A stretch of 44,951 nucleotides of DNA from positions 1-44,951 of the forward strand of contig JAIDCC010000040.1 in the NCBI GenBank assembly GCA_029056055.1, in the 5' to 3' direction. The notes beneath the pieces are model-generated. The model had not been told where the DNA came from, ran no database searches, and worked only from the letters and a program-made list of their open reading frames with translations. Shown piece after piece: positions 1 through 44,951 of the stretch. Origin of the DNA: Duncaniella sp. (lineage in GTDB: Bacteria; Bacteroidota; Bacteroidia; Bacteroidales; Muribaculaceae). The position numbers and the translations under genes were made by a program. Each line of letters begins with the position of its first letter. Positions within the stretch are counted from its first letter, which is position 1.

Positions 1-9
1 TGGACATAA

Positions 10-41
10 AAAAGCCTCAGCTTGAGAAAGTTGAGGCTTTT
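10..41 (-). terminator. Intrinsic terminator of the broken hydrolase gene
   Basis: Perfect 10-bp inverted repeat, AAAAGCCTCA at 10-19 and TGAGGCTTTT at 32-41, with a 12-nt loop. On the minus strand it lies directly after the hydrolase stop codon (44-46) and is followed by a T-rich tract (plus-strand A run at 8-13). Stem, position and T tract are seen directly. Confidence 0.8.
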
Positions 42-43
42 GC

Positions 44-1165
44 TTAATTTTTTTGAGGGGAGTTCTGCAACACCCTCGGTATTGTCAGATGTTTGTCAAA
101 CCATGAGTAGGCCTGTTCTTTCACTCCCGCAGTGAAGCAATGCCTACCATCTTCCTCCTCAAACAAGATGGTCTCGATATCCGTCCCGCCGTTTTTCTGA
201 TAGGCGTCCTTAAAAATTTCAATCACCTCGGCAAATTTCTTATCTTCAGGAAGAGGCTTCCCGTTACCCCATTGATGGGCATCCTCTGAGATACACAGGG
301 CGCGCGGGGCGATGCCCCCTACGTAGCCGTGGGTATTGTCTCCATACTTCACGCTTCCGGGCAGAGCCATGAAAGTCGGCACCGTGCCGGGGCGATTGTA
401 ATTGTAATATTCGTTGACCTCAGACATTCCGCAATTTGCGACAGCCGCCATGAGGCTCGGTTCGAAGTAGAGACGGTAGGAAAGCTCATTCGCTCCCGCC
501 GAGTGACCTATCGCCCCGACATTGTTCATGTCGACCTCGGGCATTGCAGCGAGCACATCCACTGCGCGTGAGAACGTGAGAAATCGTAGGCCTCTTTTCC
601 TCACGCATTACTGACTTCGCTCAATAATACGCCCACACGTTTTTCCTGCGTAAAGAAATCGCGTTCATAATCGTTTTCCGACAGGTCACCCCAGTCCTGA
701 CACGTCTTCCGACGGTCGGCATGATAGAAACGGTCGGGACAAATCACCACGTAGCCCCGCTCAAAAAGTTCCTTTTCATAACACATGGTACTGTCGCTCA
801 TGAGACCCGCAGGCTCAGATTTTCCGATGTAATAATAGACATCATCCTGATGCATGGCCACGATAGGCGGGGGCCTTCTTGCCTTCGGATTGCGTCGGGA
901 TAAAGAGATAGGCACTTCCCAAATCATCCGGGGTGTCAAGGGCCGGGTTGCCAGGTTCGATGAAGTAACGAATCTTATAGCGGACACCACCGTCCAACTG
1001 CGCACTCTCCAGGGTATCAATCTGCAGCGGCTTCCTCTCGAGCATTTCGCCGAGTAATGATTTCAGGGTGAGGTCACGCTTTGCGTTATCATTGACGGAA
1101 GTATGCGCGATGGGAGCCAAAGCAATCATATCACACGACAGAAATGAAAGAGTCCGGAGTGTCAT
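44..1165 (-). pseudogene. Secreted alpha/beta hydrolase (dienelactone-hydrolase-like), broken by two frameshifts
   Basis: Three minus-strand reading frames together make one alpha/beta hydrolase of about 370 residues. The first (1165 down to about 870) begins MTLRTLSFLS with a signal-peptide-like hydrophobic start; the second (about 870-601) contains GYVVICPDRFYHADRR; the third (604-44) contains the nucleophile elbow GHSAGA, a candidate acid in ALCISEDAHQW and the catalytic-His candidate in DGRHCF. The first junction sits at a plus-strand run of five G (868-872), the typical site of a 1-nt slip. The second is at about 601-607, where frame two ends in TGA overlapping a GTG. A Bacteroidota promoter upstream and a terminator downstream are intact, so the decay looks recent, or one or both shifts are sequence errors. 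If repaired, it would be a secreted hydrolase of unknown substrate. Confidence 0.75.
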
Positions 1166-1244
1166 CTGAATATAAGTGAATTAAGTGATAAAAATAGATA
1201 AGACGGGCTATCGGCCGTGTCGGTGTCATGGACGCAGCAACGCA

Positions 1245-1275
1245 CGAAGGTAAGTGTTTTCAACAAAAGAACCAA
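1245..1275 (-). promoter_or_regulatory. Promoter of the broken hydrolase gene
   Basis: On the minus strand TTG (1275-1273), 20 bp, then TACCTTCG (1252-1245), one mismatch from the Bacteroidota -7 element TAnnTTTG. It lies about 80 bp before the hydrolase start at 1165. Confidence 0.5.
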
Positions 1276-1411
1276 GCATTCCCCGCAAAATCACTTAAAA
1301 TTTATCATTCCTTCCACCTCATGACTACAAAATTCATCGCCAACTCTCCATTGCCACACACGTTTAACAGCTTCGCAAGCAGGGGATATAGTAATTAATA
1401 TAGCAAAATCC

Positions 1412-1442
1412 TTGGAAATTAGAAGAAATATATTTAACTTTG
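1412..1442 (+). promoter_or_regulatory. Promoter of the 70-aa protein gene
   Basis: TTG at 1412-1414, 20 bp, TAACTTTG at 1435-1442: an exact match to the Bacteroidota promoter. The start codon follows 25 bp downstream, leaving a short leader. Confidence 0.7.
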
Positions 1443-1466
1443 CAATGAAACTAATAACCAAGAAAT

Positions 1467-1679
1467 ATGAAAAAGCGATATTCGGAACTATTTAGTATAG
1501 AGAATGGAGCAGTAACTCCTAAAGTTCCCATCCATATCAATGGAATAACTATGGGACCTGGCGTTTCCTTCGGAAGAGGTGTATTATTCGGAGGAGTAGA
1601 TTTAACAGCCCTCATTGGCAAGGATCTTGAAGTAGAGATTCAGAATGGTGTATATATCATAACCGGCTATTATAATTAA
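1467..1679 (+). CDS. Small protein of unknown function (70 aa)
   Basis: I do not recognise a family. The protein has a basic start (MKKRYSELFS) and a glycine-rich middle (MGPGVSFGRGVLFGGVDL, about residues 29-46) that could form short beta-turns, ending in a beta-rich tail (VEIQNGVYIITGYYN). There is no signal peptide or membrane helix. A perfect promoter stands just upstream, which supports it being a real gene despite its size. It opens an AT-rich island that continues through the transposase remnant and the restriction-modification pair, so it was probably acquired with that cargo. Nothing in the sequence shows its role. Confidence 0.6.
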   Translation: MKKRYSELFSIENGAVTPKVPIHINGITMGPGVSFGRGVLFGGVDLTALIGKDLEVEIQNGVYIITGYYN

Positions 1680-1719
1680 ATCTCTCCGTCCCTGTCACCA
1701 TAGAGTAGTATCTTATTAG

Positions 1720-1760
1720 AACATTCGTGCTAAATTACTTATAACTAAACGAATGTTTAG
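1720..1760. repeat. Nested inverted repeats after the small gene
   Basis: AACATTCG (1720-1727) pairs with CGAATGTT (1750-1757), and the compact palindrome CTAAAC-gaat-GTTTAG occupies 1745-1760. This could be a weak terminator of the 70-aa gene or an operator; there is no T tract. Nothing else is seen in 1680-1832. Confidence 0.35.
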
Positions 1761-1832
1761 TGAGATGTATCCTTTCTCAATTAGTTAGCTATAATACTAA
1801 CTTATTGAGTTTGGAAATAGCAATAAGATATA

Positions 1833-2246
1833 ATGAACTTTCGGGGTGAGGGAGGGATAATACGAGCTCGTCGGAAATGGCGGATCTGTATTCATTGCGC
1901 TTTTGGCGATAAGATCTATCCCAACCGCAAGAACAGAAAGATCCTTAAAACCAGAGAGATTGAGATAATGGGGCGACCACTTGGTCGGCCTCCTAAGAAT
2001 CCAACTGACGAACAGATCGAAAGCGAGCGAATCACATTCTCTCTCAGGGATGTGACCGAAGCTCAGTTCGGAACCGGAAAGAGAGCATACAGACCCAACA
2101 ACATAAGGTTCTGATTTCCCGAAACAGCCGAATGCTGGACAGCTATGTGTTACTTCGTCAAGAATCCAGCAAAGTTCATTAGAGAATTGTGTCTTGTCCT
2201 TATCGAAATATGGTCTCGAATACGCCATTTTTGTTCAAAATTTTGA
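1833..2246 (+). pseudogene. IS5-type transposase, C-terminal remnant
   Basis: The frame reads GDKIYPNRKNRKILKTREI, then MGRPLGRPPKNPTDEQ, then FGTGKRAY. This matches the C-terminal catalytic region of IS5-type DDE transposases (D-x-x-Y-x-N-R-x-N-R, then the GRPPK segment, then VE-x-x-FG-x-x-K-R-x-Y-G-L). An in-frame TGA at 2112-2114 interrupts it; translation past it gives WTAMCYFVKNPAKFI and a natural stop at 2244-2246, which resembles the usual hydrophobic C-terminal helix. The N-terminal two thirds, including the first catalytic Asp, are absent, with stops in frame just before 1833. The usual E of the YREK-like block appears degenerate. It is a dead relic marking an insertion into the AT-rich island. 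The overlapping minus-strand frame (1797-2228) has no recognisable features. Confidence 0.75.
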
Positions 2247-2352
2247 AATATATCATCTGAATGATCTACAGCAGCAATCTTCCGCCTCCGATTAGGAGTG
2301 ACGGTTATCAGCACTTGTTGAATTTTCAGTAAACCTATTAAAAATTCATTTG

Positions 2353-2617
2353 TAACTTTGTAGAGTATTGTATACACTTGAAGTAAACAGAATTATTAAT
2401 CATTAAAAACAATTACAAATTAGAAGAAAAGATAGAACAAAATAGTATAGACATCCTTGACTAACTGAATACCAAACTTGCACTACACTTTACGTCAGTT
2501 TAGTTAAGACAACGAGGGTGTCTGCGCTACATAATATGGGCGTGGACAGATGGATTGTTGTCTGACGTGGGCTGTGCAAGGCCTTGGTATCAACCTGAAT
2601 TCTCCCACGCCCTTTTT
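2353..2617 (+). promoter_or_regulatory. Promoter candidate and structured leader before the restriction endonuclease
   Basis: TAACTTTG at 2353-2360 fits the -7 element, though no TTG is at the right distance. The 280 bp to the endonuclease ATG hold several inverted repeats: an imperfect stem around 2457-2506 (CTAACTGA against TCAGTTTAG), GACA/TGTC around 2508-2522, and GGGCGTGG (2538-2545) with CCACGCCC (2605-2612) followed directly by TTTTT (2613-2617). The last looks like a terminator with a large loop placed 25 bp before the coding start. It could be an attenuator for the nuclease gene or the 3' end of a small RNA. Confidence 0.4.
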
Positions 2618-2641
2618 CTAATAAAGAGGACTGCGAGAATT

Positions 2642-3802
2642 ATGGCTATACAAATTTTTGATGACTTTAGGAAAGAGTATTGGTATCATGTATCAAACCA
2701 GAATGAGATTCCTATTTTCGGACACGCTGAAAAAAGTATCGATTCTGAGTTGTTATATACTATTGCGCAACAAATGCAGGGCAATGCAGACGACTTTGAA
2801 ACGCTTAAACATATCATTTTCTCAAATGTTGAGTCTATAGATACATTACGTACAATCGTTGGGGTAACAGACAAACGAATGTATCTTGAACTTAGTTATA
2901 TCTTCAATAAATACCGTAATAACCGCGATTCAGAGTTAAACATTCTTGGAGAATCTGTTTACTCCTTGAGAAAACATTCAGTTAGATATTTTAAAAGATT
3001 GATTAGGAATCCGAATGATAAGGGCAAAGAGGTTCTAAATATTGTGGCCAAATATTTAGAGGACAGAGGGGTTCTCTCAATCCTTCATGTACTCAACAAA
3101 ATGGATAAAAAAGAAGTAAGCTCATTAGTTGATTTCCTATTACTGCCAAAAGAGATACAGCAGGAAGAAACAAAGAAAAGAGGTCATGGCGCAGAACAAG
3201 CCTTAGCTTTGATGTTGCACAAAATTGGAGTGTCTTTTATACCTGACAAACGCCACATAAATCCCATGAGCCAAGATGACCAAAACATTACCAAGGATAA
3301 TTTTGAATTGGCACGGCGTGATGAAGCATCAACATGGAGTATGGATTTGATTATTCAGCAAGGTAAATCACTTAGAGTTTTTGTTCAGGGACTAATCCAT
3401 ACTTCCGATCCTGGGCAGTATGGTGTGAATAAGAGTGGAGAAACTGTAAGTGTAAAGAAAGATCTTGTTCGTCATAATCAGAAAAGTGATGTGCAAAAAG
3501 AGCTATGGGGGCTTGTAGATGGAGTGGGGTTTATTGAAAATCCAGAAAATACAATTTTCAAGATGCTTCAACAATTCGACACGTTTGTTCAATTAAAAAG
3601 TCTTTACAAAGCTGGCCTAAAGCTACATAAACTTGGTATTATAAAAATCAAGGCTATACGTTTTGATATGAACTTCTATACGAAAAAAGAAGCAGACGAA
3701 ATGTATGAATTATATGGCTCTGATGATATCATTAAAGTAACAGACAATAGCATTCCTGAAGGAACTGAAGTACAGGCTGGAAAAGCTTGGTTATATATAT
3801 AG
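2642..3802 (+). CDS. Putative type II restriction endonuclease (386 aa)
   Basis: I do not recognise a named family, but the gene converges on an adenine methyltransferase with a shared terminator and is AT-rich like it, so it is most likely the cognate nuclease. The N-terminal half is helical. The C-terminal half has RGHGAEQALALML (helix with E185), then STWSMDLIIQQ (D235) and LRVFVQGLIHTSDPGQYG (Q249). This E...D...V-x-Q layout is a plausible degenerate PD-(D/E)XK core; that is inference. I chose the ATG at 2642 (MAIQIFDDFRKEYW); an in-frame TTG at 2555 would add 29 residues but falls inside the leader hairpin. The usual order in such systems is methylation first, nuclease later, and the structured leader could provide that delay. 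Confidence 0.65.
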   Translation: MAIQIFDDFRKEYWYHVSNQNEIPIFGHAEKSIDSELLYTIAQQMQGNADDFETLKHIIFSNVESIDTLRTIVGVTDKRMYLELSYIFNKYRNNRDSELNILGESVYSLRKHSVRYFKRLIRNPNDKGKEVLNIVAKYLEDRGVLSILHVLNKMDKKEVSSLVDFLLLPKEIQQEETKKRGHGAEQALALMLHKIGVSFIPDKRHINPMSQDDQNITKDNFELARRDEASTWSMDLIIQQGKSLRVFVQGLIHTSDPGQYGVNKSGETVSVKKDLVRHNQKSDVQKELWGLVDGVGFIENPENTIFKMLQQFDTFVQLKSLYKAGLKLHKLGIIKIKAIRFDMNFYTKKEADEMYELYGSDDIIKVTDNSIPEGTEVQAGKAWLYI

Positions 3803-3807
3803 ACATC

Positions 3808-3840
3808 TTGACTCAGTCAGAAACTATCTGGCTGAGTCAA
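3808..3840. terminator. Bidirectional terminator between endonuclease and methyltransferase
   Basis: TTGACTCAG (3808-3816) and CTGAGTCAA (3832-3840) pair perfectly; with one T-G pair the stem extends through CAGA/TCTG to 14 bp with a 5-nt loop. It fills the 42-bp gap between the two convergent stop codons. Confidence 0.8.
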
Positions 3841-3844
3841 TTGC

Positions 3845-6118
3845 TTAATTTATCCACGATTTAACAATTGCATCAATTTGATTGATGAACTTATCTTTAG
3901 AAGACTTACACTTGTGGCCTTCTTGGCATATTCTCGACAATTCGGTATGCTGATTATCTAGACTGTTGAATTTCGGTATTCTTAATCTGTTAATAATGCT
4001 TGGGGTTATTTGTGTGCCGACCATATAATTCTCAATTGTCTTTCTGTAAGGTGTTGAGCTGATAACAGCACATACGTAATAAGCCTCTTCTTTGTTGTCA
4101 AAAGAAATTGAAATTATTTTTTCATTTCCTATGATGTTTTTTTTACCGAGATATTTGTCATTTGCATACTCAATTACTGCTGGTGTAAAATTCTTGCTAA
4201 TATACCTCCAACACACCTTATATTTTGCAAAGGTATAAGCACCGATTCTTTGAAGAGCATAAAAGAATTGTTCATGTATAGGTTGATCCATACTCGTAAA
4301 TCCTTTTCTATCTTCCAATTCCTTCTTAAATTTTACAAAGTAATGCTCTGTTAGAGGATGCTTGGCTAAAATGTTCTTGTTTATCGGGTACATCTTTGTC
4401 TCTTTCGTATGAGGGCAAAGTATGTATTTAGAATACGTATATGACCAAAAATCTAATTCATTACCTGTTAATAATGGGTAAACATATTCTTTCTCCACTT
4501 CAAGATGGACACACTTCATCTTATTTTTGGCGCGTTCTGTTATATTAGAAACAAAAATATTTCCATCATGCTCAGAATTTATTCTTAACCAATAGATGCC
4601 ATTCGCACCACCAGTAAAGACACCAGTTCGAGCAACAAGTTCATTAGTCCCAAGTATGAATTTTGAAAAATTCATTTCTTCTGCAGATTCTGTTATCCAT
4701 CCTGAGTTCGGCGTATTTTGAATCGAAGGACGTGCTTTCAAAACCTCAAAATCAATAAATTCAGACAATTTGAATAAAGTATTGTTTTCAAAAGTCTTAA
4801 CTTTTGAAATAGGAGACCAAACAACATAGTCAACTGGATATAAAGTCTTGCTGCCTTTTTCTATATAAATGATAGCAGTTCGAGTAACAGCATCTCTAAA
4901 TGGTTTTATTCTTGTCAAATCATCCACTCTTATTACTTTTAGGTCTATCCCTTTAGGAGTAAGTCTAAACTTTCTAAACCCTTCTCCTTGCTTTATTGAT
5001 TTAAATAGCGTTTCCTTGACAACAAAACCTATTTTACCACCAATTGCCAAATAGTTGTCTATTACAACATAAGTTAGAAGAACTGATATGTCTTCTTTTA
5101 TGAAATTAGTGTTTAATCCTTTCTGGGAAAACAGTCCATAATACTGCCATATTTGAGCATGTTGCATGCGATAATTATCGGGCATATATTCCCAGTTTAC
5201 CCAAGGCGGATTACCAACTATATAGTCATATTTCTGCTTTGGTACAAAATCATATTGTTCTGTTTCATCAAAAAGGGTTGTAATATCATTAATTGCAACC
5301 GTATCAGCATGATAAATTGGTATTTCTAATGGAAAAGATGTGCTGAAAGTGCAATTTTTACTATACAACAACAAATAATTCGTTTTTGCAGCTAAAACCG
5401 CAAGTGGGTTTATATCTATTCCACATACATTTGCAAATATCTCATTTTGGGAACATTCTTTATATTTATTTATTAGAGCGACCAGAAAGGTCGCAGAACC
5501 ACAAGATGGATCTATAAACTTCCTACTATGAGCTTTATTGTCGTCTTGGGTTATCCTATCAATTATTTCACGAGCTAACCAATAAGGCGTGTAGTACTCA
5601 CCTACACTATGACGAATCTCCTTTGGGAAAATACATTCAAATATTTCACTTATTACATCTCCTTCAGTTTCAATATCTTCAAGATTTATGGCATTATATA
5701 TACAATTAATTAAATACTTCATCTCAGAGAGGTTCAAGAACCAATTGTAGTATGCAACAGATGAATAATTAGTTATGCCTTTTGCTATATATGTTTTATC
5801 ATCAAAAATATCCCAATCACAAGAAGTACATCCAAAGATAGCTTTGTGCGCTATTATTCTAAGAAGTATTGAGTAATAGGTTTCAAGACTATAGATTAGT
5901 TTAAACAACTCTTCTTGATTAGAACCAATTTCGACCTTAAATTTCGATTCAAGTTTTGCGATATTAATCTTTCTCTGGGTGTCAAACTCTCCATGCATAT
6001 ATGTAAAATTGGCCTTCCATTCGTGATAGGAAGGTGATAGTTCAATGGCACTAAATATTTTGTTTATAGAATTTGTATAAACGCTGCCTTGATACCAACT
6101 TATTTCATTTTTTGCCAT
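3845..6118 (-). CDS. N6-adenine DNA methyltransferase of a type II restriction-modification system (757 aa)
   Basis: Transfers a methyl group from S-adenosylmethionine to adenine in a specific DNA site, protecting the host from the convergent endonuclease. Seen: a helical N-terminal region, GEYYTP (173-178) as in type I/IIG-like methylases, motif I DPSCGSATF (203-211) for SAM, ICGIDINP-like acidic motif II region (232-238), and the catalytic motif IV NPPW (303-306). The remaining 400 residues, including RTGVFTGGANGIYWLRI, form the probable target-recognition part. The ATG at 6118 (MAKNEISW) is preferred; the frame also has a TTG two codons earlier. No nuclease motif is seen at either end, so it is probably a separate methylase and not a type IIG fusion. 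Codon use is AT-rich, unlike glnS next door, which points to lateral transfer. Confidence 0.9.
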   Translation of the reverse strand: MAKNEISWYQGSVYTNSINKIFSAIELSPSYHEWKANFTYMHGEFDTQRKINIAKLESKFKVEIGSNQEELFKLIYSLETYYSILLRIIAHKAIFGCTSCDWDIFDDKTYIAKGITNYSSVAYYNWFLNLSEMKYLINCIYNAINLEDIETEGDVISEIFECIFPKEIRHSVGEYYTPYWLAREIIDRITQDDNKAHSRKFIDPSCGSATFLVALINKYKECSQNEIFANVCGIDINPLAVLAAKTNYLLLYSKNCTFSTSFPLEIPIYHADTVAINDITTLFDETEQYDFVPKQKYDYIVGNPPWVNWEYMPDNYRMQHAQIWQYYGLFSQKGLNTNFIKEDISVLLTYVVIDNYLAIGGKIGFVVKETLFKSIKQGEGFRKFRLTPKGIDLKVIRVDDLTRIKPFRDAVTRTAIIYIEKGSKTLYPVDYVVWSPISKVKTFENNTLFKLSEFIDFEVLKARPSIQNTPNSGWITESAEEMNFSKFILGTNELVARTGVFTGGANGIYWLRINSEHDGNIFVSNITERAKNKMKCVHLEVEKEYVYPLLTGNELDFWSYTYSKYILCPHTKETKMYPINKNILAKHPLTEHYFVKFKKELEDRKGFTSMDQPIHEQFFYALQRIGAYTFAKYKVCWRYISKNFTPAVIEYANDKYLGKKNIIGNEKIISISFDNKEEAYYVCAVISSTPYRKTIENYMVGTQITPSIINRLRIPKFNSLDNQHTELSRICQEGHKCKSSKDKFINQIDAIVKSWIN

Positions 6119-6182
6119 TATCAAAGGGGTAAATTAATGTTCTTCTGGCTATGTGGAGTATAGTTGCTATTTTGAATACACC

Positions 6183-6234
6183 TTACAACGGAGGTTGTAA
6201 TTGCAAAATTACTAAAAATTTGGGAGGTACGCAA
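6183..6234 (-). promoter_or_regulatory. Methyltransferase promoter with palindrome at the start site
   Basis: On the minus strand TTG (6234-6232), 20 bp, TAATTTTG (6211-6204) is an exact Bacteroidota promoter. Immediately downstream, at the expected transcription start, is the palindrome TTACAAC-GGAG-GTTGTAA (6183-6200). It could be an operator for autoregulation or a 5' stem-loop. Confidence 0.65.
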
Positions 6235-6320
6235 CTGATTTTTGAATAATCCAATGAAAGCGCCAATGAAATGGGGCGCATTTTTTCGCGCGAAGTTTTC
6301 CGTGTTTCAGAAATTCTGTG

Positions 6321-6328
6321 TAAATTTG
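6321..6328 (+). promoter_or_regulatory. Promoter -7 element of glnS
   Basis: TAAATTTG matches TAnnTTTG and stands 90 bp before the glnS ATG. A clear TTG at -33 is missing; TTT at 6297-6299 is the nearest match. The rest of 6235-6417 shows only short GC-rich palindromic bits and no gene. Confidence 0.5.
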
Positions 6329-6417
6329 CACTTCAGTAGCTTTGCGGAGCGCTCACGATGCTCCCCCGGGCTGCGCTCTCACTTACCGAACACCTTCAAA
6401 ACAGCATAGACTGAAAT

Positions 6418-8118
6418 ATGGAAACTCCCGAAATCAATGCTCCCGAAACCAAGGGGCTGAGTTTTGTTGAAGAATCTGTCCTCGCCGACCTCAAGGCGGG
6501 TAAGAACGGCGGACGCCTTAACACCCGCTTCCCACCCGAGCCCAACGGCTACCTCCACATAGGCCACGCCAAGGCCATTTGCATGGACTTCGGTATCGCC
6601 GAGAAGTTTGGCGGCACCTGCAACCTGCGCTTCGACGACACCAACCCCGTGAAGGAAGACGTTGAGTATGTCGACTCAATCCGCGAAGACATCCACTGGC
6701 TCGGCTTCGATTGGGGCGACCGCGAGTATTACGCTTCAGACTATTTCCCTCAGCTGTTCGACCTGGCCATCCGTCTCATCAAAGAGGGCAAAGCCTACGT
6801 CGACGACCAGACTTCCGAACAAATCGCTGCCCAGAAGGGCACCCCGACCACTCCCGGCACCGAGAGCCCCTACCGTAACCGTTCGGTAGAGGAAAACCTC
6901 GACCTCTTCATGCGCATGAACGCCGGCGAGTTTGACGAGGGCGCGCGCGTGCTCCGTGCCAAAATCGACATGGCCAACCCCAACATGCACTTCCGCGACC
7001 CCATCATGTATCGCATCATCAAGACGCCCCACCACCGCACCGGCACCACGTGGAAAGTCTACCCCATGTATGATTTCGCCCACGGCCAGAGCGACTACTT
7101 CGAGGGTGTCACCCACTCCATCTGTACGCTCGAATTCGTGCCTCACCGTCCGCTCTACGAATACTTCGTCAAGGAGCTGGCCGACGAGAGCTACTGCCCC
7201 CGACAGATTGAGTTCAACCGCCTCAACCTCACCTACACCGTCATGTCGAAGCGCAAGCTTCTCACCCTGGTCAAGGAGGGTCTCGTGGCCGGTTGGGACG
7301 ACCCCCGTATGCCCACCATCTCGGGTCTGCGCCGCCGCGGCTTCACTCCCCGCTCCATCCGCAACTTCATCGACGCCATCGGCTACACCAAGTATGAGGC
7401 GCTCAATTCCATCTCACTGCTCGAGCACGCCGTGCGCGACGACCTCAACCGCGTGGCTCTGCGCGGCATGGCAGTCATCAATCCCGTGCGCCTCGTCATC
7501 ACCAACTATCCCGAAGACAAGGTGGAGATGGTCGAGATGGACAACAATCCCGAAAACCTCGAAGAGGGTCGTCACGAAATGCCCTTCACCCGCGAAATCT
7601 TCATCGAGCGCGACGACTTCATGGAAAATCCCCCCAAGAAGTTCTTCCGCCTCTGCCCCGGCGGCGAGGTGCGTCTCAAAGGCGCTTACATCATCAAGTG
7701 TGAGGAAGTGGTCAAGGATGCCGAAGGCAACATCACCGAAATACGTTGCACCTACGACCCCGAAACCCGTTCGGGTCTGCCCGGCGCCGACCGCAAGGTG
7801 AAAGGCACCCTCCACTGGGTGAGCGCCTCGAAGGCTGTCGATGCCACCGCGCGCCTCTACGACCGCCTCTTCTCGGTAGAAAATCCCGCCGCAGAGCCCG
7901 ACCGCGATTTCCGCGAAATGCTCAACCCCGATTCGCTCAAGGTGGTCGAAGGCATCAAGGTCGAGCCCTGGCTCGCCGAAATCGCCAAGCCTGGTCTGCC
8001 CCTGCAGTTCCAGCGCATCGGCTACTTCACCCTCGACCCCGACTCGACTCCCGACCACTTGATTTTCAACCGCACCATCGCCCTCAAGGATTCCTGGGAG
8101 AAGGCGCAGAAGAAGTAA
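6418..8118 (+). CDS. glnS: Glutaminyl-tRNA synthetase
   Basis: Charges tRNA-Gln with glutamine using ATP in the cytoplasm. Class I signatures are clear: NTRFPPEPNGYLHIGHAKA with HIGH at residues 47-50, and VMSKRKL (275-279) as the KMSKS-type loop. The Rossmann core is followed by the two C-terminal anticodon-binding beta-barrels. At 566 residues it has the usual bacterial GlnRS length, and it starts at METPEINAPE. A tRNA-Gln gene lies 7 kb downstream at 15081. The segment is GC-rich, marking the right edge of the AT-rich island. Specificity for Gln over Glu is inferred from overall similarity to GlnRS (for example HYASDYF-type residues and the beta-barrel tail). Confidence 0.95.
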   Translation: METPEINAPETKGLSFVEESVLADLKAGKNGGRLNTRFPPEPNGYLHIGHAKAICMDFGIAEKFGGTCNLRFDDTNPVKEDVEYVDSIREDIHWLGFDWGDREYYASDYFPQLFDLAIRLIKEGKAYVDDQTSEQIAAQKGTPTTPGTESPYRNRSVEENLDLFMRMNAGEFDEGARVLRAKIDMANPNMHFRDPIMYRIIKTPHHRTGTTWKVYPMYDFAHGQSDYFEGVTHSICTLEFVPHRPLYEYFVKELADESYCPRQIEFNRLNLTYTVMSKRKLLTLVKEGLVAGWDDPRMPTISGLRRRGFTPRSIRNFIDAIGYTKYEALNSISLLEHAVRDDLNRVALRGMAVINPVRLVITNYPEDKVEMVEMDNNPENLEEGRHEMPFTREIFIERDDFMENPPKKFFRLCPGGEVRLKGAYIIKCEEVVKDAEGNITEIRCTYDPETRSGLPGADRKVKGTLHWVSASKAVDATARLYDRLFSVENPAAEPDRDFREMLNPDSLKVVEGIKVEPWLAEIAKPGLPLQFQRIGYFTLDPDSTPDHLIFNRTIALKDSWEKAQKK

Positions 8119-8231
8119 ATCATCCCCGACGGGTAGGGACGTCCCTCGGGCCCGTCGCTCAGGCACAGCCTCCTCCACGCTCTCCCCACACAATTGCCCC
8201 TCATCTCTCCCCACCATCAGAACCCCTTGAT

Positions 8232-9752
8232 ATGCAAGAAGACGAGAACACCCCCGACGAACGCCGCGCACTCTTCGACGAGTTTGTCAACCAAGTGATA
8301 CTCAACGCAAATCCCGAAACGTATTTCGACGAGTTAGACCTCGCCGAAATCTTCGACTATGCGTCAGACCTCGACCGGTTGGCAGTCAAGATGGAGGTGC
8401 TTCTCTATGCCGCACGCCACTACCCCGGCTCGGAAATCATGCAGACGCGCCGCGCCATGCTCTACAGCTCGCTCGGCGAAGTGGAGGCAGCGCGCGAGGT
8501 CAACAGCCGCGTGGGCACCAAGGACGTGCTCAACCGTCTGCTCGAACTGCGTACCGAGGGGACTGATTTCCCCGACTCCAAGACACTGCGCCACAAACTG
8601 ACGGCCATCATCAACGATGCCGACGAGCTTGAGGACGAAGACCTCATCCAGCTCGTCGACCTCTGCGCCGACGCCGACGAGCTCGACTTCCTGCCCGTGT
8701 TGCGTCCCGCCATCATGGAGCGCAGTTCCTACCCCCAGACGTTCCTCTATCAATGGGCCGACGCTGCCGAGGCTGCCGAAAACTACGACACGGCTATTCC
8801 TCTCTTCGAAGAGCTCACCATGATGGAGCCGTTCACGCTCGACTTCTGGCTGCGTCTCGCCACTGCCCAAGGCAACGGCGAGCGCAACGAAGCCGCCATG
8901 CAGTCGGCCGACATGGCTCTGGCCATCGACCCCGACTCAGTGTCCGCAAAGCGCATCAAGGCGTTCGCTCTCTACAATCTGCGCCGCGACCTCGACGAAG
9001 TGGTGGCCCTGCTCACGCAGGTTGTCGCTTCCGACGAGTCGTTCGAAACAGACATCTGCATCCTCGCCAACGCCCTCATGCTGCTCGACCGCCGCGACCG
9101 GGCGCGCGAGGCGCTTTCCGCCTACCTCGCCGACCATCCCGACTCGCGCGCAGCCATCGAGACGCTCATCGAGGTGTCGCCGCAGACTGCCGTGCCCTTC
9201 CTGCGCAAATATATCAACGAGGGTCTCGCGCTAACCGCCGAAGAGAACGGCAAGGATGGTGCCGTAGGCTTCCCGATAATCGAATGGGTGCGCACGCTGC
9301 TATCCGAGCGCCGCTACAAGACGGCCATGGTGGTGGTCAACACCCACTCGCTCGACCATCCGTTCTACGTCTGGGGCGGTCTCATCTTCGAGCTCAACTA
9401 TGCCGTGTTCAACTATCCCTACGTGATAGACCTCTTTGAGGGTTCGGTCTACAACCGTCTCGAAGAACCCTACGAGACCCACGACCCTTCGGTGGTGCTC
9501 CCCTACCTGATGAGTCTCGTGCGCGAGGCCCGCGCCTCCCACGCCCTCTCGCAGGCCCGCCGCCTCCTCGACAATTTCAACGAAAACTTCGACCGCCTCA
9601 ACGACGCCCGCCTGCTGCCCGTGGTGACTCTCCTCCCCTCCACTCGCCGCACCATTCTCGACGGCTACGTCAAGGCTCTCCACGACATCATCGACGGCAT
9701 CGAGAAGGGAGCCGACCCCGACTCATTCGACCCCGTCGGCCGAGTGATGTGA
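8232..9752 (+). CDS. Tetratricopeptide-repeat protein of unknown function (506 aa)
   Basis: A soluble, very acidic, helical protein with TPR-like helix pairs, for example YDTAIPLFEELTMMEPFTLDFWLRLATAQ (about 175-205), NEAAMQSADMALAIDPDS and RDRAREALSAYLADHPDS. There is no signal peptide, so it should be cytoplasmic. I chose the ATG at 8232 (MQEDENTPDE); the open frame runs upstream inside glnS only because of GC-rich shadowing. It follows glnS by 113 bp, a gap containing GACGGG...CCCGTC around AGGGACGTCCCT (8128-8156), which may be a weak terminator or attenuator. TPR proteins usually hold partners together; no partner can be read from the sequence. Confidence 0.85.
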   Translation: MQEDENTPDERRALFDEFVNQVILNANPETYFDELDLAEIFDYASDLDRLAVKMEVLLYAARHYPGSEIMQTRRAMLYSSLGEVEAAREVNSRVGTKDVLNRLLELRTEGTDFPDSKTLRHKLTAIINDADELEDEDLIQLVDLCADADELDFLPVLRPAIMERSSYPQTFLYQWADAAEAAENYDTAIPLFEELTMMEPFTLDFWLRLATAQGNGERNEAAMQSADMALAIDPDSVSAKRIKAFALYNLRRDLDEVVALLTQVVASDESFETDICILANALMLLDRRDRAREALSAYLADHPDSRAAIETLIEVSPQTAVPFLRKYINEGLALTAEENGKDGAVGFPIIEWVRTLLSERRYKTAMVVVNTHSLDHPFYVWGGLIFELNYAVFNYPYVIDLFEGSVYNRLEEPYETHDPSVVLPYLMSLVREARASHALSQARRLLDNFNENFDRLNDARLLPVVTLLPSTRRTILDGYVKALHDIIDGIEKGADPDSFDPVGRVM

Positions 9753-9844
9753 CCACCTCCGTCGCCCCCGCGCGGCAACGCCTTTCCAAAGGATACTTTC
9801 CTTTTTATTATATCATATTACTTCTTACTTCTTTCCAAAACATC

Positions 9845-12406
9845 ATGACATCTTGTTTGAAACCGCCGGCTTTGGCCCTCGCGGCGGCGCTTGCCACATT
9901 TGCGGCCTCCGCCCAGACCGTCACGACCTCGCCGGCACTCGTAGAAAACACTTCCGGAGCCGTCACAATCACGTTTCACGCCGACGGCGGAAACCGCGGT
10001 CTCCTCGGCTCGACAGCCTCGACCCCCGTCTATGTCCACACTGGCGTCATCACGTCGAAATCCACCTCTCCCTCCGATTGGCGCTACGCCTCGACTTGGC
10101 TCGACAACGCCGAAAAATACAAACTCACCTACGCCGGCGGTGAAGACTGGACTCTGACCATCCCCGACATCCGCGCCTACTACGGAGTGAGCGACGCATC
10201 TGAGAAAATCGAAAAACTTTGTTTCGTGTTCCGCAACGCCTCCGGCTCGCGCGAGGGCAAAACCGCTGTCGGAGGCGACGTGTTCGTCGAAGTTTTCCCC
10301 TCAGGTTTCCCCACCTCGAAGGAGGCCACCTATCCCGGAGGTACCCCGAAGATGGGTGCCGTCAACAATTCCGACGGCTCGGTGACGTTCTGCTTCGCCG
10401 CCCCCGGCAAACAGAACGTCGTGATGGTCGGGAGCTGGACCGACAACTATTCCGTCACCTCCGACGGCGTCATGTCTTATCAGGATGTCGACGGCGTGCG
10501 CTACTTCTGGCACACCGTCAAGGGGCTGGCCGCCGACACCGACTACCCCTACTACTACCTCGTTGACGGCTGCGAGCGCGTCGGCGACCCCTACGCCCGT
10601 CTCGTGCTCGACCCCTGGAACGACAGCTACATTCCCGCTTCGGTGTTCCCCGGGCTCATCCCCTATCCCTCTCAGAAAGTTTCGGCAGTGCCTCTGGCTG
10701 TCTACAATTCGGGCCGCGACAATTACGACTGGCAGGTGACAGACTTCAAAGGAGTGGCCAAAGACCGCCTCGTGGTCTACGAACTGCTGCTGCGCGACTT
10801 CACCGGCACCGAGGGCAAATCGCTCGGCGACGGCACCGTCAAGGGGGCCATCGAACGCCTCGACTATCTCAAAGAGCTGGGTGTCAATGCCATCGAGCTA
10901 CTTCCCATCATGGAGTTTAACGGCAACAACTCGTGGGGCTACAACACCAACTTCTACATGGCTCCCGACAAAGCCTACGGCACGCCCGACGACTACCGCG
11001 CCCTTATCGACGGCGCCCACCAACGCGGCATGGCCGTAATCCTCGACATCGTGTTCAATCAGAGCGACGGCGCTCACCCCTGGTATGGGCTCTACACCCG
11101 CTCGAAACAGCCTTTCTACAACGGCTCGGCCCCCCACGCCTACTCCGTGCTCAACGACTGGAATCAGGACTACCCCCTCGTGCAGCAGCAGTGGCGCGAC
11201 GCGCTCTCCTACTGGCTCACGGCCTACAAGGTTGACGGTTTCCGCTTCGACCTCGTAAAGGGTCTCGGCAACAACGACTCCTACGGCTCGACCTACTACG
11301 CCGCCACCAACACCTGGAGCAATCCTACCGACGCGGGCACAAATGCCTACAACGCCACTCGCGTGGCGCGCATGAAGGCGCTCCACGACCACATGCGCAC
11401 CGTACGCTCCGACGCCTATTTCATTAACGAAAACCTCGCCGGCGCTAAGGAGGAAAACGAAATGGCCGAGGATGGCGAACTCAACTGGGCCAACATCAAC
11501 TACAATTCATGCGAATATGCCATGGGCTGGCCCAACTCGGCTCAATTGGGGCGCTTCTACGCTCCGCTCGACGACTCGCGCCTGCCCGGCTCGACGGTCA
11601 GCTACGCCGAGAGCCATGACGAGGAGCGGGTGGCCTACAAGGTGAAAATGTATGGCGCCACAGGCATCAAGGGCAACATGGACGCCACCACACGCCGCCT
11701 CGGCTCGCTGGCCGCTCAGATGCTCGTCACTCCCGGAGCTCACATGATTTGGCAGTTTGAGGAACTCGCCGACGACCAGACCACGAAGGCCTCTGACGGC
11801 AGCAACGACACTTCGGCCAAGAAAGTGATGTGGAGCTATCTCGACAACCCCGACCGCATGGGGCTGCACGACACCTATGCCGACCTGCTGCGCATCCGCA
11901 ACGCCAACCCCACCCTCTTCACCACTGCGGCCAAGGCTTCCGTAGACCTTTCGGCCTGGACGGGTCGCACCGTTTCGCTCGCCGACGGACAGGGGCGCGA
12001 ACTCTACCTGATGGTCAACCCATCGGTCGACCAGACCCTGACCGTGGCCTCGCCCCGCAATGCCTCAACTGCCGACATCGTCGACCTCTCGTTGGCCGGC
12101 TGCGAACTGCTCGTGGCCTCCGCCGGGGTCAATCCCGTGGCTTCCGCTTCGGGTGTCCAGCTCCCCGCCGGAGCTTTCGCCCTCTATGGCCGCAACGCCG
12201 AGACCGCCGTCACTGACATCGCCGCAGACGCCGCCACGCACACCGTAGCCGTCTCGTCTGACCGCCGCATCATCATCGAGGGCGCCTACTCGACGGCTTC
12301 CGTTGCCGACCTCGCCGGACGCCTCCTGCCCCTCGACTCGCCCCTCACCCCCGGACTCTACATCGTCACCGTCGACGGCCACTCTCACAAACTTCTCGTG
12401 AAGTAA
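9845..12406 (+). CDS. Secreted GH13 alpha-amylase-type glycoside hydrolase with starch-binding modules
   Basis: Hydrolyses alpha-glucans outside the cytoplasm. Order seen: signal peptide (MTSCLKPPALALAAALATFAASAQ), an N-terminal beta domain (about 25-165), a CBM48/E-set-like domain (about 180-290, ending in YPYYYLVDG), then a GH13 barrel. Catalytic residues fit the family: nucleophile D469 (VDGFRFDL), acid/base E529 (FINENLAG), transition-state D592 (ESHDEER). Conserved region I is DIVFNQ instead of DxxxNH, a common variant. The C-terminus (about 815-853: SVADLAGRLLPLDSPLTPGLYIVTVDG) resembles a type IX secretion sorting domain, which agrees with the PorE-like gene at 30706. The ATG at 9845 gives the signal peptide; the open frame extends 96 bp upstream. 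A convergent esterase follows across a terminator. Confidence 0.9.
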   Translation: MTSCLKPPALALAAALATFAASAQTVTTSPALVENTSGAVTITFHADGGNRGLLGSTASTPVYVHTGVITSKSTSPSDWRYASTWLDNAEKYKLTYAGGEDWTLTIPDIRAYYGVSDASEKIEKLCFVFRNASGSREGKTAVGGDVFVEVFPSGFPTSKEATYPGGTPKMGAVNNSDGSVTFCFAAPGKQNVVMVGSWTDNYSVTSDGVMSYQDVDGVRYFWHTVKGLAADTDYPYYYLVDGCERVGDPYARLVLDPWNDSYIPASVFPGLIPYPSQKVSAVPLAVYNSGRDNYDWQVTDFKGVAKDRLVVYELLLRDFTGTEGKSLGDGTVKGAIERLDYLKELGVNAIELLPIMEFNGNNSWGYNTNFYMAPDKAYGTPDDYRALIDGAHQRGMAVILDIVFNQSDGAHPWYGLYTRSKQPFYNGSAPHAYSVLNDWNQDYPLVQQQWRDALSYWLTAYKVDGFRFDLVKGLGNNDSYGSTYYAATNTWSNPTDAGTNAYNATRVARMKALHDHMRTVRSDAYFINENLAGAKEENEMAEDGELNWANINYNSCEYAMGWPNSAQLGRFYAPLDDSRLPGSTVSYAESHDEERVAYKVKMYGATGIKGNMDATTRRLGSLAAQMLVTPGAHMIWQFEELADDQTTKASDGSNDTSAKKVMWSYLDNPDRMGLHDTYADLLRIRNANPTLFTTAAKASVDLSAWTGRTVSLADGQGRELYLMVNPSVDQTLTVASPRNASTADIVDLSLAGCELLVASAGVNPVASASGVQLPAGAFALYGRNAETAVTDIAADAATHTVAVSSDRRIIIEGAYSTASVADLAGRLLPLDSPLTPGLYIVTVDGHSHKLLVK

Positions 12407-12435
12407 CCCGCCCCGACCTTCCCGGTAACAATAAA

Positions 12436-12475
12436 AAAGTGCGCATTGCCGTTTTGACAGGGCAATGCGCACTTT
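12436..12475. terminator. Bidirectional terminator between amylase and esterase
   Basis: Perfect 15-bp stem: 12436-12450 pairs with 12461-12475 (GTGCGCATTGCC / GGCAATGCGCAC plus AAA/TTT), 10-nt loop, with A and T tracts on either side. It serves both convergent genes. Confidence 0.9.
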
Positions 12476-12500
12476 CGTTTAAATGTTCTGTCGCAAACTC

Positions 12501-13352
12501 CTACTCGTTGCGGGTGAAGGAGGCGCGGAAATGGTCGAGGACGGGATAGATGACGGTCTGCCAGTAATTCCAATCGTGTCGGCCCGGTGCCGTGAAATAG
12601 GTGTGACCGATATGGTGGTCGTTGAGATTTTTCGACAGCGCGTTGTTCACGTCGAAAAAGAAGTCGTCAGAACCGCAGCAGAAAATTATGTCGTTCTGCC
12701 CGGGCACGACACCTTGCACGATGCTCATCACCGAGTGTTCGCCCCAGCGGCGCGGATTGTCGGCATAGCTGCCGAGACGCTCGGCCATGCGCCATTGTTT
12801 GTGAAATTCAGGGCGCGTGATGTCGACCCCTCCGCTCATGGCGCCGGCGTTATACCAGATATCAGGGTGGCGCAGGGCGAGCCAGAGTGCCCCGTGACCT
12901 CCCATGCTCAGGCCGTGGATGCCTCGCTGACGCGCGTCCTGACGGGTGCGGAACAGCGAATCGACCGCCGGCACGAGGTCTTCTACGAAAAAGCTTTCCA
13001 TCTGCATTCCGGGATTGACAGGGCTGTCCCAGTACCACGAATCGCGCCCGTCGGGGCAGACAATCACCGCGTCGTAGACGGTGGCCACTGAATCGAGCGG
13101 CATTCGGTTGGCATAGTAGCGGTAGTCGTCGCTGTAGCCGTGGAGCAGATAGATGGTCGGATAGCGTTTCGAGGCAGACTCTTCAGAGTCGTAACCGGCC
13201 GGAGTGGCCACGGTGACACGCATCGGGCTGTCGAGATGACGGGTGGCCACGGTGATGGTGTCTACTCTCCCCGTGTCGGCCTTTCGGGGCTTGGCTTGCG
13301 CCACTGCGGTGGCTACGGCAAGCATGAGCAAGAAAATCAAGTGCTTTTTCAT
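12501..13352 (-). CDS. Secreted esterase, CE1/esterase-D type alpha/beta hydrolase (283 aa)
   Basis: Likely removes acyl groups from carbohydrates or other esters outside the cytoplasm. Signal peptide MKKHLIFLLMLAVATAVAQA with cleavage near residue 20; oxyanion/strand segment YPTIYLLHGYSDD; nucleophile elbow GLSMGGHG with S149; acid candidate D229 or D230 in CCGSDDFFFD; catalytic H259 in GRHDWNYW. Length and layout match the tributyrin-esterase/feruloyl-esterase-like family. It converges with the GH13 amylase, and both are exported, so the pair may act on the same polysaccharide, though this is inference from position only. The substrate cannot be read from the sequence. Confidence 0.85.
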   Translation of the reverse strand: MKKHLIFLLMLAVATAVAQAKPRKADTGRVDTITVATRHLDSPMRVTVATPAGYDSEESASKRYPTIYLLHGYSDDYRYYANRMPLDSVATVYDAVIVCPDGRDSWYWDSPVNPGMQMESFFVEDLVPAVDSLFRTRQDARQRGIHGLSMGGHGALWLALRHPDIWYNAGAMSGGVDITRPEFHKQWRMAERLGSYADNPRRWGEHSVMSIVQGVVPGQNDIIFCCGSDDFFFDVNNALSKNLNDHHIGHTYFTAPGRHDWNYWQTVIYPVLDHFRASFTRNE

Positions 13353-13367
13353 GGGAAATCAGGATTT

Positions 13368-13533
13368 AAGTATGTGTTCGAAATTATTTAATGTATTATA
13401 TCGTGAAGTATGTGGATGAAATTTTTAAATTCGGCTGAAGGCGTTATGGGGTACCATAACAACTGAAGGCGAATTAGAAATTTCGCCTCAGAATTCATGA
13501 TAGAGTACCTAAAATAATTTCGAACACATACTT
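13368..13533. repeat. 166-bp element bounded by a perfect 22-bp inverted repeat
   Basis: The arm at 13368-13389 (AAGTATGTGTTCGAAATTAT plus TT) is the exact reverse complement of 13512-13533. Inside are two more hairpins: GTTATGG-ggta-CCATAAC and AGGCGAA...TTCGCCT. It contains no reading frame and lies between the divergent esterase and tilS genes. It may be a MITE or a structured intergenic RNA; no convincing target duplication is seen. Confidence 0.6.
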
Positions 13534-13581
13534 TTGAATGCAAAAATAGTAATTTTCGCTGTAACATAAAAAAATAATTCC

Positions 13582-13589
13582 TATATTTG
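13582..13589 (+). promoter_or_regulatory. Promoter -7 element of tilS
   Basis: TATATTTG matches TAnnTTTG exactly. It overlaps the first possible TTG start of the tilS frame (13587), so translation must begin further down. No good TTG at -33. Confidence 0.6.
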
Positions 13590-13610
13590 TATTTAGAAAA
13601 ACGAAACGAC

Positions 13611-14933
13611 TTGGATAGATTCGAAAAACAGATACTTCAAGCGGCTACCGAGCAATGCGGACTGCGGCGTGCCGAGCGTGTGCTGGTAGGGCTCAGCGGC
13701 GGTGCCGACTCGGTGGCGTTGCTGCGCGCGCTCATCGCGTGCGGCTTTGACGTCGTAGCCTCTCACTGCAATTTCGGGCTGCGTGGCGACGAAAGCCGCC
13801 GCGACGAACTTTTCTGTCGCGAGCTGTGTGAGAAATTGGGCGTGACGCTTCACGTGCGCGAGTTCGACGTCGAGGCCCGTCGCCGCGAGTCGGGCGAGTC
13901 GGTTGAAATGGCATGCCGCTCGCTGCGCTACGATTGGTGGACGGAGCTTCGTCCTGCTGTCGGGGCGCGGGTGCTCGCCGTGGCTCACCACCTCGAAGAC
14001 AATGTCGAGACGTTTTTCCTCAATCTCTTCCGAGGCAGCGGGCTGAGGGGATTGAAGGCCATGATGCCGCGCAGCGGCTTCACGGTGCGCCCCATGCTCG
14101 GCGTGACACGCGCCGACATCGAAGCCTACCTGCTGCGCATTGGTCAGCCTTTCATCGTCGACTCTTCAAACCTTTCCACCGATTACCGCCGCAATCTTCT
14201 GCGCCTCGAACTCCTCCCCGCCATCGAGCGACTCATGCCCGGGGCACTTGCCGGAGTAGACCGTTCAATCGGCTGTCTGCAAGACAACTACCGGCTATAC
14301 GAACACTTCTGCTCCCTCATGCCTAACGACGACATCGACGTCGCCGCTCTCGCCGCCACCTATAGCGACGCCGCCCCTGCCGCACTCTTCGAGATGCTCA
14401 GGCCTCTCGGGTTCAACCGCTCGCAGGCGGCCGACATCGTGCGCTCGGCTCTCGGCTGGGGCGACGCGCAGGCATCGGGACGAATTTTCAAAAGCCAGAC
14501 CGGCGAGACGTTGCAACTACACGAGGGACGGCTCATCCCCTGCTCGCCCGAGCCACAGGAACTCTTCGTCGAAGCCCGGAGCTTAACCGACATCCCCAAC
14601 CTGAGCGTGACATTGCTGACTCCCGACGAATTTCGAGCCACACCGCGCCGACGCGACACGCTCTACCTCGACGCCGCCGCCCTCGACACGCCTGCCCTCT
14701 GGACCCTCCGCTCATGGCGCAAAGCCGACCGTCTCGCCCCCTTCGGAATGAAAGGCACCAAACTCGTGAGCGACATTTTCGCCGACGCCTCCATCCCCGT
14801 CGCCTCCCGCCACACCGTCCCGCTCCTCTTCCGCAACGACACCCTCCTTTGGGTTGCTCCCCTCCGCGCCTCCCGCCACTTCCCCGTCACCCCCACAACC
14901 ACCCTCATCGCCCGCATCTCCCTCCGCGAATGA
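13611..14933 (+). CDS. tilS: tRNA(Ile)-lysidine synthase
   Basis: Attaches lysine to the wobble cytidine of the CAU-anticodon tRNA-Ile so that it reads AUA; essential in most bacteria. The N-terminal ATP pyrophosphatase loop VGLSGGADSVALLRAL is clear, followed by HCNFGLRGDES and HHLEDNVETFFLNLFRGSGLRGL, all typical of TilS. A TilS C-terminal domain is present (TLRSWRKADRLAPFGMKGTKLVSDIF), so it is the long form. No ATG is available near the start. The frame opens with TTG at 13587, inside the promoter -7 element, so I place the start at TTG 13611 (LDRFEKQILQ), giving 440 residues and a leader of only about 15 nt. Start confidence is moderate; function is secure. Confidence 0.9.
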   Translation: MDRFEKQILQAATEQCGLRRAERVLVGLSGGADSVALLRALIACGFDVVASHCNFGLRGDESRRDELFCRELCEKLGVTLHVREFDVEARRRESGESVEMACRSLRYDWWTELRPAVGARVLAVAHHLEDNVETFFLNLFRGSGLRGLKAMMPRSGFTVRPMLGVTRADIEAYLLRIGQPFIVDSSNLSTDYRRNLLRLELLPAIERLMPGALAGVDRSIGCLQDNYRLYEHFCSLMPNDDIDVAALAATYSDAAPAALFEMLRPLGFNRSQAADIVRSALGWGDAQASGRIFKSQTGETLQLHEGRLIPCSPEPQELFVEARSLTDIPNLSVTLLTPDEFRATPRRRDTLYLDAAALDTPALWTLRSWRKADRLAPFGMKGTKLVSDIFADASIPVASRHTVPLLFRNDTLLWVAPLRASRHFPVTPTTTLIARISLRE

Positions 14934-15005
14934 TGGTCAGTTGTGGTTTTCGGTACTCCCTACGTGTCATAATGTCGAAATTTTGAAGTTTTTTGGTCGG
15001 GGATT

Positions 15006-15035
15006 TTGATATTTGGAAAAAACTTCTTAACTTTG
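15006..15035 (+). promoter_or_regulatory. Promoter of tRNA-Gln
   Basis: TTG (15006-15008), 19 bp, TAACTTTG (15028-15035): an exact Bacteroidota promoter 45 bp before the mature tRNA. Confidence 0.75.
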
Positions 15036-15080
15036 CAGTGCTTTAGGAGAGGCCTTGGGTCTTTCTTGGGCAAATAGGAT

Positions 15081-15151
15081 TGTCTTATGGTGTAATGGTA
15101 GCACTGCAGTTTTTGGTTCTGCCTGTCTTGGTTCGAATCCAGGTAAGACAA
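15081..15151 (+). tRNA. tRNA-Gln (anticodon TTG)
   Basis: Acceptor TGTCTTA (15081-15087) pairs with TAAGACA (15144-15150), discriminator A 15151. The T arm is CTTGG-TTCGAAT-CCAGG, and the anticodon arm is GCAGT-TTTTGGT-TCTGC with TTG at the anticodon. The U-U at the base of the anticodon loop is also seen in other bacterial tRNA-Gln. CCA is not encoded. It has its own promoter and terminator, so it is a single-gene unit. Confidence 0.95.
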
Positions 15152-15155
15152 CACA

Positions 15156-15190
15156 AAAAAGAGTTTCGGATTTTTGCCGAAACTCTTTTT
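15156..15190 (+). terminator. Terminator of tRNA-Gln
   Basis: 14-bp perfect stem, AAAAAGAGTTTCGG (15156-15169) and CCGAAACTCTTTTT (15177-15190), beginning 5 bp after the tRNA. The region 15191-15333 after it shows no gene. Confidence 0.9.
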
Positions 15191-15350
15191 CGTTTTTCTC
15201 ACCATGCTTGAATTATCCCATCCGAGCCATAATGATTGCCCAACGTCCCTCAAATCATGCACACCCCTTCACGCTTAAGCAATATTCATACCTTTCAGGA
15301 TTGTGTCGCACGACGAGGTAACACCCTGTCTCTCAGGTAGGGACGCACCA

Positions 15351-15453
15351 CAATGCTGTTTACTTAAGGGTTTTAAGATATAATCTTGGCCCTATTAATC
15401 AACTATTTAGTATTATGAGTTTCGGGAATGAAAAGCTTAAGTAAACAGCATTG
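15351..15453 (+). mobile_element. MITE copy 1 (103 bp)
   Basis: Terminal inverted repeats CAATGCTGTTTACTTAAG (15351-15368) and its exact reverse complement (15436-15453). Flanked by the 10-bp direct repeat GGACGCACCA (15341-15350 and 15454-15463). AT-rich interior, no coding capacity. A second copy lies at 15767. Confidence 0.85.
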
Positions 15454-15766
15454 GGACGCACCATGGCGCGTCCGCAGAGACGTAGGCACAGCGATAAGGA
15501 AAATCCGACAGGAACGGCGTGGGCGATGCCGGGCGCTTCACCGCGACACCTCCGAGTGTCGGGCGACAACAAAGCGCGACGTAAAAATATCACCTAACGT
15601 GCTGTGCATGAGAAACGTGCCGAAGGCACGTCCGTACATGGTCGCGGATTTTATAGCCCGTTTTAATCTTCGGACGGATTGAATGATGCGTCCACGCAGA
15701 TTCACGACGTCGAATTCCCCCCCGGTCGCCGTGGCATCGTCGCCGCGGACGCGCCATGGCGCGTCC

Positions 15767-15869
15767 CAATGCTGTTTACTTAAGCTTTTAATTCCCGAAA
15801 CTCATAATACTAAATCGTTGATTAATAGGAGCAATTTTATATCGTAAAATCCTTAAGTAAACAGCATTG
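15767..15869 (-). mobile_element. MITE copy 2 (103 bp, opposite orientation)
   Basis: Same length and the same 18-bp terminal repeats as the copy at 15351, about 90 percent identical inside when read on the minus strand (for example shared ATTCCCGAAACTCATAATAC). Flanked by the 10-bp direct repeat TGGCGCGTCC (15757-15766 and 15870-15879). It sits in the other palindromic end of D. Confidence 0.85.
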
Positions 15870-15902
15870 TGGCGCGTCCCTACCTGATTTTCAATCTTTT
15901 AC

Positions 15903-16004
15903 CTTGCATCGCGGCACATCCCCGGAGGGGATGAATTGCAAAGCCCCACGAATTCATTCGTGGGGACAACGGCCTCATTCTCAATAACATCCCTGAAGGG
16001 GATG
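15903..16004. repeat. Hairpin cluster next to D copy 1 (module 'E')
   Basis: Three palindromes in 100 bp: TTGCA...TGCAA enclosing CATCCCC-gga-GGGGATG (15904-15940), CCCCACGAAT-tc-ATTCGTGGGG (15944-15965), and CATCCC-tgaag-GGGATG (15988-16004). The CATCCCC/GGGGATG hairpin next to a D end recurs at 44905, which marks this as a repeat family resembling REP/BIME sequences. Confidence 0.6.
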
Positions 16005-16292
16005 AATATCCCCGGCGCGTAGGAAGCAATTTCTCGACGCCTCTCTAATTATAGTTCATGACAATTCTTTTGAGGGCGGGTAAGGTCCGGCGTGCGTTCA
16101 TGTTAGCTAAGAATTAGCTATTGACACACAGGGATATAAGAAAAGTGGCTATTCGCCTTGTTATATATATATATTCATCAGCTAAACAAAACGAATGCCA
16201 CATGGATACTTTAACAACAATCCTCGACTCGATTTGGTTTAAAGACGATCAAAATATTTCGCACAAAAGGGGGTGCGGGAGTGAGAGGGGAA
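16005..16292. other. Gap between repeat block and miaB
   Basis: AT-rich, no convincing gene. TAGCTAA-gaa-TTAGCTA (16104-16120) is a perfect 7-bp inverted repeat that could be an operator or hairpin. A short plus-strand frame from 16204 (MDTLTTILDSIWF) runs into the miaB 3' end and lacks support. No terminator for miaB is evident. Confidence 0.4.
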
Positions 16293-17630
16293 TCAGGCGA
16301 GGTCAGCGAGGAGGGTGGCTGAGGAGGCCGAGGTGACGCGGACTCTGACGGTGTCGCCGACGCGGTAGTCGCCACGGGGGAAGACGAGGGTTTTGCCTTG
16401 AGAGTTCCGACCCACAAACTGCTCTTTGGAGCGCTTGCTGACGCCTTCGACGAGCACGTCGAACTCGCGGCCTACGTCGCGCAGGTTGCTTTCGAGCGAG
16501 AGTGTGTTCTGGAGGGCAATCATGCGGTTGAGACGGTCGATTTTCACCTCTTCGCTGATGTTGTCGGGCATGGTGCGGGCGGCCAACGTGCCGGGGCGCT
16601 CGGAGTATTTGAACATGAAGGCCGAGTCGAAACCCACTTCGCGCATGAGCGAGAGGGTGTCTTGAAAGTCTTCTTCGGTTTCGTCGTGAAAACCGGTGAA
16701 GAGGTCGGTGGTGATGGCGCAGTCGGGGATGCGCGAGCGTATTGCCTCGACGCGGCCCAGATACCATTGGCGTGTGTATTTGCGGTTCATGGCCTTGAGC
16801 ACCTTGTCGGAGCCTGATTGGACGGGGAGGTGGATGGCGCGGCAGATGTTGGGGCGCGAGGCTATGACGTCGATGGTCTCGTCGCTCATGTCTTTGGGGT
16901 GGGAGGTGGTGAAGCGCACGCGCATGTCGGGAGCGGCGTCGGCCACCATGGCGAGAAGCTGCGGGAAGCTGACCGTCTGCCCGTCGGCATCCTCGTAACG
17001 ATAGGAATTGACGTTCTGCCCGAGAAGTGTGACTTCCTTGAAGCCGCGGGCGCGCAGGTCGGCCAGTTCGGCCAGGATGCTTTCGGCGCTTCGCGAGCGT
17101 TCGCGGCCGCGGGTGTAGGGCACGATGCAGTAGGAGCAGAAATTGTTGCAGCCGCGCATTATCGAGATGAAGCCGGCGATGTTGTTGGGGCCGAGACGTT
17201 TGGGGATGATGTCGCGATAGGTCTCGGTGGTGCTCAGCTCTACGTTGACAGCCTTCTCGCCGGCCTCGACAGAGGCGAAGAGGTTGGGGAGGTCGAGGTA
17301 GGAGTCGGGACCGGCCACGAGGTCGACGCCGTGGTTGCTGACGAGGTCTTCCTTGACGCGCTCGGCCATACAGCCGATTACGCCGATGATGAGGCGGGGC
17401 AGGTCGCGGCTGCGCTTGCGGCGCATGGCGTTGAGGGCGCTGAGTCGGGAAATGATTTTCTGTTCGGCGTTGTCGCGGATGGAGCAGGTGTTGAGCAGCA
17501 CGGCATCGGCCCGGTCGATGTCGTCGGTCACGTCGTAGCCGACGGTCTGCATCACCGAGGCCACCACTTCACTGTCGGCCACATTCATCTGGCAGCCGTA
17601 GGTCTCGATATATAATTTTGGAGAGTTCAT
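16293..17630 (-). CDS. miaB: tRNA-2-methylthio-N6-dimethylallyladenosine synthase
   Basis: Radical SAM methylthiotransferase that adds a methylthio group to i6A37 of tRNAs reading U-starting codons. Seen: the N-terminal MTTase domain with C13 (YGCQMN), C49 (LNTCSIRDNAEQK) and C87 (GCMAER) binding one [4Fe-4S] cluster; the radical SAM motif C161-x3-C165-x2-C168 in RGCNNFCSYCIVPYTRGRE; and a C-terminal TRAM domain (GKTLVFPRGDYRVGDTVRVRV). At 445 residues it is of normal length. NTCSIRDNAE and CIVPYTRGRERSR favour MiaB over RimO or MtaB. It is divergent from the small gene at 17751, with a 34-bp palindromic promoter region between. Confidence 0.95.
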   Translation of the reverse strand: MNSPKLYIETYGCQMNVADSEVVASVMQTVGYDVTDDIDRADAVLLNTCSIRDNAEQKIISRLSALNAMRRKRSRDLPRLIIGVIGCMAERVKEDLVSNHGVDLVAGPDSYLDLPNLFASVEAGEKAVNVELSTTETYRDIIPKRLGPNNIAGFISIMRGCNNFCSYCIVPYTRGRERSRSAESILAELADLRARGFKEVTLLGQNVNSYRYEDADGQTVSFPQLLAMVADAAPDMRVRFTTSHPKDMSDETIDVIASRPNICRAIHLPVQSGSDKVLKAMNRKYTRQWYLGRVEAIRSRIPDCAITTDLFTGFHDETEEDFQDTLSLMREVGFDSAFMFKYSERPGTLAARTMPDNISEEVKIDRLNRMIALQNTLSLESNLRDVGREFDVLVEGVSKRSKEQFVGRNSQGKTLVFPRGDYRVGDTVRVRVTSASSATLLADLA

Positions 17631-17696
17631 CAGAATAGGTGAGAGTGCTAAGCGACTTTTTCGGACGTAAGCGACGAAAAATGAGGGTCAGCTTCT

Positions 17697-17744
17697 TTGA
17701 ATAGTCGCACAAATTTTGTAATTTTGCGCAAAATTACAAAATTT
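17697..17744. promoter_or_regulatory. Palindromic bidirectional promoter (miaB / 106-aa gene)
   Basis: Bases 17711-17744 form a perfect 34-bp palindrome with no spacer, centred on TTGC|GCAA. Each strand therefore carries TAATTTTG: plus 17719-17726, minus 17736-17729. The plus one has TTG at 17697-17699, 19 bp away, an exact promoter match; the minus one lacks a clear TTG. The two -7 elements face each other, so the two transcripts would overlap or exclude each other. Confidence 0.7.
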
Positions 17745-17750
17745 CGCGCA

Positions 17751-18071
17751 ATGAACGAAATAAAACGGTCGCTTCGTAGCGAATTTGTGCTTCAGATTAA
17801 CCTCGGAGGCGGAAAGTCGAACAGCCGGAAGAGCGCACGCCCCCTTGCCGACGCTCAACCCGACGCTCCGTCGCTGCCCCACCGGCAGCACGACGAGAAG
17901 TGTCCGCCCCTCCCCGAAGAGGGCGTCAGGGCCACTTCGGAGACATCGACCGCCGAGGCTGACTACGCCGAGGCAGAGCGCGCCGCCGAAGCCGCACGCG
18001 CCGCGCATTTCGAACGTTGGCGTCGCGCCGTGATGGACGCCGAGGTGCTCAAGCGCCCCGATTGGCTCTGA
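17751..18071 (+). CDS. Small protein of unknown function (106 aa)
   Basis: I do not recognise a family. The protein starts MNEIKRSLRSEFVLQINLGGGKSN, has a proline-rich low-complexity middle (about 30-65) and an alanine/arginine-rich helical tail ending in RWRRAVMDAEVLKRPDWL. No signal peptide or membrane helix. The ATG at 17751 lies only about 20 bp after the -7 element, so the leader is very short; an in-frame upstream extension to 17697 would overlap the promoter and is rejected. It precedes the CoA transferase by 88 bp and could share its transcript. Function cannot be stated. Confidence 0.6.
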   Translation: MNEIKRSLRSEFVLQINLGGGKSNSRKSARPLADAQPDAPSLPHRQHDEKCPPLPEEGVRATSETSTAEADYAEAERAAEAARAAHFERWRRAVMDAEVLKRPDWL

Positions 18072-18159
18072 CACCTGCCGGCCTCTAAGCCACACATACC
18101 AAGACACGAAAAACTTCAAAACACACCCACGAATACTTCACAATCTGACATTCTCGATC

Positions 18160-19656
18160 ATGAGTTTTCCCATCCTTACCCCCGAGGAAGCCGCCGATCT
18201 CTTTTACGACGGAGCCAACTGCGGTTTCTCCGGATTTACCGCGCCCGGTTCGCCCAAAGTGGTGACACAGGCCATTGCCAAGAAAGCCGAACGCCTTCAC
18301 GAAGAGGGCAAACCCTTTAAAATAAACATCATCACCGGAGCGTCTACCTCCGACCTCTGCGACGGTGTGCTGGCGCGCGCCAACGCCATAGGCAAGCGCA
18401 CCCCCTATCAGAATCACCCCGACCTGCGCAAGCGCATCAACTCGCACGACGCCCACTACTTCGACCTCCATCTCTCGGAGGCGGCCCAGAAGCTGCGCTA
18501 CGGCTTCTTCGGCGACCTCGACCTCGCCATCATCGAAGTGTCTGACATCCAGCCCGACGGCACCGCCGTTGTCGGCACCGGCGTAGGCAACGTGGCCACC
18601 ATTGCCAAGATGGCCAAGCGCATCGTCATCGAGCTCAACGAGAAGCTGCGCCACGCCCTCTACGGTCTACACGACATCTATCTGCCCCTCGATCCCCCCA
18701 ACCGCGGCGAAATTCCCATCTTCAAGGCTTCCGACCGCATCGGTTCGCCCGTGCTCAAAATCGACCCCTCGAAGATTGTCGGCATCGTAAAGAGCGACAA
18801 CTATGAAGGCGTGAAGCCCTTTACCCCCCTCGACGACACCACCAAGCAGATTGGTGCGAATGTCTGCACGTTCCTCATCAACGAGCTTCGTGCCGGCCGC
18901 CTGCCCAAGTCGTTCCTCCCCCTCCAGTCGGGCGTGGGCAACGTGGCCAACGCAGTGCTCTACGGTCTGGCCGACGCCAAGGAAATCCCTCCCTTCGAAA
19001 TGTATACCGAGGTGATTCAGGACGCCGTCATCGAGCTCATGAAACAGGGCCGTTGCAAATTCGGCTCCACCTGCTCGCTCACCGTCAGCAACGAAGTCGA
19101 GGATGAAGTGATTTCAAACATCGACTTCTTCAAGCAGCACCTCGTGCTCCGTCCTTCGGAAATCTCCAACAGCCCTGAGGTGATTCGCCGACTCGGTGTC
19201 ATTGCCATGAACACCGCCCTCGAAGCCGACATCTTCGGCAACATCAACTCGACCCACGTCACCGGCACGCGCATGATGAACGGCATCGGCGGTTCGGGCG
19301 ACTTCACCCGCAACGCCTACGTCTCGATTTTCTCCTGCCCCTCCATCACCAAGGAAGGCAAGATTTCAAACATCGTGCCCATGGTGTCGCACGTCGACCA
19401 CACCGAGCACTCCGTCGACGTCATCGTCACCGACCAGGGCATTGCCGACCTCCGCGGTCTCGACCCCGTGGAACGCGCCCACGTCATAATCGAAAACTGC
19501 GCGCATCCCATCTACCGCCCCATCCTCCGCGACTATCTCAAGCTGAGCACCCGCGGCGGCCAGACGCCCCACACGCTCGAGGCTTCGCTCGCATTCCACA
19601 CCGAATTCCTCAAGTCGGGCGACATGCGCAACGTCGACTGGGCCCGCTTCGCCTGA
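18160..19656 (+). CDS. Acetyl-CoA hydrolase/transferase family protein, probably succinate:acetate (or propionate) CoA transferase
   Basis: Class I CoA transferase that moves CoA between short acyl groups, for example from acetyl- or propionyl-CoA to succinate, during fermentation. The 498-residue length and sequence match the AarC/ScpC/Cat1 group: GFTAPGSPKVV at the N-terminus, PLQSGVGNVANAV (about 254-266) forming the oxyanion/CoA-binding loop, the probable catalytic glutamate E284 in MYTEVIQDAV, and INSTHVTGTRMMNGIGGSGDFTRNA near the C-terminus. It is a cytoplasmic enzyme. A rho-independent terminator follows at 19707, so the unit ends here. The exact acyl pair is inference; propionate-producing Bacteroidales commonly carry such a gene. 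Confidence 0.88.
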   Translation: MSFPILTPEEAADLFYDGANCGFSGFTAPGSPKVVTQAIAKKAERLHEEGKPFKINIITGASTSDLCDGVLARANAIGKRTPYQNHPDLRKRINSHDAHYFDLHLSEAAQKLRYGFFGDLDLAIIEVSDIQPDGTAVVGTGVGNVATIAKMAKRIVIELNEKLRHALYGLHDIYLPLDPPNRGEIPIFKASDRIGSPVLKIDPSKIVGIVKSDNYEGVKPFTPLDDTTKQIGANVCTFLINELRAGRLPKSFLPLQSGVGNVANAVLYGLADAKEIPPFEMYTEVIQDAVIELMKQGRCKFGSTCSLTVSNEVEDEVISNIDFFKQHLVLRPSEISNSPEVIRRLGVIAMNTALEADIFGNINSTHVTGTRMMNGIGGSGDFTRNAYVSIFSCPSITKEGKISNIVPMVSHVDHTEHSVDVIVTDQGIADLRGLDPVERAHVIIENCAHPIYRPILRDYLKLSTRGGQTPHTLEASLAFHTEFLKSGDMRNVDWARFA

Positions 19657-19706
19657 CCGACTGCCTGACCGCACGGCGCGCCTCCGGGCACGCCTGACCT
19701 CATAAA

Positions 19707-19759
19707 CACACCCCCGCTGTCGAGCCGAAAGGGCTCGCCGGCGGGGTGTGGTCTTTTTT
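19707..19759 (+). terminator. Terminator after the CoA transferase
   Basis: Nested stem: an outer ACACCCCCGC / GGCGGGGTGT pairing (one mismatch) around CGAGCC-gaaag-GGCTCG, followed by GGTCTTTTTTT. Good T tract on the plus strand. Confidence 0.8.
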
Positions 19760-19869
19760 TCTACCGAAATCAGTGTGAAATAGAGGGGTATGGACGGGAT
19801 TTTTGAGACTTTTAAAAACTTTTTTGATTTTTCTTTGTAATAAATGTAGATAGATTGAACAAAAAAGCG

Positions 19870-19877
19870 TATATTTG
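19870..19877 (+). promoter_or_regulatory. Promoter -7 element of the small envelope operon, with long leader
   Basis: TATATTTG matches TAnnTTTG; no TTG at the expected distance. The 142 bp to the ATG at 20020 form a leader with a near-palindrome around 19881-19899 (GCGGAGTCGACGACTGCGC) and no reading frame. Confidence 0.5.
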
Positions 19878-20019
19878 CGCTTGCGGAGTCGACGACTGCG
19901 CATTCAATCGTTTATAAGACAATCCCTACATAAGTAAGTCGGAAATGCCTCGCGAAAAGTTCGGGCAAGAAGTAAACAAATTTCCGGGTCTTACGTTAAC
20001 CAATTAAAGCTCATAAATT

Positions 20020-20238
20020 ATGAATGCAGACATTATCGGCAAGAATGCCGGCGCAGTGTGGCAGGTGCTCGACGCCGCCGTCTCGATGGACACCAAACAG
20101 CTCAAGAAAGACGCAAAATTGAAAAACGACCGTGAGCTTTACGCAGCTCTCGGCTGGCTGGCGCGCGAAGGCAAAATCGTGTTTTCTGAAGGCGCCGACA
20201 GCAAGGAAATCATGGTGTCGCTCGTGCAAGACAAGTAG
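20020..20238 (+). CDS. Winged-helix domain protein, DUF2582-like (72 aa)
   Basis: A compact cytoplasmic winged helix-turn-helix. The pattern NAGAVWQVLDAAVSMDTKQLKKDAKLKNDRELYAALGWLAREGKIVF matches the DUF2582 wHTH family: helix 1, then the helix-turn-helix, then the wing strand. It may bind DNA, but members are often of unknown function. It is the first of five small genes in the same direction (20020-21842), with the others being envelope-type proteins, which hints at an envelope or stress regulator. The gap to the next gene (20239-20374) is pyrimidine-rich and contains TTGTCGTTTTGACAGACG-type pairing, possibly RNA structure. Confidence 0.8.
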   Translation: MNADIIGKNAGAVWQVLDAAVSMDTKQLKKDAKLKNDRELYAALGWLAREGKIVFSEGADSKEIMVSLVQDK

Positions 20239-20374
20239 TCGCCGCGAGTCGGGCAGCCACGACCACTCTGCTCCTCCCTCTCTCTCCCCGGCCTCCGTTG
20301 TCGTTTTGACAGACGAAGGTCGCGGTAATAGTAAGAACTCAATTTTCAATAACAATAAAACCATTTAACGAATT

Positions 20375-20572
20375 ATGAAAGCTCTCAATATCCTTCTCGC
20401 AGTCATCGGCGGCGCTGTAGCCGGCGCAACCGTAGGTCTCCTCATGGCTCCCGCCAAGGGCGAAGACACCCGTCGTCAAATCATCAAATTCCTTGAAAGC
20501 AAGGGCGTGAAACTCCAGAAGAGCAAGATGGAGGAACTCGCTGACGAAATCGCCGAAGAACTCGAGAAATAA
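20375..20572 (+). CDS. YtxH domain protein (65 aa)
   Basis: Small protein with an N-terminal glycine/alanine-rich membrane segment (LNILLAVIGGAVAGATVGLLMAP, about 4-26), then the typical GEDTRR and a charged amphipathic helix (KLQKSKMEELADEIAEELEK). This is the YtxH/gas-vesicle-protein-like layout, found in general-stress and envelope operons. It is probably anchored in the inner membrane with the helix in the cytoplasm. A second YtxH protein is at 20827, so the pair may act together or be a duplication. The specific role is unknown. Confidence 0.85.
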   Translation: MKALNILLAVIGGAVAGATVGLLMAPAKGEDTRRQIIKFLESKGVKLQKSKMEELADEIAEELEK

Positions 20573-20826
20573 TCCGAGCCGACGCGAGAGTCGGCCCGAA
20601 GGCGACACGACACACTATGCGCCCGCGCGGCACTCTCTCTCCTCAGGAGGGAGTGCTACGGCGGACGCCATCGTGCATCTGCCGACCCGGCGGCCGGCTG
20701 AGGCGTGCGCCCCGTGCGGCCGCAGGCCTCAACTCACAGTTTTCATCCCCCTCACTACCCATCTCGCCACCTCGCGCCCGATGCTGCCCCCGGCGTCGGC
20801 GAATCGGCGACAATTCCCCGGAAACT

Positions 20827-21027
20827 ATGTCATCAAACGTTGCACTCCTCTACGCTTTCATAGGCGGAGCCATTGTAGGCGCCGGCGCCTCGCTGCTCTT
20901 CGCTCCCGAAAAGGGTGAAGACCTGCGTGCCCGCGTGGCTGCGATGCTTCGCAAAAAAGGCATCCTCTGCTCTGACAGCGAAATCGACGCCCTCGTCGAG
21001 CAGCTCACCACTCAGATTGACGACTGA
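20827..21027 (+). CDS. Second YtxH domain protein (66 aa)
   Basis: MSSNVALLYAFIGGAIVGAGASLLFAPEKGEDLRARVAAML has the same glycine-rich helix followed by AP-x-KGED-x-R as the protein at 20375, then a charged helix ending in LVEQLTTQIDD. I chose the ATG at 20827; the open frame extends to 20617 but its upstream translation is proline/arginine-rich and lacks domain features. It is probably a diverged duplicate of the 20375 gene. The 254-bp gap between them is GC-rich with no gene. Confidence 0.8.
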   Translation: MSSNVALLYAFIGGAIVGAGASLLFAPEKGEDLRARVAAMLRKKGILCSDSEIDALVEQLTTQIDD

Positions 21028-21139
21028 CCCTCTCACACGCACACTGCGCCGCGACGACTTCTCTTCGGAATAGAGGAGAAGGCGCGCGGCGACTGCGGTC
21101 AATCTTTCATTTTCATCTCCAACGACACCTCTGTTTAGA

Positions 21140-21487
21140 ATGTCTGAAAAAAGTTCCGAACGGCTCAAATCTCTTTTGGCCGAGGCGAAAGATACCTTCA
21201 AACTCAACATTGACTACGCGCGACTCACCGCGTCGGAGAAGCTGACCGTGCTCTTCTCGACTGCTGTGTTCGGTTTTGCGCTATTCGTTTTGGGCAGTCT
21301 GATGTTTTTCTTCATCTCGCTGCTCGTGGTCAACCTCATTTCAGACGAGATTGGCATCATCGGTGCTTACGCCGTAATGGCCGGAGTCTACGTGGTCATG
21401 ATAGTGGCCCTCATCATTCTGCGCCGTCAGCTCATCATCAATCCCATCGCCCGTGCCGTAAGCCGTCTGTTGTTCAGCGGTTTCTGA
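21140..21487 (+). CDS. Holin-like membrane protein (phage holin 3.6 / YqjE-type, 115 aa)
   Basis: Two membrane helices, about residues 41-65 (LFSTAVFGFALFVLGSLMFFFISLL) and 72-95 (IIGAYAVMAGVYVVMIVALIIL), with a charged N-terminal helix before them and a basic tail after. This is the layout of the 'phage holin family' proteins that sit beside YtxH and ElaB/YqjD-like genes in many bacteria. Despite the name, chromosomal members are thought to be envelope proteins and not lysis factors. The operon position agrees. Confidence 0.75.
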   Translation: MSEKSSERLKSLLAEAKDTFKLNIDYARLTASEKLTVLFSTAVFGFALFVLGSLMFFFISLLVVNLISDEIGIIGAYAVMAGVYVVMIVALIILRRQLIINPIARAVSRLLFSGF

Positions 21488-21518
21488 GCGGCCTGTCACT
21501 CTTACTATCAATTTCGTC

Positions 21519-21842
21519 ATGACCGATACCAAAGCCTCGCCCGCCAACGATGCCGGAGCCAAAACGGCTCCGATGCGCAAACTGCCGCCCCATAAGCAAG
21601 AAAACTGGACCGGCTACACGCTTGACGAGATACGCTATCAACGCGCCTACACTCTGGCCCGTATCGAAATCAATACCTCGCGCCTCAAGCAGAACGCCGA
21701 GACGTTTGTCGACGGCGGCCCGGGCAGCTCACGCTCCGTCGTGGGGCGCATACTCTCCACTTTCAGCTATGTCGACATGGCTCTTCTGGTCTGGAAGGTA
21801 GGGGCGAAAGTGTTTCAGACACGCCGTCTCTTCAAGCACTGA
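21519..21842 (+). CDS. Protein of unknown function, last gene of the small envelope operon (107 aa)
   Basis: I do not recognise a family. A polar N-terminus (MTDTKASPANDAGAKTAPMRKLPPHKQ) is followed by a helical, arginine-rich middle (TLDEIRYQRAYTLARIEINTSRLKQNAE) and a C-terminal moderately hydrophobic stretch (GRILSTFSYVDMALLVWKVGAKVF, about 76-99). It may associate with the membrane as a partner of the holin-like protein 31 bp upstream, in the way YqjK-like proteins follow YqjE; this is inference from order and size. Confidence 0.7.
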   Translation: MTDTKASPANDAGAKTAPMRKLPPHKQENWTGYTLDEIRYQRAYTLARIEINTSRLKQNAETFVDGGPGSSRSVVGRILSTFSYVDMALLVWKVGAKVFQTRRLFKH

Positions 21843-21932
21843 CACGCCGCGACGGCAGCCGGGCTGCGTCGGGCGTCACCGAGTCAATCTTAATTCACAC
21901 ACATATAAAACGCTCTCTCCTCCACTCAAGCA

Positions 21933-22802
21933 GTGAACGATTACATAGAATCCCGTCTCGACCTTAAGCCGAGTTCAGAGACCCTCACCGACCTCCTGGC
22001 AGCTGCGCTCGCCGAGGCCGGTTATGAAAGTTTTGTGCCTGACGAAACCGGGCTGACGGCCTACGTGCGCCGCGAAGCCTTTGATGCCGCGGCCTTCGAC
22101 GCCGCGTGTGCTCCGATACTCGAAATGCTCGGAGCCGAGGCCGAGACGTCACACAACGTGGTCGAGGGGCGCGACTGGAATGCCGAGTGGGAGAAGAACT
22201 ATTTCCGCCCCATACTGATTGACGGGCGTGTGGCTATCCACTCCACATTCCACACCGATGTCCCCGAAGCCTACTACGACATTGTTATCGACCCCAAGAT
22301 GGCCTTCGGCACCGGCCACCATGCCACAACCACCCTCATGATGCGCCGTCTGCTCTCGACACCTCTTGCCGGACTCCACGTCATGGATATGGGTACCGGC
22401 ACCGGCATTCTCGCCATACTCGCCTCGATGCTCGGCGCCGCGCAGGTGGATGCCGTGGAGATTGACCCATTTGCCCACGAAAACGCCGTGGCCAACGCCG
22501 CGCTGAATGGAGTGACGCTCTCGTCGGTGGTGCTCGGCGATGCCTCCGCACTCGCCGCAGTCAAGGATGTCGACGTATTCCTGGCCAACATCAACCGAAA
22601 TATCATCGTGGCCGACCTCGCGGCCTACGTAGCCACCCTCAGCGACGGAGCCTCGATGTTTCTCAGCGGATTCTATGAGGAAGATGTGCCGGTCATTGTC
22701 GAGGCCGCCCGGCCGCTCGGACTTTCGCAGGCCGATGTCACCGTCATGGACCGCTGGGCCTCGCTTCACCTCGTCTATCACAAGAACCCCCTCACGGAAT
22801 GA
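21933..22802 (+). CDS. prmA: Ribosomal protein L11 methyltransferase
   Basis: Trimethylates ribosomal protein L11 using SAM. The C-terminal Rossmann domain shows PKMAFGTGHHATT (a PrmA hallmark), the SAM-binding MDMGTGTGIL and the NPPY-like DVFLANINRNI. The N-terminal substrate-binding domain precedes it. At 289 residues it is of usual length. The start is GTG at 21933 (NDYIESRLD), with no better ATG. It overlaps the next gene by 4 bp (ATGA), indicating translational coupling. Confidence 0.92.
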   Translation: MNDYIESRLDLKPSSETLTDLLAAALAEAGYESFVPDETGLTAYVRREAFDAAAFDAACAPILEMLGAEAETSHNVVEGRDWNAEWEKNYFRPILIDGRVAIHSTFHTDVPEAYYDIVIDPKMAFGTGHHATTTLMMRRLLSTPLAGLHVMDMGTGTGILAILASMLGAAQVDAVEIDPFAHENAVANAALNGVTLSSVVLGDASALAAVKDVDVFLANINRNIIVADLAAYVATLSDGASMFLSGFYEEDVPVIVEAARPLGLSQADVTVMDRWASLHLVYHKNPLTE

Positions 22803-23320
22803 AACACTTCGTTGTAGCGGCGCTGCTGCTCGTGATTGCCTCGATTTCCGCACCTCGTCTTCACGCCGAGGGGCGCTTCGTGTGGGGCGCCGAAGTGGGG
22901 TCGGGCATAGACATGTCGAGCGACGATATGTCGACCCTCGACATTGCCGCCTACCTCGGTGTCTCGATGCCGTGGCTCGACGTGGCGGCAATCGGCGCGG
23001 GCATTGACAACTACATGAGCAATTCGTCTAACACATACCCCATTTTCGCGTTGCTGCGGTCGTCGTTCGGTCCGCGGCCGCGGCTTCTCTTCGGCGAAAT
23101 CCGTGTGGGCGTCGGACTCAACCGCATCGACTCGCGCGCCGACCAGACGGGGCTTTACCTGCGCCCCGGCCTCGGCTTCCGGCTGGCCCACTCGTCGAAG
23201 TTTTCGTCCTACCTGATGCTGAGCTATCTCTACAACTCCGTTTCGTTTCCGTCGCCTAAGGTTGAGACCACGATTCATGGCGTAAATCAGGCCGTGATTT
23301 CGCTCGGCATCACTTTTTAG
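22799..23320 (+). CDS. Small outer-membrane beta-barrel protein (173 aa)
   Basis: Signal peptide MKHFVVAALLLVIASISAPRLHAEG (cleavage near 23-24), then alternating short amphipathic strands (RFVWGAEVGSG, IDIAAYLGVSM-like, FGEIRVGVGLNRI, LRPGLGFRLA, SSYLMLSYLYNSV, QAVISLGITF) ending with a C-terminal phenylalanine, as in outer-membrane barrels. It probably has eight strands. It is translationally coupled to prmA, but no functional link is known to me. No other function can be read. Confidence 0.75.
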   Translation: MKHFVVAALLLVIASISAPRLHAEGRFVWGAEVGSGIDMSSDDMSTLDIAAYLGVSMPWLDVAAIGAGIDNYMSNSSNTYPIFALLRSSFGPRPRLLFGEIRVGVGLNRIDSRADQTGLYLRPGLGFRLAHSSKFSSYLMLSYLYNSVSFPSPKVETTIHGVNQAVISLGITF

Positions 23321-23329
23321 CCCAAAAGT

Positions 23330-23360
23330 TTGGCCGTGTGAGAAAAAAATTGTAATTTTG
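23330..23360 (+). promoter_or_regulatory. Promoter of rpsU
   Basis: TTG (23330-23332), 20 bp, TAATTTTG (23353-23360): exact Bacteroidota promoter, with a 90-nt leader to the rpsU start. Confidence 0.75.
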
Positions 23361-23451
23361 TGGCCACAAAGCGTCCGGAGGATGTGTTCCCCGCCGCTAA
23401 GCTACTAAAAACCAACACTCAACAATTCCCCAAAACACAAACCATTCAGCA

Positions 23452-23643
23452 ATGATCATCGTACAAGTAAAAGAAGGTGAGAACATCGAGAAGGCTCTCA
23501 AGAAATTCAAGCGTAAATTTGAAAAGACCGGCGTGGTGCGCGAACTCCGCTCTCGTCAGGCTTTCCAGAAGCCCTCGGTGACCAACCGCAAGAAGATGAT
23601 GAAGGCTATCTACGTTCAGCAGCTCCGCGCTAACGAAGAGTAA
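23452..23643 (+). CDS. rpsU: 30S ribosomal protein S21
   Basis: Small basic ribosomal protein of the 30S platform near the 3' end of 16S rRNA. MIIVQVKEGENIEKALKKFKRKFEKTGVVRELRSRQAFQKPS is characteristic of S21, and 63 residues is the usual size. It has its own promoter and is followed by a terminator-like hairpin at 23758. In Bacteroidota the S21/16S anti-SD region is involved in hiding the anti-SD sequence, which agrees with the lack of Shine-Dalgarno sites in this window (established knowledge plus inference). Confidence 0.95.
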   Translation: MIIVQVKEGENIEKALKKFKRKFEKTGVVRELRSRQAFQKPSVTNRKKMMKAIYVQQLRANEE

Positions 23644-23734
23644 TCAGCCCTCTCTCATCCCCGCAAAGCAATCTTCCCCCCGACACATCCAATTGAAAGG
23701 AGGCTGTATTACTATCGGTTAGATAAACACCATC

Positions 23735-23807
23735 TATATTTGATACATAGGCTATACGAGCGATAAGAAAGCAGCGCCCCAAGCGCGTCAAGGTTTTCTT
23801 ATCGCTC
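23735..23807 (+). terminator. Terminator-like hairpin between rpsU and the glycosidase-like gene, with a promoter-like box
   Basis: GAGCGATAAGAAA (23758-23770) pairs exactly with 23795-23807, with a 24-nt loop, then TTTGTGTTTTTT. Just before the stem, TATATTTG (23735-23742) matches a -7 element, so transcription could also start here and run straight into the hairpin. It is either the rpsU terminator, a very short RNA, or an attenuator of the lipoprotein gene at 23850. Confidence 0.6.
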
Positions 23808-23849
23808 TTTGTGTTTTTTCCGCAGTTGCTCACGCGATTGTATTGCCCA

Positions 23850-25859
23850 ATGCGTATTCTCCTGATTCCGGCCATAATCCTGGCGCTCGTCGCAGCCGCT
23901 TGCTCACGTCGCGCCGAGACGTCGCCCCCTTTCTTTGAAAGCGGGGAGGTGAGTGCATGGCCCGACTCCATACGTGTCGATTCGGTGATGTATTTGCCGG
24001 TTGATACCGAAGCTGTTGCAGGCATGCCGACCTACGATTCGGAAATGGCTATGGGCAACTCTCTTTGGCGAGGGGCGATGGCGGGGGCTTCGTCGGGAAG
24101 TCCGCTCGACATGTTTTTGAGCGAAGCGTTTTTCGCCCCCGAAGAGGCCAAGGAGAAACTTGCGGCCATGGTGGCCGACGGCAAAATCCCTATGCCCCGC
24201 TATCCGCTCGTCGCACCGTCGTTTGCCTGGGCTATGGCCGCGTGGGAAGTGGCGTTGCTGACAGGCGATGAGGCGTGGGTGGCCGAACTCTATGACGTGG
24301 TCGCCACTTCGCTGAAGTCAGTGGCGGCTCTGTCGTTTGACGGCGACGGCCTCCTGCGTGGCGAAGCTGCTTACCTCACGCCTCTGAAAGCGTTCTATCC
24401 CGCGTCATGGCAACCCATAAATCGTTTCACGTCGAAAGCGCTGGGTGTCAATGCCGAACTGTATGGGGCGCTGTGTGTGGCCAGAGACGCGGCCACCCTT
24501 CTGGGAAAAGCCGACGAAGCGCGGCAGTATGACCGCGCCGCCCGCGAGCTCTCCACGAAAATCAACGACACCTTCTGGCAGCCCGCGCTCGGGGCCTACG
24601 GCAGCATGCTCTACGGCACACCCTATCCCATCGTGTCGCCTGCTCCCGACAATTATGGCAACCTGCTGTGCGCGTTGCTCGGCATCGCTACCCCCGAAAT
24701 GGCTGTCAGGCTCACCACGTCACGCCCCGTCGCGCCGACGGGCATTCCTTCGCTTTATCCCTCGGAAGGCGAGGCTGTGTTCAGCCCCTCGACGCAGACT
24801 CTTCAGGCTGTGGTGGCGGCACGTTTCGGCAGCGACGGACCTTTCCTCGAAAGCGTTGCGGCGGCGTGGATTGCCCGGCTGCGCGAAGGTGCCGGAAGCC
24901 CCTGGAATGCAATCGTGTTGCGCGGCATTTTCGGAATCACCCTGTCGCGCGACGGCCTCTCGTTCTCACCCTTCGTGCCCGAAGCTATCGGGAGCTTTCA
25001 CTCGCTGCGCGGCTTGCGATATCGCGACGCGCTGCTCAACGTCACGCTCTCCGGCACCGGAAACCGCGTTGTCTCGATGATGATTGACGGTCGTCCCGCC
25101 GACAATCTCCACGCCCCGCTCCCCCCCGACCTCACCGGCGAGCATCACATTGAAATCACCCTCGCCGGCAATCCGTTGCCCTTACGCCCGGTCAACGTCA
25201 TCGACACTCCCTATCGTCTCCCCTCGACCCCCACATTCCGTCTGCGGGCCGACAAACTCCACATTGCCTCAAAGACCGACTCGGTGTTTTCCGTCTACAT
25301 CGATGGCGTGAACACACTCACCTCAGGACACGAGACATCGCTAAGCTCAACCTTCGGCGTGCTCGCGCCGTCACCTGTGCATTTCGTGGCCGTGACGGCC
25401 AATTCGCCCATCCCCGGGATGTGCGGTTTCTCTGCTCCGGCTCGTGTCGTGCCCTCGTCGGCCGACGCGGTCATCACCATTCCGGCAAAGGCCATAACGC
25501 CCCGCCGTCCGCCCAAACAAATCACGCGCCCCGACCTCGCCGCGCAATACATCGAGCTCGCCGCGCGCCACAACACGCGCCTCACTCTCTATGCCAATAT
25601 CCCCGAGGCAGGCGAATACGACATCTGCATTTTCTATTCGAACGCCACGTCGACCACCGGCCTGCGCACCCTCAGCGTCGACGGCAACGACATCGGCACA
25701 CTCATCTGTCCCCCAGCCGACGGTCACGGTTGGATAGAGACGCAGCCATCGACCTCGCTGCGGGCCACGCTCCCCGAAGGGCGCGTACGCTTAGCTCTCA
25801 CCTACATCAAATCGTCAACCATTCTCCTTTACTCCGTCCGTCTCATCCGCAGAAAATGA
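23850..25859 (+). CDS. Lipoprotein resembling six-hairpin glycosidases (669 aa)
   Basis: Exported lipoprotein: MRILLIPAIILALVAAAC gives a lipobox with C18. The central region (about 90-400) is an (alpha/alpha)6-type helical repeat as in GH63/GH37-like or MGH1-type enzymes, for example YPLVAPSFAWAMAAWEVALLTGDEAW, FYPASWQPINRFTSKALGVNAELYGALCVARDAATLLGKADEA and a YGNLLCALLGIA segment. The C-terminal part is beta-rich with a carbohydrate-binding-like end (about 530-669: NIPEAGEYDICIFYSNAT). The ATG at 23850 gives the lipobox, so the 13-codon upstream extension is rejected. The substrate is unknown, and I cannot assign catalytic acids with certainty. It overlaps the next gene by 4 bp. Confidence 0.7.
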   Translation: MRILLIPAIILALVAAACSRRAETSPPFFESGEVSAWPDSIRVDSVMYLPVDTEAVAGMPTYDSEMAMGNSLWRGAMAGASSGSPLDMFLSEAFFAPEEAKEKLAAMVADGKIPMPRYPLVAPSFAWAMAAWEVALLTGDEAWVAELYDVVATSLKSVAALSFDGDGLLRGEAAYLTPLKAFYPASWQPINRFTSKALGVNAELYGALCVARDAATLLGKADEARQYDRAARELSTKINDTFWQPALGAYGSMLYGTPYPIVSPAPDNYGNLLCALLGIATPEMAVRLTTSRPVAPTGIPSLYPSEGEAVFSPSTQTLQAVVAARFGSDGPFLESVAAAWIARLREGAGSPWNAIVLRGIFGITLSRDGLSFSPFVPEAIGSFHSLRGLRYRDALLNVTLSGTGNRVVSMMIDGRPADNLHAPLPPDLTGEHHIEITLAGNPLPLRPVNVIDTPYRLPSTPTFRLRADKLHIASKTDSVFSVYIDGVNTLTSGHETSLSSTFGVLAPSPVHFVAVTANSPIPGMCGFSAPARVVPSSADAVITIPAKAITPRRPPKQITRPDLAAQYIELAARHNTRLTLYANIPEAGEYDICIFYSNATSTTGLRTLSVDGNDIGTLICPPADGHGWIETQPSTSLRATLPEGRVRLALTYIKSSTILLYSVRLIRRK

Positions 25860-26341
25860 CCATAGGTATCCTCTCTGACACACATTCGTTTCTCGACCCC
25901 GCGATAGAGCGCCACTTTGCCGGGTGTGATGAAATCTGGCATGCCGGCGACATCGGACACGCCGAAATCCTCGACCGTCTGGCCGAAATAGCCCCGGTGG
26001 TGAGAGCCGTGCGCGGCAACATCGACCATGGCGAGACCGCGCGCCGCTGCCCCGAGCTCCTCATCTTCGAAGTCGACGGCCTCCGCGTGCTCCTCACCCA
26101 CATAGGCGGCTACCCCGGTCGCTATTCGCGCGGCATGAAAACCCTCCTGCGCGAAAATCGCATCGGCCTCATGGTCGACGGCCACAGCCACATCCTCAAA
26201 GTCATCCCCGACCCCGAACTCAACCTCCTCCACATCAATCCCGGCGCCGCCGGTCATCAAGGATGGCAGAAACAGCGCACCATCCTCCGCCTCACCATCA
26301 CCGACGCCCGCCCCGCCTCGCTCGACGTAATCCACCTCTAA
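25856..26341 (+). CDS. YfcE/MJ0936-family metallophosphoesterase (161 aa)
   Basis: Small calcineurin-like phosphodiesterase. Metal-binding motifs are in order: GILSDTHS (D8, H10), HAGDIGH, RGNID, LTHIGGYPG and GHSHILK, with the final GHSH typical of the YfcE group. The enzyme should bind two divalent metals and cleave phosphodiesters; the physiological substrate in this family is mostly unknown. The ATG overlaps the lipoprotein stop (ATGA), indicating coupling. Length is normal. The upstream extension of the same frame is a shadow of the lipoprotein gene. Confidence 0.88.
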   Translation: MTIGILSDTHSFLDPAIERHFAGCDEIWHAGDIGHAEILDRLAEIAPVVRAVRGNIDHGETARRCPELLIFEVDGLRVLLTHIGGYPGRYSRGMKTLLRENRIGLMVDGHSHILKVIPDPELNLLHINPGAAGHQGWQKQRTILRLTITDARPASLDVIHL

Positions 26342-26355
26342 CCCCACCGCCCATG

Positions 26356-26435
26356 GCGCAATGCGGTTCAAACAGAGGATTGAGGAAGAACCGTATCGCA
26401 TGGAAGGGATTATTGCGCTGTAATCGTCTGATTTG
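26356..26435. repeat. Module 'E' in front of D copy 2
   Basis: GCGCAAT (26356-26362) pairs with ATTGCGC (26412-26418). The segment shares GCAATGCGGTTCAAA, AGAGGATTGA and GCGCTGTAAT with 44875-44946, again immediately before CAGGT. The inner part differs between copies while the outer stem is kept. Confidence 0.6.
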
Positions 26436-26812
26436 CAGGTAGGGACGCGCCATGGCGCGTCCGCGGCGACGTTGCCACGGCCACCGGGGATAATTCGAAG
26501 TCGAGGGTCTGCGTGGACGCATCATTCAATACGTCAGAAGATGAAAACGGGCGGAAAAATACGCGACCATGTACGGACGTGCCTTCGGCACGTTTCTAAT
26601 GCACAGCACGTTAGGTGATATTTTCCCGTTGCGATTTGTTATCGCCTGACACGCGGGGTTGTCGCGGTGAGGCGCCCGGCCTATCCAACATGCCGAAGGC
26701 ATGTCCGTACATGGTCCCGATGGTTTTCGCGGTAAAGCGCCCGGTATCGCCCAAGCCGTTCCTGTCGCATTTTCCTTGTCGCTGTGCCTACGTCCCTACT
26801 TGAGGGACAGAC
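26436..26812. repeat. Dispersed repeat 'D', copy 2
   Basis: Starts CAGGTAGGGACGCGCCATGG. It contains GGACGCGCCATGGCGCGTCC, TGCGTGGACGCATCATTCAAT, ACCATGTACGGACGTGCC, TTCGGCACG and GCACAGCACGTTAGGTGATAT, all found in the same order in the reverse complement of 15454-15766. It has an extra segment of roughly 80 bp with a second hairpin (ATGCC-gaa-GGCAT at about 26689-26701) and lacks the right-hand palindrome, ending CCTACGTCCCTACTTG. No credible gene. Confidence 0.75.
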
Positions 26813-26838
26813 TTTTACAACAAACGTCGCATATAAAT

Positions 26839-26876
26839 TTAAGGCCATCCCGAGGGTGATGTCGGGATGGCCTTAA
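26839..26876 (-). terminator. Terminator of the calcium ATPase gene
   Basis: Perfect 15-bp stem: TTAAGGCCATCCCGA (26839-26853) and TCGGGATGGCCTTAA (26862-26876), 30 bp after the ATPase stop on the minus strand, with a short AAATTTA tract beyond. Confidence 0.8.
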
Positions 26877-26905
26877 TATCAGTGGCTATTTGTCAGGGGA
26901 AGCGA

Positions 26906-29587
26906 TTACTTTTCCTTAGAGAAGAGGCGGAAGAGTTCGCCAAACCAGAGGACGAGCGAGGTGGATGCGATGATGATTACCCAGTCTTGCAGACGCAGGG
27001 GGGTGACGTTGAAGAATTCGCCGCCGATGGTGACGATGACTATCTGACCGATGAGGATGCCTAAGGCTATGGTGATGAAGCCGGAGCAATCCTTGAGGTG
27101 GAAGGCGGAGCGTCCCGTCTCAAATGCGCGGGCATTAAACATGTTCCAGAACTGGAGGAACACGAAAATTGTGAAGAATAGCGAGAGCTCGTAGGGGGTC
27201 AGCGAGGGTTGCATCTCGCCGTCGGCTCCGGGGACAGCTCCCATGACGGGGGCTGAGAACATCGTGGCGAGCGAGGTGACGTCGTGGCTTTCAAACCACC
27301 AGAGCAGTCCGAGCAGCACTACGAAGAAGAGGCCGCCTACGCCGATGATGGCGCGCCACATGGGCTTATTGATGATGAAGGCCGTGCGCGAACGCGGCTT
27401 CTCGTGCATCACGGCTGCCGAGGGGGGCAGCGAGGCGAGCGCCATTGCCGCGAAGGTGTCCATGATGAGGTTCACCCAAAGCATCTGCGTCACGGTGAGG
27501 GGCGACTCGGTGCCCATGAATGCGCCGAAGAGCACGATGAGACATGCGGCCACGTTGACCGTCATCTGGAAAAGGATGAAGCGCTGGATGTTCTGGTAGA
27601 GCGAACGTCCCCACATTACGGCGCGACCGATGGAGGCAAACGAGTTGTCGACGATGGTGATATCGGAAGCTTCTTTGGCCACGGAGGTGCCGTCGCCCAT
27701 CGAAAGACCCACGTGGGCTGCCTTGAGGGCGGGAGCGTCGTTTGTGCCGTCGCCGGTCACGGCAACCACCTCGTTGCGGGCCTGGAGGGCTTCGACGAGA
27801 CGTTTCTTATCCATGGGGCGTGCGCGGGCAATGATTTTGAAGTCGCCGACGCGCTCGCGGAGCTGCTCGTCGCTTAGGGCGGCGAAGTCGGTGCCTATGA
27901 TGATGTTGCGGTCGGAGTCGGTGGCATCGTTCCAGAGACCAATCTGACGACCGATTTCCTTGGCTGTGGCGGGGGTGTCTCCGGTGACAATCTTCACTCC
28001 TATGCCGGCGTTGAGCACTTCGCCCACGGCGTCGGGCACATCGGCACGCACGGGGTCGGAGATGGCGGTGATGCCGAGGAACGTCAGGCGTTCGGCCACG
28101 CAGCGGCTGTCGGCTATGGTCTTGTCGCCCTCCTCTACAATCTGGTAGGCGAAGCCGAGCGTACGCATGGCCTGATTCTGATAGGCGAGCAACTGGGCGT
28201 CGATTTCCTCACGGGTCACTCCGGCGGTGTCCTTACACATGCCGAAGACAATCTCGGGCGCACCCTTGACGTAAAGGATTTTCTTGCCCGACGCGCCTAC
28301 TACCACCGAGGCCATGTACTTGCGCTCGGTCGAGAAGGGAAGTTCTTCGACGAGCTGTGCCTTCTCGCGCAGCGGAGCATAGTCTACGCCCTTTTCCTTG
28401 AGCCAGAGCAGGAGCGCACCCTCGGTGGGGTTGCCCAGCACCGCGGGCTTGTCGGCCGAGAGGTCGAGCTGGGCGGTTGAGTTGACGGCGATGCCTTCGT
28501 AGACCACGTCCATGGGAGGATTGCCGTAGAAGCGGGTATCGGCCACCTGCATCTGATTCTGCGTCAGGGTGCCGGTCTTATCGGTGCAAATCACTGTAGT
28601 CGCACCCATGGTCTCGCAAGCGTGCATCTTGCGCACGAGGTTGTTGGTCTTGAGCATGCGGCGCATCGAGTAGGCCAGCGAGAGGGTCACGGCCATAGGC
28701 AGACCTTCGGGCACGGCCACAACGACGAGCGTCACGGCTATCATAAGCGTGTTGAGCAGATAGCCGATGAAGTGTATCCACTCGAAATCGGCGTTGACGA
28801 AATACATGATGACGCGGCCCACCACGATGAGGGCGGCGATGGCGTAGCTCACTTTGGTGATGAGGTCGCCCAGACCGTCGAGCTGCTCGTTGAGGGGGGT
28901 CTTGACGGAGTCGTCAATCTGCGCAGCTTCAAACACCTTGCCGTTCTCGGTGGCATCGCCTACGGCAAACACCTCCATCACTCCGTGGCCTTCCATCACC
29001 TTGGTGCCGCGCATGGCGTAATCGGAGGGGAAAGTAGCGTCGGGGTCGAACTCGGCTTCCACGATGGTCTTGTGGGCAATCGGTTCGCCGGTGAGGGTCG
29101 ACTCGTCGATATTGAGCGAAACAGCCTCGATGAGCTTGCCGTCGGCAGGCACTTCGTCGCCGGTATTGAGAATGACGATGTCGCCTACGACGATGTCCTT
29201 CTTGGGCACCTGAGTGACACTGCCGTTGCGAATCACGGTGACAGGTTCGTCATCGTTCACCTGATTGAGCAGGGCAAACTCTTTGTCGGCCTTCAGCTCG
29301 AAATAGAAAGCGAGACCCGTAGCGAGTAGGATGGCGATAAAGATGCCGAGCGGTTCGAAGAACACGCCGAAGCCATCGTCGAGACCAAAGTACTCATAGC
29401 ACGAAATGCCAATCGAGAGCACACCGGCCACAAGGAGAATGATAATCAGAGGGTCTTCGAATTTTTCGAGAAACCGTTGGAAAAGCGATTGCTTTTCGGC
29501 CGGGGTGAGGAGGTTGGAGCCATGTTGCTCCCGGCTCTTCGCTACCTCCGAGTCGGTCAGACCGACCATTGTTTGGTTTTCAGACAT
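26906..29587 (-). CDS. Calcium-translocating P-type ATPase, PMCA/SERCA-like (893 aa)
   Basis: Pumps Ca2+ out of the cytoplasm across the inner membrane using ATP. Seen in order: cation ATPase N-terminal domain, the actuator TGEP (in STLTGEPIAH), M4 with VAVPEGLPMAV (the PEGL Ca2+ site), phosphorylation motif DKTGTLTQNQ with D336, the nucleotide-domain KGAPE, hinge GDGTNDAPALK, M5-M6 with NLIMDTFAAMALA (N and D ligands), and C-terminal helices. IIC-type features and length fit the bacterial PMCA-type group. The start MSENQTMVG at 29587 is preferred; an upstream in-frame extension to 29698 would overlap the promoter at 29696. A terminator follows, so it is a single-gene unit. Confidence 0.93.
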   Translation of the reverse strand: MSENQTMVGLTDSEVAKSREQHGSNLLTPAEKQSLFQRFLEKFEDPLIIILLVAGVLSIGISCYEYFGLDDGFGVFFEPLGIFIAILLATGLAFYFELKADKEFALLNQVNDDEPVTVIRNGSVTQVPKKDIVVGDIVILNTGDEVPADGKLIEAVSLNIDESTLTGEPIAHKTIVEAEFDPDATFPSDYAMRGTKVMEGHGVMEVFAVGDATENGKVFEAAQIDDSVKTPLNEQLDGLGDLITKVSYAIAALIVVGRVIMYFVNADFEWIHFIGYLLNTLMIAVTLVVVAVPEGLPMAVTLSLAYSMRRMLKTNNLVRKMHACETMGATTVICTDKTGTLTQNQMQVADTRFYGNPPMDVVYEGIAVNSTAQLDLSADKPAVLGNPTEGALLLWLKEKGVDYAPLREKAQLVEELPFSTERKYMASVVVGASGKKILYVKGAPEIVFGMCKDTAGVTREEIDAQLLAYQNQAMRTLGFAYQIVEEGDKTIADSRCVAERLTFLGITAISDPVRADVPDAVGEVLNAGIGVKIVTGDTPATAKEIGRQIGLWNDATDSDRNIIIGTDFAALSDEQLRERVGDFKIIARARPMDKKRLVEALQARNEVVAVTGDGTNDAPALKAAHVGLSMGDGTSVAKEASDITIVDNSFASIGRAVMWGRSLYQNIQRFILFQMTVNVAACLIVLFGAFMGTESPLTVTQMLWVNLIMDTFAAMALASLPPSAAVMHEKPRSRTAFIINKPMWRAIIGVGGLFFVVLLGLLWWFESHDVTSLATMFSAPVMGAVPGADGEMQPSLTPYELSLFFTIFVFLQFWNMFNARAFETGRSAFHLKDCSGFITIALGILIGQIVIVTIGGEFFNVTPLRLQDWVIIIASTSLVLWFGELFRLFSKEK

Positions 29588-29695
29588 TTTATAATAAGAT
29601 TGATAAATCGTTGAACGACATAGAGTTTGACCGTCGGAAGCGAAACGTGATACTCCGGCGGCCCCACGGCCCGAAACAAGCCGTCTTTTCAGCCG

Positions 29696-29726
29696 CAAAG
29701 ATAGAAAAAAGATTTGTAAAATCCAA
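29696..29726 (-). promoter_or_regulatory. Promoter of the calcium ATPase gene
   Basis: On the minus strand TTG (29726-29724), 20 bp, TATCTTTG (29703-29696): exact match, 109 bp before the start codon at 29587. Confidence 0.75.
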
Positions 29727-29970
29727 TTTTACGGATAATAGCTTCCGCGGTCGAAGCATCTCATTTTTCCTGAAGTGGATGCCCCTGACAGTGCGACAAA
29801 ACCGCCCTCCATTTACAAATGCCGTGAAGGGCCCTGATGTAAACACTGCTCGCGGCAAAATCTGCCACATCGTTAACCAATAGCCGGCATGGGGGATACC
29901 GTCAAGGGTGCGCTTCTCCCCTTTCGGCTTTGCGGGGAGGGGCTGGAGTGCTCGTTGAAATGGTTTTGAG
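29727..29970. other. Gap between ATPase promoter and mnmD
   Basis: No gene. CTCCCC (about 29916-29921) and GGGGAG (29934-29939) can form a hairpin that may end mnmD transcription; there is no T tract. Confidence 0.35.
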
Positions 29971-30657
29971 TCAGGGATTTTGGAGTGCTTCCGGCAGTTT
30001 CGTGGCCCGGAGCACTTCTCGTTTGCCATTCGGGGGGCCGGGGAGTCGCTCGGTCTGAAAACCGATGTCTTGAAGCATTCGTCGGATTGCGCCTTTCGCA
30101 CAATAGGTGGTGAGTATGCCTCCCGGCTTCATGGCCTCGTAAATTTTTCGGAAGATTGATTCATCCCACATCTCGGGCTGCTTCTCGGGCGCAAACGCAT
30201 CGAAATAGACCACATCGTAGGTTGAGGGCCGCAAATCCATAGTGAGGAGACTTGCCCGAATCTTTCTTAGGGTGAAAAACGGATTTACATCCGTGTCTTC
30301 ATCCCACGCCGCATCATGCAGCGCACGAAACAAGCCTCGATTGTCCGCCTCGTGAAAGGGGAGCAACTCGTCGATGGTTTCCTTCGGAAGAGGATAAAGT
30401 TCTACCGAATGGTAGAGGGTAGTGACGCCCCTTTCGAGAGCCGCGCGCGCCGTGAGCAGGGCATTGAGCCCCGTACCGAATCCCACCTCAAAGACAGCGA
30501 CGCGATTACGGAGGGCGCTGGCCTTCTCCCAACCCAACCGGATGTAGATGTGACTGCTCTCGGCCAACGCGCCCTTGACAGAATGGTAGTGTTCATCGAG
30601 GTCTTCCCGATACAACGTGGGCGACCCATCGGCCGTTTTCTCTAATTCAACTTTCAT
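29971..30657 (-). CDS. mnmD: tRNA (5-methylaminomethyl-2-thiouridylate) methyltransferase, MnmD-type
   Basis: SAM-dependent enzyme for the last methylation in making mnm5s2U at the wobble position, corresponding to the N-terminal half of E. coli MnmC. Seen: TADGSPTLYREDLDEHYHS (typical start), SAM loop FEVGFGTGLN (57-65), VYFDAFAPEKQPEMW with D153, GGILTTYCAKGAIRRML, and the C-terminal LPGPPNGKREVLRA. The FAD oxidase half of MnmC is absent, as in many stand-alone MnmD proteins. I start at the ATG at 30657; ATG 30660 and GTG 30666 are alternatives. It lies 49 bp after the porE-like stop and is probably co-transcribed with it. Confidence 0.9.
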   Translation of the reverse strand: MKVELEKTADGSPTLYREDLDEHYHSVKGALAESSHIYIRLGWEKASALRNRVAVFEVGFGTGLNALLTARAALERGVTTLYHSVELYPLPKETIDELLPFHEADNRGLFRALHDAAWDEDTDVNPFFTLRKIRASLLTMDLRPSTYDVVYFDAFAPEKQPEMWDESIFRKIYEAMKPGGILTTYCAKGAIRRMLQDIGFQTERLPGPPNGKREVLRATKLPEALQNP

Positions 30658-30705
30658 CATACACACTTATCAATTGCAAACGACGAGATTCGAGCGTAGG
30701 GTGGA

Positions 30706-32676
30706 TTAGTACATCTGGAAGTCGGTGGAGAGGACTTGGAATTCGGTGCGGCGGTTGATTTGGTCGGCGGCGTCTTGGTCGGCTTCGGAGAGGGTGAGGA
30801 TGTAGGCTTCGTCGAGCACCTGGCCTTCGGGGAACTGGGGGTATTCTTTGGCGATGCGTTTGCTGACCACTTTTGGCTTCGATTTGCCGTAGCCCTGAGC
30901 TTGCAGACGAGCGGCGGGAATGCCGGCGGAGATGAGATAGTCGACCACGCTCTTTGCTCGGCGCAGCGAGAGGGCGGCGTTGTATTCGTCGGAGCCCCAG
31001 CGGTCGGTGTGCGAGGCCATTTCGACGGTGATGTTGGGGTTGTCGCGGAGCATCTGGGCGAGTTCGTCGAGCGACTCCTTGGATTCGGGGCGCAGGGTGG
31101 CGCGGTCGAAATCGTAGAAGATGTTTTCGACGATGTTGGGTTTGCTGACCGAGGCGAGCACGAAGTCAATCGCATAGTCGGCATCCTCCTCGGCGGCGTC
31201 GGAGGTGAATTCCTGCTTGGCGTTGAGATAGCCGCGCGCGCCGGCGAGCATGACGTAGCTGACGCCGCGTTGCAGGGGGAATGAGAACGAGCCGTCGTCC
31301 TTGGCCACGGCTTTCTGATTTGAGCCGTCGCGCCCCACGATGCGGATTACAGCGCCGGGCACCGGCTCGTCGTCTTTGTCGACCACCCAGCCGGAGATTG
31401 TGATTTTGAGGTCGGGGAGCAGGAACGAATAGAGGTGGTCGTAGCCGCGGGCATCGCCTCGGTTGGAGCTGAAGTAGCCTTCCTCACGGCCTGGCGAGGC
31501 GAAAGTGATGCCGAAGTCGTCGCCCTCCGAGTTGATGGGCGAACCCATGTTTTCCACGAGCCAACCGCCCGAGGGACTGAGCGTAGCGCGGAAGATGTCG
31601 AGGCCGCCGAGGCCGGGGTGACCGTCGGAAGCGAAGTAGAGAATCGAGTCGGTGAGGAGGTAGGGAAACACGTCGTCGCCGGAGGTGTTGATGGCGTCGC
31701 CGAGGTTTTCGAGCGTGCCGACGCGGTCGCGCAGGTTGATTCGCCAGAGGTCTTTGCCGCCATGTCCGGGCATGTCTGACGAGAAATAGAGCCACTCTCC
31801 CGAGGGGCTGACGGCGGGATGACCGAACGACGAGACAGTGTCGGGGATGATTTCAAACTTGACGGGTGCGCTCCATTGGGCATCGCTGCGGGTAGAGGTC
31901 CAGATTTCAGTGCCGGTGTTTGAGCCGGGGGCACGCAGGGCGCGGGTGAGATACATCATGCCACCGTCGGGGGTGAACGAGCAGATGCCCTCGTCCCACT
32001 CAGTGTTGAGTTCGCCCTCGAGTGCCTCGGGGCGTTGCCACTGCCCCATTTCGTTCTTTTTAGCCATCCAGATGTCGCTGCGTTTCATGCCGGTGATTTC
32101 GCTGCGTCCCGAGCCGTTGACCTTTTCGTTGGTGGTGGTGAAATAGAGTTGGTCGGGGCCGTTGAACATGGGCGAGAAGTCAGAGCGGCGCGAATTGAAG
32201 AGGGTGGCCTCGCGCACGACGTGGCGCGTCTTGTTGCGACGCAGTTCGGCAGCCTTGCGGGCACCGGCAAGCTGACGCTCGGCCTCGGCGGCCTTGTCGG
32301 GATAGCGGGCGATGAACTGCTCGTAAGCCTCGATGGCCTGCGCATACGACCCCTGCCCGTGGAGCGACTGAGCGAGATTGAGCAGAATGGTCGAGTCGGG
32401 ATAGCCATAGCGCAGGGCGTTCTGATAGGCCGCGGCGGCGCGGGCGTCCTGACCGAGACGGCTGTGACAGTCGGCCATCTTGCGAGCCACTTCCGCACGC
32501 TCCTTGCGCTGTTCGCGCGGCTTCAGCTTATTGTAGATTTTACGATAGGTCTTGGCCGCGTCGAAGTATTCGCCGCGGGCCATCTGGTCGTCGGCCACGG
32601 CGAGCTTCGGCCCCCCGCACCCGCCAACCATCACCCCCAGCGCGACTATGCATAGCAAAATGTATATTCTATTCAT
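30706..32676 (-). CDS. porE: PorE-like outer-membrane lipoprotein (TPR, beta-propeller, CRD, OmpA), type IX secretion
   Basis: Lipobox VMVGGC with C20. Domains in order: TPR helices (about 25-165, EYFDAAKTYRKIYNKL, NALRYGYPDSTILLNLAQSLHGQGSYAQAIEAYEQF), PD40/WD40-like beta-propeller (about 175-420, repeated PAVSPSGEWLYFSSD and ILYFASDGHPGLGGLDIF), a carboxypeptidase-regulatory-like fold (about 425-510, ISGWVVDKDDEPVPGAVIRI), and an OmpA peptidoglycan-binding domain (about 535-656, FYDFDRATLRPESKESLDEL and ASHTDRWGSDEYNAALSLRRA). This four-domain order and 656-residue length are those of PorE of Porphyromonas gingivalis, a type IX secretion component linking the outer membrane to peptidoglycan. 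Related OmpA-propeller proteins exist, so the assignment is probable, not certain. The T9SS-like tail of the amylase at 9845 agrees. Confidence 0.8.
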   Translation of the reverse strand: MNRIYILLCIVALGVMVGGCGGPKLAVADDQMARGEYFDAAKTYRKIYNKLKPREQRKERAEVARKMADCHSRLGQDARAAAAYQNALRYGYPDSTILLNLAQSLHGQGSYAQAIEAYEQFIARYPDKAAEAERQLAGARKAAELRRNKTRHVVREATLFNSRRSDFSPMFNGPDQLYFTTTNEKVNGSGRSEITGMKRSDIWMAKKNEMGQWQRPEALEGELNTEWDEGICSFTPDGGMMYLTRALRAPGSNTGTEIWTSTRSDAQWSAPVKFEIIPDTVSSFGHPAVSPSGEWLYFSSDMPGHGGKDLWRINLRDRVGTLENLGDAINTSGDDVFPYLLTDSILYFASDGHPGLGGLDIFRATLSPSGGWLVENMGSPINSEGDDFGITFASPGREEGYFSSNRGDARGYDHLYSFLLPDLKITISGWVVDKDDEPVPGAVIRIVGRDGSNQKAVAKDDGSFSFPLQRGVSYVMLAGARGYLNAKQEFTSDAAEEDADYAIDFVLASVSKPNIVENIFYDFDRATLRPESKESLDELAQMLRDNPNITVEMASHTDRWGSDEYNAALSLRRAKSVVDYLISAGIPAARLQAQGYGKSKPKVVSKRIAKEYPQFPEGQVLDEAYILTLSEADQDAADQINRRTEFQVLSTDFQMY

Positions 32677-32707
32677 CGGATTTCTCTGTTTAGGGCAGAC
32701 ATAGTTT

Positions 32708-32721
32708 CAGACGATTGTCTG
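32708..32721. promoter_or_regulatory. Palindrome upstream of porE-like gene
   Basis: CAGAC-gatt-GTCTG, 32 bp before the porE-like start codon; a possible operator. No convincing promoter box is seen in 32677-32760; TATGTCTG on the minus strand nearby has one mismatch. Confidence 0.3.
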
Positions 32722-32760
32722 CTGATATAAATAACGCTGTGAAAGCCGTCTTTATTATTA

Positions 32761-32944
32761 AAGTAAGTTCTAAAAATAAAACGATATATGTGAAGAAAAT
32801 TCCTTGAACAATAAAACTCGTTCTTTTTGAATGCTTGAAGTTTGTCATTCAGTTGCATAGCACACTATGCGCCTTCATTCCGCACTCCAATCATCTCAAA
32901 AACAACTTCCTTTTATCTGTTCATTTATTTTTCTCACTTACTTA
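32761..32944 (+). repeat. Dispersed element 'R', copy 1 (184 bp)
   Basis: Begins AAGTAAGTTCTAAAAATAAA and ends ATTTATTTTTCTCACTTACTTA-like, so the ends are imperfect inverted repeats of about 21 bp. It shares the interior with 38647-38743 and with the reverse complement of 44406-44792 (for example ACGATATATGTG, TTGAACAATAAAACTCGTTC, CTTTTATCTGTTCATTTATT). The interior contains GCATAG-caca-CTATGC, which is kept as a hairpin in copy 3. It lies upstream of the porE-like gene in opposite orientation. A short plus-strand frame crossing it (32835-33089) is not a convincing gene. Confidence 0.75.
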
Positions 32945-32979
32945 CAACAGAATGAAAATCGGGTGTTGGCGAGACGAAA

Positions 32980-33029
32980 GATTTCCCGCTTCTCGCACGG
33001 ACAATGCCGCGGGCGAAAAGCGGGAAATC
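32980..33029 (-). terminator. Hairpin after the 2-oxoacid oxidoreductase operon
   Basis: GATTTCCCGCTT (32980-32991) pairs exactly with AAGCGGGAAATC (33018-33029); it lies 32 bp beyond the last stop codon of the operon on the minus strand and is followed by CTTTCGTC. Probably a terminator with a weak T tract. Confidence 0.55.
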
Positions 33030-33060
33030 AAATATTCAGAACCGGGAGCACACCCCTGCC

Positions 33061-33600
33061 CTATTCTTTGGGGAGGGTCATGCCTTTGAGGATGGCCTCT
33101 TTGTTGAGGGGGAGGAGGTGGTGGTGGCGTTCGGGGAGGGTCTTTTTGAGGCCGCGCATGACGGCTTCGACTCCGACGAGGGGACGCACTTTGATGAGAG
33201 CGCCGAGGAGCACCATGTTGTAGGCCTTGGAGTTGCCGAGTTCGAATGTGGCTTCCATAGCGTCGACAGGCACGAGGGTGATGTCGGTGCGCGTCGGGCG
33301 ATGGTGGATGGAATAAGTGTCGTAGATGAGGGTGCCTCCGGGCTTGATGCGGCTCTCAAATTTGTCGAGACTCTGTTGGTTGAGGAGCACGGCGGTGTCG
33401 TAGGTGCGGAGTACGGGCGAGGAGATGGGGGCATCGGAGAGGATGACGGTGACGTTGGCCGTTCCGCCACGCTGCTCGGGGCCGTAGGAGGGCATCCAGG
33501 TGACTTCGAGGTTGTCCATGAGTCCGGCATAGGCGAGGATTTTGCCCATGGAGAGCACGCCTTGACCGCCGAAGCCTGCTATGATGATTTCTTCTTTCAT
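33061..33600 (-). CDS. korC: 2-oxoacid:ferredoxin oxidoreductase, gamma subunit
   Basis: Gamma subunit of the ferredoxin-linked 2-oxoacid oxidoreductase, contributing to CoA binding. The 179-residue protein begins MKEEIIIAGFGGQGVLSMGKILAYAG, the typical GFGGQG start of these subunits, followed by SYGPEQRGGTANVTV. The ATG overlaps the beta-subunit stop (33597-33599), so it is translationally coupled and ends the operon. The open frame upstream of 33600 is a shadow inside the beta gene. Which oxoacid is used (2-oxoglutarate or branched-chain) cannot be decided here; the symbol is by family. Confidence 0.88.
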   Translation of the reverse strand: MKEEIIIAGFGGQGVLSMGKILAYAGLMDNLEVTWMPSYGPEQRGGTANVTVILSDAPISSPVLRTYDTAVLLNQQSLDKFESRIKPGGTLIYDTYSIHHRPTRTDITLVPVDAMEATFELGNSKAYNMVLLGALIKVRPLVGVEAVMRGLKKTLPERHHHLLPLNKEAILKGMTLPKE

Positions 33601-34391
33601 TTGTTTTTGGGGAGGTCTTTGGCGGCATCCTTGAGGTCGCCGAGGGGGTAGAGAGTGAGCATGTTTTCGCGCATCCACTCGTTTGACTTGGCGGGAGAGA
33701 GTTTCCAACCTGACGAGCATGTTGACACCACTTCGACCACGGAAGTGCCGAGGCCTTTGAGCGAGTTTTCGAAAGCTTTTCGTATGGCTTTCTTTGCTTT
33801 GCGCACGGCGGCTGCTGTGTCGACGCTCTGGCGGGTGACGTAGGCAGTGCCGGGGAGCTGAGCGAGCAGAGGGGTGATGTTGAGGGGATATCCGTTAAGC
33901 TCGACGTCGCGACCGTAGGGGGTCGTGGCAGTCACCATTCCTTCGAGCGTGGTCGGGGCCATCTGTCCGCCGGTCATGCCGTAGATGCCGTTGTTGATGA
34001 AGATGATGGCGATGTTTTCGCCACGGTTGGCGGCATGGAGGGTTTCGGCGGTGCCGATGGCGGCGAGGTCGCCGTCGCCCTGATAGGTGAACACCAGACG
34101 CGAGGGGTTGAGGCGCTTGACGGCAGTGGCCACGGCGGGCGCGCGACCGTGGGCGGCCTCTATCCAGTCGACGTCGATATAGTTGTAAGCCATTACGGCG
34201 CAGCCCACGGGGGCAATGCCGATGGCGATGTTTTCGGCGTCCATCTCGTCTATGACCTCGGCCACGAGTTTGTGGACCACGCCATGCGAGCAGCCGGGGC
34301 AGTAGTGCATCGTGTTGTCGTTGAGCAGACGCGGTTTTGCCGCCACGACGGTGCCTTCGGCCTTAATCTTTGCGAGTTGTTCGGGAGTCAT
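33597..34391 (-). CDS. korB: 2-oxoacid:ferredoxin oxidoreductase, beta subunit (TPP-binding)
   Basis: Binds thiamine diphosphate and carries out decarboxylation of the 2-oxoacid. In the 264 residues: HYCPGCSHGVVHKL (CxxC at 31-34), the TPP/Mg2+ motif GDGDLAAIG (105-113) and NNGIYGMTGGQ (133-143), all standard for the beta subunit. The start is ATG 34391 (MTPEQLAKIKAEG); the longer frame to 34532 overlaps the alpha subunit and is serine/proline-rich shadow sequence. It starts 11 bp after the alpha-subunit stop and overlaps the gamma subunit by 4 bp. Confidence 0.92.
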   Translation of the reverse strand: MTPEQLAKIKAEGTVVAAKPRLLNDNTMHYCPGCSHGVVHKLVAEVIDEMDAENIAIGIAPVGCAVMAYNYIDVDWIEAAHGRAPAVATAVKRLNPSRLVFTYQGDGDLAAIGTAETLHAANRGENIAIIFINNGIYGMTGGQMAPTTLEGMVTATTPYGRDVELNGYPLNITPLLAQLPGTAYVTRQSVDTAAAVRKAKKAIRKAFENSLKGLGTSVVEVVSTCSSGWKLSPAKSNEWMRENMLTLYPLGDLKDAAKDLPKNK

Positions 34392-34401
34392 AGTGCGAGG
34401 G

Positions 34402-35496
34402 TTAGAGATTGATTTCGTTGATGAGAGAGGTGAGGGCAACGGAGACTTCGTCGGGGTCCATGACGATGCCGCCGGTGCGGCCGAAGTGGCGCACGGGGAC
34501 ACGCTCGTCGAGACTGAGGCGCACGTCTTCAATCATCTGGCCGGCGTTGAGCTCGACCACGAGTATGCCTTTGACCTGACGGCTGAGGCGGGCAATTTCT
34601 TTTTCGGGGAAGGGCCAGAGGGTGATGGGGCGCAGAAGGCCTACCTTCACGCCATTGGCGCGGGCCTCCTCGATGGCTTTCTGACAGATGCGGGCCACAC
34701 AGCCGAAGGCCACGACGAGCCATTCGGCATCGTCGGTCATGAACTCTTCGAAGCGCACTTCGTTTTCGGCGATGCGACGATAGGTCTGCTGAAGGCGGAG
34801 GTTGTTGAGCTCCATCTTCTGCGGGTCGAGCTCAAGGGTGGTCATGACATGGGGCGCCTCGCCCTTGCGACGGCCTGTGACGGCCCAGGGGCATTGCTCG
34901 GCAATCTCGGCGTCGGTGCGGCGCGGACGTGCGGGGGGAAGCACCACTTTTTCCATCATCTGCCCTACGACGCCGTCGGCGAGCATCATCACGGGGTTGC
35001 GATACTTGAACGCGAGGTCGAAACCGAGTCCGACGAAGTCGGCCATCTCCTGCACGGAAGCGGGCGCGAGCACAATGAGGCGGTAGTCGCCGTGGCCGCC
35101 CCCTTTGACGGCCTGAAAGTAGTCGGCCTGCGAGGGCTGGATGGTGCCGAGACCGGGGCCGCCGCGCATACAGTTGATGATGAGCGCGGGAAGTTCGCCT
35201 GCGGCGATGTAGGAGATGCCTTCCTGCTTGAGACTGACACCGGGACTTGACGACGAGGTCATGACGGCTTTGCCGGTAGAGGCGCCGCCGTAGACCATAT
35301 TGATAGCCGCCACCTCGCTTTCGGCCTGAAGCACCACCATGCCGGTGGTCTGCCAGGGCATGAGCGCTTCGAGCGTTTCAAGGATTTCGCTTTGCGGGGT
35401 GATGGGGTAGCCGAAGTAGCCGTCGACACCGTAGCGCACTGCTGCGTGGGCTATGGCCTCGTTGCCCTTCATGAGGCATATTTCTTCGTTTTGCAT
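34402..35496 (-). CDS. vorB: 2-oxoacid:ferredoxin oxidoreductase, alpha subunit (VorB/KorA-like)
   Basis: Alpha subunit pairing the pyrimidine-binding and transketolase C-terminal-like domains. MKGNEAIAHAAVRYGVDGYFGYPITPQSEILE is the usual N-terminus; MTSSSSPGVSLKQEGISYIAAGELPALIINCMRGGPGLGTIQPSQADYFQA and the C-terminal LLRPITLWPFPEKEIARLS are hallmarks of this subunit, and 364 residues is normal. In Bacteroidales this layout is usually annotated VorB (3-methyl-2-oxobutanoate dehydrogenase), though 2-oxoglutarate is also possible. It lies 51 bp downstream of the ferredoxin gene and is part of a four-gene operon. Confidence 0.9.
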   Translation of the reverse strand: MQNEEICLMKGNEAIAHAAVRYGVDGYFGYPITPQSEILETLEALMPWQTTGMVVLQAESEVAAINMVYGGASTGKAVMTSSSSPGVSLKQEGISYIAAGELPALIINCMRGGPGLGTIQPSQADYFQAVKGGGHGDYRLIVLAPASVQEMADFVGLGFDLAFKYRNPVMMLADGVVGQMMEKVVLPPARPRRTDAEIAEQCPWAVTGRRKGEAPHVMTTLELDPQKMELNNLRLQQTYRRIAENEVRFEEFMTDDAEWLVVAFGCVARICQKAIEEARANGVKVGLLRPITLWPFPEKEIARLSRQVKGILVVELNAGQMIEDVRLSLDERVPVRHFGRTGGIVMDPDEVSVALTSLINEINL

Positions 35497-35547
35497 TTCT
35501 TAATGTCCTGTTGGAGAGAGGTTGGGAGGATTGACGTCGGGGGGAGT

Positions 35548-35778
35548 TTACTTTTCTACAAGGCGATAGACCGTGATGCAGCCGTCGGGACAGACGGTGG
35601 CACAGGCGGCACACCCGATGCAGGCATCGGGATTGAGGTCGTTGACGTAGTGATAGCCACGGTCGTTGACCTCCTTCGGTTGTAGTTGAAGCACGTCGCA
35701 GGGACAAGCTATGACGCACAGGTCGCATCCTTTGCAACGCTCGACGTCGATGTCGACTGCTCCTTTGATTGTTGCCAT
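35548..35778 (-). CDS. korD: 2-oxoacid:ferredoxin oxidoreductase, delta subunit (2x[4Fe-4S] ferredoxin)
   Basis: Small ferredoxin-like electron carrier of the complex. Two full cluster motifs: C15-x2-C18-x2-C21-x3-C25-P and C53-x2-C56-x2-C59-x3-C63-P in 76 residues, so two [4Fe-4S] clusters. First gene of the operon (korD-vorB-korB-korC). Its start lies 18 bp after a terminator-like hairpin (35800-35817), suggesting control by attenuation. Confidence 0.92.
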   Translation of the reverse strand: MATIKGAVDIDVERCKGCDLCVIACPCDVLQLQPKEVNDRGYHYVNDLNPDACIGCAACATVCPDGCITVYRLVEK

Positions 35779-35795
35779 TGTCTAAAACTTTACTT

Positions 35796-35970
35796 AAAAG
35801 CGGCTCAGGAGAGCCACTTGGGGTGTTATCTTCAGCCGTCGGGGGATATGTCTGCGACAAAGCCCGACGCGGCGCCGCCACGGGCGCCCCGGCGACATCA
35901 TGCAGGCATCCGTAGCCACACGAGCCGTCGTGACGGAATAGCTACAGGCGCGCCGCTATGCTGACGCTGT
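35796..35970 (-). promoter_or_regulatory. Structured leader with terminator-like hairpin before the oxidoreductase operon
   Basis: In transcript direction the leader of about 190 nt contains GC-rich stems, including CGTCGGG...CCCGACG around an inner TGTC...GACA (35834-35869 region), then GTGGCTC-tcct-GAGCCGC (35817-35800) followed by TTTT, a short intrinsic-terminator shape. I do not recognise a known riboswitch consensus. Confidence 0.45.
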
Positions 35971-35974
35971 GATG

Positions 35975-35982
35975 CAAAATTA
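35975..35982 (-). promoter_or_regulatory. Promoter -7 element of the oxidoreductase operon
   Basis: TAATTTTG on the minus strand (35982-35975), an exact match. The -33 region reads ATG instead of TTG. Confidence 0.5.
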
Positions 35983-36059
35983 CTAAAAAAAACGTGTAAT
36001 TTTCATCATTAATACTTTTTTAACCATTGGCACACCAAGCGCCGCCGTGTGCCGCCCGC

Positions 36060-36740
36060 TCAGCGCGCGAGTGTCAGCTCAAACTCGTCGTCGGGCAGAT
36101 TGCTGTTGTCGAGACGGAAGATGACTTTCGTCAAGTCGGGGCGCGCTTCGAGCAGCGGACGCAGCGAGAAGGAGCAATAGTAGGTGCGGTCGAAACTCGG
36201 CGCCGGCTCTTTGTCGAAGTTGTTGACGAGGCAAAGCACGGGCACCTCGGAGTCGAGCGTGCCGGGGACGACTGCCAGTCCGAAAGTGCGCTTGACCTTG
36301 GTGTATTGCAAGCCGATGCGGAGGTCGATGTATTCGCCGGCCGGAGCCACCGAGTAGAGGTAGACCGGAGCGGGGAGCTGGCGGTCGATGCGGTCGCTCC
36401 ATTCGAGGATTACCTCGCCCTGCGTGACGGCGGCGGCATAGAGCAGTGTCACCGGGCCGGAAGCGTCGGCCTCGTTGGTGTCGTTGGTGTAGCGGATGAG
36501 CATCCTCACGGGCAGTTCGCGGTCGCCGGTGTCAAGCCCCGACGTGGCCGAAAGCCTCACCGCGTCGCCCCCGCCTTGGGGCACAAACTCAAGCATAGCC
36601 CGTCCCGCCTCATCGTTGCCCAGAAAGCTGACGATGCGCGAAAAGGTGTAGCTGACGGGACCGTCGACACCCTCGGGGCGGCAAGCGGCCAGGAGGAGGC
36701 AGACCGAGAGAAGCGTCAGAAATCGCAAAACTCCTTTCAC
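36060..36740 (-). CDS. NigD-like lipoprotein (226 aa)
   Basis: Lipoprotein with signal MKGVLRFLTLLSVCLLLAAC (C20), then two beta-rich halves; the second, EYIDLRIGLQYTKVKRTFGLAVV and FDRTYYCSFSLRPLLE, resembles the C-terminal domain of NigD/NigD-like proteins of Bacteroidales. The family was named from a bacteriocin-like (nig) operon, but most members have no known function. It is downstream of and in line with the LolD-type gene (17-bp gap) and pfkA, probably the same operon. The family call is moderate; the lipoprotein call is strong. Confidence 0.65.
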   Translation of the reverse strand: MKGVLRFLTLLSVCLLLAACRPEGVDGPVSYTFSRIVSFLGNDEAGRAMLEFVPQGGGDAVRLSATSGLDTGDRELPVRMLIRYTNDTNEADASGPVTLLYAAAVTQGEVILEWSDRIDRQLPAPVYLYSVAPAGEYIDLRIGLQYTKVKRTFGLAVVPGTLDSEVPVLCLVNNFDKEPAPSFDRTYYCSFSLRPLLEARPDLTKVIFRLDNSNLPDDEFELTLAR

Positions 36741-36757
36741 GGCGATTGGGTGGGGGG

Positions 36758-37411
36758 CTAACAGACGATGCGGCCGTCGCGCATACGGATGATGCGGTCG
36801 GAGACCCCGGCCAGGCTCTCGTCGTGGGTTACTACTATGAGGGTTTTGCCTGTCTGCTCGCGCAGCGAAGAGAAGAGGGCGTAAAGCTCCTCGCGGTTGT
36901 GGCTGTCGAGGCTGCCCGAAGGCTCGTCGGCAAGGATGCAGGCGGGGTCGTTGACGAGCGCACGCGCCACGGCGGCACGCTGGCGCTCACCTCCCGACAC
37001 CTGGTCGGGCCGATGGTCGAGACGCTCGCTGAGGCCGAGGCTACCGAGCAATTCGGAGGCACGCGCCATGGCCGCACGGCGGCTCTTTCCGGCTATCATG
37101 GCGGGGAGAGCCACGTTTTCGGCAAGCGTAAACTCGGGCAGCAGCTGATGGAACTGAAACACAAATCCGAGGCGGCGGTTGCGAAACTCGGCCAGCTTTC
37201 TGTCGGAAAGTCCCACGATGTCGGTCGAGTCGAAGAGGATGCGTCCCGAGTCGGGCCGTTCGAGCGAACCGATGATGTTGAGGAGAGTTGTTTTTCCCGC
37301 GCCCGATGGGCCGACAATTGACACAAACTCACCGTCGTCAATCCGGAGAGAGACGTCGGTGAGCACGTGCAGGGAGCCGTATGATTTTGAAACGTCAGCT
37401 ATTTCGAGCAT
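36758..37411 (-). CDS. lolD: ABC transporter ATP-binding protein, LolD/MacB type
   Basis: ATPase of the type that drives lipoprotein release (LolCDE) or MacB-like export. Walker A GPSGAGKT (34-41), Q-loop FVFQFHQLLPEFTLAENV (FQFHQLLPEF is typical of LolD), signature VSGGERQRAAVARAL and Walker B ILADEPSGSLD are all present in 217 residues. No LolC/E permease is adjacent. Its neighbours are a lipoprotein gene and pfkA; the start ATG shares an A with the pfkA stop (TGATG), indicating coupling. The LolD assignment rests on sequence pattern; another MacB-like ATPase is possible. Confidence 0.85.
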   Translation of the reverse strand: MLEIADVSKSYGSLHVLTDVSLRIDDGEFVSIVGPSGAGKTTLLNIIGSLERPDSGRILFDSTDIVGLSDRKLAEFRNRRLGFVFQFHQLLPEFTLAENVALPAMIAGKSRRAAMARASELLGSLGLSERLDHRPDQVSGGERQRAAVARALVNDPACILADEPSGSLDSHNREELYALFSSLREQTGKTLIVVTHDESLAGVSDRIIRMRDGRIVC

Positions 37412-38391
37412 CAGATGGAGAGGCGTCGCAACACATCGAGCAGGTCGCGCTTTATGGGCTTGTCGTTTTTGATGGCCTTCGAGAAGGGCACATAAGTGAT
37501 TTCGTCGTTGCGGATGCCAATCATGACGTTACGCTGGTCTTCGAGGAGGGCGTCAATGGCAGCCGCGCCCATGCGCGAGGCAAGGATGCGGTCGCAGGCC
37601 GTGGGCGAACCGCCGCGCTGCAGGTGGCCGAGAATCGAGACGCGCACGTCGTAGCCGGGGTATTCGTTCTTGACACGTTCGGCCATGCCGAGCGCACCGC
37701 CGGTGACGGGGCTTTCGGCCACGAGCACTATCGACGAGTTCTTGCTCTTGCGGAAGCCGTGGTCGATGAGCTCGGCCAACTGGTCGACCTCGGTAGAGAT
37801 TTCAGGGATAATCGCGGCCTCGGCTCCCGAAGCAATCGCACCGTTGAGGGCGAGGAAGCCGGCGTCGCGCCCCATCACTTCGATGAAGAATAGACGCTCG
37901 TGCGAGGTGGCCGTGTCGCGGATTTTGTCGACGCACTCCATGATGGTGTTGAGCGCAGTGTCGTAGCCGATGGTCGAGTCGGTGCCGTAGAGGTCGTTGT
38001 CGATGGTGCCGGGCAGACCGATGATGGGGAAATTAAACTCGTTGGCAAAGATGCGCGCGCCGGTCAGCGAGCCGTCGCCGCCTATCACCACCAGAGCGTC
38101 AATCTCGTGGCGCTTCAGATTGTCGTAGGCAAGCTGGCGCCCCTCGGGAGTGGTAAACTCCTTGCAGCGGGCAGTCTTGAGGATGGTGCCGCCGGCCTGA
38201 ATAATGTTGCTGACGTTCTGGGTCTTGAATTCTACGATTTCATCGGTGATGAGACCGCGATAACCGCGGTAGATGCCCTTGACACGCAGGCCGCCGTAGA
38301 TGGCGGCGCGGGTCACGGCGCGGATGGCGGCATTCATGCCGGGAGCATCGCCTCCCGATGTCAGGATGCCAACGCATTGTATCTGTGACAT
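37411..38391 (-). CDS. pfkA: ATP-dependent 6-phosphofructokinase
   Basis: Phosphorylates fructose 6-phosphate to the 1,6-bisphosphate in glycolysis. Seen: [18 protein letters not shown] (ATP loop), [10 protein letters not shown] (GGDGS 104-108, with G instead of D after GGDG, as in ATP and not PPi enzymes), PGTIDND (127-133) with catalytic base D131, MGRDAGF, and [15 protein letters not shown] near the end. 326 residues is the normal short form. It begins a three-gene minus-strand unit with lolD and the NigD-like gene. Confidence 0.93.
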
Positions 38392-38462
38392 AATCTATTT
38401 TGGCTTTGAAGGTGGAACGGTGAAGTCAGTCGGCCGCGGCCCGCAGGCGCGCGGTCTGACCG

Positions 38463-38470
38463 CAAAATTA
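38463..38470 (-). promoter_or_regulatory. Promoter -7 element of pfkA
   Basis: TAATTTTG on the minus strand (38470-38463), 72 bp before the pfkA start; no well-spaced TTG. Confidence 0.45.
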
Positions 38471-38583
38471 AGAAAAATCTCGCTCAATCTGCGCGCGCAG
38501 TCGTGAAAAATTCTTAAATCCCTCAAAAAAGTTTCACTGTCGCACATGGCATTTCTCTGACTCTATTCAACCGGTCTGTCGAT

Positions 38584-38642
38584 TTTTCTGTCGGGATGTG
38601 ATGTTTTTTCGGCGGAAAAATAGTATCTTTGCATCAATTCTA
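38584..38642 (+). promoter_or_regulatory. 59-bp promoter repeat, copy A (before the AAA ATPase)
   Basis: Identical over 59 bp to 40002-40060. Contains TATCTTTG at 38624-38631 with ATG 20 bp upstream in place of TTG, so a promoter with one mismatch at -33. Element R begins 4 bp after it. Confidence 0.65.
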
Positions 38643-38646
38643 CAAT

Positions 38647-38743
38647 TAAGCAAGTTCTAAAAATAAAACGATATATGTGTAGAAAAATTCTTGAACAATA
38701 AAACTCGTTCGTTTATCTGTTCATTTATTTTCTCACTTACTTA
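38647..38743 (+). repeat. Dispersed element 'R', copy 2 (internally deleted, 97 bp)
   Basis: Begins TAAGCAAGTTCTAAAAATAA and ends TTCTCACTTACTTA. Compared with the copy at 32761 it lacks about 88 bp between ACTCGTTC and TATCTGTTC. It ends 14 bp before the AAA ATPase start. Confidence 0.75.
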
Positions 38744-38757
38744 AATCACAAGTAACA

Positions 38758-39804
38758 ATGCCTCGGAAAGATGCCAGAGTAGCAAGTGTGAGGTTGGTCA
38801 ATTACAAGAAATTTTCTGACTGCCTCATAACTTTAGAGCCATCGATGACTGTCCTGAGCGGAAAAAACGGCTCAGGCAAATCGTCTGTGCTTTCGGCAGT
38901 GTCGATTGTCCTCAGTTGGATAATAGCGCGTCTTCGCAACGAGAACGGAGTGGGGCAATACATTCCCCCCTTGCACGTCAACAACCGGGCCGTCAACGGG
39001 TGCGTGGAGGCCGAAATTTTCGGAGGCACCGCCTGCATCCCTAACAAGGCCAAGCCGGGACTTCTCAAAGAATTTTCGTTTGACATCCCTACCATACGCG
39101 AATACGTGGCGCAGACGCGCGAGGGGCTTGCGTCGGGAGCCGTCACAGGGCTTCCGGTGTTTGCTTTCTACGGCGTGAAGCGCGCGGTAATCGACATTCC
39201 TCTCAAAACCTATCGTAAAGACTACACTCTGTTTGACGCTTATGAGAAATGTCTCGACGGCGCCGCCAATTTCCGAAGCTTCTTCACGTGGTTTCGGGCT
39301 TGCGAGGATTGGGAAAACCAGCAGACGGCGCGCACTGGCCTACGCACCGAACACCCCGGTCTCAAGGCCTTCCGCCAAGCCATGCAGACGTTCATGCCCG
39401 GATATCGCAACATCTACATCGAGCGCCACCCTCTCGGTATGATTCTCGAAAAAGAGGGGCAACGGCTGAATGCCGAACAACTTTCCGACGGTGAGAAAAT
39501 CTATCTCGCCCTCATCGGCGACCTCTGTCACCGCCTTTCGCTTGCCAATCCCGAGAGCGACCCGCTGCTCGGCACGGGCATCGTGCTCATCGACGAAATC
39601 GACCTCCACCTTCACCCTCAATGGCAAAGTGAGATTGCCGGGGCACTCACGCGCACTTTCCCGAACATCCAATTCATCATCACCACCCACTCGCCACACG
39701 TCATCAACAGCCTCCCCACTCAATCGCTGCGACTCATCACAGACGACGGCAAAGTCGAGACTCCCGATTATGGCTACGGCATGCCCTCGGAAGTGAGTCG
39801 GTAA
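38758..39804 (+). CDS. AAA/ABC-type ATPase of the OLD/RecF-like group, probably frameshifted at the C-terminus (348 aa as read)
   Basis: Cytoplasmic ATPase of the kind found in defence and DNA-repair modules. Walker A GKNGSGKS (35-42), ABC-like signature LSDGEKIYLALIGD (about 242-255), Walker B GIVLIDEIDLHLHPQWQ with D279 and E280, and the H-loop FIITTHSPHVI are intact. The frame stops at 39802-39804 right after GYGMPSEVSR. A strongly coding-like tail continues in the -1 frame to 39989, so a 1-nt deletion near 39780-39803 is likely. No nuclease, HNH or TOPRIM partner is adjacent, so no known two-gene defence system can be claimed. It lies between two identical promoter copies and behind element R. 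Confidence 0.75.
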   Translation: MPRKDARVASVRLVNYKKFSDCLITLEPSMTVLSGKNGSGKSSVLSAVSIVLSWIIARLRNENGVGQYIPPLHVNNRAVNGCVEAEIFGGTACIPNKAKPGLLKEFSFDIPTIREYVAQTREGLASGAVTGLPVFAFYGVKRAVIDIPLKTYRKDYTLFDAYEKCLDGAANFRSFFTWFRACEDWENQQTARTGLRTEHPGLKAFRQAMQTFMPGYRNIYIERHPLGMILEKEGQRLNAEQLSDGEKIYLALIGDLCHRLSLANPESDPLLGTGIVLIDEIDLHLHPQWQSEIAGALTRTFPNIQFIITTHSPHVINSLPTQSLRLITDDGKVETPDYGYGMPSEVSR

Positions 39805-39989
39805 GAATCTTAAACCTGAACTCCGCGCTGCTCAACAGAAGCCGTAAAGCACTCATTGAATACTTCGAAGAGCTGACCGACGAAGAGTATCCGGCCGAAG
39901 TGGCGCGGCATCTCGACCCGACCACCCCTCAGGCCGGCGAATACTTTTCGATGATAGCTTTCCTGCATGACAAAGAATGGCTTCATTAG
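39804..39989 (+). other. Displaced C-terminal tail of the AAA ATPase (-1 frame)
   Basis: Frame reads ILNLNSALLNRSRKALIEYF, EELTDEEYPAEVARHLDPTT and PQAGEYFSMIAFLHDKEWLH, then TAG at 39987. Codons mostly end in G or C, like real genes here, and no start codon opens the frame. A helical acidic tail after the H-loop is usual in these ATPases. I read it as the lost end of the gene at 38758. Confidence 0.6.
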
Positions 39990-40001
39990 ACTTTCGGTGC
40001 G

Positions 40002-40060
40002 TTTTCTGTCGGGATGTGATGTTTTTTCGGCGGAAAAATAGTATCTTTGCATCAATTCTA
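40002..40060 (+). promoter_or_regulatory. 59-bp promoter repeat, copy B (before araC-type gene)
   Basis: Identical to 38584-38642; TATCTTTG at 40042-40049. The AraC-type start codon follows at 40071, giving a leader of about 15 nt. Confidence 0.65.
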
Positions 40061-40070
40061 TATTTAGTCT

Positions 40071-41009
40071 ATGAACGCTATACTCGATTTGCCTACCATC
40101 TCGACCCTCGGGGAGTTTGCCTCTGACGCTACGAGGCAAGCCGACGACTTCGTCTTGCTGCACTTCAAGAGTGAGTCGCGTTCGCCCGAGACTCTCCGAA
40201 AGTTATTGCGCGGGCCGATGAAGGTGGAGGGCATGATGTGGGTGATTTCCCGCGAAGGTTGCTCCGACATCGAAATCAATCTCGTCGGCTGCCACGTGGC
40301 TTCTTCATCGCTCGTGATTTTAATGCCGGGGTCGATTGTCGAGTCGAAAGTTCTGTCTGACGGGCCTATCGACTGTTACATGCTTTTCCTTGCCCCGCCT
40401 TTCCTACGCAACATCAATATCGACCTCAACGTGCTCGGTCAGTTGCCCAACCGCCAGATTTCGCCCGAGGCCGACCCTGCCATACGTCTCGAGCCGGGCG
40501 AACTCGACATGATGACGCGCTTGCTCGAACTCCTCACGGTCAATCGCCACGTCAACGACGAGACCGTCTACGCCCGCTCCATCGCCCGCTCCACCATCGC
40601 GTCGCTCCTCTACCAGGGCATGCAGAAGGTGAGCCGCCTCTACGGCGAGGCCGAGAAAGACAATGCCCGCGACACCGACGCCCGGCTCTCGCGCCGTTCG
40701 AACTACGTCCGCGACTTCATGCAACTCGTGCGACAGAATTTCCAGACGGAGCGGTCGGTGAGCTTCTACGCCTCGCGCCTTTGCATCACGCCCAAATACC
40801 TCTCGCTCATCATCAAGGCGCAGACAGGCCACACCGCCGGCGATGTCATCAACAATTTCGTGCTGCTCGAAGCCAAAAATCTGCTGCGTTTTTCGGGCAT
40901 GAACATTCAACAAGTGGCTAATGCTCTGAACTTTCCGTCGCAGTCGGCGTTTGGAAAGTACTTCAAGCATCTCACCGGACAATCTCCCTCGGAGTATCAA
41001 CACTCCTGA
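40071..41009 (+). CDS. AraC-family transcriptional regulator (312 aa)
   Basis: DNA-binding regulator. The C-terminal third (about 215-312) holds the two helix-turn-helix motifs: VSFYASRLCITPKYLSLIIKAQTG and NIQQVANALNFPSQSAFGKYFKHLTGQSPSEYQ, the second matching the AraC signature. The N-terminal domain (about 20-150) is beta-rich and cupin-like, presumably the sensor; the ligand is unknown. It stands 47 bp before the PAP2 and MATE genes in the same direction and may control them. Confidence 0.88.
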   Translation: MNAILDLPTISTLGEFASDATRQADDFVLLHFKSESRSPETLRKLLRGPMKVEGMMWVISREGCSDIEINLVGCHVASSSLVILMPGSIVESKVLSDGPIDCYMLFLAPPFLRNINIDLNVLGQLPNRQISPEADPAIRLEPGELDMMTRLLELLTVNRHVNDETVYARSIARSTIASLLYQGMQKVSRLYGEAEKDNARDTDARLSRRSNYVRDFMQLVRQNFQTERSVSFYASRLCITPKYLSLIIKAQTGHTAGDVINNFVLLEAKNLLRFSGMNIQQVANALNFPSQSAFGKYFKHLTGQSPSEYQHS

Positions 41010-41056
41010 AGACGCCACTCATCACATACACTCATTCGTCTCATAATCTGACAGCT

Positions 41057-42313
41057 ATGCAACGCATCCTGCTATGCCTCACCATAATGATGCTTACCGT
41101 CGGCCTCGCCTCGGCACGGCCTGCCGACTCCGCCGAGCCCGCTGACTCGGCGAGGCGCGCTCACGCACGCAGCTACGACGTGTGGGTGCCCGCTGCGGGG
41201 GCGGCTTTCGCCACGGCCACGTCGGCTGTGGCGCGCGGGGCTTACCCCCACGGTTTTGGCGTGACGGAGACTGCGGCCGGCCCCGACCGCGGCATGGGCT
41301 ACATCAGATTTGCCCCCGTGGCGCTCCCGTGGGTGATGAAAGCCTTCGGCAGCCCTACGCGCAGTTCGTGGGGACGCATGGCGGTGTCGCAGGGGCTGTC
41401 GGCGGCCATAATGGTTGCCTCGGTCGAGGGTCTCAAACATTCCGTCAGTAGCCTTCGCCCCGACGGCAGCGACAAACGTTCTTTTCCGTCGGGCCACACG
41501 GCCATCGCTTTTATGGGCGCCACGATGACCGCCCACGAACTCGCGCCACGCTCGCCGCTCTACGCCCTCGGGGCTTTCGCTCTCGCGTCGGCTGTGGCTG
41601 CCGAGAGAGTGCTCGACGGCCACCACTACCCCACTGATGTCGTGGCCGGCGCCGGACTCGGCATACTTTCAACCGAAATCGGGTATTGGATTGGCGACAG
41701 AATTTTCGGCGACCGCGGGTTGCAACTCTCCGAGCCTCCGCTCACCGAAAACCTCAATCTCTCCTACCTACAGCTCTCCACAGGTCTGCTCCTGCCGCTC
41801 GGCCGCATCGACTGCGGTCCCGACCGCATTTCGCGCCTCCCGGCTCTTTCCGTAACGGTGCGCGGGGGCCTCGCCATCGGCGACAACTGGGGGCTTGCCG
41901 TGGAGACGGGACTCCTTTCGATGCCTCTCGTGGTGAAATCCGGGGTGAGCGAGACCTACGTCAAAAATCTTTCCTCCATCAATTTCGGCGTCGGCCCCTA
42001 CATGGCCTTCACTCTCAGCCGCTGCTTCACCCTCAACGTCGAAGCCACGGCCGGCTACCGCGTCAACTTCGGGCTCAACACCGTCGGCGACGCCATGACT
42101 GCGTCAGGAGGCACGCCGACAGGCCGCATCGGCTTCGGAGGTGCGCTCCGTCTCAGCGACCGCTTCCGCTGCAACGCCAACGCCGGCTGGGAACTCTCGT
42201 CCTACAAATTCACTCTCCATCCTTCAGACTATTATTCCATCAAGGCCGACCAAACGGTGAAATCGCTCACCTCATCAATTCTTTTCTCTGTGTCGGCCAC
42301 ATATGATTTATGA
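41057..42313 (+). CDS. PAP2-family phosphatase fused to a C-terminal outer-membrane-type barrel (418 aa)
   Basis: Signal peptide MQRILLCLTIMMLTVGLASA, then a PAP2 domain with the full triad of motifs: K127-x6-R134-P135, PSGH (144-147), and R184-x5-H190-x3-D194. Such enzymes remove phosphate from lipids such as undecaprenyl diphosphate, phosphatidyl glycerol phosphate or lipid A. After residue about 225 the sequence becomes beta-rich with alternating strands (PALSVTVRGGLAIGDNWGLAVETGLLSMPLV, FGVGPYMAFTLSRCFTLNVEATAGYRV, TSSILFSVSATYDL), as in small outer-membrane barrels. The combination suggests action in the periplasm or outer membrane. The 4-bp overlap with the MATE gene indicates coupling. 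Confidence 0.8.
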   Translation: MQRILLCLTIMMLTVGLASARPADSAEPADSARRAHARSYDVWVPAAGAAFATATSAVARGAYPHGFGVTETAAGPDRGMGYIRFAPVALPWVMKAFGSPTRSSWGRMAVSQGLSAAIMVASVEGLKHSVSSLRPDGSDKRSFPSGHTAIAFMGATMTAHELAPRSPLYALGAFALASAVAAERVLDGHHYPTDVVAGAGLGILSTEIGYWIGDRIFGDRGLQLSEPPLTENLNLSYLQLSTGLLLPLGRIDCGPDRISRLPALSVTVRGGLAIGDNWGLAVETGLLSMPLVVKSGVSETYVKNLSSINFGVGPYMAFTLSRCFTLNVEATAGYRVNFGLNTVGDAMTASGGTPTGRIGFGGALRLSDRFRCNANAGWELSSYKFTLHPSDYYSIKADQTVKSLTSSILFSVSATYDL

Positions 42314-43680
42314 CACACTCCCTCTCTCGCTACCGCCGCGAATACACCGACCTCATACGCCTCGGCCTCCCCGTCATCATCACCAACATGGGCATCGTCA
42401 TGGTGGCCTTCGCCGACACACTGATGGTGGGGCGCTACGGCACGCGCGAACTTGGCGCGGCTGCTTTCGTCAACTCAATTTTCATCCTCGCCACGGTGAT
42501 GCTCGTCGGGCTCGCCGGAGGCATCACGCCCCTCGTCGGGCGGCTCTACGGACGGCGTGACAACCACGGCGTCGGCGCCTACATGCGTGCCGGCGTGAGG
42601 GTCAACATCGCTGTCTCGCTCCTCTTCACGGCCATACTCGGCGGTCTCTACTTTTTCCTCGACCGCCTCGGCCAACCCGACGAACTGCTCCCGCTCGTGC
42701 GTCCCTACTATCTCGTGATGCTCGCCACTCTGGTGCCCTCGGCCCTCTTCAATGCCTTGCAACAGACCTCGAACGGCTGCACCGATACCTCTACGCCTAT
42801 GTGGATTATCGTCGGGGCCAATTCGCTCAACGTGCTGGGCAACTGGCTCCTCATCGGGGGCGAACTCGGTTTCCCACGCCTCGGCCTGCTCGGCGCCGGC
42901 ATCAGCACACTGACCGCCCGCATCGTCGGCGCGCTTGCCATGATGGCGGTCTACCGCTTTTCGGCGCGCCGCCGTGAGTTTGTCGAAGGGTGGCGCATCG
43001 CCCGCAGCGACGGGAAGCGCCGCGAGGTTGAGCGCGAGGTGTGGCTCACGTCCTATCCCGTCATGCTTCAGTCGGGCATCGAATGTTTCCTCTGGAGTTT
43101 CGGCGGCGTGGTGTGCGGATGGTTCGGCACCATTCAGCTTGCCTCGTTCCAGGTGGTCAACACCATCTCGCAGCTCGCGTTCATGACCTACATCGGCATG
43201 GGCGTAGCCATCTCGGTGCGTGTGGCCAACTTTGCGGGCACATCCAATTTCGAGGCCATGCGACGCATCAGCTCCGCCGGACTTCACATCAATCTGGTGC
43301 TCGCCACCATCTTTTCGTGCGTCTACTATCTGTCGTTCCGCACGCTCGTCCATTTCTTCACCCCCGACGAGGCCGTCATCATCGGCGCCCTCCCGCTGGT
43401 GTTCCCCCTCATCCTCTATCAGTATTGCGACAGCATTCAGCTGACGTTTGCCAACGCCCTGCGCGGCACGTCGGTGGTGCGCCCTCTGCTGTGGGTGGCT
43501 CTCGGGAGCTACCTCTGCGTGGGTGTCCCCTCGATGCTGCTGCTCGCCGTGGGCTGCGACCTCGGCAACGCGGGCGTCTACTACAGCTTCAACATCGCCC
43601 TGCTCGTGGCCGCCGTGGCTTTCAGCATCTTCTTCCGTCGCACCCTCTCACGCATGGCCGCAGGAATGCCCAAGCATTGA
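42310..43680 (+). CDS. MATE-family efflux transporter (456 aa)
   Basis: Multidrug-and-toxin-type exporter driven by Na+ or H+ gradient, with about 12 membrane helices. Typical features: LGLPVIITNMGIVMVAFADTLMVGRYG in helix 1-2, GTRELGAAAFVNSIFILATVMLVGLAGGITPLVGRLYGRRD, and a repeated second half (VMLQSGIECFLWSFGGVVCGWFGTIQLASFQVVNTISQLAFM, MGVAISVRVANFAG). Length is standard. It is coupled to the PAP2 gene (ATGA overlap) and converges with the NUDIX gene. The substrate is unknown. Confidence 0.9.
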   Translation: MTHSLSRYRREYTDLIRLGLPVIITNMGIVMVAFADTLMVGRYGTRELGAAAFVNSIFILATVMLVGLAGGITPLVGRLYGRRDNHGVGAYMRAGVRVNIAVSLLFTAILGGLYFFLDRLGQPDELLPLVRPYYLVMLATLVPSALFNALQQTSNGCTDTSTPMWIIVGANSLNVLGNWLLIGGELGFPRLGLLGAGISTLTARIVGALAMMAVYRFSARRREFVEGWRIARSDGKRREVEREVWLTSYPVMLQSGIECFLWSFGGVVCGWFGTIQLASFQVVNTISQLAFMTYIGMGVAISVRVANFAGTSNFEAMRRISSAGLHINLVLATIFSCVYYLSFRTLVHFFTPDEAVIIGALPLVFPLILYQYCDSIQLTFANALRGTSVVRPLLWVALGSYLCVGVPSMLLLAVGCDLGNAGVYYSFNIALLVAAVAFSIFFRRTLSRMAAGMPKH

Positions 43681-43699
43681 CCTACGCCCCGCCCGCGTG

Positions 43700-44398
43700 T
43701 CAGAATTCCATCTTCCACTCCCCGCGGTCTTTCATCGCCTCGTAGCTTTCGAGCCTGAAGCGATAGAGATTGGCAGCGCGGCGCATCGACACCGCCGACT
43801 TCTCGCCGGTCTCTTCTATGATGCCTACGTGGAGCATCTTCTTGGCAAAATTCCTCCGGTCGAACTTCACTCCTAAAATAGCCTCGTAGAGTCCCTGCAA
43901 CTGCGGCATGGTAAATTTCTCCGGCAGCAGGTCGTGACCCACCGGACGGAAGTAAATCAGCTCGCGCAGACGCCGCAGCGCGTCGGCAAGTATGCGCTCG
44001 TGGTCAAACGCCAGAGGTGGAAGGTCGGCTATCGGGTGCCACGACGCTGAGGCCGCATCGTCGCCTCCCTTCACCTCCGAACTTCTCACCAACGCCATGA
44101 ATGCGGTGGTCACAACTCGCTCGCGCGGGTCGCGCCCCGGGGCGCTATACGTTCCCACCTCCTCCATAAAGGGTTCCCCCTCGAGTCCGGTCTCCTCGAC
44201 CAACTCTCGCCGCGCACATTCCTCCAGACTTTCGTCAGGCTTCATGAATCCTCCCGGCAGCGCCGCACATCCTTTGTAGGGCTCGATGCCGCGCTCCACG
44301 AGAAGCACCTTAAGCTCGCGCCCGTCAAATCCGAATATCACGCAGTCGGCCGTCAAGGCATAGTGCGGATACTTGTAGCAATATTTCAATTCGTCCAT
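43700..44398 (-). CDS. NUDIX-domain protein with C-terminal winged helix (NrtR/AraR-like regulator, 232 aa)
   Basis: The N-terminal domain carries a complete Nudix box, G50-x5-E56-x7-R64-E65-L66-x-E68-E69-x-G71-L72, so it may bind or hydrolyse a nucleoside-diphosphate compound. The C-terminal part (about 155-232: EKFTMPQLQGLYEAILGVKFDRRNFAKKML and SAVSMRRAANLYRF) is the winged-helix domain of Nudix-related transcription factors such as NrtR and the Bacteroides arabinose regulator AraR. It is therefore probably a regulator sensing ADP-ribose or a sugar; the effector is not evident. The start codon lies only 8 bp from the end of element R, so its 5' end was reshaped by R. Confidence 0.85.
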   Translation of the reverse strand: MDELKYCYKYPHYALTADCVIFGFDGRELKVLLVERGIEPYKGCAALPGGFMKPDESLEECARRELVEETGLEGEPFMEEVGTYSAPGRDPRERVVTTAFMALVRSSEVKGGDDAASASWHPIADLPPLAFDHERILADALRRLRELIYFRPVGHDLLPEKFTMPQLQGLYEAILGVKFDRRNFAKKMLHVGIIEETGEKSAVSMRRAANLYRFRLESYEAMKDRGEWKMEF

Positions 44399-44405
44399 GG
44401 GTGAC

Positions 44406-44792
44406 TAAGTAAGTGAGAAAAATAAATGAACAGATAAAAGGAAGTTATTTTTGAGATGATTTGTGCGCGGAACGAAGGAGTGTAGCCAGTGCTATACAAC
44501 TGAGTGACAAGCACGAAGCATCCAAAAAGAACGAGTTTTATTGTTCAAGAATTTTTCTTCACATATATCGTTTTATTTGACTTATGGGTCATTTTGCAGG
44601 CTATTTATGGGTTTTCTTAGGCATTTAAGAAATTGCATAATACTGATTAATAAAATAATATGCACATGACTTATACTATCAAAAATTGGTTCAAAGAGTT
44701 TGAACTGTGATATTGGTTTAATAATCAGTACGATTATAAAGATTTCAGCCTGCAAAATGACCTATACGCCTTTTATTTTTGGAACTTACTTA
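44406..44792 (-). repeat. Dispersed element 'R', copy 3 (split by a MITE)
   Basis: Ends TAAGTAAGTGAGAAAAATAA (44406 on) and ACTTACTTA (44784-44792). Read on the minus strand it matches copy 1 throughout, about 80 percent inside. Without the 192-bp insertion and its duplication it is about 187 bp. It points at the NUDIX gene. Confidence 0.75.
44579..44770. mobile_element. 192-bp MITE inserted in element R
   Basis: Outer ends are 24-bp imperfect inverted repeats with a perfect inner 16 bp, GGTCATTTTGCAGGCT (44587-44602) against 44747-44762. Flanked by the 8-bp direct repeat TTTTATTT (44571-44578 and 44771-44778). Removing element plus one repeat restores the R sequence seen at 32761 and 38647. 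AT-rich, no gene. Confidence 0.85.
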
Positions 44793-44874
44793 TATTTGTG
44801 TAATTATCACACTGCAAATTTACACATTTCTCTTCAATCCGCGAAACTTCCGCGCCGTTTTCTTCCCCTCGCCT

Positions 44875-44951
44875 CGCAATGCGGTTCAAATAGAGGATTG
44901 ACCACATCCCCTTCGGGGATGCATTGCGCTGTAATTGCCTGATTAGCAGGT
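44875..44951. repeat. Module 'E' and the first bases of a third 'D' copy
   Basis: CGCAATGC (44875-44882) pairs with GCATTGCG (44921-44928) around CATCCCC-ttc-GGGGATG (44905-44921). Similar to 26356-26435, and like it followed by CAGGT (44947-44951), where the window ends. A D copy probably continues beyond. Between 44793 and 44874 I see nothing else. Confidence 0.55.

Follow-up and report, generated by a model that had tools for sequence, protein, structure and literature searches.

REP-like palindromes of a Duncaniella genome and the inverted-repeat elements that carry and target them

GTAG repeats have been reported from Proteobacteria, Cyanobacteria, Chloroflexi and PVC, and CGTC repeats were named for Bacteroidetes (Di Nocera et al. 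2013, PMC3733652). REPINs consist of two inverted REPs whose spacing is often nearly constant (Bertels and Rainey 2011, PMC3116915). Insertion sequences are also known to use REPs as targets (Tobes and Pareja 2006, PMC1525189), and in Coxiella burnetii QMITE2, a MITE with a GTAG REP, is struck by IS1111 through that REP (PMC10969869). These statements, and the comparisons made below, refer to the accessible portions of the four publications. Neither MITEs inserting into a REP of their own nor REPs of Muribaculaceae were found described in the open-licence literature searched, itself accessible in part.

Here we describe two palindromic units, A and B, from a draft genome of Duncaniella sp. (2,875,599 bp, 129 contigs, 99.78% complete). 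They are like GTAG-REPs in being extragenic, in occurring in tens of copies, in forming outward-tagged dimers and in the GTAG that flanks a short hairpin on one side, and in unit B two bases separate tag and stem, as described for GTAG-1 and GTAG-2; unlike in GTAG-REPs, B is mostly tagged with GTAC, and a search of the genome for a Y1 transposase found none (PMC3733652). With REPINs they share the arrangement in inverted pairs of near-constant spacer (52-53 bp for A, 63-64 bp for B). In contrast to REPINs, no RAYT was found here, and A pairs also travel in an inverted-repeat element that makes 10-bp duplications (PMC3116915).

Repeat D and its mosaic structure

The window, i.e. the whole stretch of DNA analysed, is the entire contig C65 (44,951 bp). 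A sequence-only reading had singled out in it a repeat, D, with palindromic ends. The observation holds and the repeat system is bigger than originally noticed: used as query, the 553-bp D gave 135 match rows in its own genome, strands and part-matches being counted separately. D reads as a mosaic of A and B units with insertions of an element termed M1. A further element, E, lies beside its second copy. The features are as follows.

15334..15886, no strand assigned: D copy 1, an inverted pair of units A whose spacer holds one unit B, with M1 inside each palindrome
15337..15350, plus strand: outer half of the left unit A, made up of the GTAG tag and GGACGCACCA, the 10-bp stretch that M1 duplicated
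15351..15453, no strand assigned: M1 in the left palindrome of D copy 1, 103 bp, ends CAATGCTGTTTACTTAAG, 10-bp duplication GGACGCACCA
15454..15473, no strand assigned: left palindrome GGACGCACCATGGCGCGTCC of D copy 1
15615..15639, minus strand: unit B hairpin of D copy 1, ATGTACGG-ACGTGCC-TTC-GGCACGT as read on the minus strand
15747..15766, no strand assigned: right palindrome GGACGCGCCATGGCGCGTCC of D copy 1
15767..15869, no strand assigned: second M1 of D copy 1, 103 bp, 10-bp duplication TGGCGCGTCC
15870..15883, minus strand: outer half of the right unit A, TGGCGCGTCC and CTAC (the GTAG tag of the minus strand)
26359..26438, plus strand: arm of an E element (terminus CAATGCGGTTCAAAC) running into unit A of D copy 2
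26436..26799, minus strand: D copy 2, inverted, with the palindrome retained at 26443-26462 only
26569..26593, plus strand: unit B hairpin of D copy 2
26688..26712, minus strand: second unit B hairpin of D copy 2, stem ACATGCC/GGCATGT
44877..44951, plus strand: arm of an E element, then CAGGT, at the contig end

The length of about 327 bp claimed for D without its MITEs (15334-15886) was borne out: D copy 1 measures 553 bp, and 327 bp are left when two 103-bp M1 and one 10-bp duplication for each are subtracted. These "MITEs" are M1, and both duplicated 10 bp of palindrome. Long inverted ends bearing the palindrome are a property of copy 1, where the left palindrome (GGACGCACCATGGCGCGTCC) has one mismatch and the right one (GGACGCGCCATGGCGCGTCC) is exact. 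As had been read, copy 2 has the inverse orientation and begins at 26436, but its palindrome is present at the low-coordinate end only (26443-26462); it is gone from the far end (26792-26799, GTAGGGAC on the minus strand), which leaves this copy without long inverted ends. Of a third copy suspected at the window edge, the final CAGGT fits the start of the element, and the rest proved to be an E-element arm with its terminus at 44877. The hairpin seen in the core next to GTCCGTACATGG is real and corresponds to unit B. No duplication was seen around D, and neither an empty site nor a duplication was found for D or B.

The sequence to the right of D (15870-16049 of the window) is itself repeated, with 94% identity at C11:24875-25054, and includes two hairpins, CATCCCCGGAGGGGATG and CCCCACGAATTCATTCGTGGGG, the second of which has exact 26-27-bp matches in the same-genus genome G023. 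This sequence is followed (16050-16268) by a copy, 91% identical, of an IS 5' end, comprising lead sequence and first transposase codons. Its match to DDE_Tnp_1 is below the Pfam cut-off, and a longer version at C110:5896-6769 appears to split a B hairpin.

Organization and distribution of units A and B

In unit A, GTAG precedes GGACGCGCCATGGCGCGTCC; the outward tail of the unit is conserved and often reads TGATTNGCAG. Unit B consists of ATGTACGG, the stem ACGTGCC, a loop TTC or TTT, and the stem GGCACGT. D had been read as carried in several copies. Counted over the genome, the A palindrome occurs 88 times at no more than one mismatch and the backwards-read control pattern 0 times, which is far above chance. 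Repeat loci fetched from the genome contain 87 A units, 84 B units, 58 E termini and 22 M termini. The GTAG tag is present in 76 A units. The tag of B is GTAC in 79/84 units of this genome; among 25 units of relatives it is GTAG in 14, GTAC in 10 and GTAT in 1.

Both units are mostly arranged in inverted doublets with a short spacer. Neighbouring A units no more than 500 bp apart have their tags outward in 21/27 cases, with a spacer of 52 or 53 bp in 13 of these 21. For B neighbours no more than 120 bp apart, the corresponding numbers are 31/35 and, for a spacer of 63 or 64 bp, 19/31. At two loci (L159 and L161) the B pair is of another type, its spacer being 97 bp long and its interior a different one, CACCTCGAC-GGGGTAATTTACAATTC; B pairs with spacers of 97-98 bp number five in total. 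The repeats are highly reiterated and extragenic, one of 70 arrays lying inside an ORF as called by a crude caller. Judged by these sequences, A, with GTAG beside a short palindrome, and B, which differs in its mostly GTAC tag, both resemble REP/REPIN repeats.

We examined the distribution of the repeats in other genomes. Exact matches to the tagged palindrome in named genomes comprise 27 stretches, 18 of them titled Muribaculaceae, Porphyromonadaceae, Bacteroides or Bacteroidales and 9 from other groups. Among 19 stretches from relatives, picked because they matched, 15 have B-like units, one (G033) has A-type palindromes and three have neither. B-like units occur in the same-genus genomes G002, G011 and G024 and in the same-family genome G029; G002 and G011 also have outward-tagged pairs of them, and G002 has both GTAG and GTAC. 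B is the wider family. G033, of the same family, has the exact tagged palindrome arrayed in tandem (L219, G033:C30:9000-10500) at steps of 137 to 169 bp, where it alternates with a related unit on the other strand, such as GTAGGGACGCGACATGTCGCGTCA. With at most seven candidate places scored per genome, the 370-bp D core was matched in 8/101 genomes, and in the 100 relatives the matches span 23 to 49 bp; at this depth, D as a whole is seen in this genome only.

Inspection of the two window loci in relatives gave no readable empty site, since gene order differs at both. The neighbours of D copy 1 (a TilS-like and a radical-SAM/TRAM gene) are adjacent in G004, G021 and G022 but arranged differently. 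Those of copy 2 are separated by tens of kb or more, or occupy different contigs, in every one of the 26 same-genus relatives for which both were listed. In 13 stretches of relatives adjoining these neighbour genes (two of them overlapping), no A, B, E or M1 motif was found. Empty and filled sites are best compared within the genome itself.

Insertion of M1 and E into the A palindrome

M1 and E are inverted-repeat elements with the ends CAATGCTGTTTACTTAAG and CAATGCGGTTCAAAT, respectively. M1 is 103 bp long. E exists in forms of 103 bp, of 278 bp carrying A-52-A, and longer (414 bp at C70; 443 bp at C21, equal to 330 bp without its M1 and duplication). As in MITEs, the 103- and 278-bp units of M1 and E are short and have inverted termini and a target duplication. 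IS4-type insertion sequences and their MITEs are bounded by inverted ends and duplicate about 10 bp. E and M1 are similar to them in both respects, and it is by ends and duplications that they are known here. Among 20 paired M1 or E elements, the 10-bp duplication is perfect in 14, contains one or two mismatches in four and at least seven in two. For E pairs (n=12) it is perfect in seven, with one or two mismatches in three and non-matching as read in two; at one of the latter, on C21, the flanks agree over 9 bp if shifted by one base.

M1 is biased to the A palindrome. Termini of M1 type, searched genome-wide at up to 2 mismatches, number 22, and 20 of them abut 10 bp within 2 mismatches of A; in a random comparison, 123 of 5000 10-mers of the window match A equally well. 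The remaining two termini are both ends of a single copy on C4. Seven of eight two-ended M1 copies have perfect 10-bp duplications, all in A, and the C4 copy has one mismatch. For E, 40 of 53 ends lie in A, a proportion biased upward by the choice of loci matching A, B, E or M1. With up to 2 mismatches allowed, the sequence joining palindrome and E end has 45 matches in this genome and 0, 1 or 2 in each of 117 other genomes; its reversed control has one match in each of two relatives.

Two loci in particular illustrate the movement of E. One 278-bp E (C125:54493-54770), complete with its A pair, is located at a non-A site with TCCACTGTCC on both sides as a perfect 10-bp duplication, and therefore E and A moved there as one unit. 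A long hairpin is predicted for one strand of this element as DNA (z-score -11.9), since its arms are inverted. At C8:224-789, one 278-bp E is found inside the palindrome of another with CGCCATGGCG duplicated. The host E without insert and one duplication is identical to the inverted insert at 278/278 positions; two other 278-bp E copies differ at 15 and 20 positions. The nest represents a self-insertion of recent date, provided that this locus is correctly assembled: the draft is broken at these repeats, and a misassembly of this locus could produce the same picture. At C70, two E elements have a single CGCCATGGCG in common between them. Two tandem E arms, each after a unit A, were also observed at C124:1-330 (L232), as another nesting of E in A. 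As in the case of REPs struck by insertion sequences, a palindromic REP-like unit is thus the preferred insertion site of mobile elements; what differs is that the inserting E carries the target palindrome itself, and that miniature as well as longer elements use the palindrome here (PMC1525189). While the element entering QMITE2 is another IS, E inserts into its own kind (PMC10969869).

The M1 terminus also occurs with other interiors, running into contig ends at C9, C16, C53, C110 and C125. One interior is common to the last four of these, and that of C9 occurs once. The longer elements at these five contig ends are probably the two ends of a parent IS broken by the assembly. No parent IS with E termini was found, and a plasmid search with one IS end gave no match. 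In viral contigs no exact match to the B interior or the tagged palindrome was found; there is one exact match to the M1 terminus, with a different interior in the 56 bases beyond it. On 56 contigs chosen as repeat-bearing, 36 of 112 contig ends lie within 400 bp of a unit, and the A, B, E and M1 repeats are a likely cause of the positions of assembly breaks.

Origin and spread of the repeats

The suggestion that D is a non-autonomous element stands in part. An A pair travels inside a 278-bp element whose 10-bp duplications are exact, and A and B have REP-like tags and paired organization; D itself is a mosaic, with no duplication around it, and not a simple mobile unit with palindromes as terminal repeats. 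The other suggestion, a structured intergenic RNA family, has become very improbable. The hairpins are strong and the interior CACCTAACGTGCTGTGCATGAG is conserved in B pairs, but a double change was found in just one of 27 consensus base pairs of 20 aligned B pairs, and at Rfam gathering thresholds the window contained only tRNA-Gln. Copies of D are mosaics broken by M1, and relatives match the core over the short lengths given above. In the B stem, one of seven pairs exceeds shuffles, solely once related genomes are added: this pair (G-C versus A-T) is formed in 27 of 30 distinct B units from own and related genomes, compared with a maximum of 25 in 500 shuffles. In the own genome alone, no B stem pair exceeds shuffles. 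This weak covariation shows that the palindrome is kept and is not a proof of RNA. It is likewise unlikely that the palindromes are bidirectional transcription terminators or stabilizers of mRNA 3' ends retained for that role. Both D copies do lie between convergent genes, copy 1 between a TilS-like gene with tRNA-Gln and the radical-SAM/TRAM gene, copy 2 between a phosphoesterase and a P-type ATPase gene. Of 70 arrays, however, 36 are unclassified and one is inside an ORF, and the others comprise 13 codirectional, 11 convergent and 9 divergent ones. No clear bias emerges from this census, made with a crude ORF caller that misread both window arrays.

A realistic possibility, to which we give slightly less than even credence, is that A and B are ordinary REPINs, i.e. 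hairpin-forming REP pairs, moved by a RAYT, a single-strand transposase that has since been lost or is unassembled, E and M1 having merely inserted into them. The tags beside the hairpins (GTAG on 76 A units, GTAC on 79/84 B units) and the dominance of outward-tagged pairs (21/27 for A, 31/35 for B) are what such a history would leave; GTAG-tagged B-like units are found in four relatives (G002, G011, G024, G029), in pairs in G002 and G011. Moreover, 56 of 87 A units are without an E terminus within 110 bp outward, and therefore E does not account for all spread of A. As for the RAYT, Y1_Tnp (PF01797) had no match in this draft genome, where a RAYT gene may be unassembled. A wider search found a Y1 match in 92/148 genomes; 10 of these proteins, all from relatives, were compared with IS200 and RAYT models. 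All 10 pass the IS200 cut-off and none the RAYT cut-off, eight matching the RAYT model weakly. No A- or B-type hairpins were present at 26 scanned Y1 loci of relatives, and a rough custom HMM, built partly from wrong-frame ORFs, detected no Y1 protein in the own-genome loci or in the 27 named-genome stretches. Further evidence against a RAYT comes from C125, where the 278-bp E brought A into a new site and 10 bp were duplicated. To our knowledge, such a duplication is not expected of a RAYT.

We consider it likely that A and B form a REP-like mosaic in which A pairs are the cargo of a transposase-dependent MITE, E, that inserts into this same palindrome. A and B are mostly inverted pairs with tags outward, and A pairs would have become cargo of E. 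We infer that E is mobilized in trans by an IS transposase, most likely of DDE type, that duplicates 10 bp of its target. Both E and M1, the latter presumably through the same or related machinery, insert into the A palindrome. As E carries two A palindromes, each insertion would deliver new target sites, and duplication of CGCCATGGCG would place a copy of the target core on either side of the insert. Nested arrays of E in E and M1 in A across the genome would be the outcome, because an inserted E brings A palindromes and the duplication preserves the target core. Whether this amounts to an autocatalytic mobile element seems to us evenly balanced: E may have captured the palindrome that its transposition machinery prefers, so that each insertion supplies two palindromes and duplicates the target core, the cargo aiding the spread of E. 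Self-nesting arrays would then be built by E, M1 and the parent IS, and REP-like pairs would be spread by a duplication-making transposase and not by a RAYT.

Transport as cargo of a MITE, together with insertion into the same palindrome, gives in this genome a concrete second route by which REP-like sequences would spread without a RAYT. The self-insertion of identical E copies points to recent activity, and the genome represents a natural set of filled and empty sites for studies of palindrome-targeted transposition.
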